DNA of 64,000 nucleotides from Stenotrophomonas sp. 704A1 (GTDB taxonomy: Bacteria; Pseudomonadota; Gammaproteobacteria; Xanthomonadales; Xanthomonadaceae). The notes below the pieces were generated by a model. It saw nothing but the letters and a program-made list of their open reading frames with translations. It was not told the DNA's origin and searched no databases. The stretch spans positions 1,203,501 through 1,267,500 of the forward strand of contig NZ_CP130831.1 of the NCBI RefSeq assembly GCF_030549525.1, given 5' to 3'. Below, piece after piece: positions 1 through 64,000 of the stretch. The translations under genes and the position numbers were made by a program. The first letter of the stretch is position 1. Each line of letters starts with the position of its first letter.

Positions 1-1
1 T

Positions 2-460
2 GCATGGAACCTGCGCAAGGCGGTGGAGGAACGCAACTGCACGCTGCTGGTGATCGACAGCCTGAACGGCTACGTCACCGCGATGCCGCAGGAGAAGCAG
101 CTGATGCTGCAGCTGCACGAGATGCTGTCCTACCTCAACCAGAAGGGTGTTGCGACCTTCCTGATCAATCCGCAGCACGGCCTGGTGGGCACCATGTCGA
201 CCGGCAGCCTCAATGTGTCCTACATCGCCGACGCGGTGGTGCTGTTCCGCTTCTTCGAGGCCAAGGGCCGTATCCGCAAGGCGATCTCGGTGATCAAGAA
301 CCGCGGTGGCGCGCATGAAGACACCATCCGCGAACTGAAGATCGATGGCCGTGGCATCACGGTCAGCGCGGCCCTGGCGGATTTCCAGGGGATTCTGACC
401 GGCACCCCGGAATTCGTTGGCGACAGCGCTGCGCTGCTGGGCCAGTCAGATGTCCGATAG
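2..460 (+). CDS. KaiC-like RecA-superfamily ATPase, 3' part only
   Basis: The reading frame is open from base 2 to a TAG at 458-460, so only the last 152 residues are present. They contain a Walker-B-like strand (LLVIDSLNGY), then FLINPQHGL and IRKAISVIKNRGGAHEDTIREL, which match the C-terminal half of RecA/KaiC-type ATPase domains. In this family the domain hydrolyses ATP and often works with signalling proteins rather than in a circadian clock. The stop codon overlaps the start of the following histidine kinase by 11 bases, so the two are very probably translated together. The N-terminal part, including Walker A, lies outside the window. Confidence 0.8.
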   Translation, partial: AWNLRKAVEERNCTLLVIDSLNGYVTAMPQEKQLMLQLHEMLSYLNQKGVATFLINPQHGLVGTMSTGSLNVSYIADAVVLFRFFEAKGRIRKAISVIKNRGGAHEDTIRELKIDGRGITVSAALADFQGILTGTPEFVGDSAALLGQSDVR

Positions 461-2525
461 CGGCGAGGGCGCGGCGGTCGTCCGCATCGTGGCGCCGTTC
501 GGCCGCGATGCCGAAAGCATCGCGGCGGTGCTCGGCAGTGCCGGCCTGCGCACCCATATCGCGCCCAGCCTGGGCGTTCTTGCCGATCAGCTGGATGACG
601 ATACCGGACTGGTGGTGGTCACCCAGGAAGCATTGGCACGGGGCAGCGATGCGCTGCTGCCGATGCTGCAGCGGCAACCGACCTGGTCGGACATCCCGTT
701 CATCCTGCTGCGCTCGGCCCGTTCCTACCGGCGCTCCACCCGCGAGCCGCTGCTGCCGGGCGCGATCAATGTGGTCGAGCTGGACCGGCCGCTGGGCAGT
801 GTCTCGCTGCTCAGCGCGGTACAGGGTGCCCTGCGCGCCCGCGACAAGCAGTTCCTGGTGCGTGACCAGCTGGACGCGCTGGCGGATGGCCGCGCGGCAC
901 TGGCACGCAGCGAATCCGAGCTGCGCCTGATCGCAGACGCGATGCCGGTGCTGATCGCCTTCGTCGACCGCACGATGTGCTTCCGCTTCGCCAACGCGGC
1001 CTACGAAAGCTGGTTCGGCCTGGCCACCGGCACGGTGATCGGCAAGCACGTGCGCGAGATCATCGGCGACGGCGTGTGGTTGCAGCGCCGGCCGGCGATG
1101 GAGGCGGCGCTGCAGGGCCGTGAAGCGCTGTTCGAGATTGTCTGGTCGCATCGCGTGCACGGCCGCCGCGACTGCGAAGTACGCTACTCGCCGCGCCGGG
1201 ACGCGGCAGGCCAGGTCGATGGCTTCCACGTGTTCGTCACCGACATCACCGCCGCCAAGCTGGCGCTGGCCAGCAGCCAGCAGCACGCGCATGCACTGGA
1301 AGCGATGGTGGCTGAACGCACCCGCGAGCTGGAAATGCAGATGGCCGCGCGCGAGGCCAGCGAGGCGGCGCTGCGCCAGTCGCAGAAGATGGAGGCGATC
1401 GGCCAGCTGACCGGGGGCATCGCCCACGATTTCAACAACATGCTGACCGGCATCCTGTCGGCGCTGGATATCGTGCGGCTGCGCCTGGAGATGGGGCGGG
1501 TCGATGATCTGGAACGGTTCCTGGACACCGCCACCGCCTCGGCGCAGCGTGCCGCCGCGCTGACCCAGCGCCTGCTGGCGTTCTCGCGCCGGCAGTCACT
1601 GGACGCGCGCCCGGTGGAGATCAACACGCTGATGGTGTCGGTGCAGCACCTGCTGCACAGCACGCTGGGCGAGACCGTGCGCCTGCGCGCCGAACCCTGC
1701 GTGGTGCCGCTGCACGCCACGCTGGACGCGAACCAGTTTGAAAGCGCGCTGCTGAATCTGGCCATCAACGCCCGCGATGCGATGCCCGATGGCGGCGAGC
1801 TGACCCTGCGTGCCACCGAAGTGACCGTGCAGCCCGGCCAGTACCCCGCCGTGCCGGCAGGACACTATGCGCGGGTGGAGGTGGCCGATACCGGGGCCGG
1901 CATGGCGCCGGAGGTGGTCGAACGTGCGTTCGAGCCGTTCTTCACCACCAAACCGATCGGCAAGGGAACCGGCCTGGGCATGTCGATGGTGTACGGCTTC
2001 ATGCAGCAGTCCGGGGGCCACATCGCCATCGACTCGGCGCCCGGCAAGGGCACCACCGTGTCGCTGTTCATTCCGCTGGTCGAGGCGGTGGCGTCCGAGC
2101 CGGAACCGGCGCCGGCCAGCGCCATCCGCCTGGGCGCGGGGCAGTCGATCCTGGTGGTGGAGGATGACGAACAGGTGCGCATGCTGGTCACGGTGGTGCT
2201 GGAAGATCTGGGCTACCAGACCCAGGTGGTGGGCGATGCGGATGCGGCAATGCCGATCCTGGCGTCGGACCAGTGCATCGACCTGCTGGTGACCGATGTC
2301 GGCCTGCCCGGGCTCAACGGGCGCCAGCTGGCCGAGATTGCCCGGCAGTCGCGGCCGGCGCTGCCGATCCTGTTCATGACCGGCTATGCGGAAAAGGCGC
2401 AGGAGCGCGCATCGTTCCTGGACGAAGGCATGGCCATGATTGCCAAACCCTTCCTGCTGGATGAATTCAGTGCGGCGGTGCGGATGGCGATGCCGGATGC
2501 GGCGGCAGCGGCGGGGTCGCGGTAG
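450..2525 (+). CDS. Hybrid sensor histidine kinase with C-terminal receiver
   Basis: The protein has 691 residues from the ATG at 450, chosen because it overlaps the upstream stop in the usual coupled manner. Order of parts: a degenerate receiver-like region (about 1-130), a PAS domain (about 150-270), a short coiled coil, a HisKA box with the phospho-acceptor His326 in [10 protein letters not shown], a HATPase_c domain with the ATP-binding pattern ([27 protein letters not shown]), and a receiver at about 570-690 with the acceptor Asp616 in [10 protein letters not shown] and the conserved Lys in AKPF. There is no transmembrane segment, so it is cytoplasmic. The neighbouring KaiC-like ATPase is the likely partner; the signal is unknown. 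Confidence 0.9.
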
Positions 2526-2532
2526 CGCGGGG

Positions 2533-3564
2533 CTACCCGCGCAGCGACGATTCGCGCACCACCAGCTTCACCGGAATGCTCTGGCTGTCCACCGGCTGCC
2601 GGCCGATCAGTGCCAGCAGGCGTTCGACCAGCAGCTGGCCGGCCTGCTTGGTGTCCTGCTGCACGGTGGTCAGCGCAGGAGACACCGAGGCCGCCAGCGG
2701 AATGTCATCGAAGCCGGTGACCGCAACATCCTGCGGAACGCGCAAGCCGCATTCGCGCAGCGCGCGAATCGCACCGATGGCGATCAGGTCGCTGGCGGCG
2801 CAGATCGCATCGATCGGCTCGCCACGCGCCAGCAGCAGCTGGCAGGCCTCCTGGCCGGACGCCTCGGTGGTGATCGCATCGTGCTGCAGTGCCGGTTCGG
2901 CAGCCAGGCCGTGTTCCTGCAGGGCCGCGACGTGGCCGCGATAGCGTTCCTGGAATTCGGGGTAATGGCTGGAAGCATGGCCGAGGAAGGCGATGCGGCG
3001 GCAACCCTGCTGCAGCAGGTGGGTGGTGATGTCGTGCCCGCCCTGGAAGTTGTCGCTGCCGATCGACACGCCCGGTTGGCCGGGCAGGGCGGCACCCCAG
3101 CGCACGAAATGCGTGCCCTGTTCGACCAGTCGCTGCAGGCGGTCGCGTGATTCGTGGTAGTCGCCGTAGCCGAGCAGGATGATGCCGTCGGCCTTGTTGC
3201 TGTCCTCGTAGTCGGCCTGCCAGTCGGTGGACAGCTGCTGGAACGAGACCAGCAGGTCCTGCCCGTGCAGGGCGCAGGCGCGGGTGATCGAGCCCAGCAT
3301 CGAGTGGAAGAACGGGTTGATCAGCGAGTCGTCGTTGGTCGGGTCCTCGAAGAACAGCAGGGCCAGGGTGCCGGCATTGCGCAGGCGCAGGCTGGAGGCG
3401 TTCTTGTCGACCTTGTAGTTCAGCTCGCGGGCGATGCGCAGGATGCGCTCGCGGGTCTCGGCATTGACCATCGGGCTGCCGCGCAGGGCCCGCGACACGG
3501 TCGGCTGGGAGACCCCGGCCAGGTGGGCGATGTCCAGGGAGGTGGCTTTGCCTTTGATGGTCAT
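2533..3564 (-). CDS. LacI-family transcriptional regulator
   Basis: The protein has 343 residues from the ATG at 3564 ([20 protein letters not shown]). Residues 7-29 form the LacI helix-turn-helix ([21 protein letters not shown]), followed by a periplasmic-binding-protein-like sensor domain ending in the usual [24 protein letters not shown] strand. The linker region [20 protein letters not shown] differs from the common IVPDISNPFF form. It converges on the histidine kinase with a 7-base gap and faces away from the EF-Tu-like gene. No obvious target operon is adjacent, so its effector and regulon are unknown. A role in the sugar cluster starting at 5051 cannot be excluded, but the regulator at 13761 is better placed for that. 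Confidence 0.9.
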
Positions 3565-3701
3565 GTGCGGCTGGAAGGGGCCAGGTGGAAGGTGCCCGGG
3601 CATGATGCCATGGGGTGGCTGCCGGCAGTCCGTGTGGGCGCGGGTTGTGGACAGGCCCCCGGTCATGCGAGGGTCGGCGTCCTGCCTTTGGGAGACACCT
3701 G

Positions 3702-4097
3702 GTGACATTTCGCCTGTACCCTGGCGTCGCTGACGATTTCCAGGCCCGGATCCGCATCCTGACGCCGGACGAAGGTGGGCGCCGCAGCCCGCCCCGGAAC
3801 GGCATCCGTTGGGATTTCGCCTACGCCGACGGCGTGCAGGCGCTGGAACTGTTCATGATCTGGCCCGACTTCAGGCAGGCGTCGGGTGACAGCTGGGCGG
3901 TGGATCTGCCGCTGCCGGTGGGCGAGCCGCTGCTGGCGGGCCTGACCGTGGTCAATGACGTGCAGCGGGTCAGGCTGCACCGCGAGCGCATCCGGCCTGG
4001 CGTCCGCTTCCACTGCCATGAGGGGCCCCGGGTCGTGGCGCGGGGCGAGGTCACCTGCGTCACCGGCCTCCTGCTGGATCGACCAACGCGCCGCTGA
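3702..4097 (+). CDS. Stand-alone EF-Tu domain-3-like protein
   Basis: The proposed start is a GTG at 3702 preceded by GGGAGA, giving 131 residues. Two blocks match the C-terminal beta-barrel (domain 3) of elongation factor Tu: [20 protein letters not shown], equivalent to the VLSKEEGGRHTPF region, and [20 protein letters not shown], equivalent to DGLRFAIREGGRTVGAGVV. There is no GTPase domain and no domain 2 (EF-Tu itself is about 390 residues). In EF-Tu this barrel contacts tRNA and EF-Ts; what it does alone is unknown. It is followed by ssb after about 170 bases. The frame can be extended upstream to 3615, but that part does not resemble the family. Confidence 0.72.
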
Positions 4098-4267
4098 GGC
4101 AGGTTCCGGTCCCGATCGTCCAGATCCCCTACGGGCCCAGGGCTGAGGGAATGGTAAGATGCCTCGTTCCGACATCCCCCATTCGCAACCGTGGGAGACC
4201 CGGCGAACCGGCACCCCGTTGGGTGTGCTATCACTGGGCCAGCCCCGGACAACGGAAGAATCCATCT

Positions 4268-4849
4268 ATGGCGCGCGGCATCAACAAAGTCATCCTGGTC
4301 GGCAACCTCGGCAACGACCCGGACGTGAAGTACACCCAGAGCGGCATGGCGATCACCCGTATCAGCCTGGCCACCACCAGCGTCCGCAAGGACAAGGATG
4401 GCAACCAGCAGGAGCGTACCGAATGGCACCGCGTGGTGTTCTTCGGCAAGCTGGGCGAGATCGCCGGCGAGTACCTGCGCAAGGGCAGCTCGGTCTACGT
4501 CGAAGGCAGCCTGCGCTACGACAAGTACACCGGCCAGGATGGCGTGGAGAAGTACTCCACCGATATCGTCGCCGATGAAATGCAGATGCTGGGCGGCCGC
4601 GGTGAAGGCGGCGGCGGTGGCGGTGGCGGCAACTACGGCGGCGATCGCCCGCAGCGTCAGCAGGCGCCGCGCCAGGAGTATGGTGGCGGTGGCGGTGGCG
4701 GTGGCCAGCGTGGTGGCCAGGGCGGTGGCTATGGCAACCAGGGCGGCAACCAGGGCGGCGGCTATGGCAACCAGGGTGGCAACCAGCGCCCGCAGCCGCA
4801 GCAGGCGCCGCCGATGGACGACTTCGCCGACGACGATATTCCGTTCTGA
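4268..4849 (+). CDS. ssb: Single-stranded DNA-binding protein
   Basis: The protein has 193 residues from the ATG at 4268 ([22 protein letters not shown]). Residues 1 to about 110 form the OB-fold that binds ssDNA as a tetramer ([24 protein letters not shown]). A long flexible linker follows, made of Gly with Gln and Asn (about 115-180), and the protein ends with the acidic tip [10 protein letters not shown] that recruits replication and repair proteins. The Gly-rich linker explains the GGC-rich low-complexity DNA at about 4605-4790. A strong hairpin terminator follows. Confidence 0.97.
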
Positions 4850-4870
4850 TCGAACGCGCGTCTGCAGCAG

Positions 4871-4907
4871 AAAAGAAAGCCCCGCCATGCGGGGCTTTTC
4901 TTTTTCC
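4871..4907 (+). terminator. Rho-independent terminator of ssb
   Basis: A perfect GCCCCGC/GCGGGGC stem (4879-4885 and 4889-4895) has a 3-base loop. It is flanked by an A-rich stretch on the left and a T-rich run on the right. It starts 22 bases after the ssb stop and may act in both directions. Confidence 0.9.
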
Positions 4908-4959
4908 GCGATTGCATCGGGGTTGTGCCTCGCAGCATCGGGTTTTCTTGCAGCGCGAC

Positions 4960-4989
4960 TTGCAAACAGACAATTTCCTCCCCTATGGT
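4960..4989 (+). promoter_or_regulatory. Candidate promoter of the 5051 operon
   Basis: TTGCAA (4960-4965) and TATGGT (4984-4989) are separated by 18 bases, as expected for a sigma-70 type -35/-10 pair. The palindrome beginning at 4989 would cover the start of transcription, a typical repressor position. Inferred from spacing only. Confidence 0.5.
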
Positions 4990-5002
4990 GCAATCGATTG
5001 CA
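4989..5002. promoter_or_regulatory. LacI-type operator (left copy)
   Basis: TGCAATCGATTGCA is a perfect 14-bp palindrome with a central CG, the normal shape of LacI-family operators. The same sequence recurs at 13681-13696, next to the LacI-type gene at 13761. The two copies bracket the whole sugar cluster, so that regulator probably binds both. Confidence 0.8.
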
Positions 5003-5050
5003 TTGCAGTGAATCGTTGCGTTTGATACCGGTTGGGAGGCCGGAAGGTGG

Positions 5051-5950
5051 ATGTCCATCCATTCGATCAGACCGGCCCCGGCGACGGGCCTCACGCGGCG
5101 CGATGCGTTGCGCCTGGCGGTTGCCGGGAGCGTGGCCCTGAGTACCGCCACGGCGGTGCTGCCTGCGTTCGCTGCCGATGCGCCGCTCAAGGGCAACCTG
5201 AAGCACTCCGTCGCCCGCTGGACCTTCCCGCACCTGTCGGTCGCCCAGCTCTGCGCGACGGTGAAGGACATCGGTTTTGCCGCGATCGACCTGGTCGGCC
5301 CGGAAGACTGGCCCACGCTGAAGGCGAATGGCGTGTACAGCTCGATGTGCAATGGCGCGGAGCTGGGCCTGACCCAGGGTTTTGCCGGACGCCAGTTCCA
5401 TGACCCGTTGGTGGAACGCTACACCCGGCATATCGATCTGGTGGCCGATGCCGGTTACCGAAATCTCATCTGCTTCTCCGGCAACCGCAACGGCATGGAT
5501 CCCCATGACGGCATGGCCAATGCCGAGGCAGGCCTCAAGCGCATCCTCGGGCATGCCGAGAAGCGCGGCGTGGTGCTGGTGATGGAACTGCTGAACTCCA
5601 AGGTCGACCATCGCGACTACCTGTGCGACCACTCCGCATGGGGCGTGGAGCTGTGCCAGCGGCTGGGCTCGGACAACTTCGGCCTGCTGTACGACATCTA
5701 CCACATGCAGATCATGGAAGGCGACATCATCGCCACCATTGGAAAACACCACGCCTGCTTCAAGCACTACCACACCGCCGGCGTGCCCGGCCGGAACGAG
5801 ATCGGAGACCAGCAGGAGCTCCACTATCCGGCCATCTGTCGTGCGATCCGCGACACCGGTTTCAAGGGGTATCTGGCGCAGGAGTTCACGCCTGCAGCGC
5901 CCGATCCCGTTGCCTCATTGCGCGAGGCGATCCGCCTCTGCGACGTCTGA
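5051..5950 (+). CDS. Tat-exported TIM-barrel isomerase/epimerase-like protein
   Basis: The protein has 299 residues with a good ribosome site (GGAAGGTGG) before the ATG. The N-terminus LTRRDALRLAVAGSVALS is a twin-arginine signal, so it is exported folded. The mature part is an AP-endonuclease-2/xylose-isomerase-like TIM barrel related to hydroxypyruvate isomerases. Metal-ligand-type residues appear in VLVMELLNSKVDH, LLYDIYHMQ, HYHTAGVPGR and LAQEFTP. It opens an operon with the GMC dehydrogenase. In this setting it may isomerise or split 3-keto-glycosides; some members of the same superfamily act as 3-keto-glycoside eliminases. The exact reaction is an inference. Confidence 0.82.
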   Translation: MSIHSIRPAPATGLTRRDALRLAVAGSVALSTATAVLPAFAADAPLKGNLKHSVARWTFPHLSVAQLCATVKDIGFAAIDLVGPEDWPTLKANGVYSSMCNGAELGLTQGFAGRQFHDPLVERYTRHIDLVADAGYRNLICFSGNRNGMDPHDGMANAEAGLKRILGHAEKRGVVLVMELLNSKVDHRDYLCDHSAWGVELCQRLGSDNFGLLYDIYHMQIMEGDIIATIGKHHACFKHYHTAGVPGRNEIGDQQELHYPAICRAIRDTGFKGYLAQEFTPAAPDPVASLREAIRLCDV

Positions 5951-5977
5951 AACGATATCCACCCAGGTGAGAAACCC

Positions 5978-7663
5978 ATGGCAGATAATCACTACGACGC
6001 CATTGTTGTTGGCTCGGGAATCAGTGGCGGTTGGGCGGCAAAGGAGCTGACCGAAAAGGGTCTGAAGGTGCTGATGCTGGAACGCGGACGCAACATCGAG
6101 CACGTCAAGGACTACGTCAACGCGATGAAGGAGCCGTGGGACTTCCCCCACCGCAACCGACCGACGCAGGCGATGAAGGCCGAATTCCCCGTGCTGATGC
6201 GCGATTATGGCCTGGCCGAGAACCTGCAGGGGATGTGGGCCAACGAGCAGGAATCACCCTACATCGAGACCAAGCGCTTCGACTGGTTCCGCGGCTACCA
6301 CGTAGGAGGCCGCTCGCTGATGTGGGGCCGGCAGAGCTATCGCTTCTCCGACCTGGATTTCGAAGCGAACCGCAAGGATGGCATCGCCACCGACTGGCCG
6401 ATCCGCTACGCCGACATCGCGCCGTGGTACGACCACGTGGAGACGTTCGCCGGCATCGCCGGCACGCGCGAGGGGCTGGACGTGCTGCCGGATGGCCAGT
6501 TCCTGCCGCCGGTGCCATTGAACATCGTCGAGAAGGATGTGGCGGCGAGGATAAAGAAGGCCTTCGGCGGCACCCGCCACATGATCCACTCGCGCACCGC
6601 CAACATCACCCAGCCGATGCCCGAGCAGGGGCGGGTCAACTGCCAGTACCGCAACAAGTGCATCCTGGGCTGTCCCTTCGGTGCCTATTTCTCGACCCAG
6701 GCGGCGACGCTGCCTGCGGCGATGAAGACCGGCAACCTGACCCTGCGGCCATTCTCGATCGTCAAGGAAGTGCTGTACGACAAGGACCGCAGGCGTGCGC
6801 GCGGCGTGGAGGTCATCGACGCCGAGACCGGGCAGACCTACCAGTACACCGCCAAGGTGATCTTCCTCAACGCGTCGTCGTTCAACTCGACGTGGTTGCT
6901 GATGAACTCGGCCACCGATGTGTGGGAGGGCGGGCTGGGCTCATCGTCGGGCGAGCTTGGCCACAACGTGATGGACCACCATTTCGGCGCGGGCGCTTCC
7001 GGCCGGGTCGAAGGCTACGACGACAAGTACTACTTCGGACGGCGCCCCTGCGGCTTCTACATTCCGCGGTTCCGCAACGTTGCTGCCGACAAGCGCGGCT
7101 ACCTGCGCGGGTTCGGTTACCAGGGCGGTGCCAGCCGCACCGGCTGGTCGCGCGAGATCGCCGAGCTGAACATCGGTGCCGACCTGAAGGACGCGCTGAC
7201 CGTGCCGGGCGACTGGCGCATCGGCATGACCGGGTTCGGCGAGATGCTGCCGCACCACGACAATACGATCCGGCTGGACCGCGAGCGCAAGGACAAGTGG
7301 GGGCTGCCGGTGCTGGCGATGGATGTGTCCATGCGCGCCAACGAACTGGCGATGCGCAAGGACATGGCCGCCGATGCTGCCGAGATGCTGGAGGCGGCCG
7401 GCGTCAAGGACGTGAAGATGCACGACAACGACTATGCCCCGGGCAAGGGCATCCATGAGATGGGGACGGCGCGCATGGGACGCGATCGCAGAAGCTCGGT
7501 ATTGAACGCGCACAACCAGGTCTGGGATGCGCCCAATGTCTATGTGACCGACGGTGCCTGCATGACCTCCAGCGCCTGCGTGAATCCATCGCTGACCTAC
7601 ATGGCGCTGACCGCGCGCGCCGCCGACCATGCCGTACGCGAACTGAAGGCGGGGAATCTCTGA
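5978..7663 (+). CDS. GMC oxidoreductase, probable glycoside 3-dehydrogenase large subunit
   Basis: The protein has 561 residues. The FAD dinucleotide motif VVGSGISGG lies at residues 11-18. The C-terminal GMC signature HEMGTARMG, then ACVNPSLTYMALTARA, carries the expected catalytic His/Asn pair. Cys222-X5-Cys228-X3-Cys232 (CQYRNKCILGC) resembles the Cys loop that holds an Fe-S cluster in FAD-dependent sugar dehydrogenases. It has no signal of its own; the small subunit encoded next has a Tat-like signal and probably carries it across the membrane. With a cytochrome c in the facing operon it resembles the three-part lactose/glucoside 3-dehydrogenases, which oxidise the C3 hydroxyl of glycosides. 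The stop overlaps the next start by one base. Confidence 0.88.
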   Translation: MADNHYDAIVVGSGISGGWAAKELTEKGLKVLMLERGRNIEHVKDYVNAMKEPWDFPHRNRPTQAMKAEFPVLMRDYGLAENLQGMWANEQESPYIETKRFDWFRGYHVGGRSLMWGRQSYRFSDLDFEANRKDGIATDWPIRYADIAPWYDHVETFAGIAGTREGLDVLPDGQFLPPVPLNIVEKDVAARIKKAFGGTRHMIHSRTANITQPMPEQGRVNCQYRNKCILGCPFGAYFSTQAATLPAAMKTGNLTLRPFSIVKEVLYDKDRRRARGVEVIDAETGQTYQYTAKVIFLNASSFNSTWLLMNSATDVWEGGLGSSSGELGHNVMDHHFGAGASGRVEGYDDKYYFGRRPCGFYIPRFRNVAADKRGYLRGFGYQGGASRTGWSREIAELNIGADLKDALTVPGDWRIGMTGFGEMLPHHDNTIRLDRERKDKWGLPVLAMDVSMRANELAMRKDMAADAAEMLEAAGVKDVKMHDNDYAPGKGIHEMGTARMGRDRRSSVLNAHNQVWDAPNVYVTDGACMTSSACVNPSLTYMALTARAADHAVRELKAGNL

Positions 7664-8238
7664 TGGATCGTCGCGAACTGCTGAAGATGATCGTTGCCGC
7701 CACCGGGGCGGCCATGGTGGGACTGCCGGCCCTCGTGCAGGGGCAGGCGCCGGACGCCGGCCCCCGCACGCCGTTTTCCGACGCCGATATCGGCATGCTC
7801 GATGACATCGCCGAGACCATCCTGCCGCGCACGCGGACGCCGGGAGCGAAGGATGCCGGTGCCGGGCTGTTCATGGCCACGTTCGTCAGTGACTGCTACA
7901 CCGCCCGGCAGCAGGCGGTGTTCCGCGCCGGCCTGGTCGATATCGACCGGCGTGCCGGTGGTCGCTTCGTGTCGCTCACGCCGGAGGCCCGCACCGCACT
8001 GCTGCGCACGCTGGACGCGGAAGCCAGGGCGCGGCCTGCCGATGTGACCGAGACCGGTACCCCCGAAGAGGGCGAAGCGATGCCGCACTACTTCACGATG
8101 CTCAAGCAGCTGGCCATCTTCGGCTTCTTCACCTCCAAGGTCGGTGCGACCGGGGTGCTGCAGTACGTCGCCGTGCCGGGCCGCTACGACGGCGACCTCG
8201 CCTATGTGCCCGGCACGCCCGCCTGGGGGACCAGCTGA
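7663..8238 (+). CDS. Gluconate 2-dehydrogenase subunit-3 family protein (dehydrogenase small subunit)
   Basis: The protein has 191 residues. It starts MDRRELLKMIVAATGAAMVG, a twin-arginine-like export signal with a hydrophobic core. The rest (FSDADIGMLDDIAETILPRTRTPGAKDAG, then MPHYFTMLKQLAIFGFFTSKVGATGVLQY) matches the gluconate 2-dehydrogenase subunit 3 family, which accompanies GMC sugar dehydrogenases and is needed for their export and assembly. It is joined by one-base overlaps to both neighbours, so all three are one translational unit. Confidence 0.9.
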   Translation: MDRRELLKMIVAATGAAMVGLPALVQGQAPDAGPRTPFSDADIGMLDDIAETILPRTRTPGAKDAGAGLFMATFVSDCYTARQQAVFRAGLVDIDRRAGGRFVSLTPEARTALLRTLDAEARARPADVTETGTPEEGEAMPHYFTMLKQLAIFGFFTSKVGATGVLQYVAVPGRYDGDLAYVPGTPAWGTS

Positions 8239-8999
8239 TGGCCACCGCCCTGATGATCCGCCCACTGTTGATGGCCACCGGCCTGCTGGCCGCCGCGTCT
8301 GCCTTCGCGCAGGCCAGCGACACCGATCCTGCACGCGATCCGAAGCGTACCGAGGTGTGGACGCCGGTGCCTGCGGTGGTGGCGACGCCTGTGGGCAAGC
8401 CGCCCTCCGACGCGATCGTGCTGTTCGACGGCAAGGATGTTTCAGCCTGGGAGTCGGAGCAGGGCGGGCGCGTGCCCTGGACGGTGGCCGATGGCGCCAT
8501 GACGGTCGTGCCGGGCAGCAAGGGCATCCGCACCCGGCAGCGCTTCTGCGATGTCCAGCTGCATGTCGAGTGGCGCACACCGACCGACACCCAGGGCTTC
8601 GACGGGCAGAACCGGGGCAACAGCGGGATCTTCCTGCAGGAACGGTATGAGCTGCAGGTGCTCGACAGCTACCACAACCCGACCTATGCCAATGGCCAGG
8701 CCGGCTCCCTCTACAAGCAGGCGATGCCGTTGGTGAACGCCTCACGCGCACCGGGCCAGTGGCAGGCCTACGACATCCTCTGGAAGGCGCCACGCTTCTC
8801 GGCAGGCGGTGGGCTGGTGTCGCCCGCGCGCATCACGGTGCTGCACAATGGCGTGCTGGTACAGGATGACACCGTGCTGGCGGGCAAGACCGAGTACATC
8901 GGTGCGCCTTCCTACGCGCCCCATGGGTGCGAGCCGCTCTACCTGCAGGAGCATGATTCCCGGGTCAGCTACCGCAACATCTGGGTGCGCGAGCTGTAG
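8238..8999 (+). CDS. DUF1080 / 3-keto-disaccharide hydrolase domain protein
   Basis: The protein has 253 residues with a Sec signal (LLMATGLLAAASAFAQA) and is probably periplasmic. The concanavalin-like beta-sandwich typical of DUF1080 is recognisable from AIVLFDGKDVSAWE, FCDVQLHVEWRTP, GQNRGNSGIFLQERYELQVLDS, QAYDILWKAPRF and APSYAPHGCEPLYLQEH. Members of this family hydrolyse the glycosidic bond of 3-keto-disaccharides, which fits the upstream 3-dehydrogenase. It is the last gene of the plus-strand operon and faces the cytochrome c gene. Confidence 0.88.
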   Translation: MATALMIRPLLMATGLLAAASAFAQASDTDPARDPKRTEVWTPVPAVVATPVGKPPSDAIVLFDGKDVSAWESEQGGRVPWTVADGAMTVVPGSKGIRTRQRFCDVQLHVEWRTPTDTQGFDGQNRGNSGIFLQERYELQVLDSYHNPTYANGQAGSLYKQAMPLVNASRAPGQWQAYDILWKAPRFSAGGGLVSPARITVLHNGVLVQDDTVLAGKTEYIGAPSYAPHGCEPLYLQEHDSRVSYRNIWVREL

Positions 9000-9006
9000 C
9001 GGCACA

Positions 9007-9028
9007 GGGCCGGCGTGGTCGCCGGCCC
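9007..9028. terminator. Hairpin between convergent operons
   Basis: A 9-bp perfect stem GGGCCGGCG/CGCCGGCCC with a 4-base loop fills the 30-base gap between the DUF1080 stop and the cytochrome c stop. Its symmetry lets it act for both operons. The T-run is weak, so termination strength is uncertain. Confidence 0.6.
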
Positions 9029-9029
9029 C

Positions 9030-9326
9030 TTACTTCGCCAGGTAGCTGGCGATGTCATCGATCTCCTGCTGCGACAGCTGGGAGAAGGGCGGCATCAATC
9101 CGCCGCCCTTGCTGATCTTTTCCTTGATCTGCGCCGGTGCCATGCGCTTGCCGATATCGGTGAGCGCCGGGAACGCGCCCGGCATGCCCGCACGGTCGGC
9201 GCCGTGGCAGGCCACGCAGTTCGCGGTATAGAGCTTCGCACCGGCAACCGGGTCGTCCTTCGACCACGCTGCCGCTGCAACGCTCATGCTGCCCAGGGCC
9301 ACGGCCATTGCCAGGATCGTTTTCAT
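9030..9326 (-). CDS. Small periplasmic cytochrome c
   Basis: The protein has 98 residues from the ATG at 9326, which has an ideal ribosome site (AAGGAG, 8 bases before). A Sec signal (residues 1 to about 21) is followed by one haem site CVACH at 37-41 and a probable axial Met78 in GGGLMPPF, as in class I cytochromes c. It likely accepts electrons from the GMC dehydrogenase in the periplasm. The gene ends the minus-strand operon, 18 bases after the TIM-barrel gene. Confidence 0.92.
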   Translation of the reverse strand: MKTILAMAVALGSMSVAAAAWSKDDPVAGAKLYTANCVACHGADRAGMPGAFPALTDIGKRMAPAQIKEKISKGGGLMPPFSQLSQQEIDDIASYLAK

Positions 9327-9344
9327 GCGGGGCTCCTTCATGCG

Positions 9345-10211
9345 TCAGCGCTGCGCAGGGGCGGGCACGGGGGTGGGCAGGTGTTCACGCAGGTAGGCCG
9401 CGCCGGTCCGGATGACCCGGGCCGGGTCGCGTGGCTGGTCGTGCTCGATGATGTACCACTGCACGCCGGCCGTTGCCGCCGCAGGCAGGATCGCGTTCCA
9501 GTCCAGCACACCCTGGCCGACCGCAGCGAATCCACCTTCGTCTTCGGCGTGGCCCTTGGGCGCATTGTCCTTGGCGTGTACGGCGAACACGTGGCCGCGG
9601 AATTTTCCCAGCATCACTGCCGGGTCCAGCCCGGCACGCGCGACCCAGGCCAGGTCCAGTTCGGTCTGCAGGTCGGGGCCGGCTGCGGCGAACAGCCGTT
9701 CCAGCCCGGTGCTGCCGTTGACGTCGACCAGCTCGAAGTCATGGTTGTGGTAGGCCAGGCGCATGCCTTTGGCCCGCACCTTGCTCGCGATCTGGCCCAG
9801 TTCCCTGCCCAGGGCGGTCCAGCCGGCCGCATCGGTCGGACGATCCTTCCTGTCCAGGTACGGCACCACCAGCATCGTGTTGCCGATCGCCTGGTTGAAG
9901 GCGATCACGCTGTCCAGGTCCGCGCGCAGTTCGGCCAGCGCCACATGCGATGAAATCGCCTTGATCGAATACCGCTCCAGCAGCTGCTTGAGGTCGGCCG
10001 CGGTGGTGTTCTGCGTGCCCACCGTCTCCACCGCATGGATGCCGGCATCGTGGACGATCTTCAACTGCTGCTCGAGCGAGCCGGCATCGCGCAGGGTGTA
10101 CATCTGCACCGCGATGGGTTTCTGCGTGCCGGCAGCGTCGCCTGCGAAGGCGGGCAGGGCAGCGAGCAGCAGCAGGACCAGGCCTGCAGTTCCAAGCACA
10201 GGGGTTTTCAT
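9345..10211 (-). CDS. Exported sugar phosphate isomerase/epimerase-like TIM barrel
   Basis: The protein has 288 residues from the ATG at 10211, preceded by GGGAGGATC. A clear Sec signal ([22 protein letters not shown]) sends it to the periplasm. The TIM barrel shows the family metal-site strands IAVQMYTLRDAG, LAYHNHDFELV, QTELDLAWVARAG, VFAVHAKDN and WYIIEHDQP. This family is usually cytosolic; export and the location beside a 3-dehydrogenase suggest action on 3-keto-glycosides, perhaps as an eliminase or epimerase. Specific activity is not shown by sequence. Confidence 0.82.
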   Translation of the reverse strand: MKTPVLGTAGLVLLLLAALPAFAGDAAGTQKPIAVQMYTLRDAGSLEQQLKIVHDAGIHAVETVGTQNTTAADLKQLLERYSIKAISSHVALAELRADLDSVIAFNQAIGNTMLVVPYLDRKDRPTDAAGWTALGRELGQIASKVRAKGMRLAYHNHDFELVDVNGSTGLERLFAAAGPDLQTELDLAWVARAGLDPAVMLGKFRGHVFAVHAKDNAPKGHAEDEGGFAAVGQGVLDWNAILPAAATAGVQWYIIEHDQPRDPARVIRTGAAYLREHLPTPVPAPAQR

Positions 10212-10231
10212 CAACAGATCCTCCCGGGGGT

Positions 10232-11356
10232 TCAACCGATGGCCGTCCAGGCGCGTGACCTGGCCGATGCGATGACACGATCGACGATCCGCGCCGAGCG
10301 CACGCCGTCCTCGAAGGTGGGCAGGCCCTGTGGCCGCTCGCCGTCGATGGCGCGATAGGTGTCGGCGACGAACGCTTCGAAGCACTGCGCGTAGCCCTGC
10401 GCGTGCCCGGCCGGCAGCACCGACAGCCGGCGTTGTTCGGCGCTGCCGGCGCCGGGTCCGCGTACAAAGATTTCCTCGCGTTGCTCGGGCAGGCCGATCC
10501 ACAGACGCTCAGCGTCCTCCTGGTTGAATGCGACGCTGGCCTTGGCGCCATCGATCTCGAACCAGAGGCGGTTGCGGCGTCCGGCCGAGACCTGGCTGAC
10601 GGTCAAGGAGGCCAGCGTGCCGGCGCCGGTCCTGAACATCGCAACCGCGACGTCTTCGCTCGCCACCGCCTGCATCGCGCCACCCGCTGCCGGCGTGCTG
10701 AAGCTCTGCCCGCCGAGCGCACCGCGTTCGGCGATCACGGTGTCGAACGCGGCGCTGACCTCGCTGAAGCGCTCGCCGCTGACCCATTCCACCAGGTCGC
10801 ACCAGTGCGAGCCGATGTCGGCGAAGACGCGCGATGCGCCGCCCAGCGCCGGATCCACGCGCCAGTTGTTGCTGGCAGGGTCCAGCAGCCAGTCCTGCAG
10901 GTAGCTGCCGTGGATCAGGTGCAGCGGCCCCAGGTCGCCCTGCGCGATGCGTGCGCGCGCCTCGCGCACCACCGGGTGGTAGCGGTAGACGAAGGGCACG
11001 GTGGCGACCCGCCCGGCCGATGCGGCCAGGGCCGCCAGCGCCTGCGCATCGTCCAGCGTCGTCGCCAGCGGTTTCTCGCAGATCACATGCTTGCCGGCTT
11101 CCAGTGCGGCCTGCGCCATGGGGCGGTGCAGGTGGTTGGGGGTGCAGACGTGCACGACCTGCACCTGTGGATCGGCGACCACTTCTTCGATGTCCCGATA
11201 GGCGCGCGGTACGTTCCACGACTGCGCGGCCTCGCGTGCGCGGTGCGCGGACGAGGCGGCCACGCCGCGCACGTCGGCGCCGGCCAGCAGTGCCGCGCGG
11301 CGATGCACGGCACCGATCATGCCTGCACCGACGATGGCGATTCCAAGCTTGGGCAT
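10232..11356 (-). CDS. Gfo/Idh/MocA-family NAD(P)-dependent oxidoreductase
   Basis: The protein has 374 residues. The N-terminal Rossmann fold has GIAIVGAGMIGAVH at residues 4-17 and the family signature HVICEKPLATT around residue 95. The C-terminal domain holds the substrate-binding beta sheet. These enzymes oxidise or reduce sugar hydroxyl/keto groups with NAD(P). Here it is cytosolic and probably reduces a 3-keto-sugar or handles a related intermediate. It lies between the TIM-barrel gene (20 bases) and the transporter gene (12 bases) in one operon. Confidence 0.9.
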   Translation of the reverse strand: MPKLGIAIVGAGMIGAVHRRAALLAGADVRGVAASSAHRAREAAQSWNVPRAYRDIEEVVADPQVQVVHVCTPNHLHRPMAQAALEAGKHVICEKPLATTLDDAQALAALAASAGRVATVPFVYRYHPVVREARARIAQGDLGPLHLIHGSYLQDWLLDPASNNWRVDPALGGASRVFADIGSHWCDLVEWVSGERFSEVSAAFDTVIAERGALGGQSFSTPAAGGAMQAVASEDVAVAMFRTGAGTLASLTVSQVSAGRRNRLWFEIDGAKASVAFNQEDAERLWIGLPEQREEIFVRGPGAGSAEQRRLSVLPAGHAQGYAQCFEAFVADTYRAIDGERPQGLPTFEDGVRSARIVDRVIASARSRAWTAIG

Positions 11357-11368
11357 CGGTTCCGCTCC

Positions 11369-12586
11369 TCAGGGCGTGGAAGGCGCGGCCGCGGCCACCG
11401 GCCGCTCGCGGAACAGCAGCAGGAAGGCGACCAGCACGACCAGCGCGACGCCTGCGGGGAACAGCCAGATCTGCTGCCAGTCCGGCCCGGCCGCGGTGGT
11501 GAAGTGCTCCACCACCGCGCCGGACAGGAAGGTGCCGATCAGCATGCCCACGCCGTAGGTGGCCAGGGTGATGAAGCCCTGCGCGCTGCTGCGCGCGGCG
11601 GGGCCGGCATGGGCGTCGGTGTAGATCTGGCCGGTGACGAAGAAGAAGTCGTAGCAGATGCCATGCAGCACGATGCCGATCACCAGCAGCGGGAAGCCGC
11701 TGCCGGCATCGCCGAAGGCGAACAGGGCGTAGCGCAGCACCCACGCCGCCATGCCCACCGCCAGCATCGTCTTCACCCCCAGCCGCACGAACAGGAACGG
11801 CATGGCCAGCATCAGCAGCACTTCGGAGACCTGGCCCAGCGACTGCAGGCCGGCCGCGCCGCGCACGCCCAGGTCGTTGAGATAGGGGTTGGTGAAGTTG
11901 TAGTAGAACGACAGCGGGATGCAGATGGCGATGGAGGCCAGGAAGAACACCAGGTAGGCGCGCGACTTCAGCAGCCGCAGCGAATCCAGGCCCAGGATCT
12001 GCCCGAGCCCGGCGTCGCGCTGCTGTGCCAGCGGCGGCGTGTGCGGCAGGGTGAATGCATACAGACCCAGCGCCAGCGATGCCAGCGCCGCCATGCGGAA
12101 GGTCAGTTCAAGCCGATGCGCCTGTTCCCAGCCCAGCCAGCCGATCAGCACACCGGCCACGATCCAGCCGATGCTGCCGGCCACCCGCACCAGTGGGAAC
12201 TGCTTCTCCGGCGATTGCATGTGCCGCATCGCCACGCTGTTGGCCAGTGCCAGCGTCGGCATGAACAGCAGCATGTAACCCATGACGCAGGCGGAGAACA
12301 CGCTGAAGGTCGTTGCCGTGGACGCCAGCCACATCAGCACCGCGCCGGCCAGGTGCAGCACCGCCAGGATGCGCTGTGCGGCGAAGTAGCGATCGGCGAT
12401 CAGGCCGACCAGGAAGGGGGCAACGATGGCGCCGATGGACTGGCTGAGGAAGGCCGTGGCGACCTGGCTGGCGCTGGCCTGCAGCGGGCCCTGCACCAGG
12501 TAGGTTCCGAGGGTGACGAACCACGCCCCCCAGATGAAGAACTGCAGGAACATCATCGCGCCCAAGCGCGACATGGCGTGCGTCAT
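11369..12586 (-). CDS. MFS transporter, nucleoside:H+ symporter (NHS)-like
   Basis: The protein has 405 residues with about 12 membrane helices. The N-terminus SRLGAMMFLQFFIWGAWFVTLGTYL is typical of the NupG/XapB/YegT group. Given the cluster, the substrate is more likely a glycoside or a keto-sugar product of the periplasmic enzymes than a nucleoside; this is inferred from context. A second Met at residue 5 is a possible alternative start. Confidence 0.87.
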   Translation of the reverse strand: MTHAMSRLGAMMFLQFFIWGAWFVTLGTYLVQGPLQASASQVATAFLSQSIGAIVAPFLVGLIADRYFAAQRILAVLHLAGAVLMWLASTATTFSVFSACVMGYMLLFMPTLALANSVAMRHMQSPEKQFPLVRVAGSIGWIVAGVLIGWLGWEQAHRLELTFRMAALASLALGLYAFTLPHTPPLAQQRDAGLGQILGLDSLRLLKSRAYLVFFLASIAICIPLSFYYNFTNPYLNDLGVRGAAGLQSLGQVSEVLLMLAMPFLFVRLGVKTMLAVGMAAWVLRYALFAFGDAGSGFPLLVIGIVLHGICYDFFFVTGQIYTDAHAGPAARSSAQGFITLATYGVGMLIGTFLSGAVVEHFTTAAGPDWQQIWLFPAGVALVVLVAFLLLFRERPVAAAAPSTP

Positions 12587-12613
12587 GGCTTGCCCTCCCG
12601 GGGCGGTAATGGC

Positions 12614-13666
12614 TCAGATTCCCAGCATGCGCTGCAGTGATGCGGCATCCGTTCCGCTGTCGGCAAAGTCGTCGAAGGCGCGCCCGGTCACGCGGATGAT
12701 GTGGTCGCGGATGAACGCAGCGCCCTCGCGCGCGCCATCTTCCGGGTGCTTCAGGCAGCACTCCCATTCCAGCACTGCCCAGCCCGGGAAGTCGTACTGC
12801 GCGAACTTCGAGAAGATCGCCTTGAAGTCGATCTGGCCATCGCCGAGTGAACGGAACCGGCCTGGACGATCGATCCAGTCCTGGTAGCCGGCATACACGC
12901 CACTGCGTGCACTGGCGTGGTACTCCGCGTCCTTGACGTGGAAGATGCCGATGCGGTCGTGGTAGCGGTCGATGAAGCCCAGGTAGTCCATCTGCTGCAG
13001 CAGCATATGGCTGGGGTCGTACAGGATCCTGGCACGGGGATGGTGGTCCACTACCTTGAGGAAGCGCTCGAAGGTCACACCGTCGTGCAGATCCTCGCCG
13101 GGGTGGAGCTCGAAGCACAGATCCACGCCGCAGGTATCGAACGCGTCCAGGATGGGGCGCCAGCGGCGGCCGAGTTCGGCGAAGGCTTCTTCCACCAGGC
13201 CGGGCGGGCGTTGTGGCCAGGGATAGAAGTAAGGCCAGGCCAGCGCGCCGGAGAATGTGGCGTGTGCGGTCAGCCCCAGGCGCTGGCTGGCCTGGGCCGC
13301 CAGCAGCAGCTGCTCCACCGCCCAGGCCTGGCGTGCAGCCGGATTGCCGCGCCTGTCGGCCGGTGCGAAGCCGTCGAACAGGCTGTCGTAGGCCGGATGC
13401 ACGGCGACCAGCTGCCCCTGCAGGTGGGTGGACAGCTCGGTGATCTGCACGCCATGCCCGGCCAGCATGCCGGCCACGTCGTCGCAGTACGCCTGGCTGC
13501 GTGCCGCTTCGGCCAGGTCGAACAGGCCGGGCGCACTGGTCGGTACTTGTAGGCCAGAATAGCCCAGGCCCGCGGCCCATTGTGCCAGCGTGTCCAGCCG
13601 ATCGAAGGGAGGTGTGTCGCCGATGAACTGCGCCAGGAACAGCGCTGGACCCTTGAGCGTCTTCAA
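12614..13666 (-). CDS. Cytosolic sugar phosphate isomerase/epimerase (TIM barrel)
   Basis: The protein has 350 residues from a TTG at 13666, read as MKTLKGPALFLAQFIGD, the usual N-terminus of this subfamily, with GAGGCGA as ribosome site. The in-frame ATG at 13696 lies inside the operator and is unlikely. Metal-site strands are CFELHPGEDLHDG, RILYDPSHMLLQQMDY, HVKDAEY and AVLEWECCLKHPEDGA. It has no signal peptide. It is the first gene of the minus-strand operon, with the operator only 14 bases upstream of the start. It probably processes the imported keto-sugar together with the Gfo/Idh enzyme. Confidence 0.86.
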   Translation of the reverse strand: MKTLKGPALFLAQFIGDTPPFDRLDTLAQWAAGLGYSGLQVPTSAPGLFDLAEAARSQAYCDDVAGMLAGHGVQITELSTHLQGQLVAVHPAYDSLFDGFAPADRRGNPAARQAWAVEQLLLAAQASQRLGLTAHATFSGALAWPYFYPWPQRPPGLVEEAFAELGRRWRPILDAFDTCGVDLCFELHPGEDLHDGVTFERFLKVVDHHPRARILYDPSHMLLQQMDYLGFIDRYHDRIGIFHVKDAEYHASARSGVYAGYQDWIDRPGRFRSLGDGQIDFKAIFSKFAQYDFPGWAVLEWECCLKHPEDGAREGAAFIRDHIIRVTGRAFDDFADSGTDAASLQRMLGI

Positions 13667-13680
13667 GCGGATTCGCCTCG

Positions 13681-13696
13681 ATGCAATCGATTGCAT
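13681..13696. promoter_or_regulatory. LacI-type operator (right copy)
   Basis: ATGCAATCGATTGCAT is a perfect 16-bp palindrome containing the full 14-bp operator seen at 4989-5002. It lies 14 bases upstream of the TTG start of the minus-strand operon and 64 bases before the LacI-type gene on the other strand. A bound repressor could block both the operon and its own gene. Confidence 0.85.
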
Positions 13697-13760
13697 TACC
13701 CTAGCATGGGCTTTCCCGAGATCCGTTGTGCAGTGCACACCGGCACCAGCACCCTGACCC

Positions 13761-14771
13761 ATGGCAACCATCTACGACATCGCAAAGCACGTCGGCGTTT
13801 CGGCCGGTACGGTATCGCGGGCGCTGTCCCGGCCGGACAAGGTCCTGCCGGCCACGCGCGCGCGCATCGAACAGGCCGCCGACGCGCTGGGCTACGTGCC
13901 CAACACGATCGCCCGGACACTCAAGACCCAGCGCAGCGGCAAGATCCTGGTCACCGTGCCGGACATCGCCAACCCGTTCTTCGCGCAGATCCTGCAGGGC
14001 GCGGAGGACGCCGCGCAGGCGCTCGGCTACGCCGTGCTGCTCGGCGATACCCAGCACCTGCCCGAGCGCGAGGAGCGCTACGCGCAGATGCTCCGGCGCA
14101 ACGAGGCCGACGGCCTGATCGTGCTGGGGCATCGCCTGCCGCCGACGGCGCGCGACATCGTGCAGCAGCGGGGCGCCGCCGCGCCGGTGGTCAATGGCTG
14201 CGAGTTCGATCCTGCGCTGGGCATTCCCAGCGTCCACATCGACAACGCAGCCGCCGCGCGCGCGGTGATGGACCACCTGTATGCGCTGGGACACGAGCGG
14301 ATCGCGGTGGTGGGCGGGCCCACCGACAATCCCCTGCACCAGCAACGGCTGGAAGGGGTCCGTGTCGCTGGCAAGGCGCGCGGCCGCCTGCGCCAGCTGA
14401 GCGTGGTGCCGGGCGATTTCTCGGTGGAATCCGGCCATGCGGCCGCGCTGGCCCTGCTGGCAACCGCGGCGGCGGCGCCGACCGCGATCTTCTGTTTCAG
14501 TGACCAGATGGCGCTGGGCGCGCTGGCGGCCTGCCGGGATCTGGGCATCCGCGTGCCGGAGCAGGTGTCCATTGCCGGCTTCGACGATCTGGCGTCATCC
14601 CGGTATCTCACGCCGCCGTTGACGACCATCCGGCAGCCGATGCGGGAGATCGGCGAGCGTGCGGTCGCCCTGCTGCTCGCCATCATCGACCAGGTCGATG
14701 TACCGCTTCAGCAGACACTGGATTTCAGCCTGATGCTGCGCGGCTCGACAGCGCCGCCGCGCCGGATGTGA
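13761..14771 (+). CDS. LacI-family regulator of the glycoside cluster
   Basis: The protein has 336 residues. The N-terminal helix-turn-helix MATIYDIAKHVGVSAGTVSRALSRP and hinge YVPNTIARTLKTQRSGKILVTVPDIANPFF are canonical, followed by a two-lobed sensor domain (AIFCFSDQMALGALAACRDLGIRVPEQVSIAGFDD). It is divergent from the minus-strand catabolic operon, and the shared intergenic region holds the palindrome at 13681. The same palindrome precedes the operon at 5051. Role inferred: repressor relieved by a glycoside or 3-keto-sugar. Confidence 0.93.
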   Translation: MATIYDIAKHVGVSAGTVSRALSRPDKVLPATRARIEQAADALGYVPNTIARTLKTQRSGKILVTVPDIANPFFAQILQGAEDAAQALGYAVLLGDTQHLPEREERYAQMLRRNEADGLIVLGHRLPPTARDIVQQRGAAAPVVNGCEFDPALGIPSVHIDNAAAARAVMDHLYALGHERIAVVGGPTDNPLHQQRLEGVRVAGKARGRLRQLSVVPGDFSVESGHAAALALLATAAAAPTAIFCFSDQMALGALAACRDLGIRVPEQVSIAGFDDLASSRYLTPPLTTIRQPMREIGERAVALLLAIIDQVDVPLQQTLDFSLMLRGSTAPPRRM

Positions 14772-14918
14772 GGGCAGGGCGCCCGGCCGATGGCGTGCTG
14801 CCTGGAGGCGGGCGCGCAGATCCCGCGTCGTCTTCCCGGCCGCCTGAACGCCGGCAGCGGTGCAGCGGCGGCGGTGCGGCAATCCACTACCATGGGCCAC
14901 CCCTCCAGGATGTGCCCC

Positions 14919-15944
14919 ATGTCACTCGTCATCCCGACCCTGCCCAGGCCCCCCGTGGCGCGCATCGCGGCCTGGCTGCTGATGCTGCTGGGCATGTGGC
15001 TGGCGCTGAAGCTGGGCCTGGTGGTGACCCTGCTGTCGGGCCTGCTGGTGTTCCAGCTGACCCATGTGCTGGCCGCCACCGTGGAAGGCAAGCTGCGCCC
15101 CGGGCGGGCACGGGCGATCGCGGTGATCGTGCTCTCGGCGGTGATCATCGGGGTGCTGGTGCTGGCCGGAATCGGCGTGGCCTCGTTCTTCCGCAACGAG
15201 ACCGGAGGCCCGGACGTGCTGCTGGCGCGGCTGATGGACATCCTCAACACCTCGCGCCACCAGGTGCCGGCGCTGCTGCAGCCGTACATTCCCGAGGACC
15301 TGACCGCGCTGCGTGCGGCGGTGAACGAATGGGCGGCAGAACACCAGCGCCAGCTGGGCGTGGCAGGCACTTCGGTGGTGCAGGTGGGCGTGCGCGTGCT
15401 GATCGGCATGGTGCTGGGCGCGATGATCGCGCTGTACGACGAACTGCCGCTGCCGAAGATGGGGCCGTTGGCGCGGGAGCTGATCGGACGCACCAGCCGC
15501 CTGGCCACTGCGTTCCGCCAGGTGGTGTTCGCCCAGGTGAAGATCTCGCTGCTCAACACGGTGTTCACCGCCCTGTTCCTGCTGGGGGTGCTGCCGCTGT
15601 TCGGCGTGCACCTGCCGCTGTCGAAGACCCTGGTACTGATCACCTTCCTGGCCGGACTGCTGCCGGTGGTGGGCAACATCATCTCCAATACCATCATCAC
15701 CATCGTCGCGCTCTCGGTATCGTTCTACGTGGCGGTGGTGGCGCTGCTGTACCTGGTGGTGATCCACAAGCTGGAGTACTTCCTCAACGCGCGCATCGTC
15801 GGCGGTGAGATCCAGGCCCGCGCCTGGGAGCTGCTGCTGGCCATGCTGGTGATGGAAGCGGCCTTCGGCCTGCCGGGGCTGGTGGCCGCGCCGGTGTTCT
15901 ACGCGTATGTGAAGCGCGAACTGGTCGACCAGCGCTGGATCTGA
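14919..15944 (+). CDS. AI-2E family transporter
   Basis: The protein has 341 residues from the ATG at 14919, chosen for the AGGA 9 bases upstream. It has paired N-terminal helices, a soluble middle part (about 110-180) and a C-terminal block of helices with LITFLAGLLPVVGNIISNTIITIVAL, the family hallmark. Members were named for AI-2 export (TqsA), but others are Na+/H+ antiporters, so the substrate here is unknown. A diguanylate cyclase gene follows after 54 bases. Confidence 0.85.
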   Translation: MSLVIPTLPRPPVARIAAWLLMLLGMWLALKLGLVVTLLSGLLVFQLTHVLAATVEGKLRPGRARAIAVIVLSAVIIGVLVLAGIGVASFFRNETGGPDVLLARLMDILNTSRHQVPALLQPYIPEDLTALRAAVNEWAAEHQRQLGVAGTSVVQVGVRVLIGMVLGAMIALYDELPLPKMGPLARELIGRTSRLATAFRQVVFAQVKISLLNTVFTALFLLGVLPLFGVHLPLSKTLVLITFLAGLLPVVGNIISNTIITIVALSVSFYVAVVALLYLVVIHKLEYFLNARIVGGEIQARAWELLLAMLVMEAAFGLPGLVAAPVFYAYVKRELVDQRWI

Positions 15945-15998
15945 CCCGCCGCGCACCGGTGCAGCGCTACACTGGTCCGCACGCCAGGGGACACACCG

Positions 15999-17741
15999 AT
16001 GGGTCACAGGGCACCGCCGAACGGGCTGCAGACCTGGCTCTGGATCCTGGCCGGGCTGTTCGTGCTGTGCACGCTGCCATTGATGGCCATCGCCCTGGTG
16101 CAGGGCACCCAGCGTTACACCGAGGCCGATGACAACCTGGTCGCGCTGCGGCAGTTGCGGCAGACCTTCGAGCTGGCCAACCGGGTGTCTGCCGAGCGTG
16201 GGCCGGCCAACAGCCTGCTCGGCGCCGATGTGGCCGATGCGCAGGAACATGCCCGGCTGGCCGCGCAGCTGGCGGTCGCGCGGCAGCGGGTGGACGTTGC
16301 CGCGACCGGCCTGCACGCCGTGTTCGAGGCGGACCCGCGGGTGGTGGAGGAAACGCCACTGCTGCGCGATGCACAGCGCCGGCTGCAGGCCGCACGTGGC
16401 ACGGTCGACCGGGTGGCCGCGCTGCCGCTGGCCGAGCGCTCGGTGGACGAGGTGGACCGTGCGATCAGCAGCATGTTCGCGGTCTACGACCGGTTGCAGG
16501 CGCTGACCTCGGTACAGATCAGCGATCTGGTCGGCGCGGACCGCGAGGCGGCCATTCCGGCCCTGCAGGGCCAGGTGCTGATCGATCTGCGCGAGCATGG
16601 GGGGCGACTGGCCTCCAACGTGATGGCGCCACTGGCCGTGCCCGGTGCCTGGCGCGCGCAGCAGGTGCGCGCCGCACGGCAGACCGAAGGCCGCCTGCTG
16701 GAACTGTGGCGGCTGGCCGCCAGCCATGAGTCGGTATTCCGGAGTGACCCGGCGTTGTCGTGGCATTGGGACATGGCGCGCCGGCAGTTCTTCGGCCAAT
16801 CGCTGCCGATGATCGAGCAGCTGATCGAGGACGGCCGGCGCGGCGTACCGCCGCGGTGGACCGCCGCCGAATTCACCGCCCGCTATGTGCCGACCCTGCA
16901 GTCGCTGGAGGCGCTGCGCGATGGCTACCTGGGCGTGTCGATCGCGCGCTTCGAACACACCCGCAACCGCGAAGCGGTGCGCCTGGCAGTCCTGGCCGGG
17001 ACCGCGCTCGGCACCTTGATGATCCTGGGCCTGGCAATGCGCATCGCCCACGTGCAGATCCTGCGGCCGCTGCTGCAGGCCCAGGCGCAGGTGATCCAGA
17101 TCGCCTCGGACACGCCGGGCAGTGCGCAGCGCGGCACCCATCCGATGGCCGAGATGCAGCGCCTGTTCGATGCCATCGAGGTCCTGCGCGCGAAGTCGCA
17201 CCAGCGCGCCGCACTGACCCGCGAGCTGCGCGAACTGGCCGGCACCGATCAGTTGACCGGGCTGTTGAACCGGCGCTCGCTGGACGAGCAGGTGCAGCAG
17301 CGCCACGCCGCCGGCAGCACGCAGGCGGTGGTGATCCTGCTGGACGTGGACCATTTCAAGGCGATCAACGATGGCCAGGGCCATGCCGCCGGCGATGACG
17401 TGCTGGTGCAGGTGGCGCACCTGCTGCAGCGCCAGCTGCGGCGCAACGACAGCATTGCCCGCTACGGTGGCGAAGAGTTCCTGGTGCTGCTGGCCGACGC
17501 TGACCTGGCCGGTGCACGCCAGCTGGCCGAAACGCTTCGCGTGGCATTGCGGCAGCAGGACATCGCGCTCGGCGACGGGCAGTCGCTGCGCGTCACCGCC
17601 AGTTTCGGCGTCGCCCAGGGCCGGCTGGATCCGGCCGGCTGGCGTGCACTGGTGCGTGCCGCCGACGCCGCCATGTACGAAGCCAAGGCGCTGGGTCGCG
17701 ACCGGGTGCAGGTGGCGGACAGCGGACGCGCCGCGCGCTGA
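15999..17741 (+). CDS. Membrane-bound diguanylate cyclase (GGDEF)
   Basis: The protein has 580 residues. One helix at about 10-35 and another at about 325-350 enclose a periplasmic, helix-rich sensor region of about 290 residues. The GGDEF domain follows a short coiled linker: TDQLTGLLNRR, DVDHFKAINDGQGHAAGDDVL and the active loop RYGGEEF, so it should make cyclic di-GMP from GTP. No clear RxxD inhibitory site is visible before GGEEF. No EAL or HD-GYP partner is nearby. Confidence 0.92.
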   Translation: MGHRAPPNGLQTWLWILAGLFVLCTLPLMAIALVQGTQRYTEADDNLVALRQLRQTFELANRVSAERGPANSLLGADVADAQEHARLAAQLAVARQRVDVAATGLHAVFEADPRVVEETPLLRDAQRRLQAARGTVDRVAALPLAERSVDEVDRAISSMFAVYDRLQALTSVQISDLVGADREAAIPALQGQVLIDLREHGGRLASNVMAPLAVPGAWRAQQVRAARQTEGRLLELWRLAASHESVFRSDPALSWHWDMARRQFFGQSLPMIEQLIEDGRRGVPPRWTAAEFTARYVPTLQSLEALRDGYLGVSIARFEHTRNREAVRLAVLAGTALGTLMILGLAMRIAHVQILRPLLQAQAQVIQIASDTPGSAQRGTHPMAEMQRLFDAIEVLRAKSHQRAALTRELRELAGTDQLTGLLNRRSLDEQVQQRHAAGSTQAVVILLDVDHFKAINDGQGHAAGDDVLVQVAHLLQRQLRRNDSIARYGGEEFLVLLADADLAGARQLAETLRVALRQQDIALGDGQSLRVTASFGVAQGRLDPAGWRALVRAADAAMYEAKALGRDRVQVADSGRAAR

Positions 17742-17746
17742 TCGGA

Positions 17747-18253
17747 TCAGCCGCTGTCTGCCTGTGCCCGCCGCAGTATCCGGCCGACCATGTGCCGGGC
17801 CACCGTCCTCGGTACCGGCAGGCCGCGCCAGCGCATCGCCCCCACGCGGAACGTCGCGCTGGCCGTGGCCAGCAGGCGGCCGTTGGGCGAGGTCAGACGG
17901 CCACGGGTGAAGATGATGCTGCCCTTGCTGTGTTCGATCTGCCCCCAGCCGAGGATGCGTCCGGGACGGGCCGGGCTGACGAAGCTGGTCTTCGATTCGA
18001 CCGTTACCGCCAGCCGGTTGGGCGGCAGCATTGCGTAGATGGCCGGCCCCATGCAGTCGTCCAGCATGGCCGACAGGAAGCCGCCCTGGATGTTGCCCAT
18101 CGGGTTGGTCAGGGCGCTGCTGGCATCGAACTCGACATGGATCTGGTCCTGCTCGGGATCGTGGCTGATGAAACGCCACCCCAGCAGCAGACCGGCCTTG
18201 GACGGCGGAAGATCACCGTTGATCACGCTGTACAGCAGGGACTGGGGATTCAT
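17747..18253 (-). CDS. PaaI-like hotdog-fold thioesterase
   Basis: The protein has 168 residues from the ATG at 18253. The hotdog core is visible in NPMGNIQGGFLSAMLDDCMGPAIYAMLP and VTVESKTSFVSPARPGRILGWGQIEHSKGSIIFTRGRL. The family hydrolyses acyl-CoA thioesters; the GGFLSAMLDD helix holds the usual catalytic acidic residue. Substrate is unknown. It converges on the diguanylate cyclase gene with a 5-base gap, and is preceded by a membrane-protein gene in the same direction. Confidence 0.85.
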   Translation of the reverse strand: MNPQSLLYSVINGDLPPSKAGLLLGWRFISHDPEQDQIHVEFDASSALTNPMGNIQGGFLSAMLDDCMGPAIYAMLPPNRLAVTVESKTSFVSPARPGRILGWGQIEHSKGSIIFTRGRLTSPNGRLLATASATFRVGAMRWRGLPVPRTVARHMVGRILRRAQADSG

Positions 18254-18278
18254 GCGGTAACCCTCGATGTGGGGGAGG

Positions 18279-18722
18279 TCAGGCGGGTTGCAGCAGGGAC
18301 AGCAGCGCCAGCAGGAAACCGATGCAGCACAGGGCGACCACCGCCGCACCGGCGGACACCGGCGTCTTGGCACCGGTGCGCTTGCGCACCCCGGACGCCA
18401 CCGCGACCGGCGGCAACGTGGCCACCAGGCAGAACACCTGGAACGTGAGCAGCTGCGGCAGCGCGAAGTGCCCCCCGAAGAAGATCAGCCAGGCCAGCAT
18501 CACCCCGGCGCCGGCCAGCGCGATCCAGCCTGCGCCAACCACCCGGATCAAGGCCATCAGCAGCACCTGCATGCGCGGCGGGACGCCACCCCACGCCAGG
18601 CCGACCGCCTCGCCGTGATAGGGCATGAACTCGGAGCGTTTCAGGTAGGTCGCCGCGAACAGCGCGACGATGAAAAAGGCCAACAGGTAGCTGCCGAACG
18701 CGAGCGAAGCGAACAGGTCCAT
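18279..18722 (-). CDS. Four-helix membrane protein of unknown function
   Basis: The protein has 147 residues with about four hydrophobic segments (residues 5-25, 52-82, 88-108 and 122-145). I do not recognise the family. It lies 25 bases upstream of the thioesterase gene on the same strand and may be cotranscribed with it. Confidence 0.65.
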   Translation of the reverse strand: MDLFASLAFGSYLLAFFIVALFAATYLKRSEFMPYHGEAVGLAWGGVPPRMQVLLMALIRVVGAGWIALAGAGVMLAWLIFFGGHFALPQLLTFQVFCLVATLPPVAVASGVRKRTGAKTPVSAGAAVVALCCIGFLLALLSLLQPA

Positions 18723-19008
18723 GTGCTGCCATCCATGCGGGTGCCGGGGAGAGGGCGATGGCCAGGGCAGGCAGTACGACGCTGGCCCGTGGCTGCGCGA
18801 TTCTCGAACGGCGCCCTGTTAGCCGTGTGTCGCGCGGATCAGCGTGTTTCTCCATCAGGAATTAACGCGCGCCGCGTGTTGCGTGCTGCATCACATCGGT
18901 GTTGTGACCGGCGTTACGGCTTCAGGCGTGGCGGCACCTTGCGCATGTTCATCACTGGCGCACGCGCTGCTGCCTAGACTGGCCGCTACGCCACTGCAGG
19001 ACATGATC

Positions 19009-19458
19009 ATGACGCACCGCTCCGTTGTGACCGCCATGCTGATGTCGGGCCTGCTGCTGGGATGTGCCAGCAGTGCGCCGCCGCCCGCCGCCCATGCCGG
19101 TGCCGATGCACCGCGCCAGCGCTCGATTGCCGCCGATGCCAGCCCGGTGCCCGGGTTCACCGGCGGTGGCGCGGACTGGACCCTCGAGATCGCCTCCACC
19201 GGCAAGGGCAACCACGATGCCACGCTCACGGTGGGCGGTCGCAGCAGCACCGGTACGCTGCGTTACCTGGGGCAGCCGGCCGGTGCCCCTGCGTCGCTGA
19301 CGGTGCTCAATGGCGAGCTGGGCAACCAGCCGGTGGTCGTCGAGATCACCCGCACCTCCTGTCGCAACGCCGAGGGCGTGGACACCCTGGCCAGCGTGCA
19401 GCTGACGATGGAGGGCCAGCCACAACGTCGTGGCTGCGGCTTCCTGGCGGTGTACTGA
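19009..19458 (+). CDS. Probable lipoprotein of unknown function
   Basis: The protein has 149 residues from the ATG at 19009 (AGGA 7 bases upstream). The N-terminus has a lipobox, LLLGCASS, so the mature protein should be lipid-anchored at the Cys. The mature part has a predicted beta-rich stretch ADWTLEIASTGKGNHDATLTVGGRS and two later Cys that may form a disulfide. Similar small lipoproteins share no known activity. The 286 bases upstream hold no gene that I can support. Confidence 0.75.
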   Translation: MTHRSVVTAMLMSGLLLGCASSAPPPAAHAGADAPRQRSIAADASPVPGFTGGGADWTLEIASTGKGNHDATLTVGGRSSTGTLRYLGQPAGAPASLTVLNGELGNQPVVVEITRTSCRNAEGVDTLASVQLTMEGQPQRRGCGFLAVY

Positions 19459-19465
19459 GCGGGGC

Positions 19466-19966
19466 ATGGATATTCCGCAGCTGGAAACGCCGCGACTGCG
19501 CCTGCGCGCGCAACGGCTGGAGGACTTTGCGCCGTATGCCGCCTTCCTGGCATCGCCACGCGCGACCGGCATGGGCGGGCCGTTCGGCGAGGTCGCCGCG
19601 TGGGGACAGTTCTGCCACGATCTGGCCAGCTGGCGCCTGTTCGGCCACGGCGCGCTGATGGTCGAGCGCCGCGACAGTGGCGCCTGCATCGGCCAGGTGG
19701 GCATCAACCACGGGCCCCTGTTTCCCGAGCCGGAGCTGGGCTGGCTGCTGTACGCCGGGCAGGAAGGGCAGGGCTTCGCCAGCGAAGCCGCGGCAGCACT
19801 GCGTGACTGGGCATTCGACGTGCGCGGGTTGCCGACGCTGGTCAGCTACATGGCGCCGGACAACGCAGCGTCGGCGGCGGTCGCGCGCCGCCTGGGCGGC
19901 GTGCTGGACCGGCAGGCGCGGCGCACCGATCCCGATGACCTGGTATTCCGCTACTACCGGCGTTGA
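19466..19966 (+). CDS. GNAT N-acetyltransferase (RimJ/RimL-like)
   Basis: The protein has 166 residues starting MDIPQLETPRLRLRAQRLEDF. The acetyl-CoA-binding strand and loop ELGWLLYAGQEGQGFASEAAAALRDWAF and the C-terminal NAASAAVARRLGG are typical of the RimJ/RimL branch, which acetylates protein N-termini or small amines. It starts 7 bases after the lipoprotein stop, so cotranscription is likely. Confidence 0.88.
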   Translation: MDIPQLETPRLRLRAQRLEDFAPYAAFLASPRATGMGGPFGEVAAWGQFCHDLASWRLFGHGALMVERRDSGACIGQVGINHGPLFPEPELGWLLYAGQEGQGFASEAAAALRDWAFDVRGLPTLVSYMAPDNAASAAVARRLGGVLDRQARRTDPDDLVFRYYRR

Positions 19967-20099
19967 TGCGTGCACGGGCCCGCGCTGCGCGCAGCGCAGC
20001 CGCCGACAGGCCGTGCGTGAAGACCGCGGCAGCAGCCATCCACGTGCCGGTCACCGCGCAGGGCGGACGCTGGGCGCCCACCTGCGGAAGGAACGGCAC

Positions 20100-20531
20100 A
20101 TGACCACGTTGACCCTGCATGAACTGGCCAGGAAGATGGCCGGCATCGATTTCGCGCTGCTGCAGACCCACGCCGGTGGCGAGATCGCCGGCCGGCCGAT
20201 GAGCAACAACGGTGACGTGGACTATGACGGTGACAGCTGGTTCTTCGCACTGGACAGCACCGACATGGTGCGCGAGATCGCCGCCGACCCGGCCGTGGCG
20301 TTGGGCTTCACCGGCAGCAAGTCGCTGCTGGGCAAGCCGCCGCTGTTCGTGCATGTGCAGGGCAGGGCGGCACTGCTGCGCGACCGCGCCACGATGGCCC
20401 AGCACTGGGTGAAGGACCTGGAACGCTGGTTCGAGCAGGGCGTGGATACTCCGGGTCTGGTGCTGATCCATGTGCACGCCCGCCGCATCCATTACTGGGA
20501 CGGCGAGGACCAGGGCGAGATCAGCGTCTGA
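20100..20531 (+). CDS. Pyridoxamine 5'-phosphate oxidase-like (general stress protein 26 type)
   Basis: The protein has 143 residues from the ATG at 20100 (GGAAGGAAC upstream). The split-barrel FMN-binding fold is suggested by IDFALLQTHAGGEIAGRPMSNN, SWFFALDSTDMVREIAADPAVALGFTG and LFVHVQGRAALLRD. Proteins of this group bind FMN or F420-like flavins and are often stress-induced; the reaction is unknown. Confidence 0.82.
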   Translation: MTTLTLHELARKMAGIDFALLQTHAGGEIAGRPMSNNGDVDYDGDSWFFALDSTDMVREIAADPAVALGFTGSKSLLGKPPLFVHVQGRAALLRDRATMAQHWVKDLERWFEQGVDTPGLVLIHVHARRIHYWDGEDQGEISV

Positions 20532-20711
20532 TCGATGCCGGCGCAGGCGATGCATCGCACGGCGCTGCCCGCTCGGCACGGCAGCGCCTCAACGTCCCGG
20601 GTTGTCGGCCGCTTGTGCTGCTGCTTGCCGGGTGCAGGCCGGCCACGCCCGTTGCGCTCTGCCGCCGGTGTTTGCCATCCTCCCGGCTGTTTTTCGTTGC
20701 GTGGAGGTGCC

Positions 20712-21305
20712 ATGCGTGCTGCGACCTGGCTGACGGCCGGCCTGCTGCTGCCGATGCTGGCGGCGGCCCAGCCCGCGCGTGCGCCCAAGGCCGCCGCGCA
20801 GGATCCCTTCAGCGAGCTGTTCGACACCGCGTGCATGCAGCACATCGGCGCGCCGGCGCGCCTGCAGTCGCTGATGGATGCCAATGGGCTGACACCCCTG
20901 CAGCCGGCCGAGGCCGCCACCCTGCTGCAGGGCCAGCAGGGCATGGCCTGGATGGTGCCGCTGGCCAGTGGCCGCTACGCGGTCAGCTGGGCCGATGATG
21001 GCACCTGCACCGTGTACGCCGAGAAGGCCGATCCGGCGGTGGTGCAGAAGGGCTTTGCGCGGCTGATGCAGGCGGCGCCGAAACCACTGCAGATCCGCTC
21101 GCTGCCATCGCGCGGGCCGCTGTCCGGCGACCAGGTGGCGATCCAGTACGGATGGGCGACGCCCGGTGAAAGCAAGCTGCGGGTGCGCTTCCGGCTGGTG
21201 ACCCGGCAGGCGGCCGACGCCGGAGTGCAGGCGATGGCCTCGGCCACGCCGGGCGAGGCGATGCGCGAGCAGCCCGCGGCCACGCCGCCGCACGGCGAGC
21301 GCTGA
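20712..21305 (+). CDS. Secreted protein of unknown function
   Basis: The protein has 197 residues with a Sec signal (TWLTAGLLLPMLAAAQPARA). The mature part PFSELFDTACMQHIGAPARLQSLMDANG then YAVSWADDGTCTVYAEKADPAVVQKGF looks like the small periplasmic/lipoprotein family named after NMCC_0638, with two conserved Cys. The assignment is from memory and tentative. No enzyme motif is visible. Confidence 0.65.
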   Translation: MRAATWLTAGLLLPMLAAAQPARAPKAAAQDPFSELFDTACMQHIGAPARLQSLMDANGLTPLQPAEAATLLQGQQGMAWMVPLASGRYAVSWADDGTCTVYAEKADPAVVQKGFARLMQAAPKPLQIRSLPSRGPLSGDQVAIQYGWATPGESKLRVRFRLVTRQAADAGVQAMASATPGEAMREQPAATPPHGER

Positions 21306-21389
21306 CGCCGGCCCGGCCTTCCCGGCGGCAGGCTGGAGCGGGCGCGGGCAGCCCGAGATTCATCCACGCGGGCCGGTTGTGGTATATCG

Positions 21390-21401
21390 TTTATCGATAA
21401 A
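21390..21401. promoter_or_regulatory. Candidate operator of the DUF2975/XRE pair
   Basis: TTTATCGATAAA is a perfect 12-bp palindrome, extended on the left by TATATCG. It sits 41 bases before the DUF2975 start in otherwise GC-rich DNA. The XRE regulator encoded downstream is the natural binder, which would make the pair self-regulated. This is an inference from position. Confidence 0.5.
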
Positions 21402-21442
21402 TCCACCCCGGGGCGGCGCGACCGTCCCACACCGGAGGCTGC

Positions 21443-21991
21443 TTGACCGCTCTTCCCGCCCGCGCCAGACCTGCGCGCGGCCTGTTCACCCTGGCCCAGA
21501 CCGCCGTGCAGGCGGTCCGCGCGATGTGCTGGCTCGGCATTCTCGCCGCGCTGCTGGCGGTTCCCCTGCTGGCCTACGACCGCCGCTGGCTGCTGGACAG
21601 CGTGCAGGACGCGCACGCGATGGCCGTGCACGGTTCCTGGCTGTTCCTGCATTTCTGCGCCGGGCTGGGCGCCATCGTGGCACTGCTGGTGCTGTGCCTG
21701 GTGTTCCTGCGGCACCTGGCGCGCCTGCTGCGCTCGGCCGCACGCGAACGTCCGTTCACCCACGCCAACGCGCAGCGCCTGCAGCGCATGGCCTGGCTGA
21801 TGCTGGCCATGGAAGTGCTGTCGATCGTGATCGGCCTCTACGCCGCATGGATGGGGCCGGATTTCAGCTGGATGGAAGTGGGCGGCGGCATGTCGATCAC
21901 CGGCCTGGTCGCAGTGCTGATGCTGTTCGTGCTGGCGCGGGTATTCGCGGTGGGCGCGGCGATGCGCGACGACCTGGACGCTGTGATCTGA
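21443..21991 (+). CDS. DUF2975 four-helix membrane protein
   Basis: The protein has 182 residues from a TTG at 21443 with CGGAGG just upstream. Four membrane helices and the family motif ERPFTHANAQRLQRMAWLMLAMEVL between helices 2 and 3 identify DUF2975. These proteins are nearly always encoded beside a small XRE/YozG-like repressor, as here. Their function is unknown. Confidence 0.82.
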   Translation: MTALPARARPARGLFTLAQTAVQAVRAMCWLGILAALLAVPLLAYDRRWLLDSVQDAHAMAVHGSWLFLHFCAGLGAIVALLVLCLVFLRHLARLLRSAARERPFTHANAQRLQRMAWLMLAMEVLSIVIGLYAAWMGPDFSWMEVGGGMSITGLVAVLMLFVLARVFAVGAAMRDDLDAVI

Positions 21992-22004
21992 TGGAACGGC
22001 TCTG

Positions 22005-22235
22005 ATGGCGATCGTGATCACCCTCGACCGCATGCTGCAGCAACGCGGAATGACCCTGTCCGAGCTGGCCGGGCGGATCGACATCACCCTGGCCAATCTG
22101 TCGATCCTGAAGACCGGCAAGGCGCGGGCGATCCGCTTTTCGACGCTCGATGCGATCTGCCGCGAACTGCAATGCAGCCCGGGCGACCTGCTCGGGCATG
22201 ACCCTGCGCAGCTGCAGGACGCCGATCAGGTCTGA
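22005..22235 (+). CDS. Small XRE (YozG-like) helix-turn-helix regulator
   Basis: The protein has 76 residues: ITLDRMLQQRGMTLSELAGRIDITLANLSILKTGKARAIRFSTLDAICRELQCSPGDLLGH. This is a Cro/C1-type HTH covering almost the whole protein. It follows the DUF2975 gene by 13 bases; the pair is a common module. It probably binds the TTTATCGATAAA dyad upstream of the operon. Confidence 0.9.
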   Translation: MAIVITLDRMLQQRGMTLSELAGRIDITLANLSILKTGKARAIRFSTLDAICRELQCSPGDLLGHDPAQLQDADQV

Positions 22236-22286
22236 CCGGTGCCTGGCCTGCGCGCTGTATTCCCCTGTTGATCAAACGGAACTGAA

Positions 22287-23825
22287 ATGGAATGGCTGGC
22301 TGACCCCTCGATCTGGATGGGCCTTGCGACCCTGGTGGTGCTGGAGATCGTTCTCGGCATCGACAATCTGGTGTTCATCGCGATCCTGGCCGACAAGCTG
22401 CCGCCCCACCAGCGTGACCGCGCACGGGTGATCGGCCTGGCCCTGGCGCTGCTGATGCGGCTGGTGCTGCTGGCGGCACTGGCATGGATCATGAAGTTGA
22501 CCGAACCGCTGCTCACGCTGTTCGAGCACAGCTTCTCCGGGCGTGACCTGATCCTGCTGGGCGGTGGCCTGTTCCTGCTGTTCAAGGGCACGATGGAGCT
22601 GCACGAGCGGCTGGAAGGGCGCGAGCATCACGAAGAGGGCAGGAAGGTCTACGCCAGCTTCGCGATGGTGGTGGCGCAGATCGTGGTGCTCGACGCGGTG
22701 TTCTCGCTGGACTCGGTGATCACCGCGGTGGGCATGGTCGACAACCTGGGCGTGATGTACGCAGCGGTGACCATCGCGATGGCGCTGATGCTGGTGGCCA
22801 GCAAGCCGCTCACCCGTTTCGTCAACAAGCACCCGACCGTGGTGGTGCTGTGCCTGGGCTTCCTGCTGATGATCGGCTTCAGCCTGGTCGCCGAAGGCCT
22901 GGGCTACAGGATTCCGAAGGGCTACCTGTACGCGGCCATTGCGTTCTCGATCCTGGTCGAGGCATTCAACCAGTGGGTGCGCTTCAACCGCGAGCGCAAC
23001 GAGCGCCGGCAGCCGTTCCGCCAGCGCACGGCCGATGCGGTGCTGCGCATGCTGGGGGCGCGCCCGGCCAATGGCCACGACGATGCGCATGAGGAGCGCG
23101 GCGATGAGGCGGAGGAACGCCTGCAGCCGGCCGAACACGAGATGATCCGCAGTGTGCTGGGCCTGGCCGATCGTCCGGTGTCCAGCGTGATGACCGTGCG
23201 TGCCGATGTGCAGTGGATCGACCTGGCCCGTGGTCACGAGGATGTGGTGGCCCGCCTGGTGGCCTCGCCGCACACCCGCCTGCTGGTGGGCGAGGGTGAC
23301 CTGGACAGCCTGCGTGGTGTGGTGCAGAGCCGGGATCTGCTGGCCGACCTGCTGCAGGGCAGGCCGCTGCAGCTGGAAGGCAACCTGCGCGAGCCGCAGT
23401 ACGTACTGTCCAGCGCCAGCGCCCTGCATGCGCTGGAACTGATCCGCCAGCACCCGGTGCCGCTGGCGGTGGCGGTGGACGAATACGGAAGCGTGGAAGG
23501 CCTGGTCACCGCCAATGACCTGCTGGCGGCCATTGCCGGCGATCTGGCCGATACCCAGGACGCGCGCTATGGCGTGGTGGCGCAGGGCGAGGATTGCTGG
23601 GAGGCCGATGGCGCGCTGACCCTGGACGATCTGCAGCGCCTGGCCGGCGTATCGCTGCCGCGCAGTGCCGACTACATGACCATCTCGGGACTGGTGCTGG
23701 AGCAGCTGGGACGCCTGCCGGACATCGGCGACGCGGTCGAGGTGGCCGGTGTGCGCGTCACCGTGCTGGCGATGGAGAAACGCCGGATCGCCCGCCTGCG
23801 GGTGCAGCGCCTGCCGGAGGCGTGA
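22287..23825 (+). CDS. TerC-family membrane protein with CBS and CorC/HlyC domains (YoaE-like)
   Basis: The protein has 512 residues. Residues 1 to about 235 form the TerC core of about seven helices, with the acidic signatures [15 protein letters not shown] and [21 protein letters not shown] pair follows (about 285-410: [39 protein letters not shown]), then a CorC/HlyC transporter-associated domain to the end ([15 protein letters not shown]). TerC proteins are linked to metal, especially Mn2+, export; the substrate here is not known. Confidence 0.9.
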
Positions 23826-23889
23826 CCGCGCCCCTACCCAATGACATCGTCTGCAGTCACCATGAGCGCCCGGTTTTTTCCATGGACGT

Positions 23890-25023
23890 GTGGTTGTGCT
23901 GAGTACGATGGGGTTGTTGATGGGCCTGTATGTGGCCTGGCGCCTGTTCTGGCCGCTGCGGCTGCCGCTCTGGGCCAAGGCGCTGCTGTCACTGCTGCTG
24001 GTGGCGCTGGCGGTGCAGCTGCGCATCGTCGCTACGTTCTGGGGCACGATGGCGTCGCCGGAGATCCCACGAATGGCCATCGCCACCCTCGCCACCGGTT
24101 CCACCGCGGTGCTGCTGTTGGCACTGGGGCTGCTGGTGCTGGATGCGGGCCTGCTGCTGTCGCGTGCGCTGCGCTGGCCGCGTGCGGTGGCGGCGCTGCG
24201 CACGCGCATGCTGCGGCCGCTGGCGGCCGGGTTGGCCCTGCTGCTCAGCGCTTACGGTGTCAGCCAGGGCATGGCGGTACCGACGGTGCGGCAGATCGAC
24301 GTGCGCATCGCCGGGCTGCCGGCCGCCTTCGACGGCTACCGTGTGCTGCAGCTCACCGACATCCACGCCAGCCGCCTGCTGACCGGCGACTGGGTGCGTC
24401 GGGTCGTGGCAGAGAGCAATTCGCTGGAGCCGGATCTGATCGTGATCACCGGCGACCTGATCGATGGCACGGTGGCGGCGCGCCGCAACGATTTCCAGCC
24501 GCTGGGTGACCTCCAGGCGCCGGACGGGGTGATCGCCATCACCGGCAACCACGAGTACTACGCCCAGTACCGCGAATGGATGCAGGCCTTCCGCGCGCTG
24601 CACATGCAGGTGCTGGAAAACAGCCATACCCAGGTGCGTCGCGGCAGTGCCGCGCTCACCATCGCCGGTGTCACCGATCCCGTTGCGGCGCGCTATGGCC
24701 TGCCGCTTCCCGATCTGGACGCCGCGCTGGCCGGTGCCGCGCCGGCCGCGCCGGTGATCCTGCTGGACCACCGTCCGCGCAACGCGCGCGAAGCGGCCGA
24801 GCGCGGCGTGAAGCTGCAGTTGTCCGGGCATACCCATGGTGGCCAGATCATCGGCATGGACCAGCTGGTGAAGCGGGCCAACGGCGGCTACGTATCCGGC
24901 CGTTACGCGGTGGACGACATGACCCTGTACGTCAGCAACGGCGCCGGCCTGTGGGCAGGCTTCCCGGCACGCATCGGCGTGCCTTCGGAAATCACCCTGA
25001 TCACCCTGCGCCGCGCACCGTGA
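23890..25023 (+). CDS. Membrane-anchored metallophosphoesterase
   Basis: The protein has 377 residues if the GTG at 23890 is used; an ATG at 23908 is an alternative. Four N-terminal helices (about 1-120) are followed by a calcineurin-like phosphoesterase domain with all metal motifs: LQLTDIHAS, VITGDLIDG, TGNHEYY, and LSGHTHGGQ near the end. It resembles YkuE/YaeI enzymes, which hydrolyse phosphoesters such as UDP-sugar lipids in the cell envelope. Substrate is not known. Confidence 0.88.
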   Translation: MVVLSTMGLLMGLYVAWRLFWPLRLPLWAKALLSLLLVALAVQLRIVATFWGTMASPEIPRMAIATLATGSTAVLLLALGLLVLDAGLLLSRALRWPRAVAALRTRMLRPLAAGLALLLSAYGVSQGMAVPTVRQIDVRIAGLPAAFDGYRVLQLTDIHASRLLTGDWVRRVVAESNSLEPDLIVITGDLIDGTVAARRNDFQPLGDLQAPDGVIAITGNHEYYAQYREWMQAFRALHMQVLENSHTQVRRGSAALTIAGVTDPVAARYGLPLPDLDAALAGAAPAAPVILLDHRPRNAREAAERGVKLQLSGHTHGGQIIGMDQLVKRANGGYVSGRYAVDDMTLYVSNGAGLWAGFPARIGVPSEITLITLRRAP

Positions 25024-25057
25024 CCGGGTGCGGCGCGCGGCATGACCGGTCCACGGC

Positions 25058-25792
25058 TCAGAGGATGAAGCCGCCATCGATGGTCAGGCTGCTGCCGGTC
25101 ATGTAGCCGGCCTCCGGGCCGGCCACCCAGCTGGCCAGTGACGCGATCTCGGCAGGCTGGGCGATGCGGCCCAGCGGCACCCGCGCAGCCAGCATTGCAT
25201 CCCATCCGGCGGTGATGTCGGTTGCGGTCGGCCCGGGTTGCAGGTTGTTGATGGTGATGCCGCGGGGGGCCAGCTCCAGCGCCAGCTCGCGCACCAGCGC
25301 GGCCACCGCCGCCTTGCTCATCGCGTACAGGCTGCTGCCCGGTGAGCCGCTGCGAACGGCGGTGTTGCTGCCGATGGTGATGATGCGGCCGCCCGCCGAC
25401 AGCTGCGGGAGCGCCGCCTGGATGGCCAGCACCACGCCGCGGATGTTCACCGCCAGCAGCTGGTCCAGCGTGGCCAGGTCCACGCTGTCGATAGGCGTAT
25501 GCCGGTAGAGGCCGGCGTTGACCACCAGCACATCCAGCCCGCCGAAGGCCTGCGTGGTGGCGGCCACGGCCTGGCGCAGTGCATCGGCATCGCTGCTGTC
25601 GGCGTGGACGGCGATGGCACGGCCAGCGTGCATGCGGATGGCCTCAAGCGATGCCTGCGCCGCTTCGGGGCGCGAGACGTAGGTGATGGCCACCTCATGG
25701 CCGTCGGCAGCCAGGCGCTGCGCGATCGCCGCGCCGATGCCGCGTGAGCCGCCGATGACCAGTGCACGGCGGCGGGAAGAAGTCGATGTCAT
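25058..25792 (-). CDS. Short-chain dehydrogenase/reductase
   Basis: The protein has 244 residues. The NAD(P) motif GGSRGIGAA is near the N-terminus, NAG in the middle, catalytic Ser in ITIGSNTA and YxxxK in SLYAMSKAA, and a typical C-terminus YMTGSSLTIDGGF. It is the last gene in the minus-strand run that includes the bufferin-like genes, 31 bases after the membrane protein. Whether it takes part in the peptide pathway or only shares the transcript is unclear. Confidence 0.88.
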   Translation of the reverse strand: MTSTSSRRRALVIGGSRGIGAAIAQRLAADGHEVAITYVSRPEAAQASLEAIRMHAGRAIAVHADSSDADALRQAVAATTQAFGGLDVLVVNAGLYRHTPIDSVDLATLDQLLAVNIRGVVLAIQAALPQLSAGGRIITIGSNTAVRSGSPGSSLYAMSKAAVAALVRELALELAPRGITINNLQPGPTATDITAGWDAMLAARVPLGRIAQPAEIASLASWVAGPEAGYMTGSSLTIDGGFIL

Positions 25793-25823
25793 GTTGAAAC
25801 TCCAGTGGGGGTGGGAAAGGCGC

Positions 25824-26462
25824 TCAGGACGCCGGTTGCGAAGCATGCGAACGCGCACCGCGCCGCAGCGTCTGTGCCCGCTTGGCGATCCAGCGCACCA
25901 CGAAGGCGGTGAACAGCAGCGCCGAGGGCACCGCGTACCAGAAGTTGGCGGGCACGCGCTTGAAGTACGAATAGGTGAACACCGCGGCGATGATCCACAT
26001 GCCGGTCACGTGCAGGCGCCTCCATGCGGTAGGTCCCATGCGCCGGGCGATGCCGCGGTGCGAGGTGATCGCCAGCGCGAGGATGGCCACGTAGCCCACG
26101 GTGCCCGGCAGGTTGGCCAGGGCCGAGCGCGCCGGCCAGAACGCGGGGTTGAGGATGCCGAAGGCGGTGATCGCCACTGCATGCAGCAGGTGCGAGAACG
26201 CGAACGACAGGCCGACGATGCGGCGCTCGCGCAACAGGAACCGGGTGAACGCGCCGGGCAGCAGGCTGGCGAACGAAGACGCAGTGAACGCGGCCAGGAA
26301 CAGCAGGAACGACGTGCGCGCGGTCACCCGGATGGCCGCACGGCTGCCTTCCACCACATCAGGTTGCAGGGCGAACGCGGCCATCGCGAAGGCGATCAGC
26401 ACGACGGCGATGGCCACGAACAGGCGCCAGCCGTGCAGGAAGGAGGGGGTTGCAGCAGCCAT
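25824..26462 (-). CDS. Ferric-reductase-like transmembrane protein
   Basis: The protein has 212 residues with about six membrane helices. His residues in SFAFSHLLHAVAI and in RRLHVTGMWI lie on separate helices and suit a haem-b four-helix core, as in MsrQ and other ferric-reductase-like domain proteins. No flavin domain is present, so any electrons must come from a partner. It follows the bufC-like gene by 51 bases, suggesting redox work on metals linked to the bufferin pathway (inference). Confidence 0.75.
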   Translation of the reverse strand: MAAATPSFLHGWRLFVAIAVVLIAFAMAAFALQPDVVEGSRAAIRVTARTSFLLFLAAFTASSFASLLPGAFTRFLLRERRIVGLSFAFSHLLHAVAITAFGILNPAFWPARSALANLPGTVGYVAILALAITSHRGIARRMGPTAWRRLHVTGMWIIAAVFTYSYFKRVPANFWYAVPSALLFTAFVVRWIAKRAQTLRRGARSHASQPAS

Positions 26463-26513
26463 GGTCAGACCTCGATGAAGGAAAAAGGGAGGAGCGGCGC
26501 GTGGCCGCAGGGT

Positions 26514-27248
26514 TCAGCAGGGGTGCGCCGCGACCAGCACGCCGGCGGCGCAGAGGTCGGCCAGCAACGGTGCGCTGGACGCCTGCAGATCAGCGCGCTC
26601 CACGCCGTGGTTCGCTGCCAGCGTCCCTAGTGCGTCGTCGACGCGGGCGCCGTTGTTGCCCAGCGCCGTCAGCAGGGCATAGGCCAGCGGTGCCAGCATC
26701 TGCGTGTGCACGCTGAAATCGGCGTGGCGTTGCAGCAGCAGCAAGGTTGGCGTCGCATCTGACGGTGCCGCCAGCGCGTCGTCCCGGTGCACCGGCCACT
26801 GGTAGCCCAGCACCCGGACATGCGTCGACAGCGCAAGCACGTCCGTGCCCACCGCGGCACGCGGCAACGGCTGTCCGGCCTCGCGCGCTTCAATGTGCAG
26901 CGCTTGCTGCGTGCTTTCGTAGTGCGCCAGTTCCGCGGCCCAGCCCGGCAACCCGAGCGTGTCCTGTGCCGCCAGCCAATGCGCGAACTCGGCGGCGATC
27001 TGCGGGAACAACGGGGTGTGGCAGGCATGGCGGGCGTAGTAGTCCTCGACGGTGGCGCGCCAGCGCTGCGTGCCCAACCGGTGCTGCAGGCGCGGCAGGC
27101 TGCCGGCCAGCAGGGAGTCCAGGCTGTCGATGCACAGGCGGCGGTACACCGCCAGCCGACGCGCCTCGACACCCTCGGGTGCGGTCATGGAAGGGTCGCG
27201 CACATGGTCGGCCCAACGTCGTTGGAGGGTTGCCAGCGACTCAGCCAT
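26514..27248 (-). CDS. bufC: BufC/HvfC-like peptide-modification partner (DUF2063 N-terminal domain)
   Basis: The protein has 244 residues. The N-terminal part [16 protein letters not shown]...[29 protein letters not shown]...[23 protein letters not shown] is the DUF2063/HvfC domain that presents the precursor peptide to the MNIO enzyme. The second half is a winged-helix-like region that is less conserved. The gene overlaps the bufB stop by 8 bases, indicating coupled translation and a stable complex, as known for this family. Confidence 0.88.
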
Positions 27249-28086
27249 GGGCCACCTCCGGCATCAGCGCGTCGGCCTGGGCCTGGCGGATCTGCGCGAC
27301 TTCGTCCAGCAGCTCGGCCAGTGGCGGGAAGTTGAAGTCGCGTTCGAGCAGGGTGGGGTGCACGCCGACGCGGGCATAGGCCTCGCGCAGCAGGGCCCAG
27401 ACCACGCCCTTCACCGGCGCGCCATGGGTGTCGATCTTGAAGCCGTCGTCCTCGTCGAAGTGGCCGGCCACATGCAGCGAGGCCACCCGATGGGCAGGTA
27501 CGCGGGCCAGGAAATCGAAGGCGTTGTAGCCGTTGTTGCAGGCGTTGACGAAGACGTTGTTGACGTCCAGCAGCAGATCGCAGTCGGCCTCGTCGAGCAC
27601 GGCGTTGATGAAGTCGATCTCGCTCATGTCGGCACCGGGCACCGCGTAGTAGGAAATGTTCTCCACTGCGATGCGGCGGCCCAGGCTGTCCTGCACCTGG
27701 CGGATGCGGCCGGCGACGTGGCGCACGGCTTCGGCGGTGAACGGCAGCGGCAGCAGGTCATAGACGTGTCCGCCGGCGGCGCAGTAGCTCAGGTGTTCGC
27801 TGTACAGGTGCACCTGATGCAGGTCCAGGAAGGCACGGGTCTGCGCCAGCAGCGTGCGGTCCAGTGGGTCCGGGCCACCCAGCGACAGCGACAGGCCATG
27901 GCAGGTGAGGCGGTGGCGCTCGCTCAGCTGGCGCAGGGCGGCGCCGTGCGCGCCGCCGACGCCGATCCAGTTGTCCGGCGACACTTCGAGGAAGTCGAGG
28001 GCATCGGCCGGCATCGCCAGCAGGTCGTCGATCAGGCCACGGCGCAGGCCAAGACCGGCGCTGGCGGAAGGCAGCAGCAGGGACAT
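27241..28086 (-). CDS. bufB: MNIO family (DUF692) bufferin maturase, BufB/HvfB-like
   Basis: The protein has 281 residues, a TIM barrel with the multinuclear-iron ligands of DUF692: [79 protein letters not shown] and a final ERDFNFP. Enzymes of this family use mixed-valent iron and O2 to convert Cys residues of a precursor peptide into oxazolone/thioamide or thiooxazole groups. Location directly after a Cys-motif precursor and overlapping bufC supports that role. Acts in the cytoplasm before export of the peptide. Confidence 0.93.
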
Positions 28087-28101
28087 ACGCGGTACTCCGG
28101 G

Positions 28102-28129
28102 GTAGTGGCGCCGCCGTGCTGGCGGCGCC
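28102..28129 (+). repeat. GTAG-led hairpin between bufA and bufB (SMAG-like)
   Basis: GTAG at 28102-28105 is followed by a perfect GGCGCCGCC/GGCGGCGCC stem (28107-28115, 28121-28129) with a 5-base loop. It fills the 56-base gap between the precursor and maturase genes and would form in the minus-strand transcript. The GTAG start and hairpin form match SMAG-type repeats, although the stem sequence is a different subtype. Confidence 0.6.
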
Positions 28130-28142
28130 GGGTGGCAGGCAA

Positions 28143-28619
28143 TCAGTCGGCAACGCGTGAGAACAGGCCCTTCGGCATCGGCTTGCCGTTGGCGGTGTAG
28201 ACCCTGCGCAGGTAGTCGTGCGCTTCCTGTTCGCTGATGTAGCCGTCGTGGTCGGTATCGATGCGGTCGAATTCGGCGGCACGCGTGGCGGCCACGGCGT
28301 TGAACTCGGCGCGCGACACCCTGCCGTCGTGGTCACGGTCGGTGCGGGCGAACGAGGCGTCGCCGCACTTGCCTTCGCCGCATTGGCCCTCGGCCACCTT
28401 GGCCTTGCCGGCCGGCTTGGAGGTGGCGGCCTTGTTGGCGCCGCACTTGCCTTCACCGCACTTGCCTTCGGCAGCGGCGCTCATGGCCACGGCACTGAGT
28501 GCCAGCGGCTGGACGGCCGCGGCCTGGCCGGCCAGCAGCAGGCCCCCGGCGAGGGCGATGCCGATGGCGCCGATGCGCGGCAGACGGGAAGCGGTGGTGT
28601 TCTGGGTCGGGACGGACAT
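28143..28619 (-). CDS. bufA: Bufferin/HvfA-like RiPP precursor with two EF-hands
   Basis: The protein has 158 residues from the ATG at 28619 (AAGGAG 7 bases upstream). Residues about 13-35 form a Sec signal ([20 protein letters not shown]), so the product is periplasmic. Four Cys lie in EGKCG-type motifs: Cys54, Cys59, Cys80 (EGQCG) and Cys85, in two pairs separated by a Lys/Ala linker. Two full EF-hand loops follow at 94-105 ([12 protein letters not shown]) and 121-132 ([12 protein letters not shown]). EGKCG Cys are the modification sites in HvfA-type metallophores. The EF-hands should bind Ca2+, so the mature peptide may bind two kinds of metal. Confidence 0.9.
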
Positions 28620-28716
28620 GGTGATGACTCCTTGAATGGCACGCCGGGCGTGCGGGATGGACGCCGCCCGGAGGCGACGGAAACGAACGGAAGGTGCGTG
28701 GGAGGGGCGAAGCGGT

Positions 28717-29361
28717 TCAGGCGCTGCGGCGACGGCGCAGCGCGTGGCCCAGCAACAGCGCAGCGCCGAGCAGGGCGCCACCGAAGCCGATGCCGGGCAG
28801 CAGCGCGGCGACCGGCAGCAGCAGGGCGATCAGGCTCACGCCCCAGCCGAGGCCGTCATTGCCGACCGTGGCGCGCTGCGGGCCGGCCAGCAGGCGATCC
28901 AGGCTGAGCGCACCGCCGCCGTTGAGGATCAGCGGCAGCAGCATGGCCAGGAACAGCAGCGGCAGCTTGAAGTTGCCGTAGCCCTGGTCGGTGATCGCAT
29001 AGCCCTGCCAGAGTTCGCCCAGGCCGTTCCACTGGTCGGGCCAGTGCACGGCGGCGATGGCGACGATGGTGAGCACCCAGAAGATGTAGGCCACCGAGCG
29101 CGTGGCCAGGCCCAGCAGCAGCATCACTGCGCCAACCAGTTCCAGCCAGGTGGCCAGCTGCCAGTTGAGCGATGCCGGCAGGGTGGAGAAGGGGAACGGG
29201 AAGCGGCCGTCCAGGTCGGCGAACCAGTTCTGGCCGCCCAGCTTCTCGCGGCCGGATTCGAAGAACTCCCAGGCCAGCAGGGCGCGCAGGGCCAGCGGCG
29301 AGAGCCAGCGGCCGACCGCATCCAGGCGAGGGGTGTACAGCGAAGCGGTGGTGCTGGTCAT
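28717..29361 (-). CDS. DoxX-family membrane protein of the bufferin operon
   Basis: The protein has 214 residues, first gene of the operon. It has about five hydrophobic segments; the DoxX core is visible in [58 protein letters not shown] and [25 protein letters not shown]. DoxX proteins are a regular companion of HvfA/BufA-type gene sets and are thought to help in the membrane steps, but their biochemical job is not settled. The gap to the precursor gene is 97 bases. Confidence 0.85.
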
Positions 29362-29704
29362 GTCGGTGTCCTGCGGGCCAGTGGTCGATGGAGGCCATTT
29401 CAGGACGTGCAGGTATCGGCAACGTGTGCCGTTGCCCGGGGTTTTGTCAGCCACTGTGGCCGTGGCAGGGGTTTCGTACAGTCAGATACAAAGACGCCGC
29501 ATCGGGGGCGCATCGGCGCGTTGCGCGCCCGCGTGCGGGGAACGATATCCCCCCGGTAGCGCCGGGCCATGCCCGGCGGCCGAATGTATCCCACTGTAGG
29601 AACCCGCCGCCGCCCTACAGTCCGGTACAACTCGGCCCGGCAGCGAAACAGCACCGATACACCGTCAGGTGGAAATGGCCACTCCCAACCCTGGAGTGCC
29701 ACCC
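29362..29704. promoter_or_regulatory. Divergent promoter region with three copies of a TACAGT...TACA motif
   Basis: This 343-base gap has no gene. It contains TACAGTCAGATACAA (29477-29491, plus), TACAGTGGGATACA (29585-29598, minus) and TACAGTCCGGTACAA (29616-29630, plus), a shared pattern TACAGTNNGRTACA. It also holds a SMAG hairpin at 29556-29578. The copies are about 116 bases upstream of the DoxX start and 75 bases upstream of the hydrolase start, so one regulator could control both directions. The regulator is unidentified. Confidence 0.55.
29556..29578 (+). repeat. SMAG repeat
   Basis: GTAG followed by a CGCCGGGC/GCCCGGCG hairpin around a CAT core. Same form as the copies at 44975, 49417 and 58328. 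Confidence 0.85.
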
Positions 29705-30499
29705 ATGATCCGCACCACCCTGCTTGCCGCCGCCCTGGCCCTGGCCGGCGCCGCCACCCCCGCCTTCGCCGCGCAGGCCGATGCCGGCGCAGCGCCCACG
29801 GTCATCCTGGTCCACGGCGCCTTCGCCGACGGCTCCAGCTGGAACAAGGTCATCGCGACGCTGCATGACTGGAAGCTGCCGGCGGTGGCCGTGCAGAACC
29901 CGCTCAGTTCGCTGGCCGATGATGTGGCCGCCACCCGCCGTGCGATTGCCGCGGCGCCGGGCAAGGTGGTGCTGGTCGGGCACAGCTGGGGCGGCACGGT
30001 GATCACCGAAGCCGGCAACGACCCGAAGGTGCAGGCGCTGGTCTACGTGGCGGCGTTCGCGCCCGATGCCGGCCAGTCGTCGGCGCAGCAGGGCGAGGGC
30101 TTTCCGGTCGGCCCGGGGCTGGCCCGGCTGCAGGAACGCAACGGCTACCTGACCCTGCCGGCCGACGCCATCGCGCAGGACTTCGCGCCGGACGTGATGA
30201 AGAAGACCGCCGCCCTGCTGTACAGCACCCAGGTACCCCTGAAGGCCAGCGCACTGGGCGAAGCGGTGACGACCGCAGCCTGGCGCAGCAAGCCCAGCTG
30301 GTACGTGATCAGCCGCGATGACCGCATGCTGTCGCCACAGCTGCAGGCGGCCACCGCGCGCCGCATCGGGGCGCAGGTGCAGTCGATTGGCAGCAGCCAC
30401 GTTTCGTTGCTCTCGCACCCGGCACAGGTGGCCGACAGCATCCTCGAAGCGGCCGGGGTGAAGCCGGCCGAGCTGCCGCTGGCCGAGCAGGGCGGCTGA
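29705..30499 (+). CDS. Secreted alpha/beta hydrolase
   Basis: The protein has 264 residues with a Sec signal (LLAAALALAGAATPAFAAQA). The hydrolase fold shows the oxyanion-loop motif VILVHGAFADGSSW, the nucleophile elbow GHSWGG and a C-terminal SSHVSLLSHP that supplies the His. It resembles the EstC/salicylate-esterase-like hydrolases. Substrate is unknown. The following thioredoxin-like gene begins one base after the stop. Confidence 0.88.
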   Translation: MIRTTLLAAALALAGAATPAFAAQADAGAAPTVILVHGAFADGSSWNKVIATLHDWKLPAVAVQNPLSSLADDVAATRRAIAAAPGKVVLVGHSWGGTVITEAGNDPKVQALVYVAAFAPDAGQSSAQQGEGFPVGPGLARLQERNGYLTLPADAIAQDFAPDVMKKTAALLYSTQVPLKASALGEAVTTAAWRSKPSWYVISRDDRMLSPQLQAATARRIGAQVQSIGSSHVSLLSHPAQVADSILEAAGVKPAELPLAEQGG

Positions 30500-30500
30500 G

Positions 30501-31046
30501 ATGGCCCGCCTTCGCAGCTACACGCTGCCGTTGCTGCTGGCCCTGTGCGGCGGCGCGGCCCTGCTGCTGGCATGGCCAAGCCCCGACGCCGGCGCGCAGC
30601 CGGCGGCGGGGCCGCCGCCGGCCGGGTTCCAGGGCGGTGGCCCCTGGCACAACAGCCCGCCCCTCACCCTCCAGCAGCTGCGCGGGCAGGTGGTGCTGGT
30701 CGAGTTCTGGACCTACACCTGCCGCAACTGCCTCAACGTCGCGCCGTACGTCCACCAGTGGCACCGCCGCTACGCGGCGCAGGGCCTGCAGGTGATCGGC
30801 GTGCATACCCCGGAGTTCGCCGATGAAGGACGGCCGGGCAACGTGCGCCATGCCCTCCAGCGGCTGGACATCCGCTGGCCGGTGGTGCAGGACAACCAGT
30901 ACCGGATCTGGAACGCCTGGGGCAACCGCTTCTGGCCTGCGCTGTACCTGATCGACCGCCAGGGGCGGGTGGTCTACCGCCACTACGGCGAAGGAGATTA
31001 CGCACGCACCGAAAGCGAGATCCAGCGCCTGCTGGCCAGCCCCTGA
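30501..31046 (+). CDS. Exported thioredoxin-like (TlpA/redoxin) protein
   Basis: The protein has 181 residues with an N-terminal signal or anchor (LPLLLALCGGAALLLAWP). The thioredoxin fold has the active site FWTYTCRNCLN (Cys-Arg-Asn-Cys) and the cis-Pro region RFWPALYLIDRQGRVVYRHYGEGDY. The C-R-N-C form matches the redoxin group related to DipZ/TlpA, which handles disulfides in the periplasm. Translation is probably coupled to the hydrolase gene. Confidence 0.88.
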   Translation: MARLRSYTLPLLLALCGGAALLLAWPSPDAGAQPAAGPPPAGFQGGGPWHNSPPLTLQQLRGQVVLVEFWTYTCRNCLNVAPYVHQWHRRYAAQGLQVIGVHTPEFADEGRPGNVRHALQRLDIRWPVVQDNQYRIWNAWGNRFWPALYLIDRQGRVVYRHYGEGDYARTESEIQRLLASP

Positions 31047-31102
31047 GCCGCGCTACCATGGCCGCGCCGTGCGGCCTTGCCCCTGCCTCCACCGAGAACG
31101 CG

Positions 31103-31843
31103 ATGAACCACGTACCGCACATCCTTGTCGTCGACGATGACAGCGAAATCCGCCAGATGCTGGCCGACTACCTGCAGCGCAATGGACTGCGTGTCAGCCA
31201 GGCCGATGGCGGTCGCGCCATGCGCGCGCTGATGGATACCCATGCCGTGGACCTGGTGGTGCTGGACGTGATGATGCCCGGCGAGGACGGCCTGAGCCTG
31301 TGCCGCAACCTGCGTGCCGGCAAGCACCGCGCGGTGCCGGTGGTGCTGCTGACCGCACGCGATGACGAGACCGACCGCATCATCGGGCTGGAGATGGGCG
31401 CCGACGACTATGTGACCAAGCCGTTCTCCTCGCGCGAACTGCTGGCCCGCATCAACGCGGTGATCCGCCGCACGCAGATGCTGCCGCCGAACCTGCAGGT
31501 GACCGAGGCGGGCCGCCAGCTGGCGTTCGGTGAGTGGCGGCTGGACACCACCGCGCGCCACCTGCTGGATGCGCAGGACACCGCCTATCCGCTCAGTGGC
31601 GCCGAGTTCCGCCTGCTGCGCGTGTTCCTCGACCATGCCAACCGCGTGCTCAGCCGCGATCAGCTGCTGAGCCTGACCCAGGGCCGTGACGCTGAACTGT
31701 TCGATCGTTCCATCGATCTGCTGGTCAGCCGTGTACGCCAGCGCCTGGGCGACGACGCACGCGAGCCCACCTACATCAAGACCGTGCGCAGCGAAGGGTA
31801 TGTGTTCAGCATGCCGGTGCAGATGCTGGGGCCGGAGGAATGA
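31103..31843 (+). CDS. OmpR-family response regulator
   Basis: The protein has 246 residues from the ATG at 31103. The receiver domain has the acidic pair in VVDDDSE, phosphorylation site Asp55 in LVVLDVMMPG and Lys in TKPFSSRELLAR. The winged-helix DNA-binding domain (about 140-240) ends with LLVSRVRQRLGDDAREPTYIKTVRSEGYVF. The stop overlaps the sensor kinase start by 4 bases. It lies 56 bases after the thioredoxin gene and may control this neighbourhood. Confidence 0.95.
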   Translation: MNHVPHILVVDDDSEIRQMLADYLQRNGLRVSQADGGRAMRALMDTHAVDLVVLDVMMPGEDGLSLCRNLRAGKHRAVPVVLLTARDDETDRIIGLEMGADDYVTKPFSSRELLARINAVIRRTQMLPPNLQVTEAGRQLAFGEWRLDTTARHLLDAQDTAYPLSGAEFRLLRVFLDHANRVLSRDQLLSLTQGRDAELFDRSIDLLVSRVRQRLGDDAREPTYIKTVRSEGYVFSMPVQMLGPEE

Positions 31844-33156
31844 GCGCCGCCGTGCGTCGCCTGCCGTGGCCGCGCACGCTGTCGGCACGGCTGCTGCTGT
31901 TGCTGCTGGGCGGCTTGAGCGTAGCCCATGCGCTTTCGTTCGGGCTGCTGTTCTTCGAGCGTTACCAGGCCACGCGGAGCATGATGCTGCGCAACCTGGA
32001 CGAGGATGTGGCGGTGAGCGTGGCGTTGCTGGAGCACCTTCCCGCCAGCGAACGCGACGCCTGGGTGCCGCGCCTGGAGCGGCGCACCTACCGCTATCTG
32101 CTGCGCCCGGCGGCGCCCGGTCCGGCCGTGCTGACCGATCGCGCCCGGCAGGTGACCGGCATCATCGATGACAGCCTGCAGCACCGTTATCCCCTGCAGG
32201 TGCGCCAGGTCGCGCGCATGCCCGAGCGTTTCGAAGTGGAACTGCGGCTGCGCGACGGCACGCCGCTGACCATCGAAGTCACGCCGTCTGGCCTGCCGCT
32301 GGCGCGCTGGCTGCCCGCCGTGCTGCTGTTGCAGCTGGCGCTGCTGCTGCTGTGCGCATGGTGGGCGGTGCGGCTGGCGATGCGCCCGCTGGCGCAGCTG
32401 TCGCACGCGGTCGAACATCTGCAGCCCGGCAAGGAGGGGCCGGCGCTGCCCGAAGCGGGGCCAGCGGAGGTCGGAGCCGCTGCCGCGGCGCTGAACGCAC
32501 TGCAGGCGCGCATCCGGGGCCATGTCAGCGAGCGCCTGCAGATCCTGGCGGCCATCTCGCATGATCTGCAGACGCCGATCACGCGGATGAAGCTGCGGGT
32601 GGAGACGCTGCCCGAAGACGCCACCCAGCAGCGCCTGCTGGCCGACCTGGACCATCTGGGCCAGCTGGTGCGCGAGGGCGTGGCCTACGCGCGCAGCAGC
32701 CATGTGGCCAGTGGTGCGCCGGTAGCGATGGACCTGGGCGCGTTCCTGGCCAGTGTGGTCGGTGACTACAAAGACATGGGCAGGCCGGTCACCGGCGGCG
32801 CGCCACCTGGCCTGATCGTGCAGACCTGGCCGCAGCCGCTGCGGCGCGTGGTCGGCAATCTGGTCGACAACGCGCTGCGCTATGCCGGCAGTGCGGACAT
32901 CGAGGCCGGCCGTGATCCAGCGGGCAGGGTGTGGATCCAGGTTTCCGATCGCGGCCCCGGCATTCCCGAGGACCAGCTGCAGGCAGTGCTGGCGCCCTTC
33001 CATCGGCTGGAAAGCTCGCGCAACCGCGATACCGGCGGCACCGGCCTGGGCCTGGCGATTGCCCTGCAGCTGGCGCAATCGCTGGGTGGTTCGCTGCAGC
33101 TGCACAACCGCGAAGGCGGTGGGCTGCAGGCGGTGCTGCAGCTGCCGGGGTCGTAG
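31840..33156 (+). CDS. Sensor histidine kinase partner
   Basis: The protein has 438 residues. Two membrane helices (about 15-35 and 155-180) enclose a periplasmic sensor of about 120 residues. A HAMP domain follows (MRPLAQLSHAVEHLQPG), then the dimerisation helix with His241 in AAISHDLQTPITRMKLRVE, and a HATPase domain (VVGNLVDNALRYAG, VSDRGPGIPEDQL, GTGLGLAIALQLAQ). The layout matches EnvZ-type kinases. The signal is unknown. Confidence 0.94.
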   Translation: MSAAVRRLPWPRTLSARLLLLLLGGLSVAHALSFGLLFFERYQATRSMMLRNLDEDVAVSVALLEHLPASERDAWVPRLERRTYRYLLRPAAPGPAVLTDRARQVTGIIDDSLQHRYPLQVRQVARMPERFEVELRLRDGTPLTIEVTPSGLPLARWLPAVLLLQLALLLLCAWWAVRLAMRPLAQLSHAVEHLQPGKEGPALPEAGPAEVGAAAAALNALQARIRGHVSERLQILAAISHDLQTPITRMKLRVETLPEDATQQRLLADLDHLGQLVREGVAYARSSHVASGAPVAMDLGAFLASVVGDYKDMGRPVTGGAPPGLIVQTWPQPLRRVVGNLVDNALRYAGSADIEAGRDPAGRVWIQVSDRGPGIPEDQLQAVLAPFHRLESSRNRDTGGTGLGLAIALQLAQSLGGSLQLHNREGGGLQAVLQLPGS

Positions 33157-33159
33157 GTG

Positions 33160-33199
33160 GGGGCAGAGCCCGTTGCCACCGGCAAAGTGATCTGGCCCC
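33160..33199. repeat. Imperfect GGGGC...GGCCCC hairpin repeat
   Basis: GGGGCAGAGC...GTTGCC pairs imperfectly with GGCAAA...TCTGGCCCC around ACC. The pattern is like the longer hairpin at 45036-45074, so both may belong to one dispersed repeat family. It fills the gap between the kinase and MFS genes and could also terminate transcription. Confidence 0.5.
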
Positions 33200-33247
33200 G
33201 CTTGCAGGTGCACCGCGCCGTCACCCCGCGCGTGACACCCTCCGGCC

Positions 33248-34531
33248 ATGACTGAAATGACGGCGGCGCGGCAGCGCTCGATGTGGGTAGCGGGCCTGTC
33301 CACCGTGGTGGAGTGGTACGACTTCACCCTGTACCTGTACTTCGCCACCGTGTTGTCGCGGGTGTTCTTCGGTGGCGGCGAGCAAGCGATGCTGGTCACG
33401 CTCGCGGGCTTCGCGGTGTCCTATCTGATGCGCCCGCTCGGCGCGCTGTGCTTCGGCCACCTCGGTGATCGCCTCGGCCGGCGCTGGATGCTGCTGGCCT
33501 CGATGGCGCTGATGGCGGCGGCGATGCTGGCCACCGCGCTGCTGCCGACCGCGGCGACGGCGGGCACCACGGCCGGCGTGCTGCTGCTGGTGCTGCGCTG
33601 CGTGATGGCGTTCTCGGTGGGCGGCGAATACACCGGCGTGGTCGCCTACCTGCTGGAAAGCGCGCCGGCCCGGCGGCGCGGCCTGGTGACCTCGCTGGCC
33701 TCGGCGGCCAGTGAAGTGGGCGCGCTGCTGGCGGTGGCGATTTCTGCAGTGACGGTTGCGATGCTGACGCCCGCGCAGCTCGATGGCTGGGGCTGGCGCA
33801 TTCCGTTCTTCGTCGGCGCCGCGCTGGCGCTGGTGATTCTCATCGCGCGCTCAGGCATGCACGAATCGCCCGAGTTCGAGCGTCAGCGTCGCGAGGGCAG
33901 CATTCCGGCGACGCCGCTGCGCCACGTGCTGCGCAATCATCCTGGCGCCGTGGCGCGCACCTTTGCGATCTCGGCGCTCGGCTCGATCACCTACTACGTG
34001 GGCATCACCTATGTGCCGGCGTTCCTGCATGCGCAGGGGCATGACGAGGGCGATGCGCTGTGGCTGTCGACGCTGGCCGCGGTGGCGGTGATCGTGATCA
34101 CGCCGCTGTGCGGTGCGTTGTCCGACCGTTTCGGGCGGCGGCCCCTGTTGCTGTGGCTCACCGCATTGGCGGCGCTGCTGCCATTGTCGATGTTCGCCTG
34201 GATGGCCGATGCCGCGCCGCTGGGTATCGCGCTGGCGGCGGTGGTGCTGGCCTGCGTGGCCGGTGGCATCAGCGCGGTGGCGGCCCCGGCCACGGCAGAG
34301 CAGTTCCCGGGCGAAGGCCGGGTCAGTGGGCTGGCCCTGGGGGTCACGATGGCCACCGCGTTGTTCGGCGGGGCCACGCCCTGGCTGGCGCAATGGTGGG
34401 TGCAGCGCAGCGGCTGGGCAGCGGCGCCGGGCGCGATGATCGCGCTGGTGGCGGTACTGGTGCTGCCGGTGCTGTGGACACTGCCGGAAACCGTACTGCG
34501 TACCCGCCCCGGTGACCGGGGCGGGCGCTGA
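33248..34531 (+). CDS. MFS transporter of the metabolite:H+ symporter (MHS) family
   Basis: The protein has 427 residues and about 12 helices. VVEWYDFTLYLYFATVL in helix 1, MRPLGALCFGHLGDRLGRRWML in the 2-3 loop and GEYTGVVAYLLESAPARRRGLVTS in helix 5 are typical of MHS proteins such as ProP, KgtP and CitA. The substrate may be an organic acid or osmolyte. It stops 4 bases before the convergent nucleoside hydrolase gene. Confidence 0.9.
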   Translation: MTEMTAARQRSMWVAGLSTVVEWYDFTLYLYFATVLSRVFFGGGEQAMLVTLAGFAVSYLMRPLGALCFGHLGDRLGRRWMLLASMALMAAAMLATALLPTAATAGTTAGVLLLVLRCVMAFSVGGEYTGVVAYLLESAPARRRGLVTSLASAASEVGALLAVAISAVTVAMLTPAQLDGWGWRIPFFVGAALALVILIARSGMHESPEFERQRREGSIPATPLRHVLRNHPGAVARTFAISALGSITYYVGITYVPAFLHAQGHDEGDALWLSTLAAVAVIVITPLCGALSDRFGRRPLLLWLTALAALLPLSMFAWMADAAPLGIALAAVVLACVAGGISAVAAPATAEQFPGEGRVSGLALGVTMATALFGGATPWLAQWWVQRSGWAAAPGAMIALVAVLVLPVLWTLPETVLRTRPGDRGGR

Positions 34532-34535
34532 GGGT

Positions 34536-35483
34536 TCAGACCGTCAGGGTCTGCTCGATGTCGGCCAGTACCGCGGCCGCATCGACGCCGATGGCGATCG
34601 ACTGCAGCACGTGGCCATCCCACACGCTGGGGCCGAAGCCCATGCCTTCCGGCTTGGGAATGGTCATGCCGCGGGCAACGCCGTCGGTGGCCACGCGCAC
34701 GCTGGCGCGCTCGAACTGGAACAGCTCCGGCCGGGTCAGCGCGATGCAGGCGCAGCAGTCGTGCACCACCATGCCCTTGTGGCCGGCCTGCAGGTAGAAG
34801 TCGACGTAGTCCTGCGACAGCGCACGCACCAGCTCGGCGTCGGCGCCGCCGACCGCGGCCAGCGTGTCCAGGCCATCGCGGTTCATTTCCACGCGGGTGG
34901 TCACGTCCAGGCCGATCGCGGTCACCGGCCAGCGGGCGGTGAACACGATGTCGGCCGCTTCCGCATCGCCCCAGATGTTGGCTTCGGCGGCCGGGGTGAT
35001 GTTGCCGTTGACGTGGAAGGCGCCGCCCATCAGCACCACGCCGCGCACCAGCCCGGCGATATCCGGGGCCTGCTGCAGGGCCAGTGCCAGGTTGGTCATG
35101 CGGCCGACCGCAACCAGGGTCACTTCGCCCGGATGGGCGCGGACCAGGTCGATGATCATCTGGTGGGCCGGTCGCGCATCGGCGCTCACCTCCAGGGTCC
35201 CGGGCACCGGGTGGTTGCCCAGACCGTTGTGGCCGTGGATGTGCACCGGCCAGGCTTCCGGCGTGGCGTCCGGCTGCAGCGGGCCTGCGGCGCCACGTGC
35301 GACCGGAGCGTGCAGGCCCCAGGCCTGCTTCAGGTACAGCGCATTGTGGGTGGTCGAATCCACCGACGCGTTGCCGAAGGTGGTGGTCACCGCGATCAGG
35401 TCGATCTGCGGGTGCTTGTGCAGGTACAGCAGGGCCAGGGCGTCGTCGACGCCCGGGTCGGTATCGAAAATGACTTTCAGCAT
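34536..35483 (-). CDS. Nucleoside hydrolase (IunH/RihA-type)
   Basis: The protein has 315 residues from the ATG at 35483. The N-terminal Ca2+-binding DTDPGVDDALAL, the substrate loop GHNGLG, VVLMGGAFHVNGNITPAAEANIWGDAEAADIVF and the late Asp in VWDGHVLQ are all present. The enzyme cleaves ribonucleosides into base and ribose for salvage. It has no signal peptide. The purine/pyrimidine preference cannot be read from the sequence. Confidence 0.93.
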   Translation of the reverse strand: MLKVIFDTDPGVDDALALLYLHKHPQIDLIAVTTTFGNASVDSTTHNALYLKQAWGLHAPVARGAAGPLQPDATPEAWPVHIHGHNGLGNHPVPGTLEVSADARPAHQMIIDLVRAHPGEVTLVAVGRMTNLALALQQAPDIAGLVRGVVLMGGAFHVNGNITPAAEANIWGDAEAADIVFTARWPVTAIGLDVTTRVEMNRDGLDTLAAVGGADAELVRALSQDYVDFYLQAGHKGMVVHDCCACIALTRPELFQFERASVRVATDGVARGMTIPKPEGMGFGPSVWDGHVLQSIAIGVDAAAVLADIEQTLTV

Positions 35484-35712
35484 GTTGTTGTTCTTCTTCT
35501 TCCGTGTGGTACAGGGGGGCCGGCGGCGGTGATCGCGGGCCGGCGCACCCCACATTGTCCCATCTTCATGACAGGCAGGGCGAACCGGCGCACCGGTGGT
35601 ATCGTCGATACCCACGGGAGGGGCGCAGGCCGCAGGTCAGCGGCCGGTGGCCGGATGGGGCCGCCGCCGGCGTGCCTCCCAGGACCCGACATCCCTTGCA
35701 AGGAGCTGCGCC

Positions 35713-36042
35713 ATGCTGGCCGTGACCCTCGTCCTGATTGCCCTGGTGCTGGGCCTGAACCTGGTAGCGACGTTCGTGGTGGTGGGCCGCGACGACCTGC
35801 CCGTCAGCAGCCGCGCCGGGCAGCTGCTGGTGGTGTGGCTGCTGCCGCTGGTCGGCGCGATCCTGTGCATGGCGATGGCCACCGCCGATGGCTCGCCCGG
35901 GCGCGCCGATGGCGCCGGCGGGGGACCGTACGACGCCTCCGGCAGCCATGCCAGCGACAGCACCAGCCCGCACAGCTACGGCGGCGCCGAGTGCGGCAGC
36001 GACAGTGGCGGCGGTGGCGATGGTGGCAGCGGCGGCGATTGA
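35713..36042 (+). CDS. Small membrane protein with Gly/Ser-rich tail
   Basis: The protein has 109 residues with AGGAG 7 bases before the ATG. Two hydrophobic helices (about 2-23 and 36-56) are followed by a low-complexity tail rich in Ser, Gly and Asp, with one Cys and the end SGGGGDGGSGGD. I do not recognise a family name. It is flanked by genes of unrelated function. Confidence 0.65.
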   Translation: MLAVTLVLIALVLGLNLVATFVVVGRDDLPVSSRAGQLLVVWLLPLVGAILCMAMATADGSPGRADGAGGGPYDASGSHASDSTSPHSYGGAECGSDSGGGGDGGSGGD

Positions 36043-36086
36043 GGCCATGGGCGGCGTGCCGGCGGCTGGCCGGCACCCGGATGACC

Positions 36087-36806
36087 TCAGCGTCCGCCTT
36101 CGGTCGGCAGCGGTGCCGGCACGTTCAGCAGGCCACCGGCTGCCACATACGCGGCCAGCGCCTGGCCCTGGCTGAGCAGGTGCCGCTCCATGGTGCGTTC
36201 GGCGCCCGTTGCATCGCGGCGGCGGAAGCACTCCATCAGTTCGCGGTGCTCGGCCAGCGACTGCGCGGTGCGTCCCGGCGTCAGCAACTGGCGGCCCCGA
36301 TGCATCTTCAGGATGCGGTGCAGGTCGTGGGTGATGCGGATCAGCCACGGGTTGCCGGCGTAGTGCTGCACGGTCTCGTGGATGAGGTAGTTGTTGCGAT
36401 AGTACTCGGCGATGTTGCCGTCGGCGGCGGCCACTTCCATCGCCGCATGCAGCATTTCCAGATGTTGCACGCCGGCTTCGTCGATGTGCTTGACTGCTTC
36501 ATGCGCGCAGCGGCCCTCCAGCATCGCCATCACCGGGAACAGCTGGTTGAGGTCTTCCAGAGTGAGCCGGGTGACCCGTGCGCCCCGGCCGGCATCGATC
36601 TGCACCAGGCCTTCGGCGGCAAGCAGCTTCAACGCCTCGCGCAATGGCGTGCGGCTGATGCCCAGCGCCTCGCACAGCGCTGGTTCGTCGATCCATTCAC
36701 CCGGCGGCAGGCGATAGTCGTAGATCCGCTCGCGCACATGCTCGGCCACCTCTTCGTACAGAGGGGCACGCTTCTTTGGTGAACGCGGAGCAGGAGCGAT
36801 GGCCAT
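36087..36806 (-). CDS. GntR/FCD-family regulator of malonate genes
   Basis: The protein has 239 residues from the ATG at 36806 (MAIAPAPRSPKKR). The N-terminal winged helix EEVAEHVRERIYDYRLPPGEWIDEPALCEALGISRTPLREALKLLAAEGLV is GntR-type; the rest is an all-helical FCD ligand domain with metal/ligand His residues (NNYLIHETVQ, HRELMECF). It is the last gene of the mdc run. MdcY and MatR regulators of malonate use belong to this family, so malonate or malonyl-CoA is a plausible ligand. Confidence 0.88.
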   Translation of the reverse strand: MAIAPAPRSPKKRAPLYEEVAEHVRERIYDYRLPPGEWIDEPALCEALGISRTPLREALKLLAAEGLVQIDAGRGARVTRLTLEDLNQLFPVMAMLEGRCAHEAVKHIDEAGVQHLEMLHAAMEVAAADGNIAEYYRNNYLIHETVQHYAGNPWLIRITHDLHRILKMHRGRQLLTPGRTAQSLAEHRELMECFRRRDATGAERTMERHLLSQGQALAAYVAAGGLLNVPAPLPTEGGR

Positions 36807-36859
36807 GCGCAGAGTGTAACGCCAGGCAGTGCCGGCCGCGGCCGGCACCCCCGCGCCCG

Positions 36860-38227
36860 TTACATCCAGCCCGGAACCACGAACACCAGCCAGGCCAGCA
36901 GCGGTCCGAACACCACCACCAGACCGCTGTAGACCAGGAAGCGGCGGAACAGCGTTTCGCGCTCTTCCTTCGCGGCCGAGGCCACCACCAGTGCACCGTT
37001 GGTCGAGAACGGACTGACGTCGACGATCGTCGACGATACCGCCAGCGCGCAGATCACCCCGGCCGCGCCCAGGTGCCCCTGCATGAGGAACGGCACCGCC
37101 AGCGGAATCGTCGCACCGAGCACGGCCGCAGACGACGCGAAGGCGGACACGATGCCACCCACGTAGCAGACCAGCAGTGCCCCCAGCAGTGGAATGCCGA
37201 TGCTGGACACGCCGTGGCCGATGAAGTCGACCGCGCCGGCATGTTCCAGCACGCCGATGTAGGTGACCACGCCGCAGATCAGCAGCACCGTCGACCAGCT
37301 GATGCCGTCCACCGCGCCCTTCTGGCTCTGCGGCGACAGCAGCGCGAGCACCACCGCCACGGTGATCGAGACCAGGCCGACATTGAGGTTGTAGATCAGT
37401 GCAGCGACGCCCAGCCCGAGCAGGCCGACCAGGGTGAACAACCGCTCACGGGTCAGCTGCACCGCGTCCAGCGCCACCGGATCATTGGACAGCGTGCCGC
37501 CGCCAGCAGCCACCAGCGCGCCTTGGCCTTCGATCGCGAACTGCCGCGAGGATGCCTGCGGACCACCGGCCAGCGCCAGATCCGCGTTGCCGATGGCCGC
37601 CGTGGCGGTGATCGAACCGCGACGCAGCAGCGCGATGCCGCCGAAGGCGAAGAAGCAGATCACCGCCATCATCAGGTTGAAGCCCAGGCTGGTCAGGAAC
37701 ACCGCCATCTCGGTCACTTCCAGTCCCGCCTTCTGCACCACGCCGTTGGTGATGCTGCCGTACACGCTGATCGGCGAGAAGCCACCGGCCTGGGCACCGT
37801 GGATCACCAGCAACCCCATCATCAGCGGATTGATCTGGTACTGCTTGGCAAACCGCAGCGCGACCGGGCCGATGATCGCCACTGCGGCCGGGCCGAGGGC
37901 GCCGAACGCGGTCAGCACGGCGGTGATCACGAACATCACCCACGGAATGGCCACGATGTGGCCACGAACCGCCTTCACCGCCCAGTGCACCAGCAGATCG
38001 ATGGTGCCGTTCTTCTGCGCGATGGCGAACAGGTAGGTGATGCCCACCAGGGTCAGGAACAGATCGCCGGGGAAGCCGGCCAGGACCTCCTTGCCCCCCA
38101 TGTCGACCCACAGCCCGCCGATGATGAAGGCCAGCGCGAAGGCGACGGCACCCATGTTGATCGGCATCGCGGTGGCGACGATGAACATGATCACCAGACC
38201 GATGATCGTTGCGATTTGTGGACTCAT
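36860..38227 (-). CDS. matC: MatC-type malonate/dicarboxylate transporter
   Basis: The protein has 455 residues and about 12-13 helices. The N-terminal half (ATAMPINMGAVAFALAFIIGG, GFPGDLFLTLVGITYLFAIAQKNGTIDLLV, IPWVMFVITAVLTAFGALGPAAVAIIGPVAL, GLLVIHGAQAGGFSPISVYGSITNGVV) matches MatC of Rhizobium closely. MatC imports malonate. It lies between the decarboxylase genes and the GntR regulator, all on the minus strand. Many mdc operons use MdcLM instead. Confidence 0.88.
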   Translation of the reverse strand: MSPQIATIIGLVIMFIVATAMPINMGAVAFALAFIIGGLWVDMGGKEVLAGFPGDLFLTLVGITYLFAIAQKNGTIDLLVHWAVKAVRGHIVAIPWVMFVITAVLTAFGALGPAAVAIIGPVALRFAKQYQINPLMMGLLVIHGAQAGGFSPISVYGSITNGVVQKAGLEVTEMAVFLTSLGFNLMMAVICFFAFGGIALLRRGSITATAAIGNADLALAGGPQASSRQFAIEGQGALVAAGGGTLSNDPVALDAVQLTRERLFTLVGLLGLGVAALIYNLNVGLVSITVAVVLALLSPQSQKGAVDGISWSTVLLICGVVTYIGVLEHAGAVDFIGHGVSSIGIPLLGALLVCYVGGIVSAFASSAAVLGATIPLAVPFLMQGHLGAAGVICALAVSSTIVDVSPFSTNGALVVASAAKEERETLFRRFLVYSGLVVVFGPLLAWLVFVVPGWM

Positions 38228-38324
38228 GCGCCCTCCCAGACACGTGACTCGCGTACAGCTCGGATGGAGGCCCGCCATCCCGGGGTAAGGCGACGTACTG
38301 CGTGTTGCGTACTGCTCGAACCCG

Positions 38325-39245
38325 TTACTGCAGCCGTTCCAGCGCGCTGCGGACCCACGCCGCCGCGCCTTCCAGGCTCTGGAACTCTTCCACCGCGCGC
38401 ACCTCGCAGCACGGGTAGGACGGCGCGACCATGCGCGCCAGCGCGGTGCCCGGGCCCAGCTGCAGGAACACCCGCGCGCCGCGCTCGAAGGCCTGGCGCA
38501 CCACCTGTGCCCATTCGATGGTCTGCGCCAGCTGCGCCGACACCGTGTGCACCGCCGTCGCGCGGTCACGTACCGGCCGCGCATCGATGCCGGCCAGCAG
38601 CGGCAGGCGTGGCGCCTGCAGTGGCGAGGCATCGAGCGCTGCGGCGAACGCTGCGACGGCAGAGCGCAGCAGCGGGGTATGCGCCGGCACATGGACCGGC
38701 AGCGGGCGGACCTCCGCCCCCAGCGCGCGTGCGGCATCGGCCACCGCCTGCAGGGATGCCTGCAGGCCGCCGACGATGAAGTGATCCTGGCCGTTGGCGA
38801 TGGCCACATGCGCACCGTGTGCATCACAAAGCGGCTGCAGGGTATGGCGCTGCAGCCCCAGCACCGCCTGCATGCCCGCATCGGCAGGGCTGGCGGCATC
38901 CATCAGCCGCGCGCGCTGCGCGGCAAGGTCCAAACAGGTGCGTGCATCGATGCTGCCGGCAACCGCATGTGCGGCCAGCTCGCCGATGCTGTACCCGGCC
39001 ACCACCGTGGGTGCGGGCAGGGCATCACGCAGCGCCTGCCAGTGCGCCAGCGTTGCCGCGCACAGCAGCGGTTGTGCCAGCGCATTGTCGAAGCGTGCTG
39101 CATCGGCGGCGGCTGCGAACACGTCGCGGCCCATTGCCGTGCTGGCGGCATCCAGGACATCGTGTGCGCCAGGCACTGCGCGCACGCGATCGAACATCGC
39201 CGCATGCTGCGCACCTTGCCCGGGGCAGAGCAGGGCAAGGCTCAT
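38325..39245 (-). CDS. mdcH: Malonate decarboxylase malonyl transacylase MdcH
   Basis: The protein has 306 residues starting MSLALLCPGQGAQHAAMF. The acyltransferase nucleophile motif GYSIGELAAH (Ser) and His in PVHVPAHTPLL are present, as in FabD-type enzymes. It charges the acyl-carrier protein MdcC with malonyl, starting the decarboxylation cycle. Its start overlaps the mdcB stop by 4 bases. Confidence 0.93.
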   Translation of the reverse strand: MSLALLCPGQGAQHAAMFDRVRAVPGAHDVLDAASTAMGRDVFAAAADAARFDNALAQPLLCAATLAHWQALRDALPAPTVVAGYSIGELAAHAVAGSIDARTCLDLAAQRARLMDAASPADAGMQAVLGLQRHTLQPLCDAHGAHVAIANGQDHFIVGGLQASLQAVADAARALGAEVRPLPVHVPAHTPLLRSAVAAFAAALDASPLQAPRLPLLAGIDARPVRDRATAVHTVSAQLAQTIEWAQVVRQAFERGARVFLQLGPGTALARMVAPSYPCCEVRAVEEFQSLEGAAAWVRSALERLQ

Positions 39246-40099
39246 GTGCCCTCCTGCTGCAGCAGGAACCAGCTGCAGGCCAGCAGGTCGGCACTGCCGC
39301 CCGGGCTCAGGCGACGCGCGACGAAGCCATCGCCGATGCTGCGCAGCCGTGCTTCCCAACCGGGTGCGAAGGCACCGCCCGCATCGAGGAAGCGGCGGGC
39401 CTGCTGCTGGGCCCAGGCCAGCCCGTCGGCGCCGCCACGGTGCAGCAGGTTCAGGTCATCCACCTGTGCAACCAGCTGCATCAGGGTCTGGCACAGCGCC
39501 GCATCACGCGACAGGCCGTTGTCCAAGGCATGGCGCAGGGTCGGCACGGCCAGCTCGCGCAGCACGGGGTAACCGGCGGCGGCCTGTTCGCGCACGCCCG
39601 GTACGCCATGCCGCAGGCGTGCACGCTGACCGGGGCTGCGTGCATCCAGCGGTGCGCTGGTGAAGTCATCGGCCCAGTGCTGCACGACCACGCAGACCTG
39701 TGCGGCGGGCGCGGCGTGGCCCTGCGGGTGGCGGCAGCGCGCGGCGGCGGCGACCAGCAGGCCCAGGCTGAAGATCGCGCCACGATGGGTGTTGATGCCG
39801 CCGGTCGCGCGCAGCATTGCCGCTTCGGCGGCAAGCCCATGCGCGCGCAGCTCGGCGAACGCTGCGTCGGCGGCACCGGCGTGTGCGACCGCAGTGAAGT
39901 AGTGGCGCAGCGCGAACAGGCTGCGCAGGAAGGTAGCGGCATCCATGTCGTCATGGCTGCCGGTATCGAACGGGGTGACCAGGCCCGGCTTGGGGGCGCA
40001 GGCCAGTTCGGCATGCAGGCTGGCGATGGCCAGGCGACCCAGGCGCGCGCTGTCGACGCGGTGTGCAACCGGCAGGGCAGCCTGCGCGCGGGCATTCAT
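39242..40099 (-). CDS. mdcB: Triphosphoribosyl-dephospho-CoA synthase MdcB
   Basis: The protein has 285 residues. The CitG/MdcB signature is seen in LHAELACAPKPGLVTPFDTGSHDDMDAATFLRSLFAL and GGINTHRGAIFSLGLL. It makes the precursor of the 2'-(5''-phosphoribosyl)-3'-dephospho-CoA prosthetic group of MdcC from ATP and dephospho-CoA. Overlaps with both neighbours show tight coupling. Confidence 0.94.
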   Translation of the reverse strand: MNARAQAALPVAHRVDSARLGRLAIASLHAELACAPKPGLVTPFDTGSHDDMDAATFLRSLFALRHYFTAVAHAGAADAAFAELRAHGLAAEAAMLRATGGINTHRGAIFSLGLLVAAAARCRHPQGHAAPAAQVCVVVQHWADDFTSAPLDARSPGQRARLRHGVPGVREQAAAGYPVLRELAVPTLRHALDNGLSRDAALCQTLMQLVAQVDDLNLLHRGGADGLAWAQQQARRFLDAGGAFAPGWEARLRSIGDGFVARRLSPGGSADLLACSWFLLQQEGT

Positions 40100-40737
40100 G
40101 CGGCCACTCCGGTGGCGACGAAGAGGCGCTCGCGGGCTTCCAGTGCAGCGCCGTGCAGGCGTTTGACCAGCACCTGGCGCGTGTCACCGGCGTATTCGCG
40201 CCAGTTCACCGCGCCACCGTCGGCCAGGCACAGTTCGCCGTCCACCCGGCGGCCGTGCTCGCGCTCCCAGCCCCGCAGGCGCGTGACCAGTGCATCTGCC
40301 TGCGCAGCGCCGGCCACCGGCCACAACAGATCGATGTCCGACGCTGCATGCACATAGGGCAGGCCAATGAGGTGCTGCCAGGCGAAAGCGCCGAAGACGC
40401 GGGCCGGTGCAATCCGCGCGAGCGCGTGCAACGCGGCCTGCCAATCGCTGGCAACGCCGCTGGCGAGCACCGCGTCCAGCGTCGGTGGCGGCTGCTGGCA
40501 TTGCACATCCTGCAGCGCAACCCGCAGCGCCAGGCGCTGTTTGCCTTCGCTGGGCGGCAGCGGCACGCCCAGCCGCAGTCGCGGGTCGGGATCATCCACC
40601 GCGCGGCGCGCCACCATGGCGGGCAGCCCCTGCGCGAACCACGCCGCCAGGCGCGGTTCGTGCGCAGCCACGTCGGCCCGCCAGTCGGCGTTGGCCGACA
40701 GCCAGACCAGCGTGTGGCGGGCGGGCCGGTCAGGCAT
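40096..40737 (-). CDS. mdcG: Phosphoribosyl-dephospho-CoA transferase MdcG
   Basis: The protein has 213 residues from the ATG at 40737, which overlaps the mdcE stop by 8 bases. The nucleotidyltransferase motif HAASDIDLLWPV carries the metal-binding Asp pair. It attaches the dephospho-CoA prosthetic group to the conserved Ser of MdcC. An upstream in-frame start at 40902 would run far into mdcE and is rejected. Confidence 0.92.
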   Translation of the reverse strand: MPDRPARHTLVWLSANADWRADVAAHEPRLAAWFAQGLPAMVARRAVDDPDPRLRLGVPLPPSEGKQRLALRVALQDVQCQQPPPTLDAVLASGVASDWQAALHALARIAPARVFGAFAWQHLIGLPYVHAASDIDLLWPVAGAAQADALVTRLRGWEREHGRRVDGELCLADGGAVNWREYAGDTRQVLVKRLHGAALEARERLFVATGVAA

Positions 40738-41440
40738 CGCCGTGGGCCACTGCCGTGCAGACATCCGCAGCCAGCGCACGGCCGCCACGCTGTGCGCCGC
40801 GTGCCGCCCGCAGATCGCCCGTGCTGGGCGTGCGCAGCGCCTGCAGCAGGTGCTGGGCCAGGTCGCCGTCCCACAGCGATTCAACCGCACCCATCGCGAC
40901 ATAGTTGGCCACGCCTGGCGCGAACACCGGCGAGCTCTGGCTGAGCGCCTGCAGCTTCTCCAGCGGCTGCTTGGTCACCCGCGCCATCGCGCGCAGGTCC
41001 ATCACCCGTACCTGTGCATCGGGCAGGGCGTGGATGTGATCGGCCATCAATCCGAATGACAGGAAGCCGCCGCTGACCGACTCGCCGTACACCAGCGCCA
41101 GCAGGCGGGCGCCGCGGCGGCGCGCCAGGTCCAGGGTCTGTGCCAGATGCGCGAAGTAGCCATTGATGCCCAGCAGTTCATCGCGGCGCGCCAGCCGCTG
41201 GCCGGCGGTGTCGACCAGCATCACGATCGGCCGCTGGGGATGTGCGGCGGTGCTGGCCAGCACGCTGTCGGCCAGCGCCAGCGCGTGATCCACGCCCACT
41301 TCGATCCGGTCGGTGGTGCCGATCACGGTCACCTCGCCATCGTCGGTGGTGGCGCTGCCGGAAAGCACCGAATCCTTCACCGTGATCGCGTGTCCACGCG
41401 GGAACAGCGCATCCAGCAGGGAATCCAGCGAGAGGGTCAT
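40730..41440 (-). CDS. mdcE: Malonate decarboxylase gamma subunit MdcE
   Basis: The protein has 236 residues with a crotonase/carboxyltransferase-like fold: IVMLVDTAGQRLARRDELLGINGYFAHLAQ and LLALVYGESVSGGFLSFGLMADHIHALPDAQVRVMDLRAMARVTK. With MdcD it removes CO2 from malonyl-ACP to give acetyl-ACP. This is the biotin-independent form, since no biotin carrier is encoded in the operon. Confidence 0.94.
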   Translation of the reverse strand: MTLSLDSLLDALFPRGHAITVKDSVLSGSATTDDGEVTVIGTTDRIEVGVDHALALADSVLASTAAHPQRPIVMLVDTAGQRLARRDELLGINGYFAHLAQTLDLARRRGARLLALVYGESVSGGFLSFGLMADHIHALPDAQVRVMDLRAMARVTKQPLEKLQALSQSSPVFAPGVANYVAMGAVESLWDGDLAQHLLQALRTPSTGDLRAARGAQRGGRALAADVCTAVAHGDA

Positions 41441-42345
41441 GGCAGGCTCCGGTCCGCAGTGGCGGCAAGGAAGACATCGGTATCCAGCAGCGGCAGGCGC
41501 TCGGGGTCGGCAATGCCCTGGCGTGCCCAGATCTGCAGTCCGTCGTTGCAGTCACCCCACGCATCCACCCGCGCCTTGAGCGCGGCATGCCGGGCCTGCA
41601 GCACGGCCAGTGCCGCCTCGGTGTCGCTGCTGGCGGTGTCGGCCTGCAGCGCGTCGAACGCGGCCTGCGCGAACGCGCTGATGGCATCGGGCACCAGCAC
41701 CTGCGCCTGGTCGATCAGGTAGCGGTGCTTGCCGCCGGTGATCCGCCACACCAGTGCGCGGTCGCGCGCGTCGAATTCCTCCACACCGCGCACGGTCTCG
41801 ATCACCTCCGGGCCGGACAGCGACAGCCGCCCCTCTTCGGACATGATCACCGTGGTGCAGCAGCGGGCGACGATGCCCATGCCACCGAACGCGCCGTTGC
41901 CGCTGCCGATCAGGGCGACCACCGGCACGCCGGCCGCGCGCGCATCCAGCGTGGCGCGCATGATCTCGGAAATGGCGATCAGCCCGGCGTTGGCTTCATG
42001 CAGGCGCACGCCGCCGGTATCGAGCAGCAGCAGCACGCCGTCGGGCCGGGTGAGCGCCGCGCGGCGCAGCAGCCCGGCCAGCTTGGCGCCATGCACCTCG
42101 CCCACGCCGCCGCCCATGAACTGCCCCTGCTGCGCGGCCAGCAGCACGCGCTTGCCGTGCAGCGTGGCCTCGCCGACGACGATGCCATCGTCAAACGCGG
42201 CCGGCTGGTCCAGCTGGGCCAGGTGCGGGCTCATCATCCGCCGCGCCGGGCCAAGCAGTTCGCGGAACGAACCTGCGTCGACCAGCCCGGCGATGCGCTC
42301 GCGGGCGTCGGCTTCGTAGTAGCTGTGGCGCTGGGCGGGCCTCAT
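41437..42345 (-). CDS. mdcD: Malonate decarboxylase beta subunit MdcD
   Basis: The protein has 302 residues from the ATG at 42345, which overlaps the mdcC stop by 4 bases. Carboxyltransferase features: QQGQFMGGGVGEVHGAKLAGLLRRA, VLLLLDTGGVRLHEANAGLIAISEIM and VVALIGSGNGAFGGMGIVARCC. It pairs with MdcE as the decarboxylating half of the complex. Confidence 0.94.
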   Translation of the reverse strand: MRPAQRHSYYEADARERIAGLVDAGSFRELLGPARRMMSPHLAQLDQPAAFDDGIVVGEATLHGKRVLLAAQQGQFMGGGVGEVHGAKLAGLLRRAALTRPDGVLLLLDTGGVRLHEANAGLIAISEIMRATLDARAAGVPVVALIGSGNGAFGGMGIVARCCTTVIMSEEGRLSLSGPEVIETVRGVEEFDARDRALVWRITGGKHRYLIDQAQVLVPDAISAFAQAAFDALQADTASSDTEAALAVLQARHAALKARVDAWGDCNDGLQIWARQGIADPERLPLLDTDVFLAATADRSLP

Positions 42346-42662
42346 CGCGGGCCCTCCGCACGCAGCGTTTCCACGGCCTGGTCCAGACGCAGGCTGACCA
42401 CCGCCGGGGTGGCGCCGGCGTCGTTGATCGACACCTGTACATCGCGCAGCGGATGGCGCTGGGCGAAGTCGGCGATCACCGCCTGCCACACCGCACCGAA
42501 GCCGCGTGCGGCGGTGACGATGCGCACCGCCATCGCCCCGTCCAGCGCAGCGGGTTCCAGCAGGATTTCCAGATTGCCCGAGGCCAGCACACCGACCAGC
42601 ACCGCATCGCGCGGGAAGTGCACCGGGGTACTGCCGTCGAATCGATACTCGAGGGTTTCCAT
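42342..42662 (-). CDS. mdcC: Malonate decarboxylase acyl-carrier protein MdcC
   Basis: The protein has 106 residues. Ser28 in VGVLASGNLEILLEP is the likely site for the phosphoribosyl-dephospho-CoA arm, equivalent to the modified Ser of Klebsiella MdcC. It shuttles acetyl and malonyl groups between MdcA, MdcH and MdcDE. It lies 10 bases after mdcA. Confidence 0.93.
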   Translation of the reverse strand: METLEYRFDGSTPVHFPRDAVLVGVLASGNLEILLEPAALDGAMAVRIVTAARGFGAVWQAVIADFAQRHPLRDVQVSINDAGATPAVVSLRLDQAVETLRAEGPR

Positions 42663-42672
42663 GGTCTGCCCC

Positions 42673-44316
42673 TTACCAGTTGCGGAAGCGCTTGGGTGGG
42701 TCATACAGGCCGCCCGACCAGCGCACCAGGTCCTTCACCGAACGTGCGGCCAGCAGATCGCGGCTGGCGTCGCGCACGTTGATGCCCAGATCCTGCGGAC
42801 GCCGGATCACGCCGCGGTCGCGCAGGTTCTCCACCATGGCGCGGTCGCGCCCGAGGCCGACGGCGGTGTAGCCGGACACGCCGCGGATCGCCTGCTCGCG
42901 CTCTTCCGGCGTGCGGCACAGCAGCAGGTTGGCAATGCCTTCTTCGGTCAGCACGTGGCTGACGTCATCGCCGTAGATCATCACCGGCGGCAAGGGCATG
43001 CCGGCGCGCTCGGCCAGCGCCCACGCATCCAGGCGCTCGACGAAGGCCGGGGCCATGTGTTCGCGGAAGGTTTCCACCATCTGCACCACCAGCTTGCGTC
43101 CGCGCGGCATCTCGCCCGGGCGCGCGGCCTGCTGGCCGGCCTTGATCCAGGCGTCGCTGGCATGGCGGCGGCCGCGGGCATCGGAGCCCATGTTGGGCGC
43201 GCCGCCGAAGCCGGCGATGCGGTCGCGGGTTGCGGTGGAGCTGTTGCCCTGCAGATCGATCTGCAGCGTGGAGCCGATGAACATGTCGCAGGCATACAGG
43301 CCGGCGGTCTGTGAGAACGCGCGGTTGGAGCGCATCGAGCCGTCCGCACCGGTGAAGAACACATCGCCGCGCGCGGCGATGTACTGCTCCATGCCCAGTT
43401 CCGAACCGAACGAATGCACCGATTTCACGAAGCCCGATTCGATGGCGGGAATCAGCGCCGGGTGCGGGTTCAGCGCCCAGTGCTGGCAGATCCTGCCCTT
43501 CAGCCCCAGTGATTCGGCGTAGGTCGGCAGCAGTAGTTCGATCGCTGCGGTGTCGAAGCCGATGCCGTGGTTGAGGCGGTTGACGCCGTACTCGGCGTAG
43601 ATGCCCTTGATGGCCATCATCGCCATCAGCACCTGGATCTCGGAGATCTGCGCCGGGTCGCGGGTGAACAGCGGTTCGATGTGGTTGGGGCGCGGTGCCT
43701 GCACCACGAAGTTGACCCAGTCGGCGGGGATGTCGACGCGGGGGAGGGTGTCGACGATTTCGTTGACCTGGGCGATCACGATGCCGCCACCGAAGGCGGT
43801 GGCCTCGACGATCACCGGGGTGTCTTCGGTGTTCGGGCCGGTGTAGAGGTTGCCGTGGCGGTCGGCGGCCTGCGCGGCCACCAGCGCCACGCGCGGGGTG
43901 AGGTCGATGAAGTAGCGGCCGAACAGTTCCAGGTAGGTATGGATCGCGCCGATCTGGATGCGGCCTTCGGCCACCAGGTTGGCCAGCCGCACTGACTGCG
44001 GCCCGGAGAAGGAGAAATCCAGCTTCGAGGCGATGCCGCGTTCGAACACATCCAGGTGCGAGGGCAGCGACAGCACCGACTGCACCATGTGCAGGTCGTG
44101 CACCCGCGCGGGATCCAGGTCGGCCAGGGCCTGGGCGAGGAAGTCGGCCTGCTTCTGGTTGTTGCCCTCCAGGCAGACCTTGTCGCCCGGCTCCAGCAGC
44201 GCGTGCAGCAGTTCGCCGATGTCGGCGGCGGCCACTTCGCGGCCGCGGGCCCAGGGCGCGGCCCGTTCCAGGCGAGCCTGGCGGCTGCGTTCCAACGTAT
44301 CCCAGCTCGGGTTCAT
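42673..44316 (-). CDS. mdcA: Malonate decarboxylase alpha subunit MdcA
   Basis: The protein has 547 residues from the ATG at 44316 (MNPSWDTLERSRQARLERA), the usual length of the family. It is a CoA-transferase-like enzyme: LEGNNQKQADFLAQAL, DFSFSGPQSVRLANLV, HRHGNLYTGPNTEDTP-like and GFGGAPNMGSDARGRRHASDAW. It transfers the ACP thiol from acetyl-ACP to malonate, releasing acetate. First gene of the operon, preceded by an AT-rich repeat (44341-44362). Confidence 0.95.
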   Translation of the reverse strand: MNPSWDTLERSRQARLERAAPWARGREVAAADIGELLHALLEPGDKVCLEGNNQKQADFLAQALADLDPARVHDLHMVQSVLSLPSHLDVFERGIASKLDFSFSGPQSVRLANLVAEGRIQIGAIHTYLELFGRYFIDLTPRVALVAAQAADRHGNLYTGPNTEDTPVIVEATAFGGGIVIAQVNEIVDTLPRVDIPADWVNFVVQAPRPNHIEPLFTRDPAQISEIQVLMAMMAIKGIYAEYGVNRLNHGIGFDTAAIELLLPTYAESLGLKGRICQHWALNPHPALIPAIESGFVKSVHSFGSELGMEQYIAARGDVFFTGADGSMRSNRAFSQTAGLYACDMFIGSTLQIDLQGNSSTATRDRIAGFGGAPNMGSDARGRRHASDAWIKAGQQAARPGEMPRGRKLVVQMVETFREHMAPAFVERLDAWALAERAGMPLPPVMIYGDDVSHVLTEEGIANLLLCRTPEEREQAIRGVSGYTAVGLGRDRAMVENLRDRGVIRRPQDLGINVRDASRDLLAARSVKDLVRWSGGLYDPPKRFRNW

Positions 44317-44340
44317 CGACCGGCTTCCGCGTGGTGTTGA

Positions 44341-44362
44341 CGTAATTACGCCATAATTACGG
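44341..44362. promoter_or_regulatory. Candidate operator/promoter of the mdc operon
   Basis: CGTAATTACG (44341-44350) is a perfect 10-bp palindrome. TAATTACG occurs at 44343-44350 and again at 44354-44361, that is, 11 bases apart, one helical turn. This AT-rich island starts 25 bases upstream of mdcA in GC-rich DNA. The GntR-type regulator at 36087 is the likely binder (inference). Confidence 0.55.
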
Positions 44363-44492
44363 CGCCGGCTGCAACTCGCAGTGCAGCAAACCCGGGCGCG
44401 TCGACCGCCAGCCGTATTCATCTTTCCCTCGTCCCCTGTACGCTCGGTCTTCTTCACCGGCACCGACCGGCCGTCCACAGGGGGACACACGC

Positions 44493-44969
44493 ATGGATAT
44501 TGGGAACCTGGCTGCCGGCATGGCACGCACGCGCCGGCTGGTGCGCACATTCGCCTTTGGCCTGCTGGCGCTGTATGCGCTGGTTCTGCTGGTTGGCCAG
44601 ACGATCAGCGGCGAGCCACCCGTGCTGTGGGCCTGGGGCCTGCCGGTGCTGTTCGCAGGCATCGCCGGGTTCAATGCCCGCCGTCTGCTGGCCCGCCATG
44701 ATGAGGTGCGCGAGCGTGCGCGTGTCGATCAGGTCCAGCAGACATTGTCATCACTGGACAACGATGCACGAGCCGCACGCCTGTTGCGGCTGAAGCGCAG
44801 GATGCTGATCGGCGGTGTTTCAGTAGTGGCCAGCGTCGCCACGTTGCTGTTGATTCCCGCCGATTACCCGCGTGCGGTTGCGTGGACCTGGCTGTGGCTG
44901 TTCGTCAGTGCGTTCATGACGTTGGCCTACTGCGGCGGATTCCTGCTCGCTCGCGGTTCGCTGCGGTGA
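44493..44969 (+). CDS. Membrane protein of unknown function
   Basis: The protein has 158 residues with four hydrophobic segments in two pairs (about 17-35, 43-60, 105-122, 127-150) separated by a charged, probably coiled-coil stretch (ARHDEVRERARVDQVQQTLSSLDNDARAARLLRLKRR). It is divergent from mdcA. No family recognised. Confidence 0.65.
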   Translation: MDIGNLAAGMARTRRLVRTFAFGLLALYALVLLVGQTISGEPPVLWAWGLPVLFAGIAGFNARRLLARHDEVRERARVDQVQQTLSSLDNDARAARLLRLKRRMLIGGVSVVASVATLLLIPADYPRAVAWTWLWLFVSAFMTLAYCGGFLLARGSLR

Positions 44970-44974
44970 ATCTT

Positions 44975-44997
44975 CGCCGGGCATGGCCCGGCGCTAC
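44975..44997 (-). repeat. SMAG repeat
   Basis: On the minus strand GTAG is followed by a CGCCGGGC/GCCCGGCG hairpin. It begins 6 bases after the preceding membrane-protein gene ends. Confidence 0.85.
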
Positions 44998-45035
44998 CTG
45001 GGGTCTGGCTCCAGGCCATGGGCCCCTCACATCTG

Positions 45036-45074
45036 GGGGTCGGAGCCCTTTCCTGCGGAAAGGGACCCGACCCC
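45036..45074. repeat. Long imperfect hairpin repeat
   Basis: An 18-bp stem, starting GGGGTCGG and ending CCGACCCC, has two mismatches and a 3-base loop around CCCTTTCC/GGAAAGGG. It lies just downstream of the TonB-receptor gene (stop at 45085) and may terminate it. A weaker relative lies at 33160-33199. Confidence 0.65.
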
Positions 45075-45084
45075 GGTGCCTGCC

Positions 45085-47277
45085 TCAGAACTTCCAGCGC
45101 AGGCTGGCCGCCACGAAGCGCGGTTCGCCGTAGTTGTTGTAGTCCAGGTTGGCCCAGTAGGTCTTGTCCAGCGCGTTGCGCACGCTCAGCGTGGCTGTCC
45201 AGTTGTCGCTGATGCGGTAGTTGGCGTTGAACTGCACCAGCGCATAGGCCGGCTGGTTCACCGTGACCGTGCCGCCCAGCGGGTAGGGGATGTTGTAGCC
45301 CTGCACCTTGCTCTGCCATTGCACGCCGGCACCCACGCTCAGGCGCTCCAGTGCGCCGCTCAGCTGCAGCTGGGTGTTCAGCTGCAGCAGGTCTTCGGCC
45401 GGGTTGGCGTACAGCAGGTCGGTGGCCGCACGGGTGACCTTGACGTGGGTGTAGCCGGCATTGACCGTCCAGCCCGGCAGGATCTCGCCGTTGACGTCCA
45501 CTTCCCAGCCGCGGGCCTTGGTGCCGTTGACGCCGATGTAGGCCGAGCTGCCATCGCTCAGGGAGCCATCCGGCACGCTCATGTCACGCACGGCGTAGTT
45601 GTCCTGCTTGGCTTCGAAGACCGCCGCATTGGCGGTCAGGCGGCCATCCAGCCACTGCGTCTTCAGGCCCGCTTCCAGGTTCGAACCCTGCACCGGAGCC
45701 AGCAGGTTCTCGTTGCGGTCCTTGTAGTTCTGCGGATTGAAGATCTCGGTATAGCTGGCATAGGCCGCAACGTTCGGGGTGATGTCGTACACCAGGCCCA
45801 CGTACGGGGTTACTTCATCGCTGACCTTGTAGGCACCGCTGGTGCCGGTATAGGTGCCGGATGCGTTGTAGGCGCGGGTGCGGGTTTCCCAGCGGCTCAG
45901 GCGCGCGCCGGCAATCAGCGCCAGCGGGTCGGCCAGGCGCAGGCGGGTGGCCAGGTACACGCCACTCTGCGTGGTCTTGGCCACGCGGCGCGCACCGGTA
46001 CGGGTGTAGGTCACCTCGGAAATGTCGCCGTCCCAGGTGTAGACGTTGGGAATGTAGTAGCAGCGTTCGCTGCCGCAGCGCGCCCAGTCGCTCGGGAAAT
46101 TCAGCGTGGTGGTGTTGGTCGTGCCTTCCAGGTCCGACCACTGCGTACCCAGGGTCACATCGTGCTCCTGGCCCCACAGGCTGAAGGTGCCGGTCAGGTA
46201 GGCATCAACGTTGCGGCGGGTGTCTTCCGAATCACCGGCGGCGGTACGCAGGTAGATGCCCGCACCGGTTGCCGGGTCCGGGTTGCCGGTACCGTACAGG
46301 CGCATGTTCTGCACGTTGCCGCGGGTATAGGCGGTGTTGATCTTCAGCAGCCAGTTCTCGCCGAAACGCTGTTCCAGGTTGGCGAACACCGTGCTGGTCT
46401 CGCGCTGCCAGTAGCTCCACTTCGGCGCCAGGTTGGTCGAGCGCGGCAGGTGCGCGAAGTTGCCCTGGCTGTCGAAGAACGGCACGGTGCCCCAGGTCGA
46501 GCCGATCGGGTTGTTGTCCTGGGTCTGGTAGCCGAGGGTGACGGTGGTGCTGTCGGTCACATCGCCTTCCAGCACCGCCATCCCCGCCATCTTGTTTTCC
46601 TTGTAGCGGTCGTAATAGAAATCACGATCGGTATAGGCGGCGACCACGCGGCTGCGGAAGCGGCCGTCGGCGGTCAGCGGTGCGGTCACGTCGGCTTCCA
46701 TGCGGCGGTAGTCCCAGCTGCCGGCGCTGACCGAGAACGAGGCGTCGAACTCCTTGCCCGGACGCTTGCGCAGCAGGTTCACCGTGGCCGACGGCACGCC
46801 GGCGCCGCTGAGCAGGCCGTTGGCACCGCGGATCACTTCCACGCGGTCGTAGAAGGCGGTGTCGTATTCCTGGTTGGTCGAGCCGCTGTAGGTGGGAATG
46901 CCATCGACCTGGAAATCGGTGATGGCAAAGCCACGCGCGTAGTACAGCGGGCGCTGGGTGTCATAGAAGGACACGCTGACGCCGGTGACGTTGCGCATCA
47001 CGTCGTTGAGACTGAACAGCGATTCGTCGCGCAAACGCTGCAGGCCGATCACGGTCGACGACTGCGGCGTCTCCTGCAGGGTGATCGGCAGGCGGGTGGT
47101 GCTGGACGGCGGCGCGGACTGTTCGGCGCGCACGCTGACCCGGTCCAGGGTCTTGGCATCGGACGCATCGGCGGCCGCCTCGGCGAACGCCGGCGAGGCC
47201 GCCACGGTCAGGCAGGACAGCAGGGCAGCCGGCAGCAGTGCACGGCGGGGCAGAGACGAACAGGTAGGCAGGGACAT
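45085..47277 (-). CDS. TonB-dependent siderophore receptor (FhuE/FpvA-like)
   Basis: The protein has 730 residues from the ATG at 47277 with a Sec signal (LLPAALLSCLTVAASPAFAEA). A plug domain (LFSLNDVMRNVTGVSVSFYDTQRPLYYARGFAITDFQVDGIPTYSG...DRVEVIRGANGLLSGAG) precedes a 22-strand barrel that ends in Phe (SLRWKF). The plug wording is that of FhuE, FpvA and FoxA, which import ferric hydroxamate or mixed siderophores. No biosynthesis genes are nearby, so it probably takes up siderophores of other microbes. A Fur-like box lies upstream. Confidence 0.92.
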   Translation of the reverse strand: MSLPTCSSLPRRALLPAALLSCLTVAASPAFAEAAADASDAKTLDRVSVRAEQSAPPSSTTRLPITLQETPQSSTVIGLQRLRDESLFSLNDVMRNVTGVSVSFYDTQRPLYYARGFAITDFQVDGIPTYSGSTNQEYDTAFYDRVEVIRGANGLLSGAGVPSATVNLLRKRPGKEFDASFSVSAGSWDYRRMEADVTAPLTADGRFRSRVVAAYTDRDFYYDRYKENKMAGMAVLEGDVTDSTTVTLGYQTQDNNPIGSTWGTVPFFDSQGNFAHLPRSTNLAPKWSYWQRETSTVFANLEQRFGENWLLKINTAYTRGNVQNMRLYGTGNPDPATGAGIYLRTAAGDSEDTRRNVDAYLTGTFSLWGQEHDVTLGTQWSDLEGTTNTTTLNFPSDWARCGSERCYYIPNVYTWDGDISEVTYTRTGARRVAKTTQSGVYLATRLRLADPLALIAGARLSRWETRTRAYNASGTYTGTSGAYKVSDEVTPYVGLVYDITPNVAAYASYTEIFNPQNYKDRNENLLAPVQGSNLEAGLKTQWLDGRLTANAAVFEAKQDNYAVRDMSVPDGSLSDGSSAYIGVNGTKARGWEVDVNGEILPGWTVNAGYTHVKVTRAATDLLYANPAEDLLQLNTQLQLSGALERLSVGAGVQWQSKVQGYNIPYPLGGTVTVNQPAYALVQFNANYRISDNWTATLSVRNALDKTYWANLDYNNYGEPRFVAASLRWKF

Positions 47278-47388
47278 GGAAGGCTCGAGGGCGGGAAGGG
47301 GGCGGCAACAGTGGTCCAGCACCCGGGCGGCGGCGTCGGGCACATCAGGTCCATCTGGGAGCGGCGCGGTCATTGCGCAGGGCGTAAA

Positions 47389-47403
47389 TGTAAATAATTC
47401 TTA
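47389..47403. promoter_or_regulatory. Candidate Fur box
   Basis: TGTAAATAATTCTTA agrees with the 7-1-7 Fur consensus TGATAATNATTATCA at 11 of 14 fixed positions. It lies 112 bases upstream of the siderophore receptor start in the only AT-rich part of the gap. Confidence 0.5.
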
Positions 47404-47476
47404 ACACCATTACAATTCGCATCATTCGCCAGCGGCTTCGTGGCAGCCAGCAGGCCCAGGCGCCGCACAAACGCGA

Positions 47477-47498
47477 ACGGCCACCCGAAGGTGGCCGT
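47477..47498 (-). terminator. Hairpin after the mqo gene
   Basis: A perfect ACGGCCAC/GTGGCCGT stem with a 6-base loop lies 27 bases beyond the mqo stop on the minus strand. The following bases are only moderately T-rich. Confidence 0.5.
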
Positions 47499-47524
47499 CC
47501 GCCACTACCGAAGCTGCCGCAGGC

Positions 47525-49225
47525 TTACAGCGCCTGCAGTTCCTCGTTGGCGTTGCGCTTTTCCTTGGCCGGTGCCGGAACCGCTGCCGGCATGACCGCC
47601 GGGGCCGGCGCCGCCGCATTGGCGTCCACCGGCACCTCCAGGTACGGCAGGCGCAGGGTCTGGCTGGTCAGCGTGCGGATCTCATTGACCAGTGCCGCGC
47701 TGTCGTTGAGCTTGCGCCCGTAGGACGGCACGATCTCGCGCAGGCGGGTTTCCCAGCCGGCCTTCATCTGCTCCGGGAACGCCTTGGCCATCAGGTCCAG
47801 CATGATCGGCGGCGAGGTCGACGCACCGGGCGAAGCGCCCAGCAGCGCGGCCAGGGTGTGGTCCTTGTCGGTCACGATCTCGGTGCCGAACTGCAGCACC
47901 GCACCCTTCAGCGGGTCGCGCTTGATGATCTGCACGCGCTGGCCGGCGGTCACCAGTTTCCAGTCACCCGGCTTGGCAGTGGGGAAGTACTTGACCAGCT
48001 CGGCCTGGCGATCGGCATCGTTCAGGCGTGCCTGGCCCATCAGGTACTGCACCAGGTCCAGGTTGTCCTTGCCCACTTCCAGCATCGGGCCGACGTTGTT
48101 GTGGGTGACCGACGAATACAGGTCCCACCACGAACCGTGCTTGAGGAACTTGGTGCTGTACAGCGCGAACGGTCCGAACAGCACCACCGGCTTGCCGTCC
48201 AGCTTGCGGGCATCCAGGTGCGGCACCGACATCGGCGGCGAACCGGTTTCGGCCATGCCGTAGGCCTTCACGCTGTGCCGCGAGGTCACGTCCTGGCCCT
48301 GGAACGCCAGGAACTGGCCACCGACCGGGAAACCGGCGTAGTCCTTCGACTCCGGGATGCCGGACATCTGCAGCAGCTTCAGCGCGGCGCCACCGGCACC
48401 GATGAACACGAAGCGGGCATGGGTGGTGCTTTCGGTGCCGGCCTTCAGGTCCTTCACCGTCACGTTCCAGCTCTTGTCCGGGTTCTGCCGCAGCGCACTC
48501 ACTTCATGGTTGAGGTGCAGGCCGAAATTCGGGCTGCGCTGCAGGCCGGCCGTCAGCTGGCGGGTGATGACACCGAAATTGACGTCGGTACCCAGCGGCA
48601 TCCAGGTCGCGGCGACCTTCTGCTTCGGGTCGCGGCCTTCCATCAGCAGCGGTGCCCACTGCTTGATCTGCGCCGGATCCTCGGAGTACTGCATGCCGTA
48701 GAACAGCGGATTCTTGACCAGCGCCTGCTGGCGCTTGTGCAGGTAGGCGATGTTGTCATCACCCCAGACAAAGCTCATGTGCGGGGTCGGATTGATGAAG
48801 TCGCTGGGCTGGCTCAGCCGTCCCTGCTTCACCTGGTGGGACCAGAACTGGCGCGAGACTTCAAACGATTCGGCGATGCCGACCGCGCGCTTGGTCTCGA
48901 TGCTGCCGTCGGGCAGCTCCGGGGTGTAGTTCAGCTCGGCGAAGGCCGAATGGCCGGTGCCGGCATTGTTCCAGCCGTCCGAGCTTTCACCGGCAACACC
49001 GTCGAGGCGTTCGTAGACCTGGATGTTCCAGTCCGGCTGCAGTTCCTGCAGGTAGGTGGCCAGGGTGATGCTCATGATGCCGGCGCCGACCAGTACGACA
49101 TCGACGGGCTTGTCGTTGCTGGCGGCGGGCACCGAGCGCTTGGTCAGCGGCCAGTACAGGAACAGCGCGGCGGCCAGCAACAGCAGCACGAGCAGGGCGA
49201 GCAGGGCCTTGCCAAATTTCTTCAT
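47525..49225 (-). CDS. mqo: Malate:quinone oxidoreductase, membrane-anchored form
   Basis: The protein has 566 residues. FAD motif [26 protein letters not shown], then [37 protein letters not shown]-like and [16 protein letters not shown] are diagnostic of Mqo, which oxidises malate to oxaloacetate and reduces quinone. Unlike the classical peripheral enzyme, it starts with a hydrophobic anchor ([21 protein letters not shown], residues 7-27) and ends with an Ala/Pro-rich tail (about 530-566). If residues after the anchor face the periplasm, it would act on external malate; the direction is not settled by sequence. Confidence 0.9.
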
Positions 49226-49416
49226 GGGGGCGGGATCGTTGGCGGGGAAGGGGATCAGGATGCGCGAGGAAACGCGAAAGAGCGTGAAGAAACAACGCCT
49301 TGCAGCATCCGTGCAGCAATTTTAACCGGTTCCGGTCTGGATTTGATGCAACGCAGCATCCGAGGTTTCGCAGCCCGTCACCCGCGCGCCGGCCATGCCC
49401 GGCGATCGCAGCCCCG

Positions 49417-49439
49417 GTAGCGCCGGGCCATGCCCGGCG
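49417..49439 (+). repeat. SMAG repeat with a decayed neighbour
   Basis: GTAG plus the CGCCGGGC/GCCCGGCG hairpin. A related hairpin without GTAG lies just before it (49388-49404), probably a remnant. Together they fill the gap between the mqo and GNAT genes. Confidence 0.82.
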
Positions 49440-49449
49440 ACGCCTTCAA

Positions 49450-49896
49450 TCAGACCAGCTCAAGAATCTCGTCACCGGCCTCGTCGATCGCGCCGGTCGG
49501 TCGCCACCCCAGGTAGCGGTAGAAGCCGTGCGAGCGCGACCGCGGGTCGGCCGAACAGGCCAGGAACAGCCGCCGGTGGCCGGCATCGCGGGTCAGGCTG
49601 ACCACCTGCTGCAGCAGCTGGCGGCCGATGCCACGGCCTTCGTACTCCGGCAGCAGCGCCAGCACCAGCACCTCGCCACTGCCACGGTCGGCGAAGCAGT
49701 AGCCGGCCATGCGCTCGCCCTCCCAGGCGATGCGGCCGACGAAGTCGCCCGCGGCGATGCCTGCGGCCCAGCTCTCCACGGTGATGCCCAGCGCGGCCAG
49801 CTGCGCCGCAGTGAAGGCGTTCTCGCGGGTGCGCCCGCGCAGGTCGATGCAGGCAGCGGCATCATCGGCAAGCGCAGGGCGGTAATGGATCGGCAT
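49450..49896 (-). CDS. GNAT N-acetyltransferase
   Basis: The protein has 148 residues from the ATG at 49896 (AAGGAA upstream). The acetyl-CoA motif LVLALLPEYEGRGIGRQLLQQVVSLTRDAGHRRLFLACSADPRSRSHGFYRYLGW is complete. Substrate is unknown. The next gene upstream is a membrane-protein gene on the same strand, 60 bases away. Confidence 0.88.
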   Translation of the reverse strand: MPIHYRPALADDAAACIDLRGRTRENAFTAAQLAALGITVESWAAGIAAGDFVGRIAWEGERMAGYCFADRGSGEVLVLALLPEYEGRGIGRQLLQQVVSLTRDAGHRRLFLACSADPRSRSHGFYRYLGWRPTGAIDEAGDEILELV

Positions 49897-49956
49897 GTAC
49901 GTTCCTTGTGCAAGGGGGAGTGACCGGTTGCGCCCGGCCGTGCCCGGCATGAGCCC

Positions 49957-50541
49957 TCAATCGCTGCCAATGGTGAAGTATTCCGCAGCGAAATAGCCGA
50001 TCTGGTATGCCAGCGCCATCCCGGCCAGGATCACCTGCGCGCGGGCCGTGCGCAGGTTCCAGCCCAGCACGCACACCACCAGCATCAGTGCCGTGTGCAG
50101 CGGGTAGGCCTGGCCGAGCAGCCGCCAGCGGCTTTCCCCCTTGATCGCGGTATCCACCAGGTCCAGCAGGGTCAGTGCCGCGATCACCGCGAAGATCCAG
50201 CGGCGGCGCTGCATCAGGTAGTTGCCGTAGCTGTGGTAGTCACGCAGGTCGTCGGGGAACAGCAGCGCACACAGCAGGAACCAGGTCGCGCAGTAACCGA
50301 TCACGAACAGGTAGGTCTCGAAGGTCCAGCGATGCACCTCGATCAGGCGGAATTCCCACCACCAGAACGTGACCAGCGAGACCAGCGTCCACGCCACCCA
50401 GCACAGGTGCAGGGCCGAACAGCCGCGTCGCTGCGGGTGCTCGATCACCTGGGCCAGGCCCTTCAGCAGGGTGGTGATGGACAGGCCGAGGATGATCCCC
50501 ATCACCACGCGGATATGCAGGAATACCGGTTCGGTCTCCAT
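49957..50541 (-). CDS. Membrane protein of unknown function
   Basis: The protein has 194 residues with about six hydrophobic segments (HIRVVMGIILGLSITTLLKGLAQVI; LCWVAWTLVSLVTFWWWEF; TYLFVIGYCATWFLLCALLFP; WIFAVIAALTLLDLV; LHTALMLVVCVLGW; AQVILAGMALAYQIGYF). No domain name comes to mind with confidence. Confidence 0.7.
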   Translation of the reverse strand: METEPVFLHIRVVMGIILGLSITTLLKGLAQVIEHPQRRGCSALHLCWVAWTLVSLVTFWWWEFRLIEVHRWTFETYLFVIGYCATWFLLCALLFPDDLRDYHSYGNYLMQRRRWIFAVIAALTLLDLVDTAIKGESRWRLLGQAYPLHTALMLVVCVLGWNLRTARAQVILAGMALAYQIGYFAAEYFTIGSD

Positions 50542-50608
50542 CGGTCGCGCCCTCGTTGGATGGGCTAATGGATCCACGACCGCTGTGGAAGGAATGCATA
50601 CGGGCGGT

Positions 50609-51514
50609 TCAGCGCCGGCGCCGCACCAGCGCCGAGGCGGCGTCCAGCACGGCGCGAGTCAGCAGGGACATGGTCTGCACGTCGCCCTTCCAGTGCTGCC
50701 AGTACAACGGCACGTCCTCCCACGCGCGCTGCCGCACGTAGACCAGACGGCCGGCGTCCAGGTGGCGCTTCACCAGCGGCAGCGGATTCATGGTCCAGCC
50801 CAGCCCGCCCAGGTTGGCCTGCACGAAGGCACGGGTGGACGGAATCCACCACGTCGGTGCGGTGCTGGGCAGGTCATCGCCGGCCAGGCGGCGGGCGAAG
50901 CGCGACTGCATGTCGTCCTTGCGGTTGAACACCAGCACCGGGGCGGTGGCCAGCGCCTGGGCGGTCACGCCCTTGGCGAAATGGCGCTCGCGGAATTCCG
51001 GGGTGCAGGTGGCGGCGTAGCGGATGCTGCCCAGGGCGTGGATCTGGCAGCCCTGCACCGGCTCGTCCAGGGTGGTCACCGCGCCCAGCACGGTGCCCTG
51101 GCGCAGCAGTTCCACGGTGTGGTCCTGGTCTTCCACGCGCAGATCCAGAGTGGTGCCGGTGCCCTGGGCGAACTGATGCGCGGCCTGGGGAAACCAGGTC
51201 TCCAGGCTGTCATGGTTCACCGCCACCGGAATGCTGGCCTGCGGCAGGTCCTCGTCGGCCAGGCCCATCCGGTGCAGCGCATCGTGCTCGAGCAGGGCGG
51301 TCTGCTCGGCCAGCTGCACCAGCAGCTGGCCCTCGGCGGTGGCGGTGGCCGGCGTACCGCGCTTGACCAGCAGGCGTCCGATCCGGTCTTCCAGTGCCTT
51401 GACCCGCTGCGAGATGGCCGACGGAGTGACATTGAGCGACTTCGCGGCGCGATCGAAACTGCCTTCGCGGATCACCGCGGCCAGGGCGCGCAGCTGGGCA
51501 TGGTCGATGCGCAT
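50609..51514 (-). CDS. argP: LysR-family regulator, ArgP/LysG-like
   Basis: The protein has 301 residues. The N-terminal HTH MRIDHAQLRALAAVIREGSFDRAAKSLNVTPSAISQRVKALEDRIGRLLVKR is the ArgP (IciA)/LysG type, followed by a substrate-binding domain with QANLGGLGWTMNPLPLV. ArgP and LysG activate a divergent LysE-type exporter when basic amino acids build up; the same layout is present here. Confidence 0.9.
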   Translation of the reverse strand: MRIDHAQLRALAAVIREGSFDRAAKSLNVTPSAISQRVKALEDRIGRLLVKRGTPATATAEGQLLVQLAEQTALLEHDALHRMGLADEDLPQASIPVAVNHDSLETWFPQAAHQFAQGTGTTLDLRVEDQDHTVELLRQGTVLGAVTTLDEPVQGCQIHALGSIRYAATCTPEFRERHFAKGVTAQALATAPVLVFNRKDDMQSRFARRLAGDDLPSTAPTWWIPSTRAFVQANLGGLGWTMNPLPLVKRHLDAGRLVYVRQRAWEDVPLYWQHWKGDVQTMSLLTRAVLDAASALVRRRR

Positions 51515-51652
51515 GACGATTAAGCTCCGCTAATGTTGGTTTAGTAAGTTTAGCTCGTCTTTTCTATGTTGCGGCGCGACAATGGCGCCCGTTCCGGTGC
51601 TGTCCGCCTTCGCGAGGCACCGCCCCCCAGGCAAGACAAGGTAGTGAATCCC
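51515..51652. promoter_or_regulatory. argP-lysE divergent promoter region
   Basis: The gap contains an AT-rich core (about 51520-51570) with TTAAGCT and TTTAGCT repeats and GCTAA/TTAGC inverted halves, the kind of dyad bound by LysR proteins. ArgP probably binds here to activate the exporter. Confidence 0.5.
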
Positions 51653-52288
51653 ATGTTCTCGGTCATCTCCGCCAGCACCGGCCTCGGTGCCTGGTTCTCT
51701 GGTGCAGCCACCGGCATCGGCCTGTTCGCCGTGGTGGGTGCCCAGAGCGCCTTCATCCTGCGCCAGGGCATCCTGCGCAGGCACATCGTGCCGGTGGTCG
51801 CCACCTGTGCGGCCATCGATGCGATCTTCATCTTCGCCAGCGTGGCCGGCCTGCGCACGCTCACCTCGGCGCTGCCGTGGCTGACCACCGCCGTGCTGTG
51901 GACCGGCGTGGCGTTCCTGGCCTGGTACGCGATGAAGTCCGCGCGCCGTGCGATCGCCGGTGGCGGCGGCATGGGCGAGGCCGACAGCGACGACGGCAGC
52001 CGCCGCGCGGTGCTGATGGCCGCAGTCGGCTTCTCGCTGATCAACCCGCACTTCTGGCTGGACATGATGGTGATCGGCTCGATCGCCGAGAACTTCGGCA
52101 ACGCGCGCATGGCCTTCGCTGCCGGCGTGGTCACCGCCAGCTGCCTGTGGCTCACCGCGCAGGGCCTGGGCGCACGCCTGCTGGCACCGCTGTTCACCAA
52201 GTCCAGCACCTGGCGCGTGCTGGACGGCACCATCGCCGTGATCCTCAGCATCCTGGCCCTCACGTTGGCGGTGCGCGGGGTCCACTGA
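51653..52288 (+). CDS. LysE/ArgO-family amino-acid exporter
   Basis: The protein has 211 residues from the ATG at 51653; a GTG at 51644 is an alternative. Five to six helices and the family features GIGLFAVVGAQSAFILRQGI and AAVGFSLINPHFWLDMMVIGSIA identify LysE/ArgO, which exports lysine, arginine or toxic analogues. It is divergent from the ArgP/LysG-like regulator and followed by a strong terminator. Confidence 0.92.
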   Translation: MFSVISASTGLGAWFSGAATGIGLFAVVGAQSAFILRQGILRRHIVPVVATCAAIDAIFIFASVAGLRTLTSALPWLTTAVLWTGVAFLAWYAMKSARRAIAGGGGMGEADSDDGSRRAVLMAAVGFSLINPHFWLDMMVIGSIAENFGNARMAFAAGVVTASCLWLTAQGLGARLLAPLFTKSSTWRVLDGTIAVILSILALTLAVRGVH

Positions 52289-52342
52289 TCCCGGCGCACG
52301 CCCCCCGAACCCACGTCCTTACTCTCTCTCCAAGGTAGTGGC

Positions 52343-52376
52343 AACGACGGCACCGGCAACGGTGCCGTCGTTTTTT
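52343..52376 (+). terminator. Terminator of the LysE gene
   Basis: A perfect 13-bp stem AACGACGGCACCG/CGGTGCCGTCGTT with loop GCAA is followed by a T run (six T in a row at 52371-52376). Confidence 0.93.
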
Positions 52377-52455
52377 CTGCCCACTGGCGGCGCGGCCGCC
52401 TGCCTGCCTAGAATCGGCGAATCTGGACAGGGTGTCCGGGCAGGGAGGGGGAAGG

Positions 52456-54441
52456 ATGCGCAGGACTGTACTTGCCGCGCTGTTGTGCGCGGTCGTGGGC
52501 GGGACGTCGGCGGGTACCGGCGGGGTGGACCTGGAGAAGTACCTGAAGCCGGAGTCGTTTTCGAACGTCAAGCTCTCGCCCGGCGGCGAATACGTTGCCG
52601 GCACCGTACCACTGGACGATTCCACTGCGCTGGTCATCCTGCGCACGTCCGACCGTAAGCCTGCCGGCGTGTTCCGCCCGCAGGACAGGAACCACGCCAA
52701 CACCTTTGAATGGGTGAGCAACGAGCGTCTGCTGGTCGGCCTGGCCGAGAAGCTCGGCGTACTCGATACGCCGCAGCCCACCGGTGAACTGTACGGGGTC
52801 AATGTCGATGGCAAGGGCGGGGAACTGCTGGTCGGCTACCGCGTGCAGGGGCGCGGGTTGGGCACGCGCATCCAGCCGAAGAAGGTGGAGGACGTCGCGG
52901 CCTTCCTCACCGACGAACTGGCGAGCGACGACCGCAATGTGCTGATCGCGGTATGGCCCTTCGCCGAGGACCCCTACACCCGGGTCGAGCGGCTTGATGT
53001 GGTCAGTGGGCGTCGCGTGCGCGTTTCCGGTTCACCCGTGCAGCGCGCCGATTTCACTACCGATCATCAGGGTGAAGTGCGCTTCGCCCACGGCGCAGCG
53101 TCGGACAACGTCAACAAGCTCTACTACCGCGCCGGGACCAATGCGCAGTGGTCGCTGGTCAATGACGAGTCGCTGAGCCACCGGATAGAAACCGCAATCG
53201 GCTTCTCCGAAGATGGCGCGCTGGCCTATCTGCAGGTCGAGCAGCCCACCGGGCCCGATGCCATCGTCAGCTGGAACCCGCAGACCGGCCAACGGCGCGA
53301 GGTGCTGCGCGATGGCGTGGTCGATCCCTACGCGATCATCTTCCGCCCGGGCACCCGCGTGCCGGTGGGTGCGCTGTTTGCCGGCGATGCACCGCGTACG
53401 CGGTTCTTCGATGAGAAGGGCGCCGATGCCCGTCAGTACCGCAGCCTTGAGGCGGCGTTCGGCGGCCCGGTGTTCATCACCTCCAGCACCCGCGATGGCG
53501 GCAAGGTGGTGGTGCAGACGTGGTCGGGCAGCAACCCCGGGGATTTCTACCTGTTCGACACCCGCGCAAAGGCGGCCGAGCATCTGCTCAGCCGCAGCGA
53601 ATGGATCGACCCGAAGCTGGCCGCCAGCGTGCGTCCGTTCTCGCTGAAGGCGCGCGACGGACTGCCGCTGCACGGCTTCCTGACCCTGCCGCCGGGAAGC
53701 GAAGGGCGCAATCTGCCATTGGTCGTGCTGCCGCACGGTGGCCCCTTCGGCGTATTCGATGAGGGCAGCTACAGCAACGAGCCGCAGATGCTGGCGGCGG
53801 CAGGGTATGCCGTGTTGCAGGTCAACTTCCGTGGTTCGGCCAACTATGGCCGCGCGTTCACCCAGGCGGGTGCGAAGCAGTGGGGCGCGGCCATGCAGGA
53901 CGATGTGAGCGACGCCACCCGCTGGGCCATCGCAGAGGGCATCGCCGACAGCAACCGCATCTGCATCTATGGGGCCAGCTACGGTGCGTATGCCGCGATG
54001 ATGGGGCCGATTCGCGAGCCCGGGCTGTACCAGTGCGCCGCAGGCTACGTCGGTGTGTACGACCTGCCGCTGATGTTCAGCGGTGAGGCACAGTTGAGCG
54101 ATTCGGCCATGGCCTGGCAGCGCGAATGGGTAGGCGATCCGAAGACCCTGGGAACCCGTTCGCCGGTGAACCTGGCCGCGCAGCTGAAAGTGCCGGTGTT
54201 CCTGGCCGCTGGCGGCGAAGACACGCGTGCGCCGGTCAAGCACACCGAGCGCATGGAGGCAGCGCTGAAGGCGGCCGGCTCACCGGTGGAGAGCCTGTAC
54301 TACCGCACCGAAGGGCACGGTTTCCACCGGCCTGAGCACCAGCGCGAGTACTACAGCAGGCTGCTGGCCTTCCTGTCACGCAGCCTGGGCGGCAGCACCG
54401 CCAGCGCCAGCGCGACCGCAGGCGCCGACAAGGCGCCGTAA
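52456..54441 (+). CDS. S9-family prolyl oligopeptidase-like peptidase (tandem copy 1)
   Basis: The protein has 661 residues from the ATG at 52456 (GGGGGAAGG upstream) with an N-terminal signal. A beta-propeller-like part (about 30-390) precedes the alpha/beta hydrolase domain. Triad: Ser in YGASYGAYAAM, Asp in AAGGEDTRAPV and His in EGHGFHRPEH. It also carries VVLPHGGPFG and QVNFRGSANYGRAF. Such exported enzymes cut short peptides. It is 61 bases before a close paralogue of the same length. Confidence 0.9.
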   Translation: MRRTVLAALLCAVVGGTSAGTGGVDLEKYLKPESFSNVKLSPGGEYVAGTVPLDDSTALVILRTSDRKPAGVFRPQDRNHANTFEWVSNERLLVGLAEKLGVLDTPQPTGELYGVNVDGKGGELLVGYRVQGRGLGTRIQPKKVEDVAAFLTDELASDDRNVLIAVWPFAEDPYTRVERLDVVSGRRVRVSGSPVQRADFTTDHQGEVRFAHGAASDNVNKLYYRAGTNAQWSLVNDESLSHRIETAIGFSEDGALAYLQVEQPTGPDAIVSWNPQTGQRREVLRDGVVDPYAIIFRPGTRVPVGALFAGDAPRTRFFDEKGADARQYRSLEAAFGGPVFITSSTRDGGKVVVQTWSGSNPGDFYLFDTRAKAAEHLLSRSEWIDPKLAASVRPFSLKARDGLPLHGFLTLPPGSEGRNLPLVVLPHGGPFGVFDEGSYSNEPQMLAAAGYAVLQVNFRGSANYGRAFTQAGAKQWGAAMQDDVSDATRWAIAEGIADSNRICIYGASYGAYAAMMGPIREPGLYQCAAGYVGVYDLPLMFSGEAQLSDSAMAWQREWVGDPKTLGTRSPVNLAAQLKVPVFLAAGGEDTRAPVKHTERMEAALKAAGSPVESLYYRTEGHGFHRPEHQREYYSRLLAFLSRSLGGSTASASATAGADKAP

Positions 54442-54501
54442 GGCAGGCGCGCCGCGGACCCGGTGCCGGGCAGGGGGATGCCCGGCTTCAAGGAGAACGT
54501 C

Positions 54502-56487
54502 ATGAAGCATGCAAGGGTGCTGGCCGCATGGATGGCCATCTGCGGCGTGGGTGGGGTGGAGGCCGCGGAGGTTTCGCTGGACGGCTACGTGCGCCGCGCG
54601 GAGTTCAATGACATCCAGCTCTCGCCCACCGGCGAGTACCTGGCCATGACCTTGCCGCTGGACGGCGCAACTGCCGTGGCGGTGCTGCGTACCGACACGA
54701 TGGAACTGGTCGGCAATTTCCGGCCGCCCCGCAACAATCATGCCGCCGAGGTCGACTGGGTCAGCGACACCCGCCTGCTCATCGGCCTGGCCGAGAAATG
54801 GGGGCCACTGGACCAGCCACGGCCGACCGGCGAACTGTATGCCATCGATGCCAATGGCAAGCGCGGTGATCTGCTGGTCGGTTACCGGGCGCGCCCGGAC
54901 GAGCCCGGCTTCGTGACCGGACGGGTGGTCGAGCCGGTGGCTGCATTCCTGGCCGATCCGCTGCCGGCGGACGAGCGCAATGTGTTGATCTCGCTGTGGC
55001 CGTTTGCCAACGACACCAATACGCGGCTGGAACGGATGGATGTCATCACCGGGCGCCGCGTCCTGGTCTCGCGCTCGCCGGTGCAGCGCGCAACGTTCAC
55101 CACCGACAATCAAGGTGAACTGCGCTTCGCCCACGGTGCCGCCGCCGACAACGTCAACAAGCTCTACTATCGCCAGGACCGCGATCAGTGGACCCTGGTC
55201 AATGACGAAGGCAGCAGCCATCGCGTCGAACGTCCGATCGGCTTCTCCGCCGACAACCGTCTGGCCTACCTGGTGGTGGAGCAGGCGCGCGGTCCCGATG
55301 CGGTCATCAGCTGGGATCCGGCCACCGGCGAGCGGCGCACGCTGCTGCAGGACGACGACGTCGACCCGACCCATGTGATCCATCAGCCTGGCACGCGTGT
55401 GCCGGTCGGCGTCCGGTTCGTCGGGGCAACCACACGCACGGCCTTCTTCGACGAGAGCTCGGCGATCGCGGCCACCCAGCGCAGGCTTGAGAAGGCCTTC
55501 CCCGGGCAGACGGTGAGCCTGGTCTCCGGTACCCGCGACAACGCGCGGCTGCTGGTGAAGGTGACGTCGGCGAGCAACCCCGGTGACTATTTCCTCTACA
55601 CCACGGCCACCCGCAACGCCGCGTTCCTCACCGGCCGCCATCGCTGGTTCGACCATGACGCCAGCGCCAGTGTTCGCCCGTTCACCCTGGCCGCGCGCGA
55701 TGGCCTGCCGCTGCATGGGTTCCTGACCCTGCCCAAAGGAAGTGATGGGCGCAACCTGCCGATGGTGGTGGTGCCGCACGGCGGCCCGATCGGCGAGTTC
55801 GACGATGGCGGCTTCGAGCGCGAGAACCAGTTGCTGGCCGAGGCCGGCTACGCGGTGCTGCAGGTCAACTTCCGCGGTTCGGGCAACTACGGTCGTGCCC
55901 ACACCCAGGCCGCTGCCCGGCAGTGGGGGCGTGCCATGCAGGACGATGTCACCGATGCCACGCGCTGGGCGATCAGCGAGGGCATCGCCGACGGCACGCG
56001 CATCTGCATCTACGGCGCCAGTTACGGTGCGTACTCGGCCTTGATGGGGGTCGTACGCGAACCCGCACTGTACCGATGCGCGGTGGGCCAGGTCGGGGTG
56101 TACGACCTGCCGTTGATGTTCAAGCGCGGTGACATCCAGGATCGCGCCTCGGGGGTCACCTACCTGCGCGAGTGGCTCGGTGATCCGGCCACGCTGGACG
56201 CGGTCTCGCCGGTGAACCTCGCTGCGGGCATCAAGGTGCCGGTGCTGCTGGCCGCCGGCCGGGAAGACCTGCGTGCGCCGGTGCAGCACACCGAGCGCAT
56301 GGAGGCCGCGCTGAAACAGGCAGGCGTGCCGGTGGAAGCGGTCTACTACCCGCGCGAGGGTCACGGTCTCTACGCCGAAGCCAACCAGCGCGACTACTAC
56401 ACCCGGCTGCTGGCATTCCTGTCGCGCAGCCTGGGCGGTGCGACCGCAGCCACCGCCCAGGCCTCAGCCCGTGACAAGGCACCCTGA
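54502..56487 (+). CDS. S9-family prolyl oligopeptidase-like peptidase (tandem copy 2)
   Basis: The protein has 661 residues from the ATG at 54502 with AAGGAG upstream, preceded by a signal peptide (VLAAWMAICGVGGVEA). Triad: Ser in YGASYGAYSAL, Asp in AAGREDLRAPV and His in EGHGLYAEAN. Large blocks are nearly identical to copy 1 (SARDGLPLHGFLTLP-type, HTERMEAALK, YYTRLLAFLSRSLGG), while the propeller part has diverged. The pair is a local duplication and probably cotranscribed. Confidence 0.9.
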   Translation: MKHARVLAAWMAICGVGGVEAAEVSLDGYVRRAEFNDIQLSPTGEYLAMTLPLDGATAVAVLRTDTMELVGNFRPPRNNHAAEVDWVSDTRLLIGLAEKWGPLDQPRPTGELYAIDANGKRGDLLVGYRARPDEPGFVTGRVVEPVAAFLADPLPADERNVLISLWPFANDTNTRLERMDVITGRRVLVSRSPVQRATFTTDNQGELRFAHGAAADNVNKLYYRQDRDQWTLVNDEGSSHRVERPIGFSADNRLAYLVVEQARGPDAVISWDPATGERRTLLQDDDVDPTHVIHQPGTRVPVGVRFVGATTRTAFFDESSAIAATQRRLEKAFPGQTVSLVSGTRDNARLLVKVTSASNPGDYFLYTTATRNAAFLTGRHRWFDHDASASVRPFTLAARDGLPLHGFLTLPKGSDGRNLPMVVVPHGGPIGEFDDGGFERENQLLAEAGYAVLQVNFRGSGNYGRAHTQAAARQWGRAMQDDVTDATRWAISEGIADGTRICIYGASYGAYSALMGVVREPALYRCAVGQVGVYDLPLMFKRGDIQDRASGVTYLREWLGDPATLDAVSPVNLAAGIKVPVLLAAGREDLRAPVQHTERMEAALKQAGVPVEAVYYPREGHGLYAEANQRDYYTRLLAFLSRSLGGATAATAQASARDKAP

Positions 56488-56534
56488 AGCGGCAACGGCG
56501 GCGGCCGTCAGCACCGCCGCCGCAGGGCACGGGG

Positions 56535-58289
56535 TCACTTCACCCCGTGCATCATCCGCTTCAACAGCGGCGCGGCGATGAAGGCCAGCAGCGCGCACCC
56601 CAGGCCGATCCACATCAGCAGCCAGAACAGGTGCGCATAGGCGCCGGCGGCGGCGACCCTGTCCAGCGCCTCGCCTTCGGGCACCTCGATCGCCGCCAGC
56701 TTGCCGAACAGCGCAGCCAGCGTCTCCGAGAATGCGGTGGCCAGGAACCAGGTGCCCATCATCAGGCTCATCACCCGCGGCACGGCCAGCTGGGTCACCG
56801 CCGCCAGGCCGACCGGCGACAGGCACATCTCACCGCTGGCCAGCAGGAAGTAGGCCAGCACCAGCCACCACACGCTGGCCATTTCACCGGTGGCGCCGAC
56901 CTGCTGCGCGGCCAGTGCCAGCGGCACGAACGACAGCGCACCGATCACCAGGCCCCAGGCCGATTTCACCGGCTTGCCCGGTTCCCAGCCGCGGCGGTCC
57001 ATCCAGGTCCACAACGCCGCGAAGGCCGGTGCCAGCAGCACCAGGAACAACCCGCCCAGGTAAGTGAGCGAACCGGCGGTCTGCGGAATCACCAGGCAGT
57101 CGCGTACCAGCAGCACCAGCATCAGGGCCACGATGCCGATGAAGAAGGCACGCGGTGCGTTGGAGCGGGGGCGCCGCTCGGACAGGCGCGCGCTGACCAC
57201 GAAGCCCAGCGGTGCCAGCAGCAGCGACACGATCGACCACGGCAGCGGGGTGCCACCGGTGATCACCAGTGCCGGCACGATGTCCTTGGTCAGCAGGCGA
57301 TCGGTGAAGGTGACCCACGAACCGTAGGACTGCTCGTACATCGTGAAGAACACCAGCGCCATGAAGATCAGCACCATCAGCGCGATCATCTGCTGGCGCT
57401 GCACCGGCGTGCATTGGGTGCCGGTGAACCAGGCGAACCAGACCAGCACGCCGCCCAGCACCACCAGCATCAGCATCAGCGCCAGGCTGATTTCACCGCC
57501 GAGCGCGAAGGCGCCGTTGCCGGCAGCCCACATCAGCCAGGCCACCGGCAGCACGCCGATCATCGCGCACAGATAGATCAGCCATTCGCGTGGCAGGCCC
57601 AGCACTTTCTGCTTCAGTGCGGCCGGCTGCGGCGGCTCGGCATGGCCCTGCAGGTACTTCTGGCCCCACAGGAACATCGCCAGGCCGGCCAGCATGCCGA
57701 TGCCGGCCGCGCCGAAGCCGTACTTCCAGCCGTAGGCCTCGCCGAGGAAGCCGCATACCAGCGACGAGAACAGCGCACCCAGGTTGATGCCGGCGTAGAA
57801 CAGCGAGAAGCCCGAATCGCGGCGCGGGTCGTCCTGCGGGTACAGCTTGCCGACGATGGTGGAGATGTTCGGCTTCAGGAAGCCCACGCCCATGATGATC
57901 AGGGCCAGCGACAGATAGGTCACCGCCAGGGCGGAGGTGTCGCGCACCACTTCGCCGTTGACCCGGTACGCCGCGTGTCCTTCGAAGGCCATGCCCAGAT
58001 GGCCCAGCACCAGCAGGATGCCGCCGAACAGCACGGCCCGGCGCATGCCCAGCCAGCGGTCGGCCAGCATGCCGCCGAATACCGGGATGCAGTACACCAG
58101 GCCGCCATAGGCGCCGAGCAGGTCCAGGCCGGCCTTGTCGCCGAACAGGTGGTACTTGGTGAGATAGAGCAGCAGCAGCGCCTTCATGCCGTAGAAGGAG
58201 AAGCGCTCCCACATTTCGGTGAAGAAGCAGACGTAGACGCCTTTCGGATGCCCCAGGAAGTCGTCGGAAGCAAGTGCGGTGGAATTCAT
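56535..58289 (-). CDS. POT/PTR-family proton-dependent peptide transporter
   Basis: The protein has 584 residues from the ATG at 58289. The POT signature FFTEMWERFSFYGMKALLLLYL (ExxERFxYYG-type) in helix 1 and the second block FLKPNISTIVGKLY, FSLFYAGINLGALFSSLVCG are present, with about 14 helices. It imports di- and tripeptides with protons. It faces the S9 peptidase genes that would produce such peptides. Confidence 0.92.
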   Translation of the reverse strand: MNSTALASDDFLGHPKGVYVCFFTEMWERFSFYGMKALLLLYLTKYHLFGDKAGLDLLGAYGGLVYCIPVFGGMLADRWLGMRRAVLFGGILLVLGHLGMAFEGHAAYRVNGEVVRDTSALAVTYLSLALIIMGVGFLKPNISTIVGKLYPQDDPRRDSGFSLFYAGINLGALFSSLVCGFLGEAYGWKYGFGAAGIGMLAGLAMFLWGQKYLQGHAEPPQPAALKQKVLGLPREWLIYLCAMIGVLPVAWLMWAAGNGAFALGGEISLALMLMLVVLGGVLVWFAWFTGTQCTPVQRQQMIALMVLIFMALVFFTMYEQSYGSWVTFTDRLLTKDIVPALVITGGTPLPWSIVSLLLAPLGFVVSARLSERRPRSNAPRAFFIGIVALMLVLLVRDCLVIPQTAGSLTYLGGLFLVLLAPAFAALWTWMDRRGWEPGKPVKSAWGLVIGALSFVPLALAAQQVGATGEMASVWWLVLAYFLLASGEMCLSPVGLAAVTQLAVPRVMSLMMGTWFLATAFSETLAALFGKLAAIEVPEGEALDRVAAAGAYAHLFWLLMWIGLGCALLAFIAAPLLKRMMHGVK

Positions 58290-58327
58290 CGCCGGGATTA
58301 TAGGCGTGTGCCACAGGCACACGCCGG

Positions 58328-58492
58328 GTAGCGCCGGGCCATGCCCGGCGAGCGCGCAGCGCGGCCAACCCCCTCCGGCACCCGGTAGCGCCGGGCCACG
58401 CCCGGCGAGCGCGTTTCAGGCACCCGGTAGCGCCGGGCCATGCCCGGCAAGCGCGCCTCAGGCACCCGGGTAGCGCCGGGCCATGCCCGGCG
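58328..58492 (+). repeat. Tandem array of four SMAG repeats
   Basis: GTAG-led CGCCGGGC/GCCCGGC hairpins begin at 58328, 58385, 58427 and 58470. The second has CAC instead of CAT in its core. The units are separated by similar AGCGCG(T)TTCAGGCACCC-type spacers, so the array grew by tandem copying. It fills the gap between the POT gene and the DUF1624 gene. Confidence 0.9.
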
Positions 58493-58498
58493 GAGCAC

Positions 58499-59644
58499 TC
58501 ACAGATACCGCAGCCAGGCCAGATCACGCCGCCGTGCCTTGAACCTCGCGAACGCCAGCGTCGGCGGGTACAGCACCACCGCCAGCGCGCAGGCCACCAG
58601 CAGCAGGCCGGCCACCGAATCCAGTGCGTACAGCTCGCCCTGGGTCGGGCCCCAGGTCGCCAACGCAGCCAGATACAGCAGCTTCAGCACATACAGGTGC
58701 AGCAGGTAGAAGAACATCGGCGCCGCGCCGATATCGGCCAGCGGCCGCAGCGCACGGGCCAGCGGCGGCCATTCGTACAAGCGCAGCAGCAGCAGGCCCA
58801 CGCCCAGCGTCAGCAACAGGAACTGCAGTGACGGCGGGTACTTGGTCACGTTGAACACGCTCATCCAGGTGCGCAGCGTGCTGGTCTGGTACTGCCACGG
58901 CGCATCGCCGTACTGGTTGGCAAAGCGCAGCAGCGCGAACAGCGCCAGCGCGCCCACGCCAGCCCACAGCAGCCACTGCCGGCGCTGCTGCGGGTCACGT
59001 CCGGCGGCGAACCACGGCCCCATCAGATAGCCCAGGGCAATCACCCCGATCCACGGCAGCACCGGGTAAGAGGTGCGCACGCGCATCACGCCGGCCTCGA
59101 TCCAGTCGCGCTGGTGCAGCACCTTCCACAGCACGGCCAGCACGCCGTTGCCCTCCACCCGCACGCCGTCGAACAGGTTGTGGCCGGCCACCAGCAGCAC
59201 GCCCAGCACCAGCAGCGCCGGGCGCGGCAGCCACAGCAGGCCGGCCAGCGCGATCATGCTCAGCCCGATCGCCCAGATCACCTGCAGGTACAGCGTGTCC
59301 GGCGGGAACTGGAAGGTCCAGGCGAAGCTCACCAGGGTCAGCTCCAGCAGCACCAGGAACAGGCCGCGCTTGAGCAGGAAGCTGGCCGTGGCGCGGCGTG
59401 GGTCGGCCTGGCGCTGGCCGTACAGCCACGCCGACATGCCGGTCAACAGCACGAACACCGGCGCACACAGATGCGCCAGCAGGCGGCACGCGAACAGGGC
59501 AGGGGACACGCTGGCCGCATCCATCGGGTCGCTGACCTGGTACTGCAGGAAGAAGGTCTCGCGGACGTGGTCGATCAGCATCAGCAGCATCACGGTGCCG
59601 CGCAGCTGGTCGATGGAGGCCAGCCGGGGGGAGGAAGGGGGCAT
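58499..59644 (-). CDS. DUF1624/HGSNAT-like membrane acyltransferase
   Basis: The protein has 381 residues and about 10 helices. RLASIDQLRGTVMLLMLIDHVRETF at the N-terminus is the hallmark of the heparan-alpha-glucosaminide N-acetyltransferase group (catalytic His in IDHVR). Such proteins move acetyl groups across the membrane onto sugars or other acceptors. Acceptor is unknown. A Zur-like box lies just upstream. Confidence 0.87.
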   Translation of the reverse strand: MPPSSPRLASIDQLRGTVMLLMLIDHVRETFFLQYQVSDPMDAASVSPALFACRLLAHLCAPVFVLLTGMSAWLYGQRQADPRRATASFLLKRGLFLVLLELTLVSFAWTFQFPPDTLYLQVIWAIGLSMIALAGLLWLPRPALLVLGVLLVAGHNLFDGVRVEGNGVLAVLWKVLHQRDWIEAGVMRVRTSYPVLPWIGVIALGYLMGPWFAAGRDPQQRRQWLLWAGVGALALFALLRFANQYGDAPWQYQTSTLRTWMSVFNVTKYPPSLQFLLLTLGVGLLLLRLYEWPPLARALRPLADIGAAPMFFYLLHLYVLKLLYLAALATWGPTQGELYALDSVAGLLLVACALAVVLYPPTLAFARFKARRRDLAWLRYL

Positions 59645-59666
59645 GCAGAAGGAAAGGTGCAGGTGT

Positions 59667-59683
59667 ATGTAAAGTTATAACAT
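59667..59683. promoter_or_regulatory. Zur-like box upstream of the DUF1624 gene
   Basis: On the minus strand ATGTTATAACTTTACAT matches the gamma-proteobacterial Zur pattern ATGTTATAWTATAACAT at 14 of 17 positions (pattern from memory). It is 23 bases upstream of the DUF1624 start and 162 bases from the OPT start. Zinc control is an inference. Confidence 0.4.
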
Positions 59684-59844
59684 GCCAATTGAGCTGCGCC
59701 CAGCCGGGCTTTGCCGGATCGGCTGGTTGGCCATGCCGATGCGGGGACAGGGCGCTCCACGGCTGGCCCCCATCCTTTGGCACGCTGGACTTGCCGGGGC
59801 CTGAACGCTAGCGTGGCAGGGATTTTTTGCCAGCAGGGGCTTCC

Positions 59845-61809
59845 ATGAACCACGACGCTGCGCCCAAGCAGCTCACCTTCCGCGCAGTGGCCCTGGCCAT
59901 CGTGCTGGCGGTGGTGCTGTCGGCCGCAAACGCCTACCTCGGTCTGTTCGCAGGCCTGACCATCGCCACCGCCATTCCCGCCGCGGTGATTTCCATGGGC
60001 GTGCTGCGCCTGCTGGGCGGTGGCTCGATCCTGGAGAACAACATCGTGCAGACCGGCGCTTCGGCCGGTTCGTCGATCGCCGCCGGTGTCATCTTCACCA
60101 TCCCGGCGCTGGTCATCATGGGCTACTGGCCGGACTTCAAGTACTGGTGGGTGCTGGGCATCGCCGGCCTGGGCGGCCTGCTGGGCGTGCTGTTCTCGGT
60201 GCCGCTGCGCCGTTCGATGATCGTCGAGGATCCGCTGCCGTTCCCCGAAGGCAAGGCCGCCGCAGAAGTCCTCAAGGCCGGTGAGAACCCCGGCCCGGGC
60301 CTGAAGATCCTCGGCCTGTCGGCCGTCATCGGCGCCTTCGTCAAGCTGGCCGCCGAAAGCGGCCTGCGCCTGATCCCCGATGCCTGGTCGACCTCGGCTT
60401 ACGTCGGCAGCTCCAAGATCACCGCCTTCATCGGCACCAACCTGTCGCCGGCCCTGCTGGGCGTGGGCTACATCGTCGGCCTCAACGTCGGCATCGTGGT
60501 GGTGTCCGGCTCGATCCTGACCTGGCACATCGCCATCCCGATCTACCAGGCGTTCTTCATGAACACCGATCCGGCGCTGGCCGCGTCGGTTGCCACTGCG
60601 TCGTCCACCGAAGCGGCGTTCGCCATCTGGGGCGCCAAGATGCGCTACCTCGGCGTCGGCGCGATGCTGATCGGCGGCATCTGGACCCTGATCTCGCTGC
60701 GCAAGTCGCTGCTGAACGGCGTCAAGAGCGGCTTTGCCGCCGCGCGCAAGAGTGGCGGCCCGGTGCTGGCCCACACCGAACGCGACCTGCCGATGAAGTG
60801 GATGCTGGTGGCCCTGGTGGTCTTCGTGCTGCCGCTGCTGGCCCTGTACCAGGCCATCGTCGGCCAGTGGCACGTGTCGATCCCGATGACCCTCATCATG
60901 ATCGTCGCCGGCTTCCTGTTCGTGTCGGTCTCGGCTTACCTGGCCGGCCTGATCGGTTCGTCCAACAACCCGGTCTCGGGCATCACCATCTCCACCATCC
61001 TGTTCGCTTCGGCCGTGCTGGTGGTGCTGCTGGGCGCCGACGGCCTCAAGCCGGTCGGTGCCGGCGGTGCGCCGCTGGGTGCGGTGGCCGCGATCATGAT
61101 CGGCGCGGTGGTCTGCTGCGCCGCCGCGGTGGGCGGTGACAACCTGCAGGACCTCAAGGCCGGCTACATCGTCGGTGCCACCCCGTGGAAGCAGCAGCTG
61201 ATGCTGGGCATCGGCGCGTTCTCGTGCGCGCTGATCATGGCCCCGGTGCTGAACCTGCTGGCCACCGCCTACGGCATCGGCGTGAAGTCCGAGCTGCATC
61301 CGAACGCGCTGGCCGCCCCGCAGGCCAACCTGATGGCCTCGGTGGCCAAGGGCCTGTTCGGTGGCGAACTGCCGTGGACCTTCATCGGCATCGGTGCCGT
61401 GGTCGGTGCGGTCATCATCGCCTTCGACAGCTGGCTGAAGTCGCGCAATGCGCGCTTCCGCGTGCCGGTGCTGGCCGCCGCCATCGGTATCTACCTGCCG
61501 CTGGAACTGATGGTGCCGATCTTCCTCGGTGGCCTGATCGCCTACCTGGTCGAGCGCTTCCACAAGGTGCGTGGCGATGACGAGGAAGGCCGCGACCGCG
61601 TGCACAAGCCGGGCGTGCTGTTCGCCGCCGGCCTGATCACCGGCGAGGCCCTGATGGGTATCGCCATCGCCGTGCCGATCGTGGTCAGCAGCCGCGCCGA
61701 CGTGCTGGCCCTGCCGTTCCACCTGCCGGCCGCGCAGTGGTTCGGCCTGGCCGTGCTGTTCCTGGTGGGCTGGCTGATCTACCGCACCGGCAAGCGCGCC
61801 ATGGCGTAA
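59845..61809 (+). CDS. OPT-family oligopeptide transporter
   Basis: The protein has 654 residues from the ATG at 59845, with about 16 helices. Features: QLTFRAVALAIVLAVVLSAANAYLGLFAGLTIATAIPAAVISMGVLRLL, ENNIVQTGASAGSSIAAGVIFTIPALVIMG, and VCCAAAVGGDNLQDLKAGYIVGATPWKQQ. OPT proteins import tetra- to longer peptides or metal-chelate complexes. The S9 peptidase encoded next and the POT system nearby favour peptides. Confidence 0.92.
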   Translation: MNHDAAPKQLTFRAVALAIVLAVVLSAANAYLGLFAGLTIATAIPAAVISMGVLRLLGGGSILENNIVQTGASAGSSIAAGVIFTIPALVIMGYWPDFKYWWVLGIAGLGGLLGVLFSVPLRRSMIVEDPLPFPEGKAAAEVLKAGENPGPGLKILGLSAVIGAFVKLAAESGLRLIPDAWSTSAYVGSSKITAFIGTNLSPALLGVGYIVGLNVGIVVVSGSILTWHIAIPIYQAFFMNTDPALAASVATASSTEAAFAIWGAKMRYLGVGAMLIGGIWTLISLRKSLLNGVKSGFAAARKSGGPVLAHTERDLPMKWMLVALVVFVLPLLALYQAIVGQWHVSIPMTLIMIVAGFLFVSVSAYLAGLIGSSNNPVSGITISTILFASAVLVVLLGADGLKPVGAGGAPLGAVAAIMIGAVVCCAAAVGGDNLQDLKAGYIVGATPWKQQLMLGIGAFSCALIMAPVLNLLATAYGIGVKSELHPNALAAPQANLMASVAKGLFGGELPWTFIGIGAVVGAVIIAFDSWLKSRNARFRVPVLAAAIGIYLPLELMVPIFLGGLIAYLVERFHKVRGDDEEGRDRVHKPGVLFAAGLITGEALMGIAIAVPIVVSSRADVLALPFHLPAAQWFGLAVLFLVGWLIYRTGKRAMA

Positions 61810-61821
61810 CGCCGTGCCCAT

Positions 61822-61845
61822 GTAGAGCCGAGCCTGTGCTCGGCT
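61822..61845 (+). repeat. SMAG repeat, GAGCCGAG subtype
   Basis: GTAG followed by an AGCCGAG/CTCGGCT hairpin. It has the same GTAG lead but a different stem from the CGCCGGGC copies, so at least two subtypes are present. Confidence 0.78.
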
Positions 61846-61851
61846 GCCTTG

Positions 61852-61883
61852 GCAAACCGCGCTACGGCGCGGTTTGCTTTTTC
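61852..61883 (+). terminator. Terminator of the OPT gene
   Basis: A perfect 11-bp stem GCAAACCGCGC/GCGCGGTTTGC with a 4-base loop (61852-61862, 61867-61877) is followed by TTTTTC. Confidence 0.93.
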
Positions 61884-61985
61884 TGGCGGCGCGGCGACCC
61901 CGGCCGGGCTGCCATGACCGATGGCCTTGGCAGCCCCGGCCGCACGGGCCTACCATCGGTCTTTTGCCGTCCTGCGGAGACCCCG

Positions 61986-64000
61986 ATGAAACTGCGTCAT
62001 GCCCTGCTGCCACTGAGCCTGCTGGCCGCCCTGCCCAGCGTTGCCGCTGCCCGTGGCCTGGAGATCCGCGACATGGTGGCCATGGACCGCGTTTCGGCGC
62101 CGGTGCTGACCGCCGACGGCGGCACCGTGGTGTTCGCCAAGCGCAGCACCGATGCCAACCTCAAGGCCAGCACCGCGCTGTTCGCGCGCAACCTGCGCAC
62201 CCGCGATGCGGCACCGCCGAAGCAGATCACCCCGGCCGGCTGGAACGTCAATTCGGCATCGCTGTCGGCCGATGGCCAGACCGTGTATTTCCTGAGCGCC
62301 AAGAACGGCAGCCAGCAGCTGTACGCGCAGCCGATCAGTGGCGGCACGCCGCGCCAGCTGACCGATTTCCCGGTCGACGTGGACAGCTACCACGTGTCGC
62401 CGCAGGACGACCGCGTGCTGTTCAGTGCCGGCGTGTTCCAGGCCTGCGCCTCGGACCTGGCCTGCACCGAGAAGAAGCTGAAGGACACGAAGGACGCCAA
62501 GGCCAGTGGCCAGGTGTGGGATTCGCTGTTCGTGCGCCATTGGGACACCTGGAACGATGGCCGCCGCAACACGCTGTTCGTGGCACCGCTGCCGGCAGGC
62601 AAGGCCGGTGCGGTGAAGGGCGCTTCGGCGCTGAGCGCGACCATCGACGGTGATGCGCCGTCCAAGCCGTTCGGTGGCAACGATGATTTCGCGTGGTCGC
62701 CGGATGGCGCCAGCGTGGTCGCCAGCATCCGCGTGGCCGGCAAGCAGGAGCCGTGGTCGACCAACTTCGACCTGTACCGCTTCGACGCCGCCGGCAAGCA
62801 GGCGCCGGTCAACCTGACCGCCGCCAACCCGGCCTGGGATGCCGGCCCGGTGTTCAGCGCCGACGGCAAGACCCTGTTCTACCGCGCGATGAAGCGCCCG
62901 GGTTTCGAGGCCGACCGTTTCGGCCTGATGGCGATGGACCTGGCCAGCGGCAAGACCCGCGAGATCGCCCCGCAGTGGGATCGCTCGGCCGGCGGCATCA
63001 CCCTGTCCGCTGACGGCGCCAGCATCTACACCACCGCCGATGACCTCGGCGAGCACCCGCTGTTCCAGATCGACGTGGCCAGCGGCAAGGCCACCCGGCT
63101 GATCGGCGACGGCAGCGTGACCGCGGTCGACGTGGCCGGCAACAGCGTGGCGATCACCCGCAACAGCCTGAAGAGCAACGACCAGGTGCTGGTCGGCCTG
63201 CTGCCGGCCGCCGGCGAAGCCATCGGCGAGCTGCGCGCGCTGACCCCGGCCGCCGGAGACGTGCTGAAGGATGTCAGCTTCGGCGACTACGAACAGTTCG
63301 AGTTCAAGGGCTGGAACAACGACACCGTGCACGGCTACGTGGTCAAGCCGCACAACTACCAGGAAGGCAAGTCCTACCCGGTCGCGTTCCTGATCCACGG
63401 CGGCCCGCAGGGCAGCTTCGGCAACGGCTGGAGCTACCGTTGGAACCCGCAGACGTACGCGGGCCAGGGCTACGCAGTGGTGATGATCGACTTCCACGGC
63501 TCCACCGGCTACGGCCAGGCCTTCACCGATGCGATCAGCCAGCACTGGGGCGACCGCCCGCTGGAAGACCTGCAGAAGGGCTGGGACGCGGCGCTGAAGA
63601 AATATTCCTTCCTCAACGGCGACAAGGCCTGCGCGCTGGGCGCCAGCTACGGCGGCTTCATGGTCAACTGGATCGCCGGCAACTGGAACAGCCCGTTCAA
63701 GTGCCTGGTCAACCACGACGGTGTGTTCGACCAGCGCATGATGGGCTACGCCACCGAAGAACTGTGGTTCACCGAGTGGGAGCAGGGTGGTACCCCGTAC
63801 CAGAAGGCGGCGAACTACGAGAAGTTCAACCCGGTCAACCACGTGGCTGACTGGAAGAAGCCGATCCTGGTCATCCACGGCCAGCAGGACTTCCGTATTC
63901 CGGTTGAGCAGGGCCTGGCCGCGTTCACTGCGGCGCAGCGCCAGGGCATCGAATCGAAGTTCCTGTACTTCCCGGATGAGAACCACTGGGTGCTGAAGCC
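61986..64000 (+). CDS. S9-family dipeptidyl/oligopeptidase, cut by the window end
   Basis: The 671 residues seen run off the right edge. A Sec signal (residues 1 to about 22) is followed by a beta-propeller (about 30-410, WSPDGASVVAS-type blades) and an alpha/beta hydrolase domain. Triad: Ser in LGASYGGFMVNW, Asp in HGQQDFRIPVEQG and His in DENHWVLKP at the very end, so only a short C-terminal piece is missing. It is an S9C-like exported peptidase distinct from the tandem pair at 52456-56487. Confidence 0.92.
   Translation, partial: MKLRHALLPLSLLAALPSVAAARGLEIRDMVAMDRVSAPVLTADGGTVVFAKRSTDANLKASTALFARNLRTRDAAPPKQITPAGWNVNSASLSADGQTVYFLSAKNGSQQLYAQPISGGTPRQLTDFPVDVDSYHVSPQDDRVLFSAGVFQACASDLACTEKKLKDTKDAKASGQVWDSLFVRHWDTWNDGRRNTLFVAPLPAGKAGAVKGASALSATIDGDAPSKPFGGNDDFAWSPDGASVVASIRVAGKQEPWSTNFDLYRFDAAGKQAPVNLTAANPAWDAGPVFSADGKTLFYRAMKRPGFEADRFGLMAMDLASGKTREIAPQWDRSAGGITLSADGASIYTTADDLGEHPLFQIDVASGKATRLIGDGSVTAVDVAGNSVAITRNSLKSNDQVLVGLLPAAGEAIGELRALTPAAGDVLKDVSFGDYEQFEFKGWNNDTVHGYVVKPHNYQEGKSYPVAFLIHGGPQGSFGNGWSYRWNPQTYAGQGYAVVMIDFHGSTGYGQAFTDAISQHWGDRPLEDLQKGWDAALKKYSFLNGDKACALGASYGGFMVNWIAGNWNSPFKCLVNHDGVFDQRMMGYATEELWFTEWEQGGTPYQKAANYEKFNPVNHVADWKKPILVIHGQQDFRIPVEQGLAAFTAAQRQGIESKFLYFPDENHWVLK

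Follow-up and report, generated by a model that had tools for sequence, protein, structure and literature searches.

A probable EfhP-type captophorin system in Stenotrophomonas beside a BfmRS-like two-component system

The window, a stretch of 64,000 nucleotides from Stenotrophomonas sp. 704A1 (contig NZ_CP130831.1), carries a gene cluster that is likely the counterpart, in Stenotrophomonas, of the EfhP captophorin system, i.e. a copper peptide with modified cysteines and Ca2+-binding EF-hands under BfmRS-type control. The fusion of Cys motifs to EF-hands is not new, since proteins of this kind are known as EfhP; what is added here is the regulation. The two-component system encoded divergently, together with its boxes, is in our view the most informative addition; neither appears in the earlier note on this DNA.

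In the proposed mechanism, the BfmRS-type system (31058-33156) would bind three boxes in a shared promoter (29477-29629), and binding of the regulator would turn on transcription both of its own genes and of the divergent run DoxX-precursor-MNIO-HvfC-ferric-reductase. Prior to Sec export, the four EGxCG cysteines (two tandem pairs) would be converted to 5-thiooxazoles by HvfB/HvfC. Once in the periplasm, the protein might bind Cu(I) or a different soft metal through its disordered N-terminal segment and Ca2+ through the EF-hand pair that folds at its C-terminus, with the DoxX and ferric-reductase-like membrane proteins most likely maintaining the proper redox state of the metal or of thiol groups.

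Gene cluster, precursor and maturase

The six genes below lie on the minus strand, in the order that the earlier note described: DoxX, precursor, MNIO, HvfC, ferric-reductase-like protein and SDR.

28717..29361, minus strand: DoxX/HvfX-family membrane protein, first operon gene (NF050144 HvfX, 132.9 against a cut-off of 80)
28143..28619, minus strand: EfhP/HvfA-type RiPP precursor, 158 aa (NF050137, 36.2 against a cut-off of 19.5; four EF-hand Pfam models)
28440..28469, minus strand: first tandem Cys pair, residues 51-60 (Cys54, Cys59)
28362..28391, minus strand: second tandem Cys pair, residues 77-86 (Cys80, Cys85)
28305..28340, minus strand: EF-hand loop 1, residues 94-105 (Pfam, loop reading)
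28224..28259, minus strand: EF-hand loop 2, residues 121-132 (Pfam, loop reading, structure model)
27241..28086, minus strand: HvfB-type MNIO maturase (NF003818 HvfB, 407.7 against a cut-off of 360)
26514..27248, minus strand: HvfC-type partner protein (NF050145 HvfC, 202.7 against a cut-off of 142; DUF2063 and NGO1945_C)
25824..26462, minus strand: ferric-reductase-like membrane protein (Ferric_reduct above the Pfam cut-off)
25058..25792, minus strand: SDR oxidoreductase, probably an accessory neighbour and not part of the core

From DoxX to the SDR, the intergenic gaps are 97, 56, -8, 51 and 31 bases, and judged from this spacing a single transcript is plausible. A pattern scan of 24900-33300 listed no sigma-70 promoter and no minus-strand terminator inside the six genes; terminator-like matches in the scan numbered 5, with 2.5 expected.

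NCBIfam and Pfam models over their cut-offs support the reading as a RiPP operon of the MNIO type whose precursor joins Cys motifs to EF-hands. It had been assigned to the bufferin type, but it is of the HvfABC/oxazolin ('captophorin') type instead: the precursor matches the NF050137 domain model, its partners are HvfB and HvfC, and the maturase is HvfB-type, reaching 266.6 with BufB against a cut-off of 310. With this score, and with no DUF2282 among the Pfam matches of the precursor, a bufferin proper was rejected. The precursor is not HvfA proper either, since it scores 29.9 bits with the HvfA equivalog NF050188 (cut-off 95). Two further NCBIfam identities were rejected, namely lanmodulin (LanM equivalog, 20.4 bits against 135) and the effector XopAW (subfamily model, 31.9 bits against 120). 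The ferric-reductase-like protein also matched the NCBIfam MsrQ model, but at 33.7 this falls well short of the cut-off of 130.

The features of the precursor lie at the positions given earlier: Cys54, 59, 80 and 85 in EGxCG motifs (EGKCG at 51-55, 56-60 and 82-86, EGQCG at 77-81), followed by EF loops that span 94-105 and 121-132. Nine residues lead from Cys85 to the first Ca2+ ligand of loop 1, and the N-terminus, judged by eye, resembles a signal peptide. EF-hand_5, EF-hand_6, EF-hand_1 and EF-hand_7 all exceed their Pfam cut-offs. The structure model has a mean pLDDT of 58.7, with block means of 80-90 over residues 91-150 and a Cys segment without confidence. A fold search with this model returned EF-hand folds, none at E<=0.001, and the sequence gave two weak matches to solved structures, an EF-hand protein and lanmodulin. 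Of 1987 candidates in a protein search, 1136 were relatives at E<=0.001, and 78 precursors, the one in the window among them, have the Cys motif followed by EF loops; the architecture is therefore more than chance. The tandem EGxCGEGxCG pair is present in 57/57 EfhP-type precursors counted (L098 and L004 are one stretch, which is therefore counted twice here and belongs to the named as well as the fetched set). The best reading of the precursor is a two-metal protein, in which we infer the metal binding.

Whether the EF-hands do more than support the fold is where copper buffering has to be weighed. The peptide may be an HvfA-type sponge whose EF pair is a Ca2+-stabilised domain for folding or anchoring, with no sensing; we regard this as a possibility to be held tentatively, and its confidence overlaps with that of the EfhP captophorin reading because both assume the same chemistry and differ only on the purpose of the EF-hands. 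Captophorins bind Cu, the EF pair is modelled confidently and the Cys segment is not, and in 21 of the 78 precursors the EF pair is flanked by Cys on both sides. Of 22 loci that have EF-hands but fall outside the EfhP-type set, no more than 4 carry a BfmR-type box, so EF-hands occur without BfmR-box regulation. However, EfhP mutants lose Ca2+-regulated traits, and EfhP binds Ca2+ at 13.7 uM with a Ca2+-dependent rise in hydrophobicity (PMC9132961). Moreover, the distance of nine residues from the last Cys to loop 1 is kept in 56/57 precursors whose Cys all precede the EF pair, though these share common ancestry.

In the maturase, residues R15, R16, D250 and F251 correspond to FonB Arg15, Arg16, Asp249 and Phe250, as matched by number and motif rather than by alignment with FonB, and are kept in 58/58 MNIO sequences compared (only those scoring >150 bits). 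By sequence, its nearest solved structure is 3bww. According to the FonB paper, the matching Arg and Phe are conserved among EGKCG-type MNIOs and less so or altered in other groups. Since Ala variants of FonB Arg15, Arg16 and Phe250 still formed modified product, such residues tune selectivity and do not prove the reaction. Only the two-repeat one of two shortened FonA peptides was modified, and a mass change of 8 Da was reported for a two-repeat substrate (PMC12668002).

It is improbable that the EGxCG thiols stay unmodified and bind iron or a cluster in a Ca2+ (and iron) sensor, the MNIO having another substrate. Such a sensor was proposed for EfhP in 2024, as a dual Ca/Fe-sensing idea built on its EGKCG repeats and EF-hands (PMC11559002), and recombinant EfhP from E. 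coli, presumably made without maturase, bound Ca2+ (PMC9132961). Within the fetched stretches (<=6 kb per side, some ended by contig ends), 27/45 EfhP-type precursors are without an MNIO. On the other side, MNIO and HvfC adjoin the precursor here and in 18/45 EfhP-type loci, and an EfhP-group MNIO lies elsewhere in 19/20 tested genomes with a distant precursor (20 of the 27 loci without a local MNIO were tested). In addition, the 57 precursors hold 228 EGxCG-type motifs for 229 Cys after residue 30.

Co-occurrence in the genus

The full-length precursor, the regulator (>=87% identity) and the ferric-reductase-like gene are found in the identical 27 of 91 genus genomes (<=29 candidates per genome scored for the regulator), which may form one clade and so do not represent 27 independent events. 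From this co-occurrence, the ferric-reductase-like gene belongs with the cluster in Stenotrophomonas. Six other genus genomes have a regulator of 77-81% identity, without the reductase and without a full-length precursor, so the regulator is not bound to the EfhP-type peptide alone; five of them have an adjoining SDR of 61-62%. In the fetched EfhP-type stretches (<=6 kb per side, some ended by contig ends), the regulator is present at 9/45 loci and the reductase at 6/45, which, like the 27/45 without an MNIO, counts against the EfhP captophorin reading.

The earlier note had suggested that the downstream redox genes may extend the pathway; the reductase-like protein and the SDR would then add further modifications. 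As a membership claim this stands for the former and fails for the latter, and a six-gene RiPP pathway as a whole appears highly unlikely. The short intergenic gaps would fit it, as would the SDR relatives of 61-62% that five other genomes have next to a related regulator. Against it, an SDR lies beside the cluster in only 3/27 genomes (<=30 candidates per genome, E<=1e-60), and no SDR match was seen beside the cluster in loci L003, L004, L089-L092, L099 and L101-L103. Based on the count of 3/27, the SDR was rejected as a pathway enzyme.

Divergent two-component system and BfmR-type boxes

Upstream of DoxX, four genes are read in the opposite direction, and three candidate boxes lie in between.

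29477..29490, plus strand: candidate BfmR-type box 1, TACAGTCAGATACA
29585..29598, minus strand: candidate BfmR-type box 2, TACAGTGGGATACA
29616..29629, plus strand: candidate BfmR-type box 3, TACAGTCCGGTACA, GATACA with a single base mismatched
29705..30499, plus strand: alpha/beta hydrolase, divergent from DoxX, first of the divergent set (all models below cut-off; start is an ATG picked by eye)
30501..31046, plus strand: ResA/DsbE-like thiol-disulfide protein (all models below cut-off)
31058..31843, plus strand: OmpR-family response regulator, BfmR-like (family models, comparison with the L089 regulator)
31840..33156, plus strand: sensor histidine kinase, BfmS-like

Exact TACA-N4-GATACA sites occur three times in the genome, two of them within the shared promoter; the third (G000:C1:3564630) is surrounded by ORFs without a clear target. 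The starts of boxes 2 and 3 are 31 bases apart, the same as in seven other Stenotrophomonas loci compared. Three boxes fall within 343 bases, a clustering reached by 0/20,000 simulated regions. When two mismatches are allowed, the window holds four boxes, a total that is not unusual (reached by 8/100 shuffles); the clustering is.

The boxes are conserved. They were found in 7/7 Stenotrophomonas and 4/4 Pseudomonas stretches fetched, and among the 80 loci sampled (the best 80 of at least 266 relatives) they precede 43/46 EfhP-type genes, mostly from Pseudomonas (38/46), versus 4/33 other loci (33 of 34 counted; L069, without upstream sequence, was left out). The EfhP-type class comprises L003-L047 and L060, its boundary having been drawn by search rank and architecture with the box positions already seen; L060, apparently frame-shifted inside, was added after that, and without it the count is 42/45. 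The class includes four loci whose EF loops fail the loop pattern (L021, L040, L046, L060). No box was counted at L003, L021 and L029. At L003, three boxes lie 40-178 bases upstream of the divergent hydrolase and were missed because DoxX was matched there only over residues 112-176.

The regulator in the window is about 70% identical to the one adjoining efhP in Pseudomonas. In a one-way comparison with this genome, the regulator at the BfmR position of L089, a P. aeruginosa-like genome, which stands in for the BfmR record, has the window regulator as its best match (72%; next 55%). At L089, boxes lie upstream of efhP, FerR and RR. In P. aeruginosa, these three promoters are the most BfmR-enriched reported, and both BfmR binding and activation of the promoter have been described (PMC4148453, PMC8025907); efhP is also regulated through CarSR. 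We infer that the regulator here binds its boxes.

A further idea, which we consider unlikely, is that the EfhP-type peptide, with Cu on its thiooxazoles or Ca2+ on its EF-hands, acts as a ligand in the periplasm for the BfmS-like kinase and binds its sensor domain. This would form a feedback loop whose ancestral job was this cluster, the wider role of BfmRS in P. aeruginosa being a later expansion. Two of the three exact boxes of the genome lie at the cluster and co-occurrence is 27/27, both of which speak for such a ligand. No Cys or His is conserved at 90% in the presumed periplasmic part of 26 kinases, as read by eye (three from loci without the cluster), which was also counted in its favour. 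The six genomes that keep a 77-81% regulator without a full-length precursor speak against it.

Comparison with known systems

Chimaeras of EGKCG and EF-hands beside MNIO genes were already described by Antoine 2025 (PMC12452194), and their possible Ca2+ role was published there. The excerpted text gives them a short EGKCG segment, two C-terminal EF-hand_5 domains and MNIO, DUF2063 and DoxX partners, as here, and a ferric reductase in few clusters, a gene also present here; it gives sigma factors for Buf1 clusters and, in those excerpts, names neither a regulator nor a binding site where the EF-hand chimaeras are concerned. Bufferins Buf1 and Buf2 are likewise Sec-exported, MNIO-modified copper-binding peptides with DUF2063 partners (same excerpts), whereas the precursor here has no DUF2282 match and its MNIO falls under the BufB cut-off. 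The captophorins (HvfABCX oxazolin, fontiphorin, gonophorin) share the EGKCG repeats, the HvfB/HvfC-type enzymes and a DoxX of the HvfX family (NCBIfam name); the term EF-hand is absent from PMC12668002 and from PMC13419390, the latter among the matches listed. The genome also holds a paralogue of the cluster (G000:C1 near 1505030), with DoxX, HvfC, an MNIO of 64% identity and an EGKCG precursor, but this precursor has 125 aa and no EF loop was seen in it, nor any box in the 15-kb stretch.

Two literatures treat one kind of protein, that on RiPP chemistry (MNIO-modified EGKCG, copper) and that on calcium and virulence in P. aeruginosa (EfhP, BfmRS); among the matches listed, PMC12452194, as excerpted, is alone in naming both EfhP and MNIO. 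If EfhP-type proteins are thiooxazole-modified, studies of maturase-free protein would have caught only part of the picture. With the boxes and a kinase next door, two questions become testable: which signal BfmS senses and which partner EfhP has.

Among the closest known systems is EfhP itself (PA4107, with PA4106-PA4105 and BfmRS). It is described as a sensor of Ca2+ in which EGKCG occurs four times (PMC11559002) and whose gene shares an operon with those of a DUF692 and a DUF2063 protein. The precursor is 61% identical to the P. aeruginosa protein P0034, which matches EfhP: its EF loops start at 88 and 115 (EfhP loops in print, 88-99 and 115-126) and its four Cys are at EGKCG spacing. The Stenotrophomonas cluster has the same two canonical EF-hand loops, four EGxCG motifs repeated ahead of them and adjoining DUF692 (MNIO) and DUF2063 genes. 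It also shares the neighbouring two-component system, the BfmR-type boxes and the ferric-reductase-like gene, of the same Pfam family as PA4103 (PMC4148453). One EGQCG replaces an EGKCG. The layout differs as well: here the precursor sits in a single run between DoxX and the reductase, and the regulator is encoded divergently, alongside the hydrolase and the thioredoxin-like gene, whereas at L089 the efhP-MNIO-HvfC run faces DoxX-FerR and HK-RR. Compared with P. aeruginosa, Stenotrophomonas offers a compact, apparently dedicated version of the EfhP system.

Gene order and precursor layout

The earlier note described six genes in a fixed order, all on the minus strand at 25058-29361, and the gene listing of the window bears this out. 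The positions proposed for the precursor, Cys 54, 59, 80 and 85 and EF loops at 94-105 and 121-132, are exact.

25058-29361, minus strand: DoxX gene, precursor, MNIO, HvfC partner, ferric-reductase-like gene and SDR, in this order
28143-28619, minus strand: precursor
29477-29490: box 1 (BfmR-type box, DoxX-hydrolase gap)
29585-29598: box 2 (same gap)
29616-29629: box 3 (same gap)
From 29705, plus strand: hydrolase, followed by a BfmR-like response regulator and a BfmS-like kinase
30501-31046, plus strand: ResA/DsbE-like gene, between hydrolase and response regulator

Above the NCBIfam cut-offs, the DoxX protein is assigned to HvfX, the MNIO to HvfB and its partner to HvfC, and the precursor falls into the EGKCG domain of the HvfA family. 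In Pfam, the precursor matches EF-hand models and the fifth gene matches Ferric_reduct. The nearest named precursors, among the matches listed, are those of S. maltophilia EA1 (91%) and S. tumulicola (74%). In the structural model, the EF pair is confident from residue 87 on, and residues 9-86 have a pLDDT below 50.

Each of the 57 EfhP-type precursors in the count, where one locus appears twice as L004 and L098, has at least one tandem EGxCGEGxCG pair, and 228 EGxCG-type motifs compare with 229 Cys past residue 30. EF loops could be recognised in 78 precursors. In 57 of these, Cys residues are confined to the part before the EF pair, the last Cys lying nine residues from the first Ca2+ ligand in 56 of the 57; the other 21 have Cys on both sides. 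The ‘sandwich’ layout, with EGxCG motifs flanking the EF pair, is found chiefly in Luteimonas, Pseudoxanthomonas and Lysobacter-type records (for example L048, L050, L051, L053, L054, L057, L059, L062-L064, L066 and L067; precursor near 6001). By eye, a Bacteroidales bin (L082) has an EGKCG-type precursor with apparently four EF loops.

R15, R16, D250 and F251 are found in 58/58 MNIOs compared, including a paralogue elsewhere in the window's genome. A second MNIO cluster of this genome (G000:C1, about 1503700-1506300; L093, 5716-8240) has a 125 aa EGKCG-type precursor with no EF loops visible and, by eye, adjoins phoU- and pst-like genes.

BfmR-type boxes upstream of the cluster

The BfmR consensus has been published as GATACAnnGC or TACAA-N3-GATACA (PMC4148453, PMC8025907). 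The 64-kb window contains GATACA four times, where 6.77 would be expected, and three of these copies fall between the DoxX and hydrolase genes. The longer pattern with up to two mismatches also gives four, a number reached by 8 of 100 shuffles. The total in the window is thus ordinary; three of four within one gap is unusual. With at most one mismatch, TACA-N4-GATACA is found three times in the 343-base gap and once in the remaining window, and none of 20,000 simulated regions held three boxes in 343 bases. Across the whole genome (4.69 Mb, single contig), exact matches number three, two of them in this gap, compared to one for the reversed control pattern.

Each of the seven Stenotrophomonas stretches retrieved carries three boxes. 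As in the window, the starts of boxes 2 and 3 are separated by 31 bases in every one, while box 1 lies at a variable distance. Among the named loci (the best 80 of 266 relatives), 43 of 46 EfhP-type loci, a class whose boundary was drawn with box positions already seen, have a box no more than 450 bases upstream. The density there is 2.37 per kb, against 0.043 per kb (22 in 510,937 bases) for the rest of these loci. Boxes occur in 4 of 33 other loci (L049, L052, L055 and L056), all Pseudomonas with Cys flanking the EF pair, and three of these have the regulator nearby. As a positive control, L089 has boxes upstream of efhP, FerR and RR, whose promoters reportedly rank as BfmR's top three in P. 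aeruginosa (PMC4148453, PMC8025907).

Conservation of precursor, reductase and regulator

Of 91 genus genomes, 27 have the precursor at full length (E<=1e-70), and exactly these also carry the ferric-reductase-like gene (E<=0.001) and a response regulator of at least 87% identity; the reductase gene has no match in the other 64 at E<=0.001. Among the matches listed (E<=1e-60), the SDR adjoins the cluster only in the window's genome, G044 and G063. A 77-81% regulator occurs without the reductase in six genus genomes, of which five have a 61-62% SDR nearby. Two of these five, examined closely (L096 and L097), carry a BfmR-like regulator, kinase, divergent SDR and thioredoxin-like gene, and nothing in these stretches matched the MNIO, precursor or reductase of the window.

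L089, L090 and L092 share the order efhP-MNIO-HvfC facing DoxX-FerR and HK-RR. Within the fetched stretch, 45 EfhP-type loci contain the regulator in 9 cases, the reductase in 6 and the MNIO in 18. Of the 27 genomes whose precursor is distant from an MNIO, 20 were tested. In 19 of them both a BfmR-like regulator (83-91%) and an MNIO of this group are present, lying within 10 kb of each other in 17 of these 19 (coordinates read by eye). The one genome with neither is L041, a metagenome assembly.

The window's ResA/DsbE-like gene has counterparts next to the regulator in L003, L004 and L043; in the L015 and L092 stretches they lie at other places. The sequences of L006 (Pantoea sp. Cy-639) and L071 (Bacillus subtilis SK7B5) resemble Pseudomonas-type and Xanthomonad-type clusters, and these records may be mislabelled or contaminated.

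Most likely, judging from sequence, the regulator would drive expression of the cluster, two Cys pairs would then be modified in the cytoplasm, the modified precursor exported by Sec, and Cu and Ca2+ bound by separate precursor segments.

Relation to EfhP and other MNIO systems

A literature search covering few subscription papers found none joining BfmRS to MNIO chemistry and none on this cluster in Stenotrophomonas. The P. aeruginosa precursor P0034 is 61% identical to that of the window; its EF loops start at 88 and 115 and its Cys are at 51, 56, 74 and 79, which fits the EfhP features in the available published text. These values and the gene order of the P. aeruginosa-like genome G012 (precursor 96% identical to P0034), rather than the PAO1 record, are the basis of this link. 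According to the accessible parts of the EfhP papers (PMC4053335, PMC9132961, PMC11559002), EfhP binds Ca2+ at 13.7 uM, has four EGKCG repeats, is predicted to share an operon with DUF692 and DUF2063 genes, and has Stenotrophomonas homologs of up to 58% identity; a dual Ca/Fe hypothesis is also put forward.

In captophorins, as far as the available text goes, EGKCG cysteines are assigned as 5-thiooxazole and copper binding is shown (PMC12668002). There, FonB Arg15, Arg16 and Phe250 are tied to substrate selectivity; their Ala variants still formed modified product, and D249A formed none. Six copper-binding 5-thiooxazoles are described for oxazolin in the accessible part of a 2026 preprint (PMC13419390).

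Taken together, Antoine et al. 2025 (PMC12452194) and the captophorin and EfhP papers anticipate both the Cys-motif/EF-hand fusion and the two-metal reading, so neither is novel. Antoine et al. describe EGKCG precursors that carry two EF-hand_5 domains at the C-terminus, mention ferric-reductase genes in a few clusters and suggest Ca2+ roles, with EfhP as example. The passages covered mention C-terminal EF-hands only; ‘sandwich’ precursors have the EF pair between EGxCG motifs.
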